Shown piece after piece: positions 1 to 44,251 of a stretch of DNA of 44,251 nucleotides (the first letter of the stretch is position 1; every line of letters starts with the position of its first letter). The notes beneath the pieces were generated by a model. That model had not been told where the DNA came from and searched no databases. It saw only the letters and a list, made by a program, of their open reading frames with translations. Both the position numbers and the translations under genes were made by a program. The DNA is from Chloroflexota bacterium. Lineage in GTDB: Bacteria > Chloroflexota > Dehalococcoidia > UBA2247 > JAUWOP01. The stretch covers positions 1 to 44,251 of the forward strand of contig JAUWOP010000006.1 in the NCBI GenBank assembly GCA_030612045.1, read 5' to 3'.

Positions 1-122
1 ATAACAAACAATCCGTTTATCCTCGGCAGGGGTGGGGGACAAGCACCCACGCTACTATGAAAATTCTAGCTGGCTCAAGGGGGAATGTTTTCATCCCCAG
101 CAAAGAATGAGCAAGGTTAGGG

Positions 123-320
123 ATGACAATGTCCCCAACAAGCGTAGAAAAGCTGAGATTGTTGTCCGAAGCTGAGAACTACCTGCGTCCCGGTGTGACC
201 CTCGATGGGCTGGAAGCGATTGCCAGTCAAATGAGCGATAACGAATTTGCAGAAAGGATGGTGAAAGCTCGTTCCAATCTCTTTCAACAGATCTCAAGAT
301 TTGATAAGCGGGTTGCCTGA
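123..320 (+). CDS. small hypothetical protein
   Basis: ORF of 65 aa upstream of trmD; no recognised family. Confidence 0.4.
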   Translation: MTMSPTSVEKLRLLSEAENYLRPGVTLDGLEAIASQMSDNEFAERMVKARSNLFQQISRFDKRVA

Positions 321-485
321 AGCTGTTTTCTTTCTTTTATCCACATATCCACCACTGTCCACAAAGAAAGAAAGGATTATTACTGTTACCATTATCCTTC
401 AGGCTCATTATTCGATTAGAATAGACTAGTCTCTGTGATCCACGGATTAAGGTAAACAGCCTTACAATGTTCTCTCTCGTATGTT

Positions 486-1220
486 ATGATAAATAGTGTG
501 CGTATTGATATTCTTACCTTGTTCCCAGATATGTTTGCCGGGCCATTCAATGAAAGCATCATAGGGCGTGCTGTTGAGCGTGGTCTAGTACATATCTCCA
601 TTCACAATCTCCGCGATTATACTCATGATAGGCATCATACAGTGGACGATTGCCCTTACGGTGGTGGGGTAGGAATGATACTGAAGCCAGAGCCACTATT
701 TGAGGCGGTAGAGTCTATAAAGTCGGCAGTAATCCAAAGAGGTGAAGCTACACCACGAGTTGTGCTACTTACCCCACAGGGAGGGCTTTTCTGCCAGCAT
801 ATTGCCGCAGAAATGGCAAATCTCAAGGCTCTTCTCTTAATCTGTGGCCACTATGAAGGAATAGATGAAAGGGTGCGGGAGCACCTGATTGATGACGAAA
901 TTAGCATCGGTGATTATGTACTTACTGGTGGTGAGTTGGCAGCGATGGTAGTAGTGGATGCCATAGTGCGTTTGCTCCCTGGCGTCTTAGGAGCAGATTC
1001 GGCACTAAATGAGGATTCCCATACAAACGGACTTCTGGAGTATCCTCAGTATACCCGTCCCAGGGAATATCGCGGCTGGGAGGTGCCCCCTATCTTGCTT
1101 TCGGGAAACCATGCTGAGATTGCACGATGGCGGGGAGAACAATCCTTGTCCCGCACTCGCCAACGGCGCCCTGACTTATTAGCCAGAGATTCCGATACTA
1201 AAGCGAAACGGGAAAATTAA
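486..1220 (+). CDS. trmD: tRNA (guanine-N1-)-methyltransferase TrmD
   Basis: [13 protein letters not shown]-like start, DDxPYGGGxGMxLKPEP, [23 protein letters not shown] motifs. Confidence 0.97.
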
Positions 1221-1274
1221 GTTTCGCGATTTCTGGACTTTATAATGTCATAAGAAGGTTGAGGAGGCTATATT

Positions 1275-2792
1275 GTGGGTTTAGCCCTGCAACGGTTCTT
1301 TCCTGCTAAACAGGTTGAGGCTCAAAAACATCAAACCAGGAAAAACCACAATCAGTACTTTACCCCTGAGTTTGCCGCCGAGAAGGCTCTTTCGCTTATT
1401 CCAGAGGGAAAGATAAAAAGTGTAATTGACCCTGCGGTAGGGGATGGCGCGTTTATTAAAATAGCTTCTAAAATGTGGGATAATTCAAGCTTGTTTGGGA
1501 TAGACATTGATGAAAGCATAATATTGGGATTAAAAAAATTAAATTTACCAAATTCTTTCTTCGTTTGCTCCGATAGTTTATTAAAACAAACCTGGCATTT
1601 ACCTGAAATTCAAAAGATTCTTTCAACCGGTGGTTTTGACCTTGTGGTAGGCAATCCCCCTTTTAGTAGTTGGTTTAGCAGGATAAACTCAAAGGAGATA
1701 TTATCAAATTTTAAATTAGCCTGTAAAAACGGAAATTTGGCCAGAAGTCTGGGAATTGAGATACTTTTTCTTGAAACCTTTATAAACTTAGCTAGAGAAG
1801 ATGGCTTTATTATAATTGTTCTTCCCGATGGTATCTTATCTAATCCCCAATACAAATATATCAGAGGCTTTATTTTGAGGGAAACAAAAGTCTTACAAAT
1901 AATCAATCTTCCCAGGAATGTATTTAAGGACACTTCCGCTAAAACAAGTATTCTCATTCTACAGAGACGAAAAACAGCCGGCATGAAGTACCTTAGCGAG
2001 ATAAGTGATTTAGGGAAAACAGGTGAAGTAAACAACATCATAAAAGTCAGGGGAGAAAACCTGATAAATAGAATGGATTACTTTTATTACTATAATATAC
2101 AAAGGAATTCCCTTAAAGGATTGATAGATAAGGGTATTTTATTCAGCCCACTAGCAGATTTTATCGTTTATTGTAAAACTGGAAAAACTCTTTATGGAAA
2201 AGAAAAAGGTTTTTCAGGCAAAGGCTTGAGATTTCTCCATGCAACAAATATTACAGATGTTGGAATTAGCTATAAAAAAGATGAGAGATTTATCGATCCC
2301 TTAAGTAAAATGTATTTTCCTGATGCATATGCTAAAATGGGAGACATACTTTTTGTAAGGGTCGGTGTCGGCTGTGCAGGGAAAGTGGCTATCGTTGGTG
2401 CTGAAGAGGACGAAGGAGTAGCAAGCGATTATATCTATATATTTAGGGTAAAAGATGTAAATCCATATTTCCTTACTCTTTATCTAAAGACAAGGTTTGG
2501 AAAGGATTCTATAAATCTTCTCAAGCATGGAGTCGGAACAGTAAGTATAAACAAAACAGACCTTTTATCCTTACCTATTCCACTTATCCCCGAAAGTATT
2601 CAATTGGAAATTGAAGGAAGATACAAAAGCATTCTCACCAGATATCGTAAAGACCCAGAGGGTAGAAATATTAAGGCAGATATGACTTCTTTAATTTTCT
2701 ACCTTGAAGAGAGAATTAAGAACTCAAAGGAGACTTTATGTGGAGATGTGAGATATGTAGAAAAGACTTCAGCGATAGTAGAATGGCAATAG
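1275..2792 (+). CDS. N6-adenine DNA methyltransferase with C-terminal target-recognition-like region
   Basis: NQYFTPEFAAEKAL, VIDPAVGDGAF, DLVVGNPPF motifs; C-terminal half resembles a Type I S/Type IIG TRD (GDILFVRVGVGCAGKVAIV...LLSLPIPLIP). GTG start. Confidence 0.88.
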   Translation: MGLALQRFFPAKQVEAQKHQTRKNHNQYFTPEFAAEKALSLIPEGKIKSVIDPAVGDGAFIKIASKMWDNSSLFGIDIDESIILGLKKLNLPNSFFVCSDSLLKQTWHLPEIQKILSTGGFDLVVGNPPFSSWFSRINSKEILSNFKLACKNGNLARSLGIEILFLETFINLAREDGFIIIVLPDGILSNPQYKYIRGFILRETKVLQIINLPRNVFKDTSAKTSILILQRRKTAGMKYLSEISDLGKTGEVNNIIKVRGENLINRMDYFYYYNIQRNSLKGLIDKGILFSPLADFIVYCKTGKTLYGKEKGFSGKGLRFLHATNITDVGISYKKDERFIDPLSKMYFPDAYAKMGDILFVRVGVGCAGKVAIVGAEEDEGVASDYIYIFRVKDVNPYFLTLYLKTRFGKDSINLLKHGVGTVSINKTDLLSLPIPLIPESIQLEIEGRYKSILTRYRKDPEGRNIKADMTSLIFYLEERIKNSKETLCGDVRYVEKTSAIVEWQ

Positions 2793-2963
2793 AATTAAGG
2801 TTCGGTTACATAGATGGTGCAGAAGCCAAAGGAAAGAATCAGGACAAGGGCAAATGAAGTAGAATATGAGATGTATATGGCAGGTAGAGAAGGCAACAAA
2901 AACATCTACAAGTGGCCGGCATCGGAAATTACTCTCAATAGAATCACTATCACTGGATGTTAA
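2782..2963 (+). pseudogene. possible frameshifted/truncated remnant of an ORF coupled to the methylase
   Basis: ATG at 2782 overlaps methylase stop (MAIELRFGYIDGAEAKGKNQDKGK*); another frame from 2814 continues with coding-like MVQKPKERIRTRANEVEYEMYMAGREGNKNIYKWPASEITLNRITITGC*. Confidence 0.4.
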
Positions 2964-2975
2964 ATAGTCAGGAGG

Positions 2976-3248
2976 ATGGAGATGCGAACCCACGTGATGT
3001 TCCCTGACGAATTAGTGAAGGATGTAGACAGGCTAGTGGGAAGGAGAAAAAGGAGTCGCTTCGTGACGGATGCGGTTAGAGAGAAACTAAGACGCGAGAG
3101 GCTACTCTCTGCTCTGGGGGAAACGGCAGGTATTATCTCAGCGGAGGAGTATCCTGAGTGGGCTACCACAGAGAAGGTTGCTGCCTGGGTCCGAAAATCT
3201 CGACACGAGGATATGCAACGATTGGAGAGGTTATTCAGTGATGGCTAG
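2976..3248 (+). CDS. ribbon-helix-helix VapB-like antitoxin
   Basis: RTHVMFPDELVKDVDRLVGRRKRSRFVTDAVREKLRRERL RHH-type N-terminus; overlaps downstream PIN gene. Confidence 0.8.
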   Translation: MEMRTHVMFPDELVKDVDRLVGRRKRSRFVTDAVREKLRRERLLSALGETAGIISAEEYPEWATTEKVAAWVRKSRHEDMQRLERLFSDG

Positions 3249-3627
3249 ATATTTGCTGGATACCACTGCTCTCATTGACTATTTGGCTGGACGCCAAGTG
3301 GTAGTTGAGGTAATAAAAGAGCTCGCTAAGGGGGGACACTCGCTGGGAGTTTGTGGCATCAATATTGCTGAGCTTTATTCGGGTCTCAAAGAAGAGAAAC
3401 GCCTGCAGGCCGATTACCTCATTGACAGCCTGCTTTATTATGAGATTACTCTTCAGGTGTCGAAGATGGCAGGAGGTTATCGCTTCGCCTTTGCCAGGCA
3501 AGGCAAAACACTATCAGTAGCCGACACTATAGTGGCTGCCACTGCAATAGTAAATGAAGCGATACTGATTACAGCCAATAAAAAGGATTACCCTATGGAT
3601 GAAATCAAGGTCTTGGAGCAACCTTGA
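3241..3627 (+). CDS. VapC-like PIN-domain toxin
   Basis: MARYLLDTTALIDYLAGR...; conserved acidic D/E pattern, VADTIVAATAI; ATG overlaps vapB stop (supplied ORF start 3178 is too long). Confidence 0.88.
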   Translation: MARYLLDTTALIDYLAGRQVVVEVIKELAKGGHSLGVCGINIAELYSGLKEEKRLQADYLIDSLLYYEITLQVSKMAGGYRFAFARQGKTLSVADTIVAATAIVNEAILITANKKDYPMDEIKVLEQP

Positions 3628-3691
3628 GAGGAGAAGGAGATAACATCCCAGAAGATGATAATACTTTTAAGATACCAGAAGGAGCACTACA

Positions 3692-5524
3692 ATGAATGCT
3701 ATCACTACTTTTGATAGCACCAGGGAGTCACTCCTTGATATGTTACGAAGTATTCGGAAAGGTGAAACCCAACTTCCTGACTTCCAGCGGGGATGGATAT
3801 GGGATGATGAACATATTAAGAGTTTGCTGGCAAGCGTCTCACTATCCTATCCTATTGGTACCGTGATGATGTTACAGACAGGAAGTGAGGATGTACATCT
3901 CAAACCACATCTTGTGGAAGGTGTTTTTTGGGATGATCCTCCTGAACCTGAGCGCCTTATTCTTGATGGTCAACAACGACTTACCTCGTTCTTACAGGCG
4001 ATATATGCCGATAGACCGGTAGACACCAGAGACGCGCGTGGTGCTCATATCCGGCGTTGGTACTACATAGACATCGCTCAAGCCATGAATTCTGATGGAG
4101 ATAGGGAAGAGGCAATCAAAAGTCTTCCGGAGGACCGAAGGATTATAAACTTCCGCCGTGAAGTCATAGCTGATTATTCAACTCCTGAAAAAGAGTACGA
4201 AGCCGGCTTGTTTCCTTTATCACAAGTATTTGATGATACTGAGTGGAGATGGGGATATGAGAAATTCTGGGACTATGATAAAGAGAAAGCAAAACTTTTT
4301 GGTGAATTTGAAAAGGAGCTTATTGAACGCTTTAAGCAATACCAGGTACCTCTTATCCTGATGCGAAAAGAGACCCCAAAGGAAGCCGTATGTCAGATAT
4401 TTGAGAAGGTAAATACCGGTGGAGTGTCGCTAACAGTATTTGAGTTACTTACTGCCACCTACGCTGCAGATAACTTCAGACTGCGAGATAATTGGACTGA
4501 GCGAAAGAGGCATTTTAAAGAACAGAAGGAACAGAAAGTGCTGGCTAGAGTCGAGAGTACTGATTTTCTTCAAACTATTACACTACTGACGACATATGCT
4601 AGACGGCATCAAAGCATTGCGAATGGTATAAGCATTGACAATGCACCAGGAATTAGTTGTAAAAAGAAGGAGATTCTTCGTCTTTCGCTTGATGATTATA
4701 AGACTTGGGCAGACCGGGCTGCAAAAGGATTCGAGAAGGCCGCCAGGTTTTTACATAGCCAGAAAATCTTTGCCGCCCGCGACATACCTTACCAAACTCA
4801 GCTTGTTCCGTTTGCAGCAATTCTGGCTGTTTTGGAAGACCGCGCTGATAGTGATGGTGTAAAAGCAAAACTTGCTCGTTGGTACTGGTGTGGTATTCTG
4901 GGTGAACTGTATGGCGGCGCAATCGAAACTCGGTTCGCCAAGGACTTACCTGAGGTGGTGGAGTGGGTTAGTGATGACACTGAACCTTCTACGGTTTCCG
5001 ATGCAAATTTCGTACCTGAGCGTTTACACACACTTCGAAACCGTAACAGTGCTGCCTACAAAGGACTACACGCACTTCTGCTACGAGACGGATGCCAAGA
5101 TTTCCGCACAGGCGATAATATTGATGAGCAATTATACTTTGAAGACGCAATTGATATACACCACATTTTCCCTCAACACTGGTGCGGAAACAATGGAATT
5201 GATATGAAGCTTTGTGGCTGTATTGTTAATAAAACCCCGCTCTCTGCCAAGACCAATAGGATTATCAGTGGTAACGCACCAAGTACATATTTACCGCATG
5301 TGCAAAAGAGGAGCGGCTATGACGATAATCGGATGGTGGAAATCTTGCAGTCTCATGTCATCGAGCCGAAATCCCTGCAGTCAGATGATTTTGGCTCTTT
5401 CTTCAAGTCACGTGAGAAGGCTCTGCTAGATCGTATAGAGAAAGCTATGGGTAAGCATGTTGCACGAGTAACTACATCGCAGGATTTTGATATCCCTGAA
5501 GAAGAACTAGAAGCGGAGGAGTAA
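3692..5524 (+). CDS. DUF262 + HNH (DUF1524-like) GmrSD-type protein
   Basis: LPDFQRGWIWDDEHIKSLL, LILDGQQRLTSF (DUF262), C-terminal IDIHHIFPQHW HNH motif. Confidence 0.88.
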   Translation: MNAITTFDSTRESLLDMLRSIRKGETQLPDFQRGWIWDDEHIKSLLASVSLSYPIGTVMMLQTGSEDVHLKPHLVEGVFWDDPPEPERLILDGQQRLTSFLQAIYADRPVDTRDARGAHIRRWYYIDIAQAMNSDGDREEAIKSLPEDRRIINFRREVIADYSTPEKEYEAGLFPLSQVFDDTEWRWGYEKFWDYDKEKAKLFGEFEKELIERFKQYQVPLILMRKETPKEAVCQIFEKVNTGGVSLTVFELLTATYAADNFRLRDNWTERKRHFKEQKEQKVLARVESTDFLQTITLLTTYARRHQSIANGISIDNAPGISCKKKEILRLSLDDYKTWADRAAKGFEKAARFLHSQKIFAARDIPYQTQLVPFAAILAVLEDRADSDGVKAKLARWYWCGILGELYGGAIETRFAKDLPEVVEWVSDDTEPSTVSDANFVPERLHTLRNRNSAAYKGLHALLLRDGCQDFRTGDNIDEQLYFEDAIDIHHIFPQHWCGNNGIDMKLCGCIVNKTPLSAKTNRIISGNAPSTYLPHVQKRSGYDDNRMVEILQSHVIEPKSLQSDDFGSFFKSREKALLDRIEKAMGKHVARVTTSQDFDIPEEELEAEE

Positions 5525-5525
5525 T

Positions 5526-6581
5526 TTGCAGGCAATGACTTTCCGGGATAGCGAAAAGGAGAGATATAAGGAGCTGAAGCCGAAGTTGTTCATCCCTGAA
5601 GCCCGGTGTGATGGTTATTATCGTAGACATCCATACTTCTTTTGCCTGGCCGATGACTACTCTTGTGAGAACCTTTACAAAACTATTAGAGAGTGTGCTA
5701 TCGGATATTTTGGGTGTCGACACATCCCCTGGCATGACGGCCTTGACAAGAGGCACTTGCCCAGCAATCACCTGTGTTGTTCCCAGTCATGCTGTGTAAA
5801 TTTCCTTTACCCAATGACAACTAACCCGAAGCTACTTGCTAGTGTCTTCCGGTACTTCTATCCAGAACTGGCAGAGCCGCTTCCGGTCGATAAGGATTTG
5901 CCACTAAAGGGTTCATTCCCGTATATGGCTTTTGAGTGGATTGGTGTCCGTGACTATTTGGGCGAGGCCAAACGCAAAGGAGCAGAACGAACTCGAGGAG
6001 CGTATTTCACCAGCGCTGACTTTATCTTCCGCTTCGAAAGAGAGGATGGGAAAATACAAATAGTCCTTGGAGAATGGAAATACACAGAAGACTATCGCAG
6101 ATTAGATAAGGGCATTGAAGTCAGGAAGCAGAATTATCACCTCGCATTCAATAGAGATGGCGGAGTGTTTAAACAACGTGGTGAAAACCTTTATGGCGCC
6201 TTGTTCTTTGACCCGTTCTACCAGCTCATGCGCCTTCAATTGCTCGCTCAGGAGATGGAACTCAGTCGAGAAATGGGTGCTGATGTTGTGAGTGTGCTCC
6301 ATATTTGTCCCGAGGCTAACAGGGAGTTTAGGGACAGGGTAACTTCTCCTCACTTGGCAGATATGTTTCCCGATAAAGGTGTGCTCGAAATCTGGAAAGA
6401 GTTGGTTCCCCAAGACAAGTTCATGAGCATCTCAGTTGAGGACTTGCTTAAAACTATAATAGAGCGGGTGACAGTAGATGACCAAGGGTGGGCAGATTAT
6501 CTCAGTACCCGGTACGGGTGGGACAGGCTATCCAAAAAGAGTAGCGTTGCCACTCCTGTGGTAACGAGTCATTCGTCGTGA
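5526..6581 (+). CDS. putative PD-(D/E)XK restriction endonuclease, PGN_0703-like
   Basis: SADFIFRFEREDGKIQIVLGEWKYTE (D...ExK-like) plus LCCSQSCCVNFLYPM; starts 1 bp after the DUF262 gene (TTG 5526 or ATG 5535). Confidence 0.65.
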   Translation: MQAMTFRDSEKERYKELKPKLFIPEARCDGYYRRHPYFFCLADDYSCENLYKTIRECAIGYFGCRHIPWHDGLDKRHLPSNHLCCSQSCCVNFLYPMTTNPKLLASVFRYFYPELAEPLPVDKDLPLKGSFPYMAFEWIGVRDYLGEAKRKGAERTRGAYFTSADFIFRFEREDGKIQIVLGEWKYTEDYRRLDKGIEVRKQNYHLAFNRDGGVFKQRGENLYGALFFDPFYQLMRLQLLAQEMELSREMGADVVSVLHICPEANREFRDRVTSPHLADMFPDKGVLEIWKELVPQDKFMSISVEDLLKTIIERVTVDDQGWADYLSTRYGWDRLSKKSSVATPVVTSHSS

Positions 6582-6599
6582 CAGGAGTCACGACGCTAC
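6541..6599. repeat. imperfect inverted repeat/hairpin overlapping the end of the nuclease gene
   Basis: GTAGCGTTGCCACTCCTGT ... ACAGGAGTCACGACGCTAC. Confidence 0.65.
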
Positions 6600-6673
6600 A
6601 CGAAATGAGATCTTGGGTAATCTCAGGACGAATATTCCAGAGTATTTTTTATAGAAAGGAACTTTGACCAACG

Positions 6674-7126
6674 ATGGACATGAATACAATAATCGATGTA
6701 GCGCCCAACCCTAATATCCCGCTTATCAACCCTGGGGATACGGTGAAGGTGAGTGTTAAGATAAAAGAGGGTGACCACGAGCGAATTCAGCCATTCCAAG
6801 GCATCGTAATTGGAGTCAGGAAAGGGAAGATTAATTCCAGCTTTACTGTGAGACGCTCCGCTTACGGGATAGGGGTAGAACGCACCTTCTTTTTCTACTC
6901 CCCTATGATAGAAAGTGTGGAGATAATACAAAGGGGGAAGGTACGTCGTGCCAAACTCTACTATTTGCGGGGCCTGAGTACTAAGGCAACCCGTGCTAAG
7001 ATAAAGGCTGTACCAAGGATAAAGTCAACATCTGCATCTGCAGATAGCATGGTGGAGGAGATACTTGAGCCAGAGTCTATAGCTACTGAGGTAGAAGATA
7101 TACTTGAATCAGAAGCTGAGGAGTAA
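6674..7126 (+). CDS. rplS: 50S ribosomal protein L19 with acidic C-terminal extension
   Basis: [65 protein letters not shown]. Confidence 0.96.
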
Positions 7127-7135
7127 TTCAGGAGC

Positions 7136-9586
7136 ATGGACTATGCTGAGGTTGCTGTCAACTCATCGATAGCACAGCACTATACCTTCAGCTATGCCCT
7201 ACCTTCCCATCTCTCCGCTGCCCCAGGTCAAGCTGTGTGGGTGCCCTTTGGGTCCAGAGTGCTTCAAGGCATCGTAATGCAGCTTACTGAGCAACCTAGT
7301 GTAGAGCAAACGAGGGATATAATTGATGTCATAGACCATCACCCTATTTTGTTCCCTTACCAGGTAAAGCTTGCCTCGTGGATTAGCGAGCACTATCTTG
7401 CTTCTCCCTTTGAATCTGCTGCCTTGATGCTCCCTCCCGGATTCGAGCGGAAACTGCTCACCTTCATTGAGCCTCCTCCTCACCCTCCAGGAGCAGTGGT
7501 AGGCTCAATAACCAGAGAACAAAGAGATGTCCTCTATCTTCTGGAGAAGAAGCGAAGGGTGTCATTACGGGAGATAGAGAAGGCGCTGGGTAAGAAGAAG
7601 GCTATCATTGTGGTAGACCAGCTTCTCCGCAAGGGATTGCTTAGTAAGACCCGGGAATTAGAAAAGGCTCGAGTAAGCCCGAAACTCGTCTCCTGCGTGC
7701 GACTGTGTGTTGATGCTGATACCGCTCAGAAAGAAGCGGAATCCCTATCACACCGTGCCCCCAAACAGGCAGAGCTGATACACTTCCTGATGAGCCACCC
7801 AGGCGCAATTTCTCTCTCTGAGATTCGAGAGCAAGCTGGCAGCCATCAGTTAACAGTCAACACCCAGATAGTAGAAGCCCTGAAGCACAAGGGGCTAGTA
7901 TGCACGGAACAGGTGAGAGTATCTCGCGACCCACTGATACGCTATAGTTTTTCTACATCTACCCCACCTGCTCTTAGTTCTGAACAGGAGGAGGCACTGC
8001 ATCCTATCAAACTTGCCCTGGAGCAAAGCAGTGAAAAGGGTAGCACAACATTTCTATTGCATGGCATCACCGGGAGTGGGAAGACAGAGATTTATCTTCA
8101 GGCTTTGAGCCATACTATTTCTATGGGCAGGCGAGGTATAGTCCTGGTGCCTGAGATTGCTCTCACACCTCAGACTATAGAGCGTTTTGCCAGCCGTTTC
8201 CCCCAGCGTGTAGCGATACTCCACAGCAGGCTTTCCCTCAGGGAGCAGTTCGATGAATGGCAGAGGATAATAGAGGGGGATTTCGATGTGGTGATTGGCT
8301 CCAGAGGGGCTATCTTTGCTCCTCAGCCAGACCTGGGACTAATCGTCATCGATGAAGAACACGAATGGACATACAAGCAGCATGACCAGTCACCCCGCTA
8401 TCATACCAGGGAGGTTGCCCTAAAACTGGCTGAACTCACAGGAGCAGTGGTTATCCTGGGGAGTGCTACCCCTAATATTGAAAGTTTCTATCATGCACAG
8501 AAAGGAGACTACCATCTCCTCAACCTTTCTTACCGTGTCGCCCTCCGTGGTTTACCCTCACTACCTGAAGTTGAGGTGGTCGATATGCGTCATGAGGTTA
8601 AATCAGGTAACAGGGGCTTGCTAAGCAGACCTTTAACTCGGGCAATGGAAGGTGTCCTCTCTGCCGGAGAGCAGATAATCCTGTTTCTTAACCGCCGCGG
8701 CTCGGCTACATTCATCCAGTGTCGTGACTGCGGCTTCGTGATGCAGTGCCCACACTGTGATTCCCCCCTCACATATCACTCCGATAAAGATATTCTACTC
8801 TGTCACTTGTGTAACTACCACAGGAAAAATGTGACAGTTTGTCCCCAGTGCTGGAGTCAGAGGATAAAATTCCTCGGTAGTGGTACTAAAAAAGTAGAGG
8901 AGGAAACTGCCAGTGTATTTCCTGGGGCACGGTTATTGCGCTGGGATAGAGATGTTACCATGAAAAAACACGCTCACGAAGATATCCTGCATAAGTTTAC
9001 TAACCGTGAAGCTGATATCCTTATTGGCACCCAGATGATAGCCAAGGGACTTGACCTGCCGGCAGTTACCCTTGTAGGGGTAATCTCTGCCGATACCGCA
9101 CTACGTCTTCCTGACTTTCGTGCCGCAGAGCGTACCTTTCAACTCCTTACTCAAGTAGCAGGGAGAGCAGGACGTGAGGCTCTCCCAGGACGAGTTATCA
9201 TCCAGACCTTCTCTCCGTATCACTATGCCATCCGCGCTGCTGCAAAATATGACTACGAGTCCTTCTATGAGGAGGATGCTGGGTGGCGGCGGCAATATGG
9301 TTATCCTCCCTTTACCCATTTTCTTCGCTTAATTTACCTCCATACTAATCAATTCCGTTGCCAGCAGGAGGCGGAGCGAGTATCACGGCTCCTTAGAAAC
9401 GAGATAGTCTCCCGCGGGATACCTAACCTATCAGTTATTGGTCCCTCCCCCGCCTTTCTGTCCCGAATAAGAGGAAGATTTCGCTGGCAGATAATCCTGC
9501 GGGGCTCTGCTCCCGACTCTCTGCTCCGGGAGGTACCCCTCCCCCAGGGGTGGGCAATAGATGTTGACCCTGTATCACTCTTGTAA
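7136..9586 (+). CDS. priA: primosomal protein N' (replication restart helicase PriA)
   Basis: LLHGITGSGKTEIYLQ Walker A, IDEEHEWTYKQ, LGSATPN, zinc-binding Cys clusters CRDCGFVMQCPHC, TQMIAKGLDLP. Confidence 0.97.
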   Translation: MDYAEVAVNSSIAQHYTFSYALPSHLSAAPGQAVWVPFGSRVLQGIVMQLTEQPSVEQTRDIIDVIDHHPILFPYQVKLASWISEHYLASPFESAALMLPPGFERKLLTFIEPPPHPPGAVVGSITREQRDVLYLLEKKRRVSLREIEKALGKKKAIIVVDQLLRKGLLSKTRELEKARVSPKLVSCVRLCVDADTAQKEAESLSHRAPKQAELIHFLMSHPGAISLSEIREQAGSHQLTVNTQIVEALKHKGLVCTEQVRVSRDPLIRYSFSTSTPPALSSEQEEALHPIKLALEQSSEKGSTTFLLHGITGSGKTEIYLQALSHTISMGRRGIVLVPEIALTPQTIERFASRFPQRVAILHSRLSLREQFDEWQRIIEGDFDVVIGSRGAIFAPQPDLGLIVIDEEHEWTYKQHDQSPRYHTREVALKLAELTGAVVILGSATPNIESFYHAQKGDYHLLNLSYRVALRGLPSLPEVEVVDMRHEVKSGNRGLLSRPLTRAMEGVLSAGEQIILFLNRRGSATFIQCRDCGFVMQCPHCDSPLTYHSDKDILLCHLCNYHRKNVTVCPQCWSQRIKFLGSGTKKVEEETASVFPGARLLRWDRDVTMKKHAHEDILHKFTNREADILIGTQMIAKGLDLPAVTLVGVISADTALRLPDFRAAERTFQLLTQVAGRAGREALPGRVIIQTFSPYHYAIRAAAKYDYESFYEEDAGWRRQYGYPPFTHFLRLIYLHTNQFRCQQEAERVSRLLRNEIVSRGIPNLSVIGPSPAFLSRIRGRFRWQIILRGSAPDSLLREVPLPQGWAIDVDPVSLL

Positions 9587-9798
9587 ACAAACACTCATGG
9601 GCGATTGCTTCAATCCCCCCATACTTCTTATGAGATGCTTCTATCTGTTATAATAAGGGTAAATCTACACAGTGGTTAGTTGATACTATGATAGATAATC
9701 TTGGACTTGTCACGCTCGAAGAAGCCGCCCGAACAGTTGGCAAAACTTCTCTTTTCGTTGTGGCTAACGATCGTTTCCGGCAGTGAATTTAGTTTGAG

Positions 9799-10035
9799 GT
9801 GGTATGCATGAAGATATTCAAGGCAAACATCGAGATAATATGTGGCGAATACGGTTTTCTAGAGACTCGGTTACCTGTCGGTAAGGATTTTCATGAGGCG
9901 GAAAGAACAGTAAATGAACAGGTCGATAAAGAAAATTCAATGTATCATGGAGAAACATTTTATAAGTTAGCATCAATCGAGGAATTCAATTATCTGGATA
10001 ATTACAAGGTAGAGTATAGATTGAATGGAATTTAA
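9799..10035 (+). CDS. small hypothetical protein
   Basis: 78-aa ORF; no family recognised. Confidence 0.35.
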   Translation: MVCMKIFKANIEIICGEYGFLETRLPVGKDFHEAERTVNEQVDKENSMYHGETFYKLASIEEFNYLDNYKVEYRLNGI

Positions 10036-10373
10036 TGCAGGTTAATATTATTCAATGAAGAAGAAGCTGGTATAGCACTTCGGCCAGAGATTGACACGAG
10101 ATTCACCGTGTTTGCGCCAAACAGGAAGAGTATCCCTTAAGGTCAAATCCCAGCAACCAAGCTGTGGAATTATCAATAAGGTGCTGCATACTAACCTGCA
10201 CGGGGCGTCGCCAAATTGAGCCTGGTGCTGCTTCCAAGGCTGGTTTGATTGGCACTTGGTGGAATGAGAAAAGGCATGATATGCTTGCCAGTGCTCTCTA
10301 TATAAGCTTCTTGATGTAGCAAGAAAAGAAGGATGGTTATAAAAATTAAGAATGGGTAAAGGAGAAAATAGTA

Positions 10374-10595
10374 ATGAGGTACAAATTGACTGCCATAATT
10401 GAAAAGGAAGGTGATGGTTATGTTGCTCTGTGCTCAGAGCTTGATATAGCGAGTCAGGGTGATAGCGTTGAAGATGCTCGTAGAAACTTACTGGAAGCAC
10501 TGTCATTGTTTTTTGAATGTGCCTCACCTCAAGAGATACAAGAGAGGCTGTCACAAGAGATATATATAACTCCGGTTGAGATTTCTGTTGGGTAA
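10374..10595 (+). CDS. HicB-family antitoxin
   Basis: YKLTAIIEKEGDGYVALCSELDIASQGDSVEDARRNLLEAL. Confidence 0.9.
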   Translation: MRYKLTAIIEKEGDGYVALCSELDIASQGDSVEDARRNLLEALSLFFECASPQEIQERLSQEIYITPVEISVG

Positions 10596-10809
10596 GTTAG
10601 GAGTTTTTTCAAGGGAAGAGGTCTGTAAGATTCTTGTTAGAAATGGTTTTGTTGAGGTAAGAAGACGAGGAAGTCATATTGTGATGCAAAAGAAGATAGA
10701 AAATACTACAATTACTGTTCCAGTTCCAAACCACAAAGAAATCAAGAAAGGCACTCTACAATCAATAATTCGCCAAACAGGTATCCCAAAGGGTGAATTT
10801 GAAGTTTAA
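10588..10809 (+). CDS. HicA-family toxin
   Basis: GKLGVFSREEVCKILVRNGFVEVRRRGSHIVMQK...VPVPNHKEIKKGTLQSIIRQTGI; TTG start overlapping hicB end. Confidence 0.87.
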   Translation: MGKLGVFSREEVCKILVRNGFVEVRRRGSHIVMQKKIENTTITVPVPNHKEIKKGTLQSIIRQTGIPKGEFEV

Positions 10810-10954
10810 TTATAAAAATACATCTCTTAACAAGACTGTCGAAAAAGGGCAATGAGCCTCCACTGATTAGTAGAATGGGCAGTAATGTGATAGTGTAGTC
10901 ACGCTGGTCATCATGCGGAAAACCATAGTATTCGGATAGTCGAAGGAGATTACG

Positions 10955-11824
10955 ATGGATTTTGCTAACGAGATTATCCACGGTGATTGTGAGGAAATCC
11001 TAAAGCAGTTTCCAGATGATTCTATTGACCTGATTTTTACTTCACCACCATACGCAGACCAGAGACAAAGAACTTACGGTGGTGTGAAGCCTGATAATTA
11101 TGTAGATTGGTTTCTCCCCAAAGCTGCGCAATTCTTGCGTGTGCTGAAACCTACGGGAACCTTTATCCTGAATATCAAAGAGAGAGTCGTAGATGGTGAG
11201 AGGCATACTTATGTCATTGAATTGATTTTGAAGATGAGAGAAGGGCAGGGATGGTTATGGACCGAGGAGCTCATATGGCATAAAAAGAATTCGTACCCCG
11301 GCAAATGGCCCAATAGGTTTAGGGATAATTGGGAGCGATTACTTCAATTCAACAAACAAAAGAAATTCAATATGTATCAGGAAGCGGTTGTTGTTCCTGT
11401 TGGAGATTGGGCTAAAGACCGTCTAGCCAGTCTGAGCGAAACTGATAAAATAAGGGATGAGTCAAAGGTAGGGAGCGGCTTTGGCAAAAATGTCTCAAAT
11501 TGGCTTGGACGTGATAAGGTGTATCCTACTAATGTCATCCATATGGCTACCGAATGCTCAAACAAGAATCACAGTGCTACTTTCCCTGTCGATTTACCCG
11601 CTTGGTTCATCAAGCTGTTTACAAGAGAAGGCGATGTTGTTCTAGACCCTTTCGTCGGTTCTGGTACAACAGCATTAGCTGCAATTCAACTTGGCAGAAG
11701 GCACGTTGGCATTGACATCAATGAAGAATATGTCCAGTTGGCACGAAAGCGCATCACAGAAACCCAAATTCGGATGCCAATTATAGCCGAAGCTCCTGAT
11801 AAAGCGTATCCGACCGTAAGCTAA
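10955..11824 (+). CDS. DNA methyltransferase, beta-type permutation (TSPPY before DPFVGSGTT)
   Basis: LIFTSPPYADQR near N-terminus, VVLDPFVGSGTTALAAIQLGRRHVGIDI near C-terminus. Confidence 0.95.
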   Translation: MDFANEIIHGDCEEILKQFPDDSIDLIFTSPPYADQRQRTYGGVKPDNYVDWFLPKAAQFLRVLKPTGTFILNIKERVVDGERHTYVIELILKMREGQGWLWTEELIWHKKNSYPGKWPNRFRDNWERLLQFNKQKKFNMYQEAVVVPVGDWAKDRLASLSETDKIRDESKVGSGFGKNVSNWLGRDKVYPTNVIHMATECSNKNHSATFPVDLPAWFIKLFTREGDVVLDPFVGSGTTALAAIQLGRRHVGIDINEEYVQLARKRITETQIRMPIIAEAPDKAYPTVS

Positions 11825-11839
11825 AACAGAGGCAATGCA

Positions 11840-12592
11840 ATGAATCCGTTGAATTTAGACGAAGTCCGAGAGTACGTAAACGAGAACATCGTTGATTTCC
11901 ATCAGCGAAGGATAAAGTCCTTGGAAGACTTGAAACTCGAAAAGCTGTTGAAGAAGAACCCATATCTATTCAAGGCAAAGAATATAGCGACTGCTGGAGA
12001 GTTAGTGTCTGGCTTGCTGGATGCTTTCCTTTCGTCATCTGAAGAAAAACTCTTTGGTGACTTCCTTGAGGGTTTGGCTGTTTTAATAGCAAGCAAAACC
12101 TGTGATGGACATAAATCCACAGCTTCAGGAGTTGATTTGGAGTTCTTCAACAAGGGTGCGCACTACGTGGTTTCTGTCAAATCTGGAACAAACTGGGGTA
12201 ATAGTTCCCAGCAAAGGAAGTTGGAGGAAGACTTACGAAATGCCGTTATCAGAGTTAGACAATCAAAGCACGGGGCAAATGTCCAATCGGTTCTGGGCAT
12301 CTGTTACGGAAAAACGAAAACTAGCTATGTTCGGGGATACCTGAAGGTTGTTGGACAAAACTTCTGGTATCTGATTAGCGAAAACGAAGCCTTGTACACG
12401 GACATCATTGAGCCAATAGGCTACAGAGCGAGGCAACATAACGAGGTTTTTCTCAAGGAGAAAAGCCGGGTGATAAACAGATTTACAAAACTGTTCATTG
12501 ACAGGTTCTGTGATGATACAGGTGCGATAGATTGGGTAAAACTCGTTGAGTTCAATAGTGGCAACTACGATTTGGATGGGTTCTTGCCTTAA
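11840..12592 (+). CDS. PmeII-like Type II restriction endonuclease
   Basis: LKKNPYLFKAKN, GVDLEFFNKGAHYVVSVKSGTNWGNSSQ; adjacent to DNA methyltransferase. Confidence 0.85.
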   Translation: MNPLNLDEVREYVNENIVDFHQRRIKSLEDLKLEKLLKKNPYLFKAKNIATAGELVSGLLDAFLSSSEEKLFGDFLEGLAVLIASKTCDGHKSTASGVDLEFFNKGAHYVVSVKSGTNWGNSSQQRKLEEDLRNAVIRVRQSKHGANVQSVLGICYGKTKTSYVRGYLKVVGQNFWYLISENEALYTDIIEPIGYRARQHNEVFLKEKSRVINRFTKLFIDRFCDDTGAIDWVKLVEFNSGNYDLDGFLP

Positions 12593-12780
12593 TTTCTTGG
12601 CGCTTAAAATGGAATTAACTTCACCCCTTAATAAGATGCTGCAGCCGACCACAGTGGTGGGTGCCAAATTCGCTCTCGTTTTTGCAATGGGAATATGTTA
12701 TAAGTTGAGCCTAGTCATTATGTGGAAGGCTATAGATTAAGTAGAATACCAGGTGGTATAGCCACTGAGAAAGGTAAACT

Positions 12781-14112
12781 ATGGAAAAGATTGTTTCTCT
12801 ATGTAAGAGACGCGGGTTTATCTTCCCAAGCAGCGAGATTTACGGAGGGTTAAATAGCTGCTGGGATTATGGACCCCTGGGTATTGAATTGAAGCGCAAT
12901 GTTAAAGAGGCATGGTGGCGCTCCATGGTTCGAGAGAGAGACAATATAGTGGGGCTGGATACCAGTATCCTGATGAATCCTCAGGTCTGGCAGGCAAGCG
13001 GACATCTAGAAGGGTTTGCTGACCCACTGAGAGAGTGCAAGAGCTGCCACCAGCGGTGGCGCGCCGATGAAGTAGCGAGGGATACCTGTCCCTCCTGCAG
13101 TGGAGAGCTTACCACCCCCCGGATGTTCAACCTGATGTTCAAGACCTTCATGGGTGCAGTGGAAGATTCTACCAGTATAGTCTATCTCCGTCCTGAGACG
13201 GCTCAAGGGATTTTCGTCAACTTTTCTAATGTAATCTCTACCACACGCAAGAAGCTGCCCCTCGGGATAGCTCAAATAGGTAAATCCTTCCGCAACGAGA
13301 TTACCACGGGAAATTTCATCTTCAGAAGTAGAGAATTCGAGCAGATGGAGATGGAGTACTTTGTCAAGCCTGGAACAGATAAGGAGTGGTTCGACTACTG
13401 GGTCAAGGAGCGATTAGAGTGGTATAAGAGATTGGGGATAAAAGAGGAGCATCTCCGCCTGCGTCCCCATGCCACAGATGAACTGGCTCATTATGCCAGG
13501 GAATGTTACGATGTTGAATATCTATTCCCCATGGGTTGGGCAGAGTTGGAGGGAATCGCTAACCGCGGTGACTTTGACATCAAACAGCACTCTGAACACA
13601 GTGGTAAAGACCTGAGCTACTTCGATGAAGAGAGTAAGCAAAGGTTCATCCCTTATGTTATTGAGCCCTCTGCTGGTGTAGACCGCTCTATACTGGCCTT
13701 TCTCCTGGATGCTTATGAGGAGGAGGTCAACAATGGGGAAACAAGAGTAGTCCTGCGGCTGCACCGCACCCTGGCACCATTTGAGGTTGCCATTTTGCCA
13801 CTGAGCCGAAATCCTAAGCTGGTGCCTCTGGCAAAGGAGGTCTATGCTAGTCTCCGTCGGAGCTTTAGGAGTGAATATGACGACTCCCAGAGTATTGGCA
13901 GACGTTATCGCCGTCAGGATGAGATTGGGACTCCCTTCTGCGTAACTATTGACTTTCAGTCCCTGGAGGATGAGCAGGTGACTATCCGCGAGCGGGATAC
14001 CATGAGTCAACTTCGCCTCCCTACAAAGCATCTGGAGGAAACCCTTAAGGCAAAGCTTGATGGGGAGCCATTTGATGTTCTCCCACCAGGAGCTACAGTA
14101 TGGAAGCCATAG
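12781..14112 (+). CDS. glyQS: glycyl-tRNA synthetase (single-chain class II)
   Basis: IVSLCKRRGFIFPSSEIYGG, WDYGPLG, RPETAQGIFVNF, GKSFRNEI, EPSAGVDRS motifs. Confidence 0.97.
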   Translation: MEKIVSLCKRRGFIFPSSEIYGGLNSCWDYGPLGIELKRNVKEAWWRSMVRERDNIVGLDTSILMNPQVWQASGHLEGFADPLRECKSCHQRWRADEVARDTCPSCSGELTTPRMFNLMFKTFMGAVEDSTSIVYLRPETAQGIFVNFSNVISTTRKKLPLGIAQIGKSFRNEITTGNFIFRSREFEQMEMEYFVKPGTDKEWFDYWVKERLEWYKRLGIKEEHLRLRPHATDELAHYARECYDVEYLFPMGWAELEGIANRGDFDIKQHSEHSGKDLSYFDEESKQRFIPYVIEPSAGVDRSILAFLLDAYEEEVNNGETRVVLRLHRTLAPFEVAILPLSRNPKLVPLAKEVYASLRRSFRSEYDDSQSIGRRYRRQDEIGTPFCVTIDFQSLEDEQVTIRERDTMSQLRLPTKHLEETLKAKLDGEPFDVLPPGATVWKP

Positions 14113-14119
14113 CATCGCC

Positions 14120-15364
14120 ATGTTGAAAGTAGTCCATTTTGCTGACCTTCATCTTGGGGTAGAGAACTATTCCCATATTGACCCTGCTACAGGATTAAGT
14201 ACCAGCTTCGGTGACTTCCTCTCCACTCTTGATGAGGTAGTAAATTTTGCCCTGGAGTGGGAAGCAGACCTGGTCCTATTCTGTGGTGATGCCTACAAGA
14301 ATCGCGACCCTTCGCAAACACAGCAGCGTGAATTCGCCCGACGGATTGCGACTTTGGTTGCAAGAGACATTCCTGTCTTCCTTCTGGTAGGTAACCATGA
14401 CCTGCCCAATACTATAGGCAGGGCAACTGCAGTGGAGATATTCGATACCCTGGCAGTAAGGAAAGTTACTGTTGCCAATCACCCCAGCACCTTCGTCATA
14501 GAAACTAAGAGTGGTCCCCTGCGAATTGTTGCTCTACCCTGGATAAGACGCAGTGGTCTGATAAGCCGAGAAGAGAATAAGAATCTCTCCCTGGAGAAAA
14601 TCAACACCAGACTTGAGGAGGAACTAGCTAAGGCACTCTCTAAGGAGGTAAGACACCTGAGTGGTGATATTCCCACCCTGCTGGCAGCTCATGTTCGTCT
14701 ACCCAATGCTGTCCTGGGGTCAGAGAGAGCCATGATAATAGGACATGACCCGGTGCTTCTCCAGAGCAATGTATCTGACCCAGCCTTTGACTATGTCGCA
14801 TTGGGACACATTCACAAGCATCAGGTTCTTTCCTATCAGCCGCCTATAGTCTACCCCGGAAGCTTGCAGCGTATTGACTTTGGTGATGAGAAGGATGAGA
14901 AGGGTTTCTATAGCGTAGAGATAGACCCTACAGGAGAGCGAGGCAACAGAGTCACCTTTGATTTTCACCCCGTCAAGGCGCGGCAATTCCTTACCATCAA
15001 GGTATCTATTCCCCCGGGGGATGCCAACCCACTAGCTTCGGTTTCTGCACAAATATCACGGCATACCGCTGAGATAAAAGATTCCATAGTAAGATTACAT
15101 CTTCAGCTACCACAGGAGCATGAGGATACACTGCCAGAGTCAGAATTACGGCGTATGTTACCAGAGGCACAATATCTGACTATCGTCAAGGAAGTGAAGC
15201 AAGAGCATCGCCTCAGGTCCCCTCTTTCCTCAGCAGCTACAAAAATGAAGCCTATAGAGGCACTCCAGATATATCTGGAGGTGAAGAAGGTCTCTCCTGA
15301 GCATGCCAGAACACTCATGGAATATGGTGAAAAACTGATTCAGGAGAGTGAACCCAAAGATTAG
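14120..15364 (+). CDS. sbcD: SbcD/Mre11-type metallophosphoesterase exonuclease
   Basis: VVHFADLHLGVENYSH, LVLFCGDAYKNRDPS, FLLVGNHDLPN, ALGHIHKHQ, YPGSLQRIDFGDE; start moved to MLKVVHFADLHLG. Confidence 0.9.
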   Translation: MLKVVHFADLHLGVENYSHIDPATGLSTSFGDFLSTLDEVVNFALEWEADLVLFCGDAYKNRDPSQTQQREFARRIATLVARDIPVFLLVGNHDLPNTIGRATAVEIFDTLAVRKVTVANHPSTFVIETKSGPLRIVALPWIRRSGLISREENKNLSLEKINTRLEEELAKALSKEVRHLSGDIPTLLAAHVRLPNAVLGSERAMIIGHDPVLLQSNVSDPAFDYVALGHIHKHQVLSYQPPIVYPGSLQRIDFGDEKDEKGFYSVEIDPTGERGNRVTFDFHPVKARQFLTIKVSIPPGDANPLASVSAQISRHTAEIKDSIVRLHLQLPQEHEDTLPESELRRMLPEAQYLTIVKEVKQEHRLRSPLSSAATKMKPIEALQIYLEVKKVSPEHARTLMEYGEKLIQESEPKD

Positions 15365-15423
15365 GAGGTTTCTGTACTTCAGTGGGAGTTAAAGGCAGTG
15401 TATAATATTGGCTGAGAAGTGTA

Positions 15424-16599
15424 TTAGTGAGGTGATGAGGGGAGCAGGGATCCGATGAACTCTTTTTGTCCCCGACAGAAGTCCTCTATCTTCAGGGGTT
15501 TCTTGCCCTCCAGCTGAATCTCAAGAAGCCCCAGAATGCCTTCACAGGTTTGTACTCCTGCAAATCCCCCTAAATCCCCCTTTAGTAAAGGGGGACTCAG
15601 GGGGGTTATATCCCTCTTTGGACAAGGGAGATTTATATTGACAACCTGCCCCGGCTTCCCGGATTGACTAATACCAAAAGGTACAGCAGCAATAACCTTA
15701 AGGAGTTTTCCCTGCCACCTGGTATAGCAACCTGGCCAGGGTTGAAAAGCACGCACACGGCGCTCCAGCTCAATAGCAGACAGATGCCAATCCATCTCTC
15801 CATCCTGCTTGGTGATAATTCGGGAATAGGTAGCTTCTCTGTTATCCTGAGCCTGGGGGATGATTTTACCCTCAACCCACGGAGGCAGTGTCTCCACCAG
15901 GAGCTTGGCACCGAGGTGAGATAATTGCTCGGTAAGAGAAGCAGTGGTATCCCCCATGGAGATAGAGACGAGAGATTGGGAGGGGAGGTGGGGTGGTCTC
16001 TGTCCCTGTCTCAACTCTCTGCCTCTGACAGGTATGTCATTCCCGCCCCGTATCGGGGTACGGGGTAAACTCCGGCGGGAATCTACACCCATCCCCACCT
16101 GGATTCCTGCGGAAGCAGGAATGACAGTGAACGACATAGGCATCCTCTCCTGAGTCAGTACTGGACCTGTGTCCATACCCTTGTCCATAAGCATGATACT
16201 CACCCCGGTGACCTTATCACCGCTCAGGATGGCACTGGCTATAGGTGAGGCACCACGGTGTCTGGGAAGAAGGGAGGGGTGGACATTAAGACACCCGTGA
16301 AGAGGAATCTGGAGGATATCCAAAGGCAGGATTTCCCCGAAGGCAGCTACTACGATTACATCGGGACGAAGCTCAGCAATTCTTTCTTTCTCTTCGGGTC
16401 TTTTCAGGGTGGGGGGCTGAAGCATTGGCAAGCCGTAGCTCTCTGCCACCCTTTTCACCGCAGAAGGAATCTGCCTCTGCCCTCTGCCCACTGGCTTATC
16501 GGGCTGGGCATAGACAGCCACAATCTCATAGCCAGCCTCTCTCAGAGCTTCCAGAGAAGGCACAGCGAACTCAGGCGTGCCCATAAAGATAATGCGCAT
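15424..16599 (-). CDS. fmt: methionyl-tRNA formyltransferase with two in-frame repeat insertions
   Basis: MRIIFMGTPEFAVPSLEAL, LNVHPSLLPRHRGASPI, GVSIMLMDKGMDTGPVL, DTTASLTEQLSHLGAKLLVETLP, ATYSRIITKQDGEMDW; interrupted by SFTVIPASAGIQ... and ...ITPLSPPLLKGDLGGF. Confidence 0.93.
   Translation of the reverse strand: MRIIFMGTPEFAVPSLEALREAGYEIVAVYAQPDKPVGRGQRQIPSAVKRVAESYGLPMLQPPTLKRPEEKERIAELRPDVIVVAAFGEILPLDILQIPLHGCLNVHPSLLPRHRGASPIASAILSGDKVTGVSIMLMDKGMDTGPVLTQERMPMSFTVIPASAGIQVGMGVDSRRSLPRTPIRGGNDIPVRGRELRQGQRPPHLPSQSLVSISMGDTTASLTEQLSHLGAKLLVETLPPWVEGKIIPQAQDNREATYSRIITKQDGEMDWHLSAIELERRVRAFQPWPGCYTRWQGKLLKVIAAVPFGISQSGKPGQVVNINLPCPKRDITPLSPPLLKGDLGGFAGVQTCEGILGLLEIQLEGKKPLKIEDFCRGQKEFIGSLLPSSPH
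15566..15631. repeat. palindromic repeat 'CCCCCTAAATCCCCCTTT-AGT-AAAGGGGGACTCAGGGGG' plus adjoining stem, inside fmt
   Basis: direct inverted repeats; translates in fmt as PLSPPLLKGDLGGF. Confidence 0.85.
16036..16125. repeat. 90-bp palindromic element bounded by GTCATTCCCGC/GCAGGAATGAC, inside fmt
   Basis: terminal inverted GTCATTCC...GGAATGAC with two internal stems; translates in fmt as VIPASAGIQ... Confidence 0.88.
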
Positions 16600-16704
16600 A
16601 AGCGGACCCCCTGTGTTTACCTCCTGACTACCCCTACACGAACAAGTATATCATAGAAGCACAGAGCCAAAACAATCTGAGGGCTTCTTTTCATTGCTGC
16701 GAAG

Positions 16705-16904
16705 TAAACACTCATGGGCGGCTGCCCACCATCGAACCATAAAAATAACCCTCTCTTATTGTCATTGCGAGCGAAGCGAAGCAATCTCATCGCCATTTCC
16801 CTTCCCACCAAGATTGCTTCGGCACTTCGTGCCTCGCAATGACACATTATGGGGACGCTCCTCGCAATGACAGATGTGGGGGCAGTTTATTTTCGAAGCA
16901 AAGG
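16705..16904. repeat. composite dispersed repeat, copy 1
   Basis: ACTCATGGGCGGCTGCCCACCATCGAA + GTCATTGCGAGCGAAGCGAAGCAATCTC...CTCGCAATGAC; matches 41305-41491. Confidence 0.88.
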
Positions 16905-17171
16905 AATTGCCAGAAGGTAATAGTTCACGCTACTATATATTATATGCTAAGTGCGCCTTGCATAAAGGTATCTACTAGACCACTGCTTGCCAAAACCAAC
17001 TTTACCCACGGTGTGTGAGGTGCTTGGAACAGGAAAATGACTACCGAGAGGAGAAACTGAGGTTTCCAACTATCCGCCTTGAAACAATCATATCGCTATG
17101 TGAATTGACAGGAGGGTTAATTACCATAAAGCAAGGTAAAACAGTAGATTTGGAAAAATGATAGGATAGAA

Positions 17172-17885
17172 ATGCCATATATATTCTACCCTGAAAATGG
17201 GAGTGATACGGAATACGCTGAGCCAAGACATAGCATATGGCGACGGTTGCTAAAGATTGCAGGTTTATCCTTAACAATTCTCATACTCCTTACAGTAGTT
17301 ATTACAGGTAGCTTGTGGGGTACTGGTGTTATATTCAGGACTACCCAGATAGAACCTATTCCCTTTTCTGCTTCTCCTTTTCTCCTGGACTCACATCCTC
17401 GCTCTAACTATGCTCCAGATTGGCTTGACCAATTATTTCTGCAGCGGTATGGTCACCACTACTACAGCTCTAGCCAATATGAGCAGCCTGAGATAGACAA
17501 GTTAGAAAGTCTCTTGAAAGAGGTTGAGAGTCATGTCCCCTTTGGTAAGGTGGGGGTGTATAAGGAGGATTATTTCGACTGCAGTGAGATGTCAGCATAC
17601 ATAGAGTATTACCTGGAGCAGAAGGGATACCAGGCAAGTATCTTTATTATCCCTAATGAACACGCCTGGGTTATGGTCTATACTACTGAGGGATGGATAC
17701 CTATAGAGACCACCAACCTTTTCATCGCTACCCCTACCAACTGCAAAAACTTCTCAATGTATTCTGAGGCTGGGAGTAGATATGATAGCATCGGAGAGAT
17801 TTGGGATGAGGTTGAAAATATTAGTGAATTTGACTGGTGGGATACTTGCTATGCCGATGAATTAGAGGAAGTGGCAACTACTTGA
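17172..17885 (+). CDS. membrane-anchored transglutaminase-like protein
   Basis: N-terminal TM segment (LLKIAGLSLTILILLTVVITGSLWG), DCSEMSAYIEYYLEQKGY ... HAWVMVYTTEGWIPIETT (Cys/His plus acidic position). Confidence 0.6.
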   Translation: MPYIFYPENGSDTEYAEPRHSIWRRLLKIAGLSLTILILLTVVITGSLWGTGVIFRTTQIEPIPFSASPFLLDSHPRSNYAPDWLDQLFLQRYGHHYYSSSQYEQPEIDKLESLLKEVESHVPFGKVGVYKEDYFDCSEMSAYIEYYLEQKGYQASIFIIPNEHAWVMVYTTEGWIPIETTNLFIATPTNCKNFSMYSEAGSRYDSIGEIWDEVENISEFDWWDTCYADELEEVATT

Positions 17886-17926
17886 GCCTCACTTATGATG
17901 ACCTCTACATGAGCTAGCTCCCCTCT

Positions 17927-18802
17927 TTATTTTCCGCAGAGTTCACGGTAGTTGCAGTAAGGGCACAGGTTTCCTTCCTCCTGAGAGAAGAGTGTCTTTG
18001 CCTTGGGGATGTTTTCCTCGATATTCTCACAATACTGATACATTTCCTCTGTCTCCACAGCAACCTGTGTGGCAAGCTCAGCCAGGTCACCCTCAGTAAA
18101 GCTATGGCTCAACTCCTCATAGTGGTCACCCAGATACACAACGACCGGCTTGACCTGTTCAGTGGTAGCATTGAAAAGGCTCATGGCATAGAGAGCATAC
18201 CCCTTCATCTGCTGTGTGTCTCTCTCAATGCCAACCTTGCCAGTTTTCCAATCGAATACATAGAAACTCCCATTTGCTGCGGGGGAGAGAAAATCTACCC
18301 TGCAATATGCTTTCCGTCCATCTATACGAAGTTCGCCGTAGTCTTCAGGTTCGATAACCCAGCCAGCCCTCTGGATAATGGCATCTTCAATCAACCACTT
18401 ATACCACTCACTGGCAAAGAAACTCCGCAGACAGTTTTCCACCCTGCCTTTAATCTCATCTGCACTAATCGCTTCTAGCTTATGGTAGTAGACCTCCTGG
18501 AAGGTCTTCATTTTGATTGCTTCATCCACTAACCTGTAGCTATAGTTCAACACATTGGCAACATCTATGGGGGCAGTATTCTTTCTCAGTCGATATAGCA
18601 GCACTGAGATTGTCTTGTGCACCAGATTACCAATCTCCAGAGGAATACTGGTCAAGGACTTGAGGAGAGTAATCTTTCCCGGGGGAAATTCCTTATCATA
18701 TTTACCGTAGTATTCATAGTAGTAAAGCCTCTTGCACTGGCTAAACTTATCATAGCGGCTAAATGACCAGCCAAGCATAGGAGTAAAAGAATATCTTCGC
18801 AC
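17927..18802 (-). CDS. RecB/Cas4-like PD-(D/E)XK nuclease with Fe-S-type cysteines
   Basis: SFSRYDKFSQCKRLYYYEYYG, CRVDFLSPAANGSFYVFDWKTGK, C-terminal CPYCNYRELC. Confidence 0.85.
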   Translation of the reverse strand: MRRYSFTPMLGWSFSRYDKFSQCKRLYYYEYYGKYDKEFPPGKITLLKSLTSIPLEIGNLVHKTISVLLYRLRKNTAPIDVANVLNYSYRLVDEAIKMKTFQEVYYHKLEAISADEIKGRVENCLRSFFASEWYKWLIEDAIIQRAGWVIEPEDYGELRIDGRKAYCRVDFLSPAANGSFYVFDWKTGKVGIERDTQQMKGYALYAMSLFNATTEQVKPVVVYLGDHYEELSHSFTEGDLAELATQVAVETEEMYQYCENIEENIPKAKTLFSQEEGNLCPYCNYRELCGK

Positions 18803-18812
18803 AGAATCCTCC

Positions 18813-18839
18813 TTGAGTTTGTTGAGTTTGTTGAGTTTC
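18813..18839. repeat. 9-bp tandem repeat (TTGAGTTTG)x3
   Basis: ttgagtttgttgagtttgttgagtttc. Confidence 0.85.
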
Positions 18840-18878
18840 CCACCACCTCCCCAACTCTATGAACTCATCGTGACATAT

Positions 18879-19106
18879 TCACCACCACCGTCCCCTCTCC
18901 TGGTAGGTTTTGATAAATCTCTCAATAGAGCGGTCATAGGTCTTCTCTACATCATCAGGGAAGAAGCAAGCCGGCAGTTCGCCACGGCGCCAGTGATACT
19001 CCTTGCATTCGCAGCAAATACCCTTTCTACTACAAGGTTCATAGGTACAATTGCACTTCGCCTTGTTTCGTTCGATGTTACACTCTTTCATAGCCAATCT
19101 CCTCAC
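18879..19106 (-). CDS. small Cys-rich protein, DUF6485-like
   Basis: [33 protein letters not shown]. Confidence 0.75.
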
Positions 19107-19181
19107 GGATTATTCTCCTGTATAAAGCAGCAATAGACATCCCTGGATACCACTCCGGGTATTCCCACTGATGGCTGATTG

Positions 19182-19751
19182 CTAAAACTTATGCCACTCT
19201 TCTCCCGCGGATTCACCCCTTTGTGTTATGTCTATCCTCTTAAAGCCTTTCCGGTATCGCTCACAGAGGCGGAGATACAAAGCTCTGCCTTCGGAGTAGA
19301 ACTGCTTCAACTCACTGGTGACCTGACCACTTATTTTAGCAGGCACTCCTATTGCTACCTTCTCTGGTGGTATTACCTGGTTCTGACTAACAACACACCC
19401 TTCGCCCACTATAGCACCTTCTCCAACTACAGAATGGATGGAGAGTATTGCTCCCATGCCAATGAGGGTAAAGTCGCTCACCTTTGAGGCATGAATTATG
19501 GCACCGTGACCGACAATAACATCATTGCCAATCTCACAAACCTCATCAGGTGGCGCATGCACGATACATCCTTCCTCTATGGCTGTCCTGGAACCTATTC
19601 TTATGGAGCCATAGTCACCTCTCAATATTGCTCCGGCACCAATAAGACAATTCTCACCAATAACTACATCCCCGATAATATCAGCACTCTCGCATATAAA
19701 ACTCCCGGAGCCAATCCGGGGACTTTTCCCCTCAAATGAATATAATGCCAT
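19182..19751 (-). CDS. gamma-carbonic anhydrase family left-handed beta-helix (hexapeptide) protein
   Basis: hexapeptide repeats: ADIIGDVVIGENCLIGAGAILRGD...IGNDVIVGHGAIIHA. Confidence 0.9.
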   Translation of the reverse strand: MALYSFEGKSPRIGSGSFICESADIIGDVVIGENCLIGAGAILRGDYGSIRIGSRTAIEEGCIVHAPPDEVCEIGNDVIVGHGAIIHASKVSDFTLIGMGAILSIHSVVGEGAIVGEGCVVSQNQVIPPEKVAIGVPAKISGQVTSELKQFYSEGRALYLRLCERYRKGFKRIDITQRGESAGEEWHKF

Positions 19752-19763
19752 TCAGACCTCCTG

Positions 19764-19997
19764 TTAAGATAGAGACGGTAAGCTTCCTTCCTCAGTAATA
19801 ATAGCAGTTATGAGATTTGCGGGCACAATGTCAAAGCCCTCCTCCAGAATCCCTTTCTGGTAGTCTTGCAGAGCAAATTTAGTTGTCTCAGCTATAGAAT
19901 AAAACGGCACACCCCTCTCCCTTGCCAGCAGGGCTGCCTTCCAGCTTGGTGTTCCATTGACAACCGACCTATCTCTCAGGACGCTATCTGCTCCTTT
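19764..19997 (-). pseudogene. C-terminal remnant of eIF-2B/MtnA-family protein
   Basis: KGADSVLRDRSVVNGTPSWKAALLARERGVPFYSIAETTKFALQDYQKGILEEGFDIVPANLITAIITEEGSLPSLS*; stop just upstream, no N-terminal part. Confidence 0.65.
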
Positions 19998-20460
19998 TCA
20001 GGTAGTTCAATAGCATCTGTAATGCTGCTCTGGCGGCGTTAAGCCTGTTTTCCAGGCGGTTTCCCTGGAAGAGATGCTCTTCGGTGTGGGTGTCTATAGA
20101 TGTGGAAATACCCAGGTAGAATAGTCCGACGGGTTTTCCTGGTGTCTCACCGGCAGGTCCAGCGATACCGGTATCCGAAATACCAATACTGGTGTTCATC
20201 AGCAGTCTTACTCCTGATGCCATTTCGGCTGCCGTTTGAGGGCTTACCGCTCCGTAGAGCTCTAGTGTCTCCTGATTCACTCCCAAAACCTTTATCTTTA
20301 TATCGTTATCATAGGAAACCACTCCCCCGCGAAAGTAGTCCGAGCTTCCTGCTATGTCAGTTATCATGGTGGAAATCAACCCGCCGCTGGCTGATTCTGC
20401 CACTGCCAGGGTAAGTTTACGCTCCCGCAGGTTTCTACCCACCTCTTCTGCCAGTGTCAT
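19984..20460 (-). CDS. cinA: CinA C-terminal domain nicotinamide-nucleotide amidase
   Basis: LTLAVAESASGGLISTMITDIAGSSDYFRGGVVSYDN ... GISDTGIAGPAGETPGKPVGL. Confidence 0.95.
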   Translation of the reverse strand: MTLAEEVGRNLRERKLTLAVAESASGGLISTMITDIAGSSDYFRGGVVSYDNDIKIKVLGVNQETLELYGAVSPQTAAEMASGVRLLMNTSIGISDTGIAGPAGETPGKPVGLFYLGISTSIDTHTEEHLFQGNRLENRLNAARAALQMLLNYLKRSR

Positions 20461-20474
20461 CCTTCCTCACCCCT

Positions 20475-23400
20475 TCATTCTCCCAGAATCCCTCGCACCA
20501 ACTCGTCAATCTCAGCTAATTCCCTTTTTAGCATCTCCCGCACCATGCCGCGCAATTTGCCAATGCTGGTGACCTTACCCCCACCGCCACTTGCCACCCA
20601 CTGCTCTACCTTAGTGTTGCACTCCTGTCCCAGCTCCACCAGCCGCTGATGGGCAGTATTGGCAGGGTCGAATTTGGGGATAGGAAGTTCAAGAACTTTT
20701 TTGTGAAAGTGCCGCGGACCCCACAATCCGCGCGCTTGCATTGGCTTAACCAATTTATCAATCAGGGGCGCGTTTAGGATTGCAGCCACATAAAAGGCAT
20801 CGTTCCTCACTCTTGCTTCGTAGAAATAGGTCACACTCTCAATGATAAAGCCACACGCTGCAATCCGTTGTCCATTGATTTTGAATTCGATCTCCTCGCT
20901 CTCAATGACAGCCGCGGTAAGAAATGTGCCTGAAGTATTGTAAAGCACCCGATATTTCGCCTGCGGGTTCTGCTCTGTCAGTTTCCCACGATAGTCCAGC
21001 CATTCAGTTGCGGTCATCTGCCCTGCTTTCGCACTGCGTCGTTCCTTCCACTCCTCTTCCACCTTTTTCAGCCACTGTGCCAGGTGCAAAAAACCTCGCT
21101 TGCGGGCTTCTGCTGCATCAACTAGTCTATGGTGATCTCCTAGGGGCTCAATTGGCAACACCACCAGGCGGTAGTCCAGATGCCCAAATGGGAGTAAATC
21201 AGTAGAGAGGAGTGTGGCATAGAGGAAACGGCTCTCAACGGTGCCCTTGAAATATACGCTCTTGTAGGCGTCCTTGGCTTCCTTTCGAGCACGGTCGGCA
21301 CTTTCCAGCGGGGGCAAATCAGGATTGAACCCTAGTGGTGATAGTGGTACCTGCACGAACCAGAAGGAACGCGGATGAATATCTGCCCCGCGTTGAAACC
21401 CTTTCTTGTAGTAACTTGGACTATGCGTGCTTGTGTCTTTGCCTGTTGCCCAGAAGGAGCTCCTACCGCGCTGGTGAAGTGAGATTTCAATATCCTCAAC
21501 GGTGAGCGTCCTTTCAGCCTCCCTAAGTGTGGCATTTTTGCGCTTGAGTTTGCCGCTCAGGATTTGCCCAGCAATGGGATATTCTATCTTTGCCGTCTGG
21601 CGCTTATCCGCCATCAATACACATGCCGGCACATTAAACAGAGGCTTGACTCCCTCGCAATCCCAGACCTCGTGCCAGAAGAGATTTTGCAGCGAGTCCT
21701 CGCTGAATTTGAATGTGCGCCGCCGTAATCCGTCATGCTGGTCGGCGCTGAAAAGGCTCCTGGGCAAGACAAAGGCAATTCTCCCACCCTCTTTGAGGTA
21801 CAAATCTGCTGCCCGCACCATGAAAAGTGCTGCGATTTCTAGATTGGGAATGTTTTTGGCGCTCCCCGTGAGCAACTTATATTCCTGCGTGATTTGCCGT
21901 CTTAGAAACCCTTGATAATCGGGTTCCATGTAGCGGAAGGCAATCCAGGGTGGGTTGCCGACAATAAAGTCAAACCTCTGCTTGAAAAAGAGCGGCTTAT
22001 AGATGTTCTTCAGCACGAATGCCCAGATGGTATCACGGTCAATGTCGATAAAGTGTTTCAGGGTGTCGGCAATAGTGAAGAGTTGTTTAGCCAGCACTTC
22101 ATTATCACTTTGAGGAAAGTGCTGCGCCACCAGAAAATTATGGAATAGTTCGATTGTGATAGGCTTGTCCTTGTTCTGCCGGGCAAACTCCTTGGCTAGT
22201 TCAATCGCCTGGTCATAGAGCGCCGAATCCTGAAGCAATGGCTCAGGTAGCCAAATGGGCTGACTGTCGATAATAACTTCGTAGTAGTCCACAGCGTCAA
22301 CCTTTGCTAATCGTTGTGGCAGCCTGAGGGTATCTGACAGGTAAATGGGGATAGTAATGGGGCCACCTCGGCGGGGCTTTTTCAATAAGTCACCGAGCGC
22401 CAGAATATAGTTTGTCTTGGCGATTATTACTGCCAGGGGATGGATGTCTGCACCTTGTACCGAATCCAGAACATGAAAGAGTGTTTTCGATGAATCGCCC
22501 AGTCTCTCGCGCTTTTCTCGAATAGTAAGATAGAGAAAGGTGCCCGAACCACAGGCGGGGTCAAGGAATGTGCCTTTGGGATTTTCGTCGAGTAACCTAT
22601 TAACCACGCGATGTGCCAGCCAATCGGGGGTGTAGAACTCACCCAGGTCGTGGCGCGTCTCAGGGTCAACCAGTTCCTGATACAGCGATTTCAACACATC
22701 TTCTGAGAGTTCACGCAAGTTATAGTTTTGCAGCAAGCTAAACAGCTTGTGCGTCATGCTAATACTAATCCTTGCTATATCCCCACGCGCTAGCCACGAG
22801 AAGAAATCCTCCTCGATAAAGTTCTCAATTCCATGTGCCTTGAATAACTGCCCTTCCAACATTTCAACGATTTGTGGTTCGTCTGGCAGGGTGCTGCTTT
22901 CAGTGATGCGCTTCCATGCCATCAGCTTAGCCAGGGTTGCCAGATAGGTGTGACGGATGAATAACTCATCACTAGCGACAGCACTTCCGTAGGCGATGCG
23001 CAGGTATTTCTCCCAGCTTTCGAAGATTACGCTGAAGGCGCTCTGTGTTTTAATCTCTTGCCATAGGGTAAGCAGAGCGTGCGTGGTTGTCTGAAAGGCG
23101 TGGCTCTTGATGCCGAAATCGCGCACCAGTGTCTCACTGGTCGGGGGTAGGATTTCCCGACGCAGGAAATAGCGGTCGAGCCAATAGTAGACCTCACGGG
23201 GTTGCAGCCTTGCCCAGTTTGCCTCCTCAACCACCTTGAGACTCACATCACAGGGCGCAATCTCTCCATTTATCGCCTTGGTAAGGATTGGAGAATAGGT
23301 CACAAAGCGAATACCATCGGTGGCGATGCACAGGTATGGCGTATGAGCATCATGTACTTCCTGAGACCAGAGAATGGCAACATAACGGCGCAATTGCTCT

Positions 23401-23723
23401 TCAGCCTCACCCAGATTTTTGGGAATATTCGATTCAAACTCGATAAGCACATTCCCGAACAGGTTGTCTGCCCTGCCTCTGAGGATGCGGTCTTTCTGTC
23501 TAACCTTTAGATATTTCTCAATACCTGAACTGTAGGACTCGATGAAACCAGGTTCGAGACCGAGAAGCTCGTGAACAAGCATGGCAAAGCGGTGCGAGCG
23601 TGCCGATTCAGAGTGTAATGGCTCAACCTCGTGTAAATACAGGGGGATGGTTTCATCCAACTGTATTTGGCGGGTATCGGAGAAACGAGAGCCTCTTTCG
23701 GTGAGTTTGGTGGTCTTTTTCAT
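20475..23723 (-). CDS. Type IIG-like restriction-modification enzyme (Eco57I-type methylase with N-terminal nuclease-like domain)
   Basis: GEFYTPDWLAHRVVN, FLDPACGSGTFL, FDFIVGNPPWIAFRYM; N-terminal GRADNLFGNVLIEFESN. Confidence 0.85.
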   Translation of the reverse strand: MKKTTKLTERGSRFSDTRQIQLDETIPLYLHEVEPLHSESARSHRFAMLVHELLGLEPGFIESYSSGIEKYLKVRQKDRILRGRADNLFGNVLIEFESNIPKNLGEAEEQLRRYVAILWSQEVHDAHTPYLCIATDGIRFVTYSPILTKAINGEIAPCDVSLKVVEEANWARLQPREVYYWLDRYFLRREILPPTSETLVRDFGIKSHAFQTTTHALLTLWQEIKTQSAFSVIFESWEKYLRIAYGSAVASDELFIRHTYLATLAKLMAWKRITESSTLPDEPQIVEMLEGQLFKAHGIENFIEEDFFSWLARGDIARISISMTHKLFSLLQNYNLRELSEDVLKSLYQELVDPETRHDLGEFYTPDWLAHRVVNRLLDENPKGTFLDPACGSGTFLYLTIREKRERLGDSSKTLFHVLDSVQGADIHPLAVIIAKTNYILALGDLLKKPRRGGPITIPIYLSDTLRLPQRLAKVDAVDYYEVIIDSQPIWLPEPLLQDSALYDQAIELAKEFARQNKDKPITIELFHNFLVAQHFPQSDNEVLAKQLFTIADTLKHFIDIDRDTIWAFVLKNIYKPLFFKQRFDFIVGNPPWIAFRYMEPDYQGFLRRQITQEYKLLTGSAKNIPNLEIAALFMVRAADLYLKEGGRIAFVLPRSLFSADQHDGLRRRTFKFSEDSLQNLFWHEVWDCEGVKPLFNVPACVLMADKRQTAKIEYPIAGQILSGKLKRKNATLREAERTLTVEDIEISLHQRGRSSFWATGKDTSTHSPSYYKKGFQRGADIHPRSFWFVQVPLSPLGFNPDLPPLESADRARKEAKDAYKSVYFKGTVESRFLYATLLSTDLLPFGHLDYRLVVLPIEPLGDHHRLVDAAEARKRGFLHLAQWLKKVEEEWKERRSAKAGQMTATEWLDYRGKLTEQNPQAKYRVLYNTSGTFLTAAVIESEEIEFKINGQRIAACGFIIESVTYFYEARVRNDAFYVAAILNAPLIDKLVKPMQARGLWGPRHFHKKVLELPIPKFDPANTAHQRLVELGQECNTKVEQWVASGGGGKVTSIGKLRGMVREMLKRELAEIDELVRGILGE

Positions 23724-24013
23724 CGTGGTAGACCTCCCTTATGCCCCGCAAGGCGGAGAGCCAGCTCAAATGCGGCGGCAATACGAATAATTTTCACATC
23801 TGAGAGACCTTTAACCTCCAAGAGGCGCTCTAATGGTTGATTCGCCAGTCCTTCAAGGGAGCCAAATCTTTCCAGAATCTCTTCAGCGATTCCCCCTGCC
23901 GGTTTCCCCGGAATACCTGTCGAAATAAGAATGGCAAGGAGCTCAGCATCAGTCAAACTACCAGCACCTTGCTCTCTCAGTTTCCCACCGGGATGCTCCC
24001 ATTTACCTATCAA
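23720..24013 (-). CDS. RadC N-terminal (UPF0758 helix-hairpin-helix) domain-only protein
   Basis: KLREQGAGSLTDAELLAILISTGIPGKPAGGIAEEILERFGSLEGLANQPLERLLEVKGLSDVKIIRIAAAFELALR; lacks C-terminal MPN domain. Confidence 0.82.
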   Translation of the reverse strand: MIGKWEHPGGKLREQGAGSLTDAELLAILISTGIPGKPAGGIAEEILERFGSLEGLANQPLERLLEVKGLSDVKIIRIAAAFELALRLAGHKGGLPR

Positions 24014-24161
24014 CGCTCCACCTCCTTAGAACTGCCCATGTTACCCCTCATACTGAGAGTTTCGTAACCTCTATCGGATGTTCCTCCACAGGGCATTCCT
24101 GCAGAAAAGCCAAATGGCAGTTTAGCATCTTTGCTAAAACTAAATCAGGAGACAGATTAAC

Positions 24162-26288
<2,127 letters not shown>

Positions 26289-26507
26289 TTACGGATATTA
26301 TATCTGACCTTGGAGCAGTACTTCAACCAAGCATCTCTGTCAAACCTTAAACATCAGGATTTAGCTCCATCAACACACCTTGTATTTCTATATGCCAAGA
26401 CTCTTTAGAAATGTCTGTTGATGTTCTCGAGGTTGGCAGGGAGGAGTGTCGGATAGTATAGTTAGTATAAGGGGACCTGTAAGGCAGCTTCGGGTAGGAG
26501 GGATTAT

Positions 26508-27386
26508 ATGATTCTTATCGGTGAGAGCATTCATATTATTGCTATGACGGTTTCACAAGCGATAGAGGAGCGGAATGCCAGGGTAGTTCAGGGGTTGGTG
26601 ATGGGGCAGACTGATGCAGGGGCAGACTATATTGAGCTGAATCTAGGTCCGGCGAGGAAAGTGCCTGAGGAGACGATGCAGTGGTTGGTTAGGGTGGTAC
26701 AGGAGGTAACCGACCTTCCGCTATCGCTGGATACTACCAACCCTGTGGCTATGGAAGCAGGGCTTAAGGTGTGTAAGCAAAGGGCATTGATTAACTCAGC
26801 TTCAGGGAAGAGGGAGAGTAGGGAAAGGATGTTGCCTCTGGCGGTGAAGTATCCCGCTGAGGTGATTATCTCAGTGCTTACTGATGAAGGGATTCCCGCG
26901 GGTGCAGACTCAAGAGCGGAGAGCATTATGGAGACTCTTACTATAGCTAATGAGATGGGGATTGCTAATGAGAATATTTGGGTTGACCCCATCCTCATGC
27001 CTGTTAGTGTGGACCAGAAGGCAGTCTATGAGTGTTTGGAATTTATAGAGATGTTACCTGACCTGGCACCCGGCATTAAGTCTGTTGTCGGTTTATCAAA
27101 TTTGTCTAATGGAACTCCTCGGGAGTTGAGGGGAATCCTCAACCGCACATATATGGTAATGCTGGAGAAGTATAACCAGTATGGAGCGATTGTCAATGTA
27201 TTTGATGAGGAGCTAGTACGCTTAAACCGGGGAGAGATGCCGCAGGTTGTGGCTCTTATCCATAGGGTGATGGATGGGGAGGATATAGACCTTGCTTTAC
27301 TATCCCCACGAGAAAGGGAGTATGTGAAAACAACCGAGGTACTCATGGGACAGAGTCTATATTCTCATTCTTGGCTTGAGACTTAG
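26508..27386 (+). CDS. acsE: methyltetrahydrofolate:corrinoid methyltransferase-like (AcsE)
   Basis: pterin-binding fold signature; ADYIELNLGPAR, LSLDTTNPVAMEAGLKVC, INSASGKRE. Confidence 0.85.
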   Translation: MILIGESIHIIAMTVSQAIEERNARVVQGLVMGQTDAGADYIELNLGPARKVPEETMQWLVRVVQEVTDLPLSLDTTNPVAMEAGLKVCKQRALINSASGKRESRERMLPLAVKYPAEVIISVLTDEGIPAGADSRAESIMETLTIANEMGIANENIWVDPILMPVSVDQKAVYECLEFIEMLPDLAPGIKSVVGLSNLSNGTPRELRGILNRTYMVMLEKYNQYGAIVNVFDEELVRLNRGEMPQVVALIHRVMDGEDIDLALLSPREREYVKTTEVLMGQSLYSHSWLET

Positions 27387-27396
27387 GAGGAGAGAT

Positions 27397-28323
27397 ATGC
27401 AATACAAAGCATCATTAGAGACCTACGCTGGAAGGATTAGAGAGGTGGTGATAGGGAGGGAGAAGAAGTTGCTTAGAATCGGGGGGGCAGATACCTTCCC
27501 CTTTCATTCCTTCGAAGGTTCTCTGCCTAATCCACCGCAGTTTGCCTTGGAGGTCTATGATACGGAGCCCGAGGGCTGGTCCAAAGGAGCACTGGAGCCC
27601 TTTAAGGATGTAGTGGCTGACCCTGTCAGGTGGGCAAGGAAGTGTGTGGAGAACTATGGGGCTGAGTTAGTTTGCCTTCAGCTTCTTAGTACTGACCCTG
27701 GGGGGAAGAATACCTCTGCTGAAGAAGCGGCTGAGTTGACTCGGCAGGTGATGGAGGCAATAAATGTTCCTCTTATTGTCTATGGCTCAGGAGCTGATAA
27801 GAAAGATCTAGTGGTCCTGAGTAAGGTGGCTGAGGTCTGTTCGGGAGGAAATCTCCTGCTGGGTCCACTGAAAAAGGAAAACTATGAGGAGATAGCTAGA
27901 GCAGCCCTGGAGTATGGTCACTGTATTATTGCTCAGGCATTTTTGGACATTAACCTGCAAAAGGAATTGCATATTAAACTGTGTAAGTTCTTCCCTGTGG
28001 ACAAGATAGTGATTGATCCTCTGAGTGCGGCACTGGGTTACGGTATGGAGTATGGCTTCTCCATAATGGAAAGGATAAAGCAAGTAGGCATAGTGCATAA
28101 GGATGCCATGATGCAGATGCCAATAATTGCTAATCTGGGGAAGGAGTGCTGGAAGACCAAGGAAGCAAAGGAGAGTGAAAGACAGGGAATACTATGGGAG
28201 GGAATCACTGCCCTTAGCTTGCTTCTGGCGGGAGCTGATGTGGTGGTCTTGAGGCACCCTGAGACCTACAATCTAATGAAGAAGCTAACGAGAAATAAAG
28301 GGTCATATTCGGTTCCTATGTGA
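27397..28323 (+). CDS. acetyl-CoA decarbonylase/synthase delta-subunit-like (CdhD/AcsD)
   Basis: IGGADTFPFHSFEGSLPNPPQFALEVYDTEPEGW, DPVRWARKCVENYGAELVCLQLLSTDPGG; RBS aggagg before ATG 27397. Confidence 0.88.
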   Translation: MQYKASLETYAGRIREVVIGREKKLLRIGGADTFPFHSFEGSLPNPPQFALEVYDTEPEGWSKGALEPFKDVVADPVRWARKCVENYGAELVCLQLLSTDPGGKNTSAEEAAELTRQVMEAINVPLIVYGSGADKKDLVVLSKVAEVCSGGNLLLGPLKKENYEEIARAALEYGHCIIAQAFLDINLQKELHIKLCKFFPVDKIVIDPLSAALGYGMEYGFSIMERIKQVGIVHKDAMMQMPIIANLGKECWKTKEAKESERQGILWEGITALSLLLAGADVVVLRHPETYNLMKKLTRNKGSYSVPM

Positions 28324-28380
28324 GCTTTCTCAAAAGTATGGTAGAATGTAAAGGTTAGGGTGTTTGAGGTTGAGGATTGA

Positions 28381-29130
28381 TTGGGAACCTTAGGGTTTAT
28401 TGTGGAAGGGATAAAGTTGATATTTGATGCTACACAGTTCGCATTTGAACCTCCGCTGCAGATTAGAGGGGCACGCCGTATCTTAATTAAACCTTGTGCG
28501 GATTGCTCCATGCCATATCCTCGGACTACTAGTCGGGAGTGTCTGGCAGCAATAATTGCTGGAATTAGGAATGTGAGTAGTGCTAATATTATTCTTATTG
28601 AAGGTAGCCTGAGTGAGGAATCAGTGCAGGATATTTATGGTTACCTGGGTTACGATTTCCCCCGGGTACAAATATTAGATGTCCGTGACTGTGCCTCAGT
28701 GGAAGTAGATAATCCTTTACCTCACCCCTTAGCTGTATCCGCTTTCTGGCTACCTAATATCCTCCTCTATTGCGACTACCTGATAAGTGTATCTCCATGC
28801 AAGATATATGAAGGAGGGGCAAGTTTAAGCATAATGAATCTGCTTAGCTTGCTACCATCGAGCAAATATCGGAATGATATAGAGTATGGGGTGGAGTTTT
28901 GGCATAAGCTGGGAGTACATAAGGTAGCTGCTGATCTTTACTTCACAATTCCCTTTGACTTAGGGATTATTGAGGAAGGGCAGTATTCGGCTAATGGTGA
29001 GCCTGAGCACTGTGGAAGGATTTTTGTAGATGAACCCTATAGGGTAGATAAGGAGGTATCCCAGACATTGGGAATCGATAGTGAATGTCTCAGACTAATT
29101 GAGGTAGTCAGGTCACAGCCTAAGCGTTGA
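28381..29130 (+). CDS. DUF362-domain protein
   Basis: ARRILIKPCADCSMPYPRTTSRECLAAIIAGIRNVSSANIILIEGS. Confidence 0.65.
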   Translation: MGTLGFIVEGIKLIFDATQFAFEPPLQIRGARRILIKPCADCSMPYPRTTSRECLAAIIAGIRNVSSANIILIEGSLSEESVQDIYGYLGYDFPRVQILDVRDCASVEVDNPLPHPLAVSAFWLPNILLYCDYLISVSPCKIYEGGASLSIMNLLSLLPSSKYRNDIEYGVEFWHKLGVHKVAADLYFTIPFDLGIIEEGQYSANGEPEHCGRIFVDEPYRVDKEVSQTLGIDSECLRLIEVVRSQPKR

Positions 29131-29140
29131 AGGGGGTTTT

Positions 29141-29548
29141 ATGCAGGGCCATACTGAGAGAGGATTAGCATATTACATTGATCTGGATTGGTATAAGAGA
29201 AATAGCCGTTCCTTTTCTGTACTTGCCGAACCGTACCTCTGCTCCCAGTGTCAAGAGAGATTGAATGCAGAGGAAGGCTACCCTTCCGAATCTGCTCTTA
29301 TTAAGCAGATAGCTAGCTGTTGTTCTCGGAGGGATGACTACATACGGGCAAAGTTACCCCTGCTAGAGAGTATATTCCGAATCCTCATTGCTAATGGTAA
29401 TAAGCCTCTCTCCATAGAAGAGATAAGGCGACGTTTGGAAGAAAAAAGAGAGGGAAATTTTACTCCTACGGTGGATACCCTTCATCGTCTCCTGGAGAAT
29501 GACTACTTCTATGGACTGCAGCCTGTATCACCAGAACCAGGGGACTGA
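29141..29548 (+). CDS. hypothetical protein with possible winged-helix C-terminus
   Basis: CSQCQERL motif and IEEIRRRLEEKREGNFTPTVDTLHRLLENDYFYGL; close to preceding gene. Confidence 0.55.
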   Translation: MQGHTERGLAYYIDLDWYKRNSRSFSVLAEPYLCSQCQERLNAEEGYPSESALIKQIASCCSRRDDYIRAKLPLLESIFRILIANGNKPLSIEEIRRRLEEKREGNFTPTVDTLHRLLENDYFYGLQPVSPEPGD

Positions 29549-29553
29549 GAATA

Positions 29554-29850
29554 TTAGTACTTTACTTCAAAGGAGAGGAACTCACCTGTGTACTTACTCT
29601 CCTTTGTCTCTATATCTTGCACTATAGCACCGGGTGGTCCTTGGTGTAGATGGTGGAGAAGGTGCCTTAGATTCTTTCTCTCACCTTCAGCATATACTTC
29701 TACAGCATTCTTGCCGTGGAGATTACGAACGAACCCGGTAAGTTTCAGGGCATTAGCATGATGTTGCGTGAAGGCACGGAAGTATACACCCTGAACCCGA
29801 CCCCTGACTATGATGTACATAGAAGTGAGATCAGAGCCTGTGTTATTCAT
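29554..29850 (-). CDS. acyP: acylphosphatase
   Basis: IIVRGRVQGVYFRAFTQHHANALKLTGFVRNLHGKNAVEVYAEGE. Confidence 0.95.
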   Translation of the reverse strand: MNNTGSDLTSMYIIVRGRVQGVYFRAFTQHHANALKLTGFVRNLHGKNAVEVYAEGERKNLRHLLHHLHQGPPGAIVQDIETKESKYTGEFLSFEVKY

Positions 29851-30080
29851 GGCAGGAGAGTCCCCATTTCAGGGTATCCAGAGCCTCGTATCCACCAGAC
29901 ATTCATCTCTTCTACATTCTCTTTTTTCTTCGCTTGACCATCTTTATCGTTACGAAGAGTAGAATCTCCAGTATGGCTATTTTGCTTGTTGAATAAGTAG
30001 TGTGAACTAAATCTGGGTCATTCAGACTCTTACATACACTCTGCCCCTTAATCCGTAGATTAAGAAGTAATGCTGAGACT

Positions 30081-30246
30081 TACTCTTGGTGCTGCTTCAC
30101 CTTCAGTGCCACGAATTTATAGCCGATGTCTCGCTCCGAAAGGATAATCCTGGGATTTTGAGGGTCATCCTCTATCTTCAGCTCTCAAGAGCTAGGGAGA
30201 TTGTTTCCACGACACCGGAGTCATCTTCTATAATTAAGACTTTCAA
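30081..30246 (-). pseudogene. response regulator relic (receiver start joined to winged-helix end)
   Basis: LKVLIIEDDSGVVETISLALE(S*) then EDDPQNPRIILSERDIGYKFVALKVKQHQE*. Confidence 0.7.
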
Positions 30247-30458
30247 CTCTTGGTTCTCTCACTTTCAATCTTGGAAGGTGCTTCTTTGACTCTAGAATAT
30301 AGAAGGAACATAACTAGGATTGATTATAATGTTGTAGGGGTCTTTAGTCAAACTCCTTCCCCTTGCAGTTTAGGGAAGGAATGCCTAAAATAGAGTCCAC
30401 CATATACAAGAGCTACTCCGAATATTAATTTGGAGTAGTCTTGTGTGAGGGGGAAGCG

Positions 30459-31478
30459 ATGGAACCTGTTGAGTGGCTGGGGAATAGGCTCAAGATGATT
30501 GACCAGAGTAAACTTCCTGGTGAAGAACTCTACCTTACAACAGAGGACTACCGGGAGGTTGCCAGGTGTATCAAAGAGTTGAGGGTGCGAGGAGCACCTA
30601 CCATCGGAGTTGCTGCTGCTTATGGAATTACCCTCGGTGCTCAGGGGATTAGGACTGAGAATAGAGATGAGTTCCTCACCAAGTTGTCCCAGGTAGTGGA
30701 GACCATGGCTTCTACCCGTCCCACAGCAGTTAACCTGTTCAAAACCATAGAGAGAATGGAAGCAATAGCTAAGAAGGGTGGTTCCATCAGAGAAATAAAG
30801 GAAAGACTCCTCAGTGAAGCTATCAGGATTCATACTGAAGAGAGGGATTCCACAAGGCAGCTTGGTGAATTTGGTGCTGCGTTAATTCCCAATAGGGCTA
30901 CTATACTCACTCATTGTAATGCTGGACCACTGGCTACTTGTGGGTATGGAACTGCCCTGGGGGTAATCCACTTTGCAGCAGAACAAGGTAAGGGTGTTAG
31001 TGTATTTGCCGATGAGACTCGTCCGCTACTTCAGGGGGCGCGTCTTACCGTGTGGGAACTGATGAGGGACAATATTCCGGTGACGCTGATTACTGACTCT
31101 ATGGCGGGATGCCTCATGCATCAAAACAGGATAGATTGTGTTGTGGTGGGAGCTGACAGAATCGCTGCTAATGGGGATGTAGCCAACAAGATAGGCACCT
31201 ACATGGTAGCGGTGCTGGCGAAAGAAAACCATGTACCTTTCTATGTGGCTGCTCCAACAAGCACTATTGACCTCTCACTTTCGTCAGGGGCAGAGATTCC
31301 TATTGAAGAGCGTGACCCCTTAGAGGTCACCTGCCTTCAGGGGGTGTCTCTGGCGCCTGAAGGGGTGAGGGTTTTCAACCCTGCCTTTGATGTTACATCC
31401 TGTTATTATGTGAGTGCTATCATCACTGAGAAGGGAGTAGCCTACCCGCCCTACAGAAGTTCGCTACGAGAATTGTAG
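30459..31478 (+). CDS. mtnA: S-methyl-5-thioribose-1-phosphate isomerase
   Basis: RGAPTIGVAAAYGI, THCNAGPLATCGYGTALGVI, DETRPLLQGARLTVWEL, NKIGTYMVAVLAKENHVPFYVAAPTSTID. Confidence 0.96.
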   Translation: MEPVEWLGNRLKMIDQSKLPGEELYLTTEDYREVARCIKELRVRGAPTIGVAAAYGITLGAQGIRTENRDEFLTKLSQVVETMASTRPTAVNLFKTIERMEAIAKKGGSIREIKERLLSEAIRIHTEERDSTRQLGEFGAALIPNRATILTHCNAGPLATCGYGTALGVIHFAAEQGKGVSVFADETRPLLQGARLTVWELMRDNIPVTLITDSMAGCLMHQNRIDCVVVGADRIAANGDVANKIGTYMVAVLAKENHVPFYVAAPTSTIDLSLSSGAEIPIEERDPLEVTCLQGVSLAPEGVRVFNPAFDVTSCYYVSAIITEKGVAYPPYRSSLREL

Positions 31479-31535
31479 TTATCCAGCCTTTACAGTAGAT
31501 CGTTGCTTTACTAGAAAGCCAGAAGGGAATTGTGG

Positions 31536-33089
31536 ATGTTAGAGTTACCAGAAGTGGTGCAAGCCATGTTAGACCCACAAATCTACTCTCATGCACCTCA
31601 GAAGGTGGAGCTAGTACAGACTCAGATGTCCTTCGTTTTTCTCAGTAGTGAATATGTCTACAAGGTAAAGAAACCGGTAAATCTGGGGTATCTGGACTAT
31701 ACTACCCTGGAGCAGCGTAAGTTCTTCTGTGAACAGGAAGTGAAGCTAAACCGCCGCTTGTGCCCCCATGCTTACATGGGGGTAGTCCCCATAGTGCAGC
31801 GTCAGGGTAGGATTCAGCTTGGTGGAGAGGGGGAGGTAGTGGAATATGCGGTGAAGATGCGTCGGCTTCCTGCTGACCGCATGATGGATCTATTACTGTC
31901 ACAAGACCAGGTTTCTGAGGAGATGATTCGCAAGGTAGCTCGGAAGCTGGTTGATTTTCATCAGGGTGCTGAGGGTGGTGCCGAGATAGATAATTGTGGA
32001 AGCCTGAATGTAATTCGCTTTAATGCTGAGGAGAACTTCACCCAGACAGAGAAGTATATTGGTGTTTCCATTACCCCGCAGCAATATGATGCAATAAAAT
32101 TATACACTGAGAACTTCATCTTGCAGAATGCTGATTTGTTTGACAGGCGAGTGAGGGAGGGCAGGATAAAGGACTGTCATGGTGACCTCCATGCCGCTCA
32201 CATTTGCTTTACTGATGATATCTGCGTCTATGACTGTATTGAGTTCAATAGTCGCTTTCGATATGCTGATGTAGCTGCCGAGGTTTCTTTTCTGTCAATG
32301 GGTCTGGACTATCACCGCCATCCTCAACTTTCTCGATGCTTTGTAGACGCTTATATTGAGATGTCCCATGATGTGGAGATTAGTTGCCTGCTGAATTTCT
32401 ACAAGTGCTACTATGCCTATGTAAGGGGAAAGGTGGAGAGCTTTAAGCTCGATGACCCCTACATCCCAGTGGAGGAGAAGGCAAGAGTGGTAGAAGCTGC
32501 CCGCAGATATTTTGAGCTATCTCACACTTATATCACCAGCCCTCTTCTGCTACTTACTGCTGGTCTGGTGGGAACAGGTAAAACTACCATTGCTCAGGAG
32601 TTAGCTCAAAGACAGGGATGGGAGATAATTTCCTCTGATGTTGTGCGGAAGACACTGGCACAAGTCCATCCCGGTGAGCATCATTTTGAACCCTTTGGGG
32701 AGGGGATATATTCAGAGGAATTCACCCACCGCACTTATGAGGAGATGTTTACCAGAGCAAGGCAGTCTCTTCTCCAGGGGCACTCAGTAGTACTGGACGC
32801 ATCCTTCAAAAGGGCTGCTGAACGGGTTAGGGCACAGGCTATTGCGCATGACGTAGGTGCAGATTGTGTGATAATCGAGTGTGTGCTTGATGAGCATATT
32901 ATGAAGCAGCGACTAGAGAAGAGACTCAGAGAGGGTTCGGTTTCTGATGGGCGATGGGAAATCTTCGAGGAGCAAAAAGGGGATTTCGAGCCTATAATCG
33001 AGTTCCCTCAAGCAAATCATCTCGTGGTAAACACCTCTAAGTCCCCCTCTGAAGTAGCTGAGTATATTGTAGCTACATTTCGCAAATAG
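31536..33089 (+). CDS. bifunctional aminoglycoside-phosphotransferase-like / AAA P-loop kinase protein
   Basis: N-terminal KVKKPVNLGYLDYTTLEQRKFFCEQEVKLNRRL, CHGDLHAAHICF; C-terminal GLVGTGKTTIAQELAQRQGW Walker A. Confidence 0.88.
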   Translation: MLELPEVVQAMLDPQIYSHAPQKVELVQTQMSFVFLSSEYVYKVKKPVNLGYLDYTTLEQRKFFCEQEVKLNRRLCPHAYMGVVPIVQRQGRIQLGGEGEVVEYAVKMRRLPADRMMDLLLSQDQVSEEMIRKVARKLVDFHQGAEGGAEIDNCGSLNVIRFNAEENFTQTEKYIGVSITPQQYDAIKLYTENFILQNADLFDRRVREGRIKDCHGDLHAAHICFTDDICVYDCIEFNSRFRYADVAAEVSFLSMGLDYHRHPQLSRCFVDAYIEMSHDVEISCLLNFYKCYYAYVRGKVESFKLDDPYIPVEEKARVVEAARRYFELSHTYITSPLLLLTAGLVGTGKTTIAQELAQRQGWEIISSDVVRKTLAQVHPGEHHFEPFGEGIYSEEFTHRTYEEMFTRARQSLLQGHSVVLDASFKRAAERVRAQAIAHDVGADCVIIECVLDEHIMKQRLEKRLREGSVSDGRWEIFEEQKGDFEPIIEFPQANHLVVNTSKSPSEVAEYIVATFRK

Positions 33090-33116
33090 TAATTGCTTAC
33101 TGCGGAGGCCACCGTA

Positions 33117-33374
33117 TTAACTCTCAACTATCTTATAGACACTGTCTCCTCGTCTCACCCGCTCTGGCACCTTTATCCCTATAGAGTCACCTGCCCTGGC
33201 TTCCTGCACATCTACATTGTTGATTTGTATTGAACCAATGGTAAACTCCAGGTCAGTAGTATGCCCCTTAATGTGGAGCTTATCCCCTACCTTTACGGAA
33301 TTATCTAGCGTAATGCCAGCTACTACAGGGCGACTGAAGAAATCACTTATCTTACCAATCTCCTGTTCCTCCAT
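33117..33374 (-). CDS. EF-Tu domain II-like small translation-factor-like protein
   Basis: GKISDFFSRPVVAGITLDNSVKVGDKLHIKGHTTDLEFTIGSIQINNVDVQEARAGDSIGIKV. Confidence 0.85.
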   Translation of the reverse strand: MEEQEIGKISDFFSRPVVAGITLDNSVKVGDKLHIKGHTTDLEFTIGSIQINNVDVQEARAGDSIGIKVPERVRRGDSVYKIVES

Positions 33375-33399
33375 GATGTCAACCTCCTTTCATGCTATT

Positions 33400-34188
33400 T
33401 TATCCAGGAGAGTCACCTGAAATGAGGGTGTTAATTTGGGACCTCAGCTTTAATACAGCCTCTCGTGCTGCTTGAGCAAAATCACCCTTGGCTGAAGCAT
33501 ATAATATCTGACGAGAGGATGCAAAAATAGCCCTACCCCCTCCTGTTTTCACCCCGTATTCCACGGCAGCGCCTAGGTCTCCACCTTGAGCACCAATGCC
33601 AGGGATTAAGAGGGTCATCTCCGGACAGATTTGACGGATTCGATTTAACTTGTGAGGCTGTGTTGCTCCTACCACCAACCCCACATTATCATGGTGATTC
33701 CATTCCTTTGCCCTTTGGGCTACCAGTTCATAAACTAAATCCTGGAAGTCAGCTGCTCCTGGGTTGGAAGTTCGACAGAGAATAAATACCCCCTTCTCAG
33801 CGTACTCGATGAAGGGTAATACGGAGTCATAGCCTAAATAAGGGTTCACCGTAGCTGCATCAAAACCCAGGGTAACAAATAACGCCTTGGCATACATTCG
33901 CGAAGTATTACCAATATCCCCTCTCTTGGCATCACCGATGAAAGGCATGTCATCTGGTATGTGCTCTCGAGTGGACTCCAGCGCTCTTAATCCCTCAATC
34001 CCCATAGCTTCGTAAAAGGCCAGATTAGGTTTATAGGCACAGACTACATCACAAGTAGCGGTGATAATCTCGCGATTAAACTCTGCTATCCCGATGTTAG
34101 GCATCAGCTCAACATTTGGGTCAAGCCCCAGGCATACCAGGCTATTATTTCTGTTAATTGCCAGAGAAAGTTTATTACCGAAGTTCAT
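33400..34188 (-). CDS. pyrF: orotidine-5'-phosphate decarboxylase (PyrF type 2)
   Basis: LVCLGLDPN, YKPNLAFYEAMG, FIGDAKRGDIGNTS, LLIPGIGAQGGDLG. Confidence 0.96.
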   Translation of the reverse strand: MNFGNKLSLAINRNNSLVCLGLDPNVELMPNIGIAEFNREIITATCDVVCAYKPNLAFYEAMGIEGLRALESTREHIPDDMPFIGDAKRGDIGNTSRMYAKALFVTLGFDAATVNPYLGYDSVLPFIEYAEKGVFILCRTSNPGAADFQDLVYELVAQRAKEWNHHDNVGLVVGATQPHKLNRIRQICPEMTLLIPGIGAQGGDLGAAVEYGVKTGGGRAIFASSRQILYASAKGDFAQAAREAVLKLRSQINTLISGDSPG

Positions 34189-36591
34189 TCAGACGAGGCT
34201 TTGCTCGGTTCTCCTCATAATATCATTCTGCAGTCCTCTGCTCAGGTCTATAAAATAGGCGGCATATCCGGCTACCCTTATTATCAAATCGGTATGTTTC
34301 TCAGGATACTTTTGGGCATCGAGTAGTCTCTCTTTATTTATCACATTGAATTGGACATGGTGAATACCCAGGTCCGCCCAGGTTTTGAGATAGTTGGCAA
34401 ATGTCTCCCTGTTCTTACCTTCCAGGAATTGAGGTGTCCATCTCTGATTAAGAAGATGATTACAGGAAAGCAGGGGGTCTATCTTCGACACAGACCTGAG
34501 TACTGCTGTGGGTCCCCTTACATCTTGACCTTGTGCTGGAGAGATAGTGCCATCATGGAAAGCCTCTCCATCCATTCTCCCGTCAGGGGTAGCTCCTGTA
34601 TCATGAGCAAAGGTATAAGAGCTCACTACTACAGAACCATCCCAGGTGGCAGGAACGCCTGGATAGGTTATAAATTTCCCTAGCTCCCTTCCTGTCCTGT
34701 GGTGAACCTCAACAGCTATTTGGTCAACATAGTCATCATCATTTCCGAACTTGGGTGCTTCATGGAGAAACATGTGGTGCAGGTCTTCCCTACCCTCCCA
34801 ATTGTGCTTCAGAGCATCTAGAAGTTCCGCCATGGTGACCCTCTTCTCTTCAAATACGAGTTTCTTCATGGCTGCCAGTGAGTCGGCTACATTGTTGGCT
34901 CCCACACATACTGCTGACCTTCTATTATAAGGGCTCCATTTAGTGCAGTCCTCTCTCTTCCTGATACAGCCGTCAATACAGGTAGAAAGGAAGGGGCGGG
35001 GGAGATATTCCTCAGTAAGAGCATCAACTACATTCCCAATATATAGCAGCTTCTCAGAGAAGAACTTAAACTGCTGGAGGTATGCCTCCAACACCTGTTC
35101 AACAGAGGTGAAGGTAGTAGGGTCAGGAGTAGAACAGCCTAATTGGTCACCACTGGATTTGTCTATGCCCTTATTTAAGGCAAGCTCCAGAAGCTTGGGT
35201 AAGAAGATATAGCCAGCGGTGGTTCGGTATATCATCTTGCCACAAACTATCCAGCCCATGCACTCACTAATTGCGTAATCACGGGCGTCTTCCAGTGGTA
35301 TTCCCTGTTTCATTAGCATAGGGACAAGTACCTTATCATTAAAGAATGCTGGCTGAGCTACTCCCGACCTTAGAGTATCGATAGCTTTGAGGATAAGCTC
35401 TCTGGGGGTCTTGTCATGATACCTTAGCCCTATTGGGGGCTGTATAGTCTGGAGCTCCCTGGAAGCATCTAAAACTATGTAGCTCATCTCATTAGTAACA
35501 TCCCTGCCCTCTGAATCAACTCCGCCAATAGTCACATGCTGCCAGGCAAGACCCCCCCCACCAACTCCTGTCCACATTGGGGGATGCAGGAATCCGTGCT
35601 CCATGAGCTTGACCCACAGACATTTTATTAGCTCCAGAGCATGCTCCCGATTAATCATTCCCTCCTCCACATCCTTCTTGTAGAAGGGATAGAAGGTCTT
35701 ATCAATCCTTATCCCCAGACCAATCACCGGCTGCTCAATAAAGTTGCACACCAGATGCACGAAGTAAGAGGATTGTATAGCCTCATGCAATGTCCTTGCG
35801 GGATTCTCTGGCACCCAGTTGCAGACCTCAGCTATCTTCTCTAGCTCCTTCTTCCTCGTGGCATCCTTCTCCACCAGTGATAACTCCCTCGCTTCCGCTG
35901 CATATCGCTGAGCCCACCTAATCCCTGCCTCGAGGGCTATTATCGTCGCCTCAAGGAAGTTTCTTTGTGCCAGGTAATCCCTGGCATGAATAGTTAAGTC
36001 ACTATCAAGCTTCTTTAACTGCTCCTGTGCCTCCTCTATTAACCCCTTTAAACCTGCTCGGAGTATCTTCTCGAAGTCAGGCGCAGCAGTATCAAAATGA
36101 TGAGCCCAGTAGATTGGCCCCTTATAATACCAGTAGGGCTTTATGCTTTCGGGGAGGAGGTCCCTTTCTTTGCCCTGCAGCGCTCTATTTCTCCAGTAGT
36201 AGTTTATCTCTCTCAGTTCCCTCTTGCCTTCCTCATCCAGCATGTCTTTATATCCGTCATTGAGAGCCTTCTCCAACCACCTCCAGTAAAGTTCGGGATA
36301 AGTACACATGGAGTAGGGGTCACTAGCAACATTACCTACGAGCAACTCCCTGTCCTGGATATATATGGTCATATTATCCAGTATGTGGGAGAGGGCTTTT
36401 GCTCTTCGGAGTACCGTTGGGCCCCCTCCTGTCTCTTTGTATGATTCTGTCAGTAATCGTGCCCGTTCGAGACATATCTTTACCCTCGGGCGATATGCCT
36501 TGCCCCCCTCTACTACTTCAAACCCTCTTCGGACATCCTTGATAGCCTTGACACATACCCTGTCTCTTAATTCCTCAACCCTGCTGCCCAT
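34189..36591 (-). CDS. glycyl radical enzyme / pyruvate formate-lyase family protein
   Basis: family-wide similarity; glycyl-radical-like LIIRVAGYAAYF near C-terminus; candidate Cys loop AISECMGWIVCGK. Confidence 0.9.
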   Translation of the reverse strand: MGSRVEELRDRVCVKAIKDVRRGFEVVEGGKAYRPRVKICLERARLLTESYKETGGGPTVLRRAKALSHILDNMTIYIQDRELLVGNVASDPYSMCTYPELYWRWLEKALNDGYKDMLDEEGKRELREINYYWRNRALQGKERDLLPESIKPYWYYKGPIYWAHHFDTAAPDFEKILRAGLKGLIEEAQEQLKKLDSDLTIHARDYLAQRNFLEATIIALEAGIRWAQRYAAEARELSLVEKDATRKKELEKIAEVCNWVPENPARTLHEAIQSSYFVHLVCNFIEQPVIGLGIRIDKTFYPFYKKDVEEGMINREHALELIKCLWVKLMEHGFLHPPMWTGVGGGGLAWQHVTIGGVDSEGRDVTNEMSYIVLDASRELQTIQPPIGLRYHDKTPRELILKAIDTLRSGVAQPAFFNDKVLVPMLMKQGIPLEDARDYAISECMGWIVCGKMIYRTTAGYIFLPKLLELALNKGIDKSSGDQLGCSTPDPTTFTSVEQVLEAYLQQFKFFSEKLLYIGNVVDALTEEYLPRPFLSTCIDGCIRKREDCTKWSPYNRRSAVCVGANNVADSLAAMKKLVFEEKRVTMAELLDALKHNWEGREDLHHMFLHEAPKFGNDDDYVDQIAVEVHHRTGRELGKFITYPGVPATWDGSVVVSSYTFAHDTGATPDGRMDGEAFHDGTISPAQGQDVRGPTAVLRSVSKIDPLLSCNHLLNQRWTPQFLEGKNRETFANYLKTWADLGIHHVQFNVINKERLLDAQKYPEKHTDLIIRVAGYAAYFIDLSRGLQNDIMRRTEQSLV

Positions 36592-36714
36592 TATATGCCT
36601 CCACTAGACTATTCCATAAGCTATCTTATCTTCATAATGGTACAACTTTTCTAGTATTTTGTCAACCTCGAAGCCTTGTCTTACTGCTTCCGCTATAGTA
36701 AACTGGATAATATT

Positions 36715-37563
36715 ATGGAGAGGAGTATTCCTGTGAATAGCCCAAAAGGGAAACCAGATCATGCAGAGGGGGTAAATCTGTATGGTGACCTGAAGAGTTT
36801 TGACACCCTCGTGCTCATTATTGCTCTATTGCGCAGCCCCAAGGGTTGTCCTTGGGACAGGGAGCAGACTCACGCTTCTCTTAAGCCTAATCTGCTGGAG
36901 GAGTGTTATGAAGTGATAGAGGCTTTGGATAGTACAGGTGTTGTGAAAAAGGGAGATGGTTCCCTACTCTGTGAAGAGTTGGGTGACCTCCTGATGCAGA
37001 TAGTGCTTCATGCTCAGATTGCTGCTGAGGAAGGTAGCTTCGATATTGGTGATGTTATTGCTGGGATAGGTGCTAAACTTATCCATCGGCACCCTCATGT
37101 CTTTGCTGATGTAGAGGTGAAGGATGCTCATGAGGTATCTGCAAACTGGGAACTCCTGAAGCGTGAGGAGAAAGGTAAGGGCTCTATTCTTGCCGGGTTG
37201 CCTCGGGGGATGCCTTCTCTGGCATATAGTCAGGCGATGCAGCAGCGGGCAGCAAGGGTTGGTTTTGATTGGAAGGAGATGGGAGATATCATAGGGAAAC
37301 TCAGCGAAGAGATAGAGGAGCTGCAGCAGTCTGAGAGCCATGAGGAGATGGTTGAAGAATTTGGAGATGTAATATTCACCTTGGTGAACATTGCCAGGAG
37401 GTCAGAGATAGACCTTGAGGAAAGCCTTCGTCTGGTAAATGAGAAGTTTCGTCGGCGGTTTCAGTATATGGAGCAACTTTGCAGTGAGCGAGGGCTTTCG
37501 CTAGATATGCTAGTTTTGGAAGAGCAGGATGCTCTTTGGGATGAAGCCAAGCATCATACATAG
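36715..37563 (+). CDS. mazG: nucleoside triphosphate pyrophosphohydrolase MazG
   Basis: RSPKGCPWDREQTHASLKPNLLEECYEVIEALD, EELGDLLMQIVLHAQIA, HVFADVEV, EEFGDVIFTLVNIAR. Confidence 0.96.
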   Translation: MERSIPVNSPKGKPDHAEGVNLYGDLKSFDTLVLIIALLRSPKGCPWDREQTHASLKPNLLEECYEVIEALDSTGVVKKGDGSLLCEELGDLLMQIVLHAQIAAEEGSFDIGDVIAGIGAKLIHRHPHVFADVEVKDAHEVSANWELLKREEKGKGSILAGLPRGMPSLAYSQAMQQRAARVGFDWKEMGDIIGKLSEEIEELQQSESHEEMVEEFGDVIFTLVNIARRSEIDLEESLRLVNEKFRRRFQYMEQLCSERGLSLDMLVLEEQDALWDEAKHHT

Positions 37564-37659
37564 GTCTGGTGGATGCCCAACATGAGTGGTGTAGGCATTA
37601 CGAAAAAGCCTGAATCGGACTCAAAACTATTTTCTACTTTATAGGGAGCGAAAAATAAA

Positions 37660-39174
37660 ATGAAGATAAATGTTCTGAATGCTGATGTTACTACTATAGA
37701 AGGTCATGCCCTTCTGGTAAATCTGTTTGAGGGTGTAGAGAAGCCTGGTGGCGCTACTGGAGCTGTAGATGATATGCTAGGCGGCATTATTTCCCGGCTG
37801 ATTGCTGAGGGTGAGATTAAGGGGAAATTCAGTGAGATTACCTTAATTCATACCCTGGGCAGTATGCTTGTGGAGAGAGTAGTAGTATTGGGACTAGGTA
37901 AGCAGCATGAATTAACACTCGATAGGATTCGGCAGGTGACTGCTGAGGGGTGCCGCTTCTTGCGAAAAAGGGGAGTAAGGAAGATAACGACTGTTGTTCA
38001 CGGTGCAGGAATAGGGGGAATTGAACCAGCTATAGCTGCTAAAGCAGTAGTTGAGGGAAGTATCTTGGGGCTCTATAGCTTTAACAAGCATAAAACTGCT
38101 GGTGAGAAGCCTCAGGAGGTGGAGGAACTTTCTCTGGTGGAAAAGGAGATGGAGAAAATACCTGCTCTTGAAGAAGGGTGTGCCATAGGGGAGATAATGG
38201 CAGAGGTTACTTGTCTGGCTCGTGATGCTGTGAATGAGCCGGCTAACCTGATGACACCTGGTGACCTGGCAGAGTTAGCCCGTAATATGGCGCTTGATGA
38301 GAAGCTGGGGTTCACTGTCCTGGAAGAGGAGCAGATGCATAAACTTGGTATGGGAGCGCTTCTGGGTGTAGCTAGGGGAAGTAAGCAGCCACCCAAGCTT
38401 ATCATCCTTCGTTATAGTGGCAATCCCTCTGTTGAGGGAGCAGTGGGGCTTGTGGGCAAAGGAATAACATTCGACTCCGGGGGAATCTCTATAAAACCCT
38501 CTGAGAGTATGTGGGAGATGAAAGGGGATATGTCTGGCGCTGCTGCAGTAATTGCTGCTATGCGGGGTATTGCCAGAATAAAGCCGCAGATTAATGTAAC
38601 GGCTCTCATCCCTGCAACTGAGAATCTTCCCAGTGGAAATGCCTTGAAACCCGGTGATGTTTTGCAAGCGATGAATGGTAAGACTATCGAAATTATCTCT
38701 ACCGATGCTGAGGGGAGGTTAATTCTGGCAGATGCCCTGTGCTATGCGCGGCAGCAGGCTCTCTCTCCTATTATTGATATTGCAACCCTGACGGGTGCCT
38801 GTCATATAGCTCTGGGGGATATTTGTAGTGGGGTCTTCGGTAGTAACCCTGAGTTGGTGAGCCGAGTAATCAGTGCTGGTGAACAAGCAGGGGAGCGATT
38901 ATGGCAGTTACCGCTGTATGAGGAGTATAAGGAGCAGAATAAGAGTGAGGTAGCTGATGTTAAGAATACTGGGGGGCGGTATGGTGGTGCTATAACGGCA
39001 GCCCAGTTTCTGGCTGAGTTTGTAGAGGATACCCCATGGGTTCACCTGGATATAGCTGGGACCTTCCTTAGTGATAAAGAAAAGGGCTATAGGGTTAAGG
39101 GGGCTACAGGTGTAGGAGTGGGTACCCTGGTCAACCTTGTTATTTCCCTGGCACAAGCTCATACACAGGCTTGA
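37660..39174 (+). CDS. pepA: leucyl aminopeptidase (M17)
   Basis: VGKGITFDSGGISIKPSESMWEMKGDMSGAAAV, NTDAEGRLILADAL-like (STDAEGRLILADAL). Confidence 0.97.
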   Translation: MKINVLNADVTTIEGHALLVNLFEGVEKPGGATGAVDDMLGGIISRLIAEGEIKGKFSEITLIHTLGSMLVERVVVLGLGKQHELTLDRIRQVTAEGCRFLRKRGVRKITTVVHGAGIGGIEPAIAAKAVVEGSILGLYSFNKHKTAGEKPQEVEELSLVEKEMEKIPALEEGCAIGEIMAEVTCLARDAVNEPANLMTPGDLAELARNMALDEKLGFTVLEEEQMHKLGMGALLGVARGSKQPPKLIILRYSGNPSVEGAVGLVGKGITFDSGGISIKPSESMWEMKGDMSGAAAVIAAMRGIARIKPQINVTALIPATENLPSGNALKPGDVLQAMNGKTIEIISTDAEGRLILADALCYARQQALSPIIDIATLTGACHIALGDICSGVFGSNPELVSRVISAGEQAGERLWQLPLYEEYKEQNKSEVADVKNTGGRYGGAITAAQFLAEFVEDTPWVHLDIAGTFLSDKEKGYRVKGATGVGVGTLVNLVISLAQAHTQA

Positions 39175-39342
39175 TTATAGGTAACTACACAGGTGTACTT
39201 TAGACAGGATTTACCAGGATTAACAAAGGGGATAAGTAACCGTTCACCCGGTGTCATTGTCAGTAAAGCGAGGATGCTCCTCGCAATGCCATAGAAGCAG
39301 ATAAACACTTACTGGAAATCATTCAGGAAAGGCAATAGAAAG

Positions 39343-39570
39343 ATGAAAGTGTATCAATATACCGTGGTCTTTGAGCCGCTCGAAGAGGGAGGTTATGATG
39401 TCATTTTCCCTGCCATTCCCGAGATATGCACGTTTGGGAGAACGCTTGTAGAAGCAAAGAGGATGGCAGAGGATGCTCTTCGGTGTTACCTGAAGAGCGC
39501 CTTAAAGGGGAGGGAGTTGATTCCTGAAGAGCGGGAACCAACTATTGAGCGACTGGAGGTATCTCTCTAA
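39343..39570 (+). CDS. HicB-family antitoxin
   Basis: YTVVFEPLEEGGYDVIFPAIPEICTFGRTLVEAKRMAEDALRCYL. Confidence 0.9.
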   Translation: MKVYQYTVVFEPLEEGGYDVIFPAIPEICTFGRTLVEAKRMAEDALRCYLKSALKGRELIPEEREPTIERLEVSL

Positions 39571-39807
39571 GTGCAAAGGCTTCCAGTTGTTAAAGCTGAG
39601 GGGGTGTTAAGAGCTTTACTACGAGCCGGATTTTACATTCACCATCAAACGGGAAGCCATGTCCGCCTCCTTCACAGGACAAGACCAGAGCTTAAGGTCA
39701 CGATTTCTATTCATTCTGGAGATATTCCTCGGGGAACCCTGAAAAGGATATTAAAGCAGGCAGACCTTTCTGCGGAGGAATTTCTAGACTTACTTGGAAG
39801 GGAATAA
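39571..39807 (+). CDS. HicA-family toxin
   Basis: LPVVKAEGVLRALLRAGFYIHHQTGSHVRLLHRTRPELKVTISIHSGDIPRGTLKRILKQADLSAEEF; GTG start. Confidence 0.9.
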   Translation: MQRLPVVKAEGVLRALLRAGFYIHHQTGSHVRLLHRTRPELKVTISIHSGDIPRGTLKRILKQADLSAEEFLDLLGRE

Positions 39808-39832
39808 ATTCAGGAGAAAGAGGGATTTTACC

Positions 39833-39904
39833 ATGAAAAACCTCAAACTAATCAGGAGGGTGATGAGAGTTCTAGTTATTGGGGTACTGTGCCTAGAGTC
39901 CTGA
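39833..39904 (+). pseudogene. orphan signal-peptide fragment (truncated secreted-protein leader)
   Basis: MKNLKLIRRVMRVLVIGVLCLES*; matches leader of 42395 protein. Confidence 0.6.
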
Positions 39905-39953
39905 GTCCCACCCTCCTAGGGACTCTCGACTCCTGACTCTTGACTGGTAGTAG

Positions 39954-40023
39954 GGTGGGTGTAGCATAGCGAAACCCACCACCCAAGCACATTGTAGCTA
40001 GAAGGCGGGTTTCACCCACCCTG
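39954..40023. repeat. palindromic repeat GGGTGGGTGTAGCATAGCGAAACCCACC...GGCGGGTTTCACCCACCC
   Basis: visible inverted GGGTGGGT/ACCCACCC arms. Confidence 0.75.
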
Positions 40024-40075
40024 GGAAATCTGTCACAGGACATTCTGGCTGAGTAGTTACGAAAGGAGAGATACA

Positions 40076-40282
40076 GTGGTCTATAGAGTAATAATTGAAA
40101 AAGGTGAGGATTTCGGTTATGTCGCGCACTGCCCCGCTATCCCGGGTTGTCATTCTCAAGGAAATACCATGGAAGAAGTAATTGAGAATATTAAAGATGC
40201 TATTAGGGGCTGTTTATCTGCTTTGGATGAGAAGTTGATTTCTAAGGGAAAGGAGCTAGTTTCGGTTGAGGTAACAGTCTGA
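40076..40282 (+). CDS. HicB-family antitoxin
   Basis: YRVIIEKGEDFGYVAHCPAIPGCHSQGNTMEEVIENIKDAIRGCL. Confidence 0.93.
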   Translation: MVYRVIIEKGEDFGYVAHCPAIPGCHSQGNTMEEVIENIKDAIRGCLSALDEKLISKGKELVSVEVTV

Positions 40283-40506
40283 TGGCAAAATTGCCCGTGG
40301 TTTCAGGTAAAGAGGTGGTTAAAGCCTTTGGGAAAGATGGCTGGAAAGTCATAAGAAGGGCGAAAAGCAGACATATAATAATGAAAAGGGAGGGAATGCC
40401 AACTACCCTGTCTATCCCAGAACATGAGATTTTAGATCGTGGGCTATTAAGAGCTTTAATTCGTGATGCTTATATTTCTGTGGAAGGATTTAATGAGTTA
40501 CTGTAA
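40282..40506 (+). CDS. HicA-family toxin
   Basis: LPVVSGKEVVKAFGKDGWKVIRRAKSRHIIMKREGMPTTLSIPEHEILDRGLLRALIRDAYISVEGF. Confidence 0.92.
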   Translation: MAKLPVVSGKEVVKAFGKDGWKVIRRAKSRHIIMKREGMPTTLSIPEHEILDRGLLRALIRDAYISVEGFNELL

Positions 40507-40704
40507 CTACACAGCCGGCAATTGATAGCCACAGAGTTCGCAGAGAACACCGAGGAAATGAACGAGAACTTGAAATTACAAATCCCAAGCACCAATTTCC
40601 AAACAAATTTCAATGACCAATTACCAAAATCTCAGACAGAGAACCACCAGGGTTTGATTATTGGAATTTCTGCTACTCGGTATCCTCTGTGGCTGAGTAG
40701 TTAC
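40503..40704. repeat. MITE-like dispersed element (TIR GTAACTAC-CAGCC / GGCTGAGTAGTTAC)
   Basis: GTAACTACACAGCC...GCCACAGAG...ACCGAG / CTCGGTATCCTCTGTGGCTGAGTAGTTAC. Confidence 0.7.
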
Positions 40705-40753
40705 TATAAGAGAAGGATATCTGATGCGAATAGAGTTTGCAGGGTTGGTGGGG

Positions 40754-40798
40754 AACCCAACGAACCCAACAAACTCAATAAACCCAAAGAACTCAGAT
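40754..40798. repeat. degenerate 9-bp tandem array (AACCCAACG x5)
   Basis: AACCCAACG AACCCAACA AACTCAATA AACCCAAAG AACTCAGAT. Confidence 0.8.
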
Positions 40799-40870
40799 GA
40801 AGTGATGTCAGAATCTGAAAGTGTCGAAACTACCTGGTAAGGTAACACCAAAGGGGTAAGGGAGGTAGCA

Positions 40871-41233
40871 ATGGAAATAGCACCTGGAGTAGAGGTTAAT
40901 GAAAGAATCTCTGTAACTACTCGGGTTCATGGTTCCAGAGTTCAAGGTTAGAGAGCGATGAAATATGACGGGTTCAGGGGTTCAAGGGTTCAGAGTTAAA
41001 CCCAGTAACCGTGAACCGTGAACCAATAACCATGAACCTAATAACCTGAGTAGTCACGAATCTCTTTTGGGAAGCCTGTTATAAAAGGAACTAGAGTCCC
41101 TGTCGAGTTGGTACTTGGGAAACTGGCTGGGGGGATGGGTTTTGAAGAAGTCATGAGGGAATACGAGATTACCCTTGAGGATATACTCGCTGCTTTGGAT
41201 TATGCCTCGAAAGTGGAACCCATTGTGGCATAA
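40871..41233 (+). pseudogene. DUF433 (VapB45-like) antitoxin gene disrupted by MITE-like insertion
   Basis: removal of 40913-41057 plus one 8-bp TSD gives MEIAPGVEVNERISFGKPVIKGTRVPVELVLGKLAGGMGFEEVMREYEITLEDILAALDYASKVEPIVA*. Confidence 0.92.
40913..41057. mobile_element. 145-bp MITE-like element with TIRs and 8-bp TSD
   Basis: TIR GTAACTACTCGGGTT / AACCTGAGTAGTCAC (13/15); flanked by perfect GAATCTCT at 40905-40912 and 41058-41065. Confidence 0.9.
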
Positions 41234-41304
41234 TCATAATCAGGTTCCCCAATAAGATGTCAACAGAGAGAATCAACGAAGAGGTTTACAAGTGCTTAAA
41301 CGGA

Positions 41305-41491
41305 ATAAACCCTCATGGGCGGCTCTGCCCACCAACGAATCATGAAAATAGGCTGTCATTGCGAGCGAAGCGAAGCAATCTCATCGTCACCCCACCGAGA
41401 TTGCTTCGTCCCCTTCGCTTCGTTCGGGGCTTCGGCTCACACGCTCCTCGCAATGACAGATGTGGGAATGAGTCTATTTTCAGAGTAAAGG
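41305..41491. repeat. composite dispersed repeat, copy 2
   Basis: CCTCATGGGCGGCTCTGCCCACCAACGAA + GTCATTGCGAGCGAAGCGAAGCAATCTC...CGCTCCTCGCAATGACAGATGTGGG; matches 16705-16904. Confidence 0.88.
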
Positions 41492-41565
41492 ATGAAGAGA
41501 TGAGTAGAAATCTAATTGTCATCTCACCAGGAGAAGGTTAGAATAGGGAGAAGGAGGAAACAGCA

Positions 41566-41769
41566 ATGAAAAACCTTAAACCAATCGGGAATGTGGCAGC
41601 GGGTTTGCTTATTGAAGCTTTGAGCAACTTGGCTGAAGAGACAAAAAACCTGGTATGTTGATGAAGACTTTCAAGATTACTCCGCTGCGGATTTCACCTA
41701 AGTTTAGGATATGGTGGATGCCGCCAGCCTTGAGGATGCCATCATTTTTACTTCGGCACCTAAAATTTG
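41566..41769 (+). pseudogene. remnant of secreted beta-helix-type protein (signal peptide + N-terminal region)
   Basis: MKNLKPIGNVAAGLLIEALSNLAEETKN, then +1 frame WYVDEDFQDYSAADFT*V*DMVDAASLEDAIIF. Confidence 0.65.
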
Positions 41770-41778
41770 AGGGGGTGT

Positions 41779-41994
41779 ATGATGAATTCTAGGATTATCT
41801 CAGACCCGAGAATCTGTGGTGGGGAACCCTGTATTAAGGATACGCGCATTCCAGTGCATGTAATTCTCGGTCATCTTGCATCCGGTGAGGATTATAATGC
41901 TATTTTAAGGAACTTTCCTCGACTTAAGCGCGAAGACATCCTGGCCTGTCTCGAATATGCAGCGTATCTATCCACTGAAAAGGTAGCTTTGTAG
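41779..41994 (+). CDS. DUF433 (VapB45-like) antitoxin
   Basis: RIISDPRICGGEPCIKDTRIPVHVILGHLASGEDYNAILRNFPRLKREDILACLEYAA. Confidence 0.92.
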   Translation: MMNSRIISDPRICGGEPCIKDTRIPVHVILGHLASGEDYNAILRNFPRLKREDILACLEYAAYLSTEKVAL

Positions 41995-42345
41995 GTGAGG
42001 ATTGTGATAGATGAGAATGTCAGCTATGGAGTTGTGGAAAGGCTGCAAGTGAAAGGGTATGAAGTTATCTCCATCTCTGACCTGTCTAAAAGAGGAATGC
42101 CAGATGAGGATATCTATGCCTTGGTATTGGGGGAGCAAGCGATTCTTGTTACCAGAGATTATCATTTTACTAATCCTATTCGCTTTCCAGCAGAGAAAAC
42201 CAGGGGGATTGTTTACATCTGACATGGTAATCTGAAGTCAGAAGAAGAAATTACAATGATTGAAAATTGCCTTTGTAGTCATGATTTGGAGATATTCCAG
42301 GGGAAATTAGTTACCCTTTACAGGGATAGTATAAGAGTTCGCTGA
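41995..42345 (+). pseudogene. DUF5615 PIN-like toxin with in-frame TGA at 42220-42222
   Basis: RIVIDENVSYGVVERLQVKGYEVISISDL...ILVTRDYHFTNPIRFPAEKTRGIVYI(TGA)HGNLKSEEEITMIENCLCSHDLEIFQGKLVTLYRDSIRVR*. Confidence 0.8.
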
Positions 42346-42394
42346 GTAGCTGATGCTAAAGATCATTCAAGGAAACAAAGAGGAGGAAACTACC

Positions 42395-44251
42395 ATGAAA
42401 AGCCTCAAACCAATCGGGAATGTGATGGGAGTTCTGCTTATTGCCACTCTGGTGGCATCCTTCCTTTTGCCTGCCGTGCCTCTCACGGTCAGTGCCGATA
42501 CCACCGTCGGCGGTCAGATTACCTCGGATACCATCTGGACAAAGGCGAATAGTCCCTACATTGTTACCAGCAACGTATTGGTCACTGAAGGGGTAACCCT
42601 GACCATTGAGCCTGGGGTAGTGGTGAAGTTCGAATCGGGTAAGGCAATACAAATTGATGGCGAACTCATTGCACGAGGGACAGAAGTCGAGCCGATAGTA
42701 TTCACCTCAAACCAGGCTTCTCCTGCTCCGGGAGACTGGTGCAATATCCTATTTACTGATAGCAGCATTGACGCCACCTATGACGAAGAAGGCAACTACC
42801 TCAGCGGCTGCATCCTGCAATATTGCACCGTGGAATATGGCGGAAGTGGCGATGCTCCAGCGGTAAAAATTGTCTCCTCATCCCTCTTTATTGACCATTG
42901 CATAATCGCTAACAACAATAGCAGTGGAATTTATGTGGACGGTGGCTCAGCGAAGATAACTAACAATATTATTACCAATAACGCTAGCACAGGAATTTAC
43001 GGTGACGAGTTTGATGAGTTGACTATCAATTGTAATACCATCAGCAGTAATGCTAGTGAGGGAATCTGTGCTCGGGCTCATCCTGGTGCAACACTGATTA
43101 TTGGTGGTAACACTGTTGCCAATAACTCAGGAGGCGGGGTTTATAGCGATATTTTTGATGAGAGTGTAGTGAGCATGAGTGGTAATACCATCAGCCATAA
43201 CTCCGCCGCCGAATGTGGTGGTGGAATCCAGTGCTGGAACCAAGGCGTAGTGACTATCAGCGGAAATGTCATCAGCAACAACTCCGCCAAATTGGGTGGT
43301 GAAATCTATGCTAACAGTGGCACAGTCATCATCAGTGGTAATACTATCTCCAATAACTCAGCAAGTGATAATGGTGGTGGAATCTATGCTGAGGGCACAG
43401 CCACTATTATCAGCCATAATGAGATAACTGGCAACTCGACAGGCAGTGGCATCTATATCTATCGTTACGGTCAGCCAACTATCAACTACAATCATATCTC
43501 TGATAATGCTCCTTATGATGTTTACAATGAAAAAGAGGCAGGCGCTACTGTGGTTGATGTCACCCATAACTGGTGGGGGACAACTGATGAGGCTACCATC
43601 CAAGCCCATATCTACGACTGGTATGACGATGCCAGCCTGGGGATTGTAGACTATATCCCTTATCTCACCGCTGAGGTTGATTCCACTCCGCCGACAACTC
43701 CGGTAGTAACCGATGACGGAGATACAACCACCAGCACCACCGAGCTCCATGCCACATGGACTTCCTCTGATAGCGAATCCGGCATCGCCGAGTATCAATA
43801 TGCCATTGGCACCTCGGCTGGAGAGACTGATGTAGTTGCCTGGACATCAGCAGGCACAAATATTGAGGTTACCAAGAGCGGGTTGAACCTCACTGTAGGA
43901 ACGACTTACTATTTTGCCGTTAAGGCAAAGAATGGACAGGGATTATGGAGTGAAGTGGGAACAAGCGATGGGATTACTGTTTCTGACATCACCCCACCAA
44001 CCACCCCTGTAGTAACTGACGATGGGGATACAACTACCAACGCCACCCAGCTTCATGCTTCTTGGAGTTCCTCTGATAGCGAATCGGGCATCGCTGAGTA
44101 TCAATATGCCATTGGCACCTCGGCTGGAGGGACTGATGTAGTTCCCTGGACATCGGCAGGCACAGATACTGAGGTAACTCATACCGACTTGAATCTTACC
44201 GTAGGAACGACTTACTACTTCGCTGTCAAGGCACAGAATGGGCAGGGTCTG
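42395..44251 (+). CDS. secreted right-handed parallel beta-helix protein with C-terminal FN3-like repeats (runs off window)
   Basis: signal peptide MKSLKPIGNVMGVLLIATLVASFLLPAVPLTVSA; repeated ISGNTISNNSA... units; two PPTTPVVTDDGDTTT...TYYFAVKAKNGQGL modules; open to window end (619 codons), absent from the supplied ORF list. Confidence 0.92.
   Translation, partial: MKSLKPIGNVMGVLLIATLVASFLLPAVPLTVSADTTVGGQITSDTIWTKANSPYIVTSNVLVTEGVTLTIEPGVVVKFESGKAIQIDGELIARGTEVEPIVFTSNQASPAPGDWCNILFTDSSIDATYDEEGNYLSGCILQYCTVEYGGSGDAPAVKIVSSSLFIDHCIIANNNSSGIYVDGGSAKITNNIITNNASTGIYGDEFDELTINCNTISSNASEGICARAHPGATLIIGGNTVANNSGGGVYSDIFDESVVSMSGNTISHNSAAECGGGIQCWNQGVVTISGNVISNNSAKLGGEIYANSGTVIISGNTISNNSASDNGGGIYAEGTATIISHNEITGNSTGSGIYIYRYGQPTINYNHISDNAPYDVYNEKEAGATVVDVTHNWWGTTDEATIQAHIYDWYDDASLGIVDYIPYLTAEVDSTPPTTPVVTDDGDTTTSTTELHATWTSSDSESGIAEYQYAIGTSAGETDVVAWTSAGTNIEVTKSGLNLTVGTTYYFAVKAKNGQGLWSEVGTSDGITVSDITPPTTPVVTDDGDTTTNATQLHASWSSSDSESGIAEYQYAIGTSAGGTDVVPWTSAGTDTEVTHTDLNLTVGTTYYFAVKAQNGQGL

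What the first reader, a model, noticed from the sequence alone, without database searches (positions are those of the whole stretch)
3692..6581. Coupled DUF262-HNH protein and PGN_0703-like nuclease: candidate two-gene defence module
The DUF262/DUF1524-type gene (GmrSD-like, DGQQRLT and IDIHHIFPQHW) ends at 5524 and the next ORF starts at 5526 or 5535, consistent with translational coupling. The second protein has SADFIF...LGEWKYTE (D...ExK-like) and a Cys-rich LCCSQSCCVNF segment. Two predicted nucleases plus an upstream N6-methylase is not a standard RM layout I recognise; it could be a modification-sensing two-component nuclease.
Basis: partly seen in the sequence, partly recalled or inferred. 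Interest (0 to 1): 0.68.

Follow-up and report, generated by a model that had tools for sequence, protein, structure and literature searches.

The report
Neighbouring anti-phage nuclease genes in defence island
Two DNA-cutting-enzyme genes of known families sit side by side in a small defence-gene insert between two housekeeping genes of a bacterium; such neighbours recur a few times elsewhere but are usually found apart, so this looks like ordinary defence-island cargo rather than a proven new two-part system.

Summary
The genes are real. 3692-5524 encodes a DUF262 (GmrSD_N) protein with DGQQR and an H-N-N nuclease motif; its predicted fold matches BrxU. 5535-6581 encodes a REase-ARP/PDDEXK_13 nuclease with invariant D...ExK. 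Both lie in a ~5.4 kb insert, with an adenine methylase and a VapBC-like pair, between trmD and rplS, which are adjacent in most same-order relatives where both were found. The 'coupled two-gene module' claim is only partly supported. Of 37 REase-ARP loci in 34 same-phylum genomes, 4 have a GmrSD_N gene next door, in three architectures, against 0.09 expected under uniform placement, a null that ignores defence-island clustering. The other 33 lack it, and close relatives of either gene do not share this partner. Relatives of the DUF262 gene sit alone or in type III, Hma and other defence operons; a distant one sits in a type I operon. A DUF262 gene beside an adenine methylase is thus published GmrSD/RloF context. 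Best reading: two restriction enzymes, probably sharing a transcript but acting independently. A dedicated two-component nuclease is not excluded (about 0.12).

The parts
486..1220 (+). trmD, left flank of the insert
   Evidence: Recognised by its protein sequence; in most same-order relatives where both genes were found it lies directly upstream of rplS
1221..6673 (+). about 5.45 kb defence-gene insert in the trmD-rplS operon
   Evidence: trmD and rplS lie roughly 30-130 bp apart in same-order relatives L163-L170; no convincing terminal repeats found
1275..2792 (+). N6-adenine DNA methyltransferase with a C-terminal target-recognition (Methylase_S) domain; GC 35.8 %, unlike the rest of the insert
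   Evidence: PF02384 1.8e-22, PF01420 6.9e-7; PADLOC MTase_II 3.7e-74; NPPF motif; GC
2976..3248 (+). small antitoxin-like protein upstream of a PIN toxin (VapB-like, inferred)
   Evidence: No Pfam hit; position and overlap with the PIN gene
3238..3627 (+). VapC-like PIN-domain toxin
   Evidence: PF01850 3.8e-10; NF047959 2.8e-9, below its cut-off
3692..5524 (+). DUF262 (GmrSD_N) plus C-terminal HNH protein, GmrSD/BrxU-like
   Evidence: PF03235 1.8e-31; profile vs BrxU 7p9k 5e-33; predicted structure pLDDT 89, Foldseek to BrxU E 1.1e-13, prob 1.00
3965..3979 (+). DGQQR motif (residues 92-96), NTP-binding site of DUF262
   Evidence: Invariant in 20 aligned sequences
5159..5257 (+). HNH motif: HHIFP (490-494), N513, N522
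   Evidence: H491, P494, N513 invariant, H490 and N522 at least 90 %; N-N spacing of 9 equals GmrD N169/N178 (PMC4619093)
5515..5537 (+). junction: GGAGGAG 5515-5521, TAA 5522-5524, TTG 5526, ATG 5535
   Evidence: Sequence read
5535..6581 (+). REase-ARP / PDDEXK_13 family predicted nuclease
   Evidence: PF22558 1.7e-36 (126.7 bits, cut-off 27), PF20796 1.6e-17 (64.2 bits, cut-off 27); model pLDDT 90.6, pTM 0.89
6018..6080 (+). catalytic core D162 ... E180-x-K182
   Evidence: Invariant in 22 aligned sequences; on predicted strands 161-169 and 174-181
6674..7126 (+). rplS, right flank of the insert
   Evidence: Same-order relatives

Best explanation
This is a small defence island inserted between trmD and rplS. 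Among its cargo are two adjacent restriction enzymes of known kinds, probably on one transcript: a DUF262-HNH enzyme of the GmrSD/BrxU superfamily and a REase-ARP PD-(D/E)XK endonuclease. Shown: the gene content, the motifs, the predicted folds, and the insertion relative to same-order relatives. Inferred: the DUF262 domain binds and hydrolyses NTP and, on meeting modified foreign DNA, licenses cutting by its own HNH domain, as reported for BrxU; the REase-ARP protein cuts DNA with its own metal-dependent D/ExK site by a recognition rule not yet known. Most likely the two act independently and are neighbours because defence genes accumulate together, not because they form an obligate complex.
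For: Families. Catalytic residues. Insertion. Independence: 33 of 37 REase-ARP loci lack an adjacent GmrSD_N gene; the six closest REase-ARP relatives inspected have a truncated hsdM, a DUF3800, a DUF433 fusion, a small ORF or nothing evident beside them; close DUF262 relatives (43-58 % identity) sit alone or beside type III RM genes, SNF2/DrmD-type helicases, HTH or PLD genes. Codon third-position GC differs within the insert: methylase 0.32, DUF262 0.40, REase 0.51, as expected for separately acquired genes. Published GmrSD context is enriched in RM genes (PMC4619093).
Against: Adjacency is above uniform expectation: 4 pairs within 2 kb against 0.09 expected, Poisson P about 2e-6 for 4 or 1e-4 for 3 independent ones. 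Gene order differs between architectures yet spacing stays short (10 bp in the window, about 35-55 bp elsewhere), and in G714 both lie together between hsdS and hsdR. No nuclease, NTPase or phage-protection activity was or could be measured.
Confidence: 0.66

Rival explanations
1. Two-component system: the DUF262 protein senses DNA (perhaps modified) through its NTPase domain and recruits or activates the REase-ARP nuclease as a second cutter.
For: Short same-strand spacing in the window and in three other genomes; adjacency above uniform expectation; DUF262 genes do pair with separate nucleases in known systems such as Menshen (PMC10952713).
Against: Most members of both families examined occur without the other; the DUF262 partner keeps its own HNH motif; the DUF262 genes in the four pairs belong to different branches (profile scores 851, 267, 49 and 36 bits), two with a canonical GmrSD_C domain.
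Confidence: 0.12
2. Type II restriction-modification: the upstream adenine methylase with its own target-recognition domain protects the site that the REase-ARP enzyme cuts, and the VapBC and DUF262 genes between them are inserted extras.
For: Methylase with Methylase_S domain and a PD-(D/E)XK enzyme on one strand; some other REase-ARP genes lie near adenine methylases or HsdM_N.
Against: Three genes intervene; methylase GC is 35.8 % against 47.4 % for the nuclease; the closest methylase relative found (G208, 33 %) shows no REase-ARP neighbour; most REase-ARP loci have no methylase-motif gene nearby.
Confidence: 0.15
3. The whole insert is a decaying remnant with no working defence function.
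For: It sits inside a ribosomal-protein operon, and genes of differing composition are mixed.
Against: All ORFs are intact and the catalytic residues of the two nucleases are kept.
Confidence: 0.07

Closest known systems
BrxU / GmrSD type IV restriction enzymes (PDB 7p9k)
   Same: DUF262 domain with DGQQR, C-terminal HNH with H-N-N at matching spacing, matching predicted fold, found in defence islands beside adenine-methylase systems
   Different: Residue before the catalytic His is His (HHIFP), not Asp/Glu (DHIYP); no PF07510 hit; modification specificity unknown; low global TM-score (0.40)
RloF, R-linked DUF262 genes of type I RM operons
   Same: DUF262 gene beside adenine-methylase RM genes; the distant relative in G714 lies between hsdS and hsdR
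   Different: In the window the methylase is a single-chain type II-like enzyme and no hsdR is present
PF22558 REase-ARP / PF20796 PDDEXK_13 nucleases
   Same: Scores far above both curated cut-offs, all invariant residues present
   Different: Function of the family is not established in the sources I could search; no solved relative found
Menshen (DUF262 protein with a separate OLD nuclease)
   Same: A DUF262 gene next to a separate nuclease gene
   Different: Nuclease is of another superfamily and the DUF262 protein there lacks DUF1524 (PMC10952713)

Membership tests
GmrSD/BrxU type IV restriction enzyme | DUF262 (GmrSD_N) domain with DGQQR | tested here: met
   PF03235 1.8e-31; DGQQR 92-96 invariant
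GmrSD/BrxU type IV restriction enzyme | C-terminal HNH nuclease with catalytic His and two Asn | tested here: met
   H491, N513 invariant, N522 at least 90 %
GmrSD/BrxU type IV restriction enzyme | (E/D) before the catalytic His (DHIYP) | tested here: not met
   His490 instead; filed therefore as a DUF262-HNH protein of the superfamily, not as GmrSD proper
GmrSD/BrxU type IV restriction enzyme | PF07510 (GmrSD_C) match | tested here: not met
   No match at E 0.1, although two paired relatives match it
GmrSD/BrxU type IV restriction enzyme | Overall fold | tested here: met
   Foldseek to 7p9k E 1.1e-13, prob 1.00; but TM only 0.40, rmsd 17
GmrSD/BrxU type IV restriction enzyme | Cleavage of modified DNA | not testable with these tools
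   Needs biochemistry
REase-ARP (PF22558) / PDDEXK_13 (PF20796) | Profile match above curated cut-off | tested here: met
   126.7 and 64.2 bits against 27
REase-ARP (PF22558) / PDDEXK_13 (PF20796) | D...ExK catalytic residues | tested here: met
   D162, E180, K182 invariant
REase-ARP (PF22558) / PDDEXK_13 (PF20796) | Match to a solved PD-(D/E)XK structure | tested here: inconclusive
   No match with E <= 0.001; EcoO109I second at E 0.065
Dedicated two-gene DUF262 + REase-ARP system | Recurrent adjacency | tested here: inconclusive
   4 of 37 loci, above uniform expectation but not corrected for island clustering
Type I or III RM operon | hsdR/hsdS or res gene with the methylase | tested here: not met
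   None between trmD and rplS

The most novel reading that the evidence does not exclude
DUF262-HNH and REase-ARP proteins form a two-nuclease system, assembled more than once in different gene orders, in which the DUF262 NTPase gates cutting by both active sites.
Probability: 0.12. Interest if true: 0.5.

Novelty: new member of a known kind. Interest (0 to 1): 0.24.

Why it matters
It adds a sequence-supported GmrSD/BrxU-superfamily gene and a REase-ARP nuclease to a little-studied lineage, gives a high-confidence predicted structure for a nuclease family with no solved member found, and supplies a short list of loci (G714, G260, G676 and the window) where the pairing could be tested. If the pair did work together, it would be a DUF262 system with two different nuclease folds.

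Tried and rejected
IMG/VR scans with the REase-ARP protein and an alignment of its close relatives, and with the DUF262 protein, gave no relatives. No phage-record match for the REase and one plasmid match without a DUF262 gene among its listed neighbours. Three other REase-ARP branches gave no plasmid match. A search of the class of G011 returned only G011 itself. Literature searches for PGN_0703, REase-ARP and PDDEXK_13 found nothing in the held library, so what 'ARP' stands for was not learned. Metal-binding reading of the Cys cluster rejected for the family at large. No convincing terminal repeats at the insert ends. A relation of the REase to the window's own EcoO109I-like enzyme was not seen by profile comparison.

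Full report
The window lies in a genome of 1.62 Mb in 85 contigs. The two ORFs exist as described.

First protein. It matches GmrSD_N (PF03235, 1.8e-31). The alignment profile finds BrxU at 5e-33, and the predicted structure (mean pLDDT 89.2) finds BrxU first (E 1.1e-13) and SspE next. TM-score to BrxU is only 0.40 with rmsd 17, which may reflect domain placement; I did not superpose domains separately. DGQQR is invariant. The HNH part reads HHIFP-N513-N522; the two Asn are nine residues apart, as are N169 and N178 of GmrD (PMC4619093). The acidic residue before the catalytic His is replaced by His, and PF07510 is not matched.

Second protein. It matches PF22558 and PF20796 well above cut-off. 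In 22 aligned sequences S83, N89, E134, T159, D162, E180, K182, E185, Y201, Q230 and R233 are invariant. The model is confident (pLDDT 90.6, pTM 0.89) and puts E134, D162 and E180 on three successive predicted strands, with K182 just after the third. No solved structure matches with E <= 0.001. Among weak matches the restriction enzymes EcoO109I and BstEII rank second, third, fifth and seventh.

Setting. In most of the same-order relatives in which both genes were found, rplS follows trmD within roughly 30-130 bp, mostly with priA next. In the window about 5.45 kb separates them, holding a methylase with a target-recognition domain, a VapBC-like pair, the DUF262 gene and the REase. Relatives in which rplS or priA was not seen on the short loci are not counted either way. 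GC differs between cargo genes.

Pairing. I gathered REase-ARP loci in the same phylum with one protein search and two family searches and GmrSD_N hits in the 34 genomes concerned. Of 37 loci, four have the two domains within 2 kb: the window, G714, G260 and G676. In G714 the order is DUF262 then REase, inside a type I operon between hsdS and hsdR, after a DUF3800 gene. In G260 and G676 the order is REase then GmrSD_N+C, with gaps of about 35-45 bp; these two share a family and I count them as one architecture. Uniform placement predicts 0.09 such pairs. That null is too generous to the module idea because defence genes cluster; I had no island-aware null. Several loci lie near contig ends, so some pairs could be missed.

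Reverse view. None of the relatives of the DUF262 gene from its own search and from plasmids whose neighbourhoods I read showed a REase-ARP match beside it. In G106 two copies, at 58 % identity, sit after a DrmD-like helicase and before type III methylase and restriction genes; in G219 a relative precedes an HmaB-like methylase; in Shinella one lies beside a ResIII protein and a type III-like methylase. The same protein class therefore sits with many partners.

Conclusion. Observation confirmed; nuclease calls supported; a dedicated module is possible but unproven. Everything about activity is inference from families.

Noticed in passing
window 10955-12592: A second RM pair: an amino-methyltransferase (PF01555) directly upstream of an EcoO109I-type restriction enzyme (PF14511, 2.1e-70), located between priA and a glycyl-tRNA-synthetase-like gene. 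From memory, M.EcoO109I is a C5 methylase, so the methylase class may differ; not checked here.
   Followed up: partly
L102, L103, L104 (G162, G473, G410): REase-ARP gene starting at or within about 13 bp of the end of the gene before it; the complete upstream genes in L102 and L103 read like uvrB, the one in L104 is cut by the contig end. Possibly a housekeeping association.
   Followed up: no
L115 1811-3148 (G330): REase-ARP protein in one ORF with an N-terminal DUF433 domain; fusion or read-through not decided.
   Followed up: partly
L126 3049-3948 and L008 7675-8433: DUF3800 genes near REase-ARP genes in two different genomes.
   Followed up: no
G106, loci L048 and L049: Two similarly arranged helicase-DUF262-type III RM gene clusters in one genome.
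   Followed up: partly
window 1275-2792: The methylase gene has 35.8 % GC against about 47.5 % for the 14112-44251 stretch, suggesting a separate origin.
   Followed up: no
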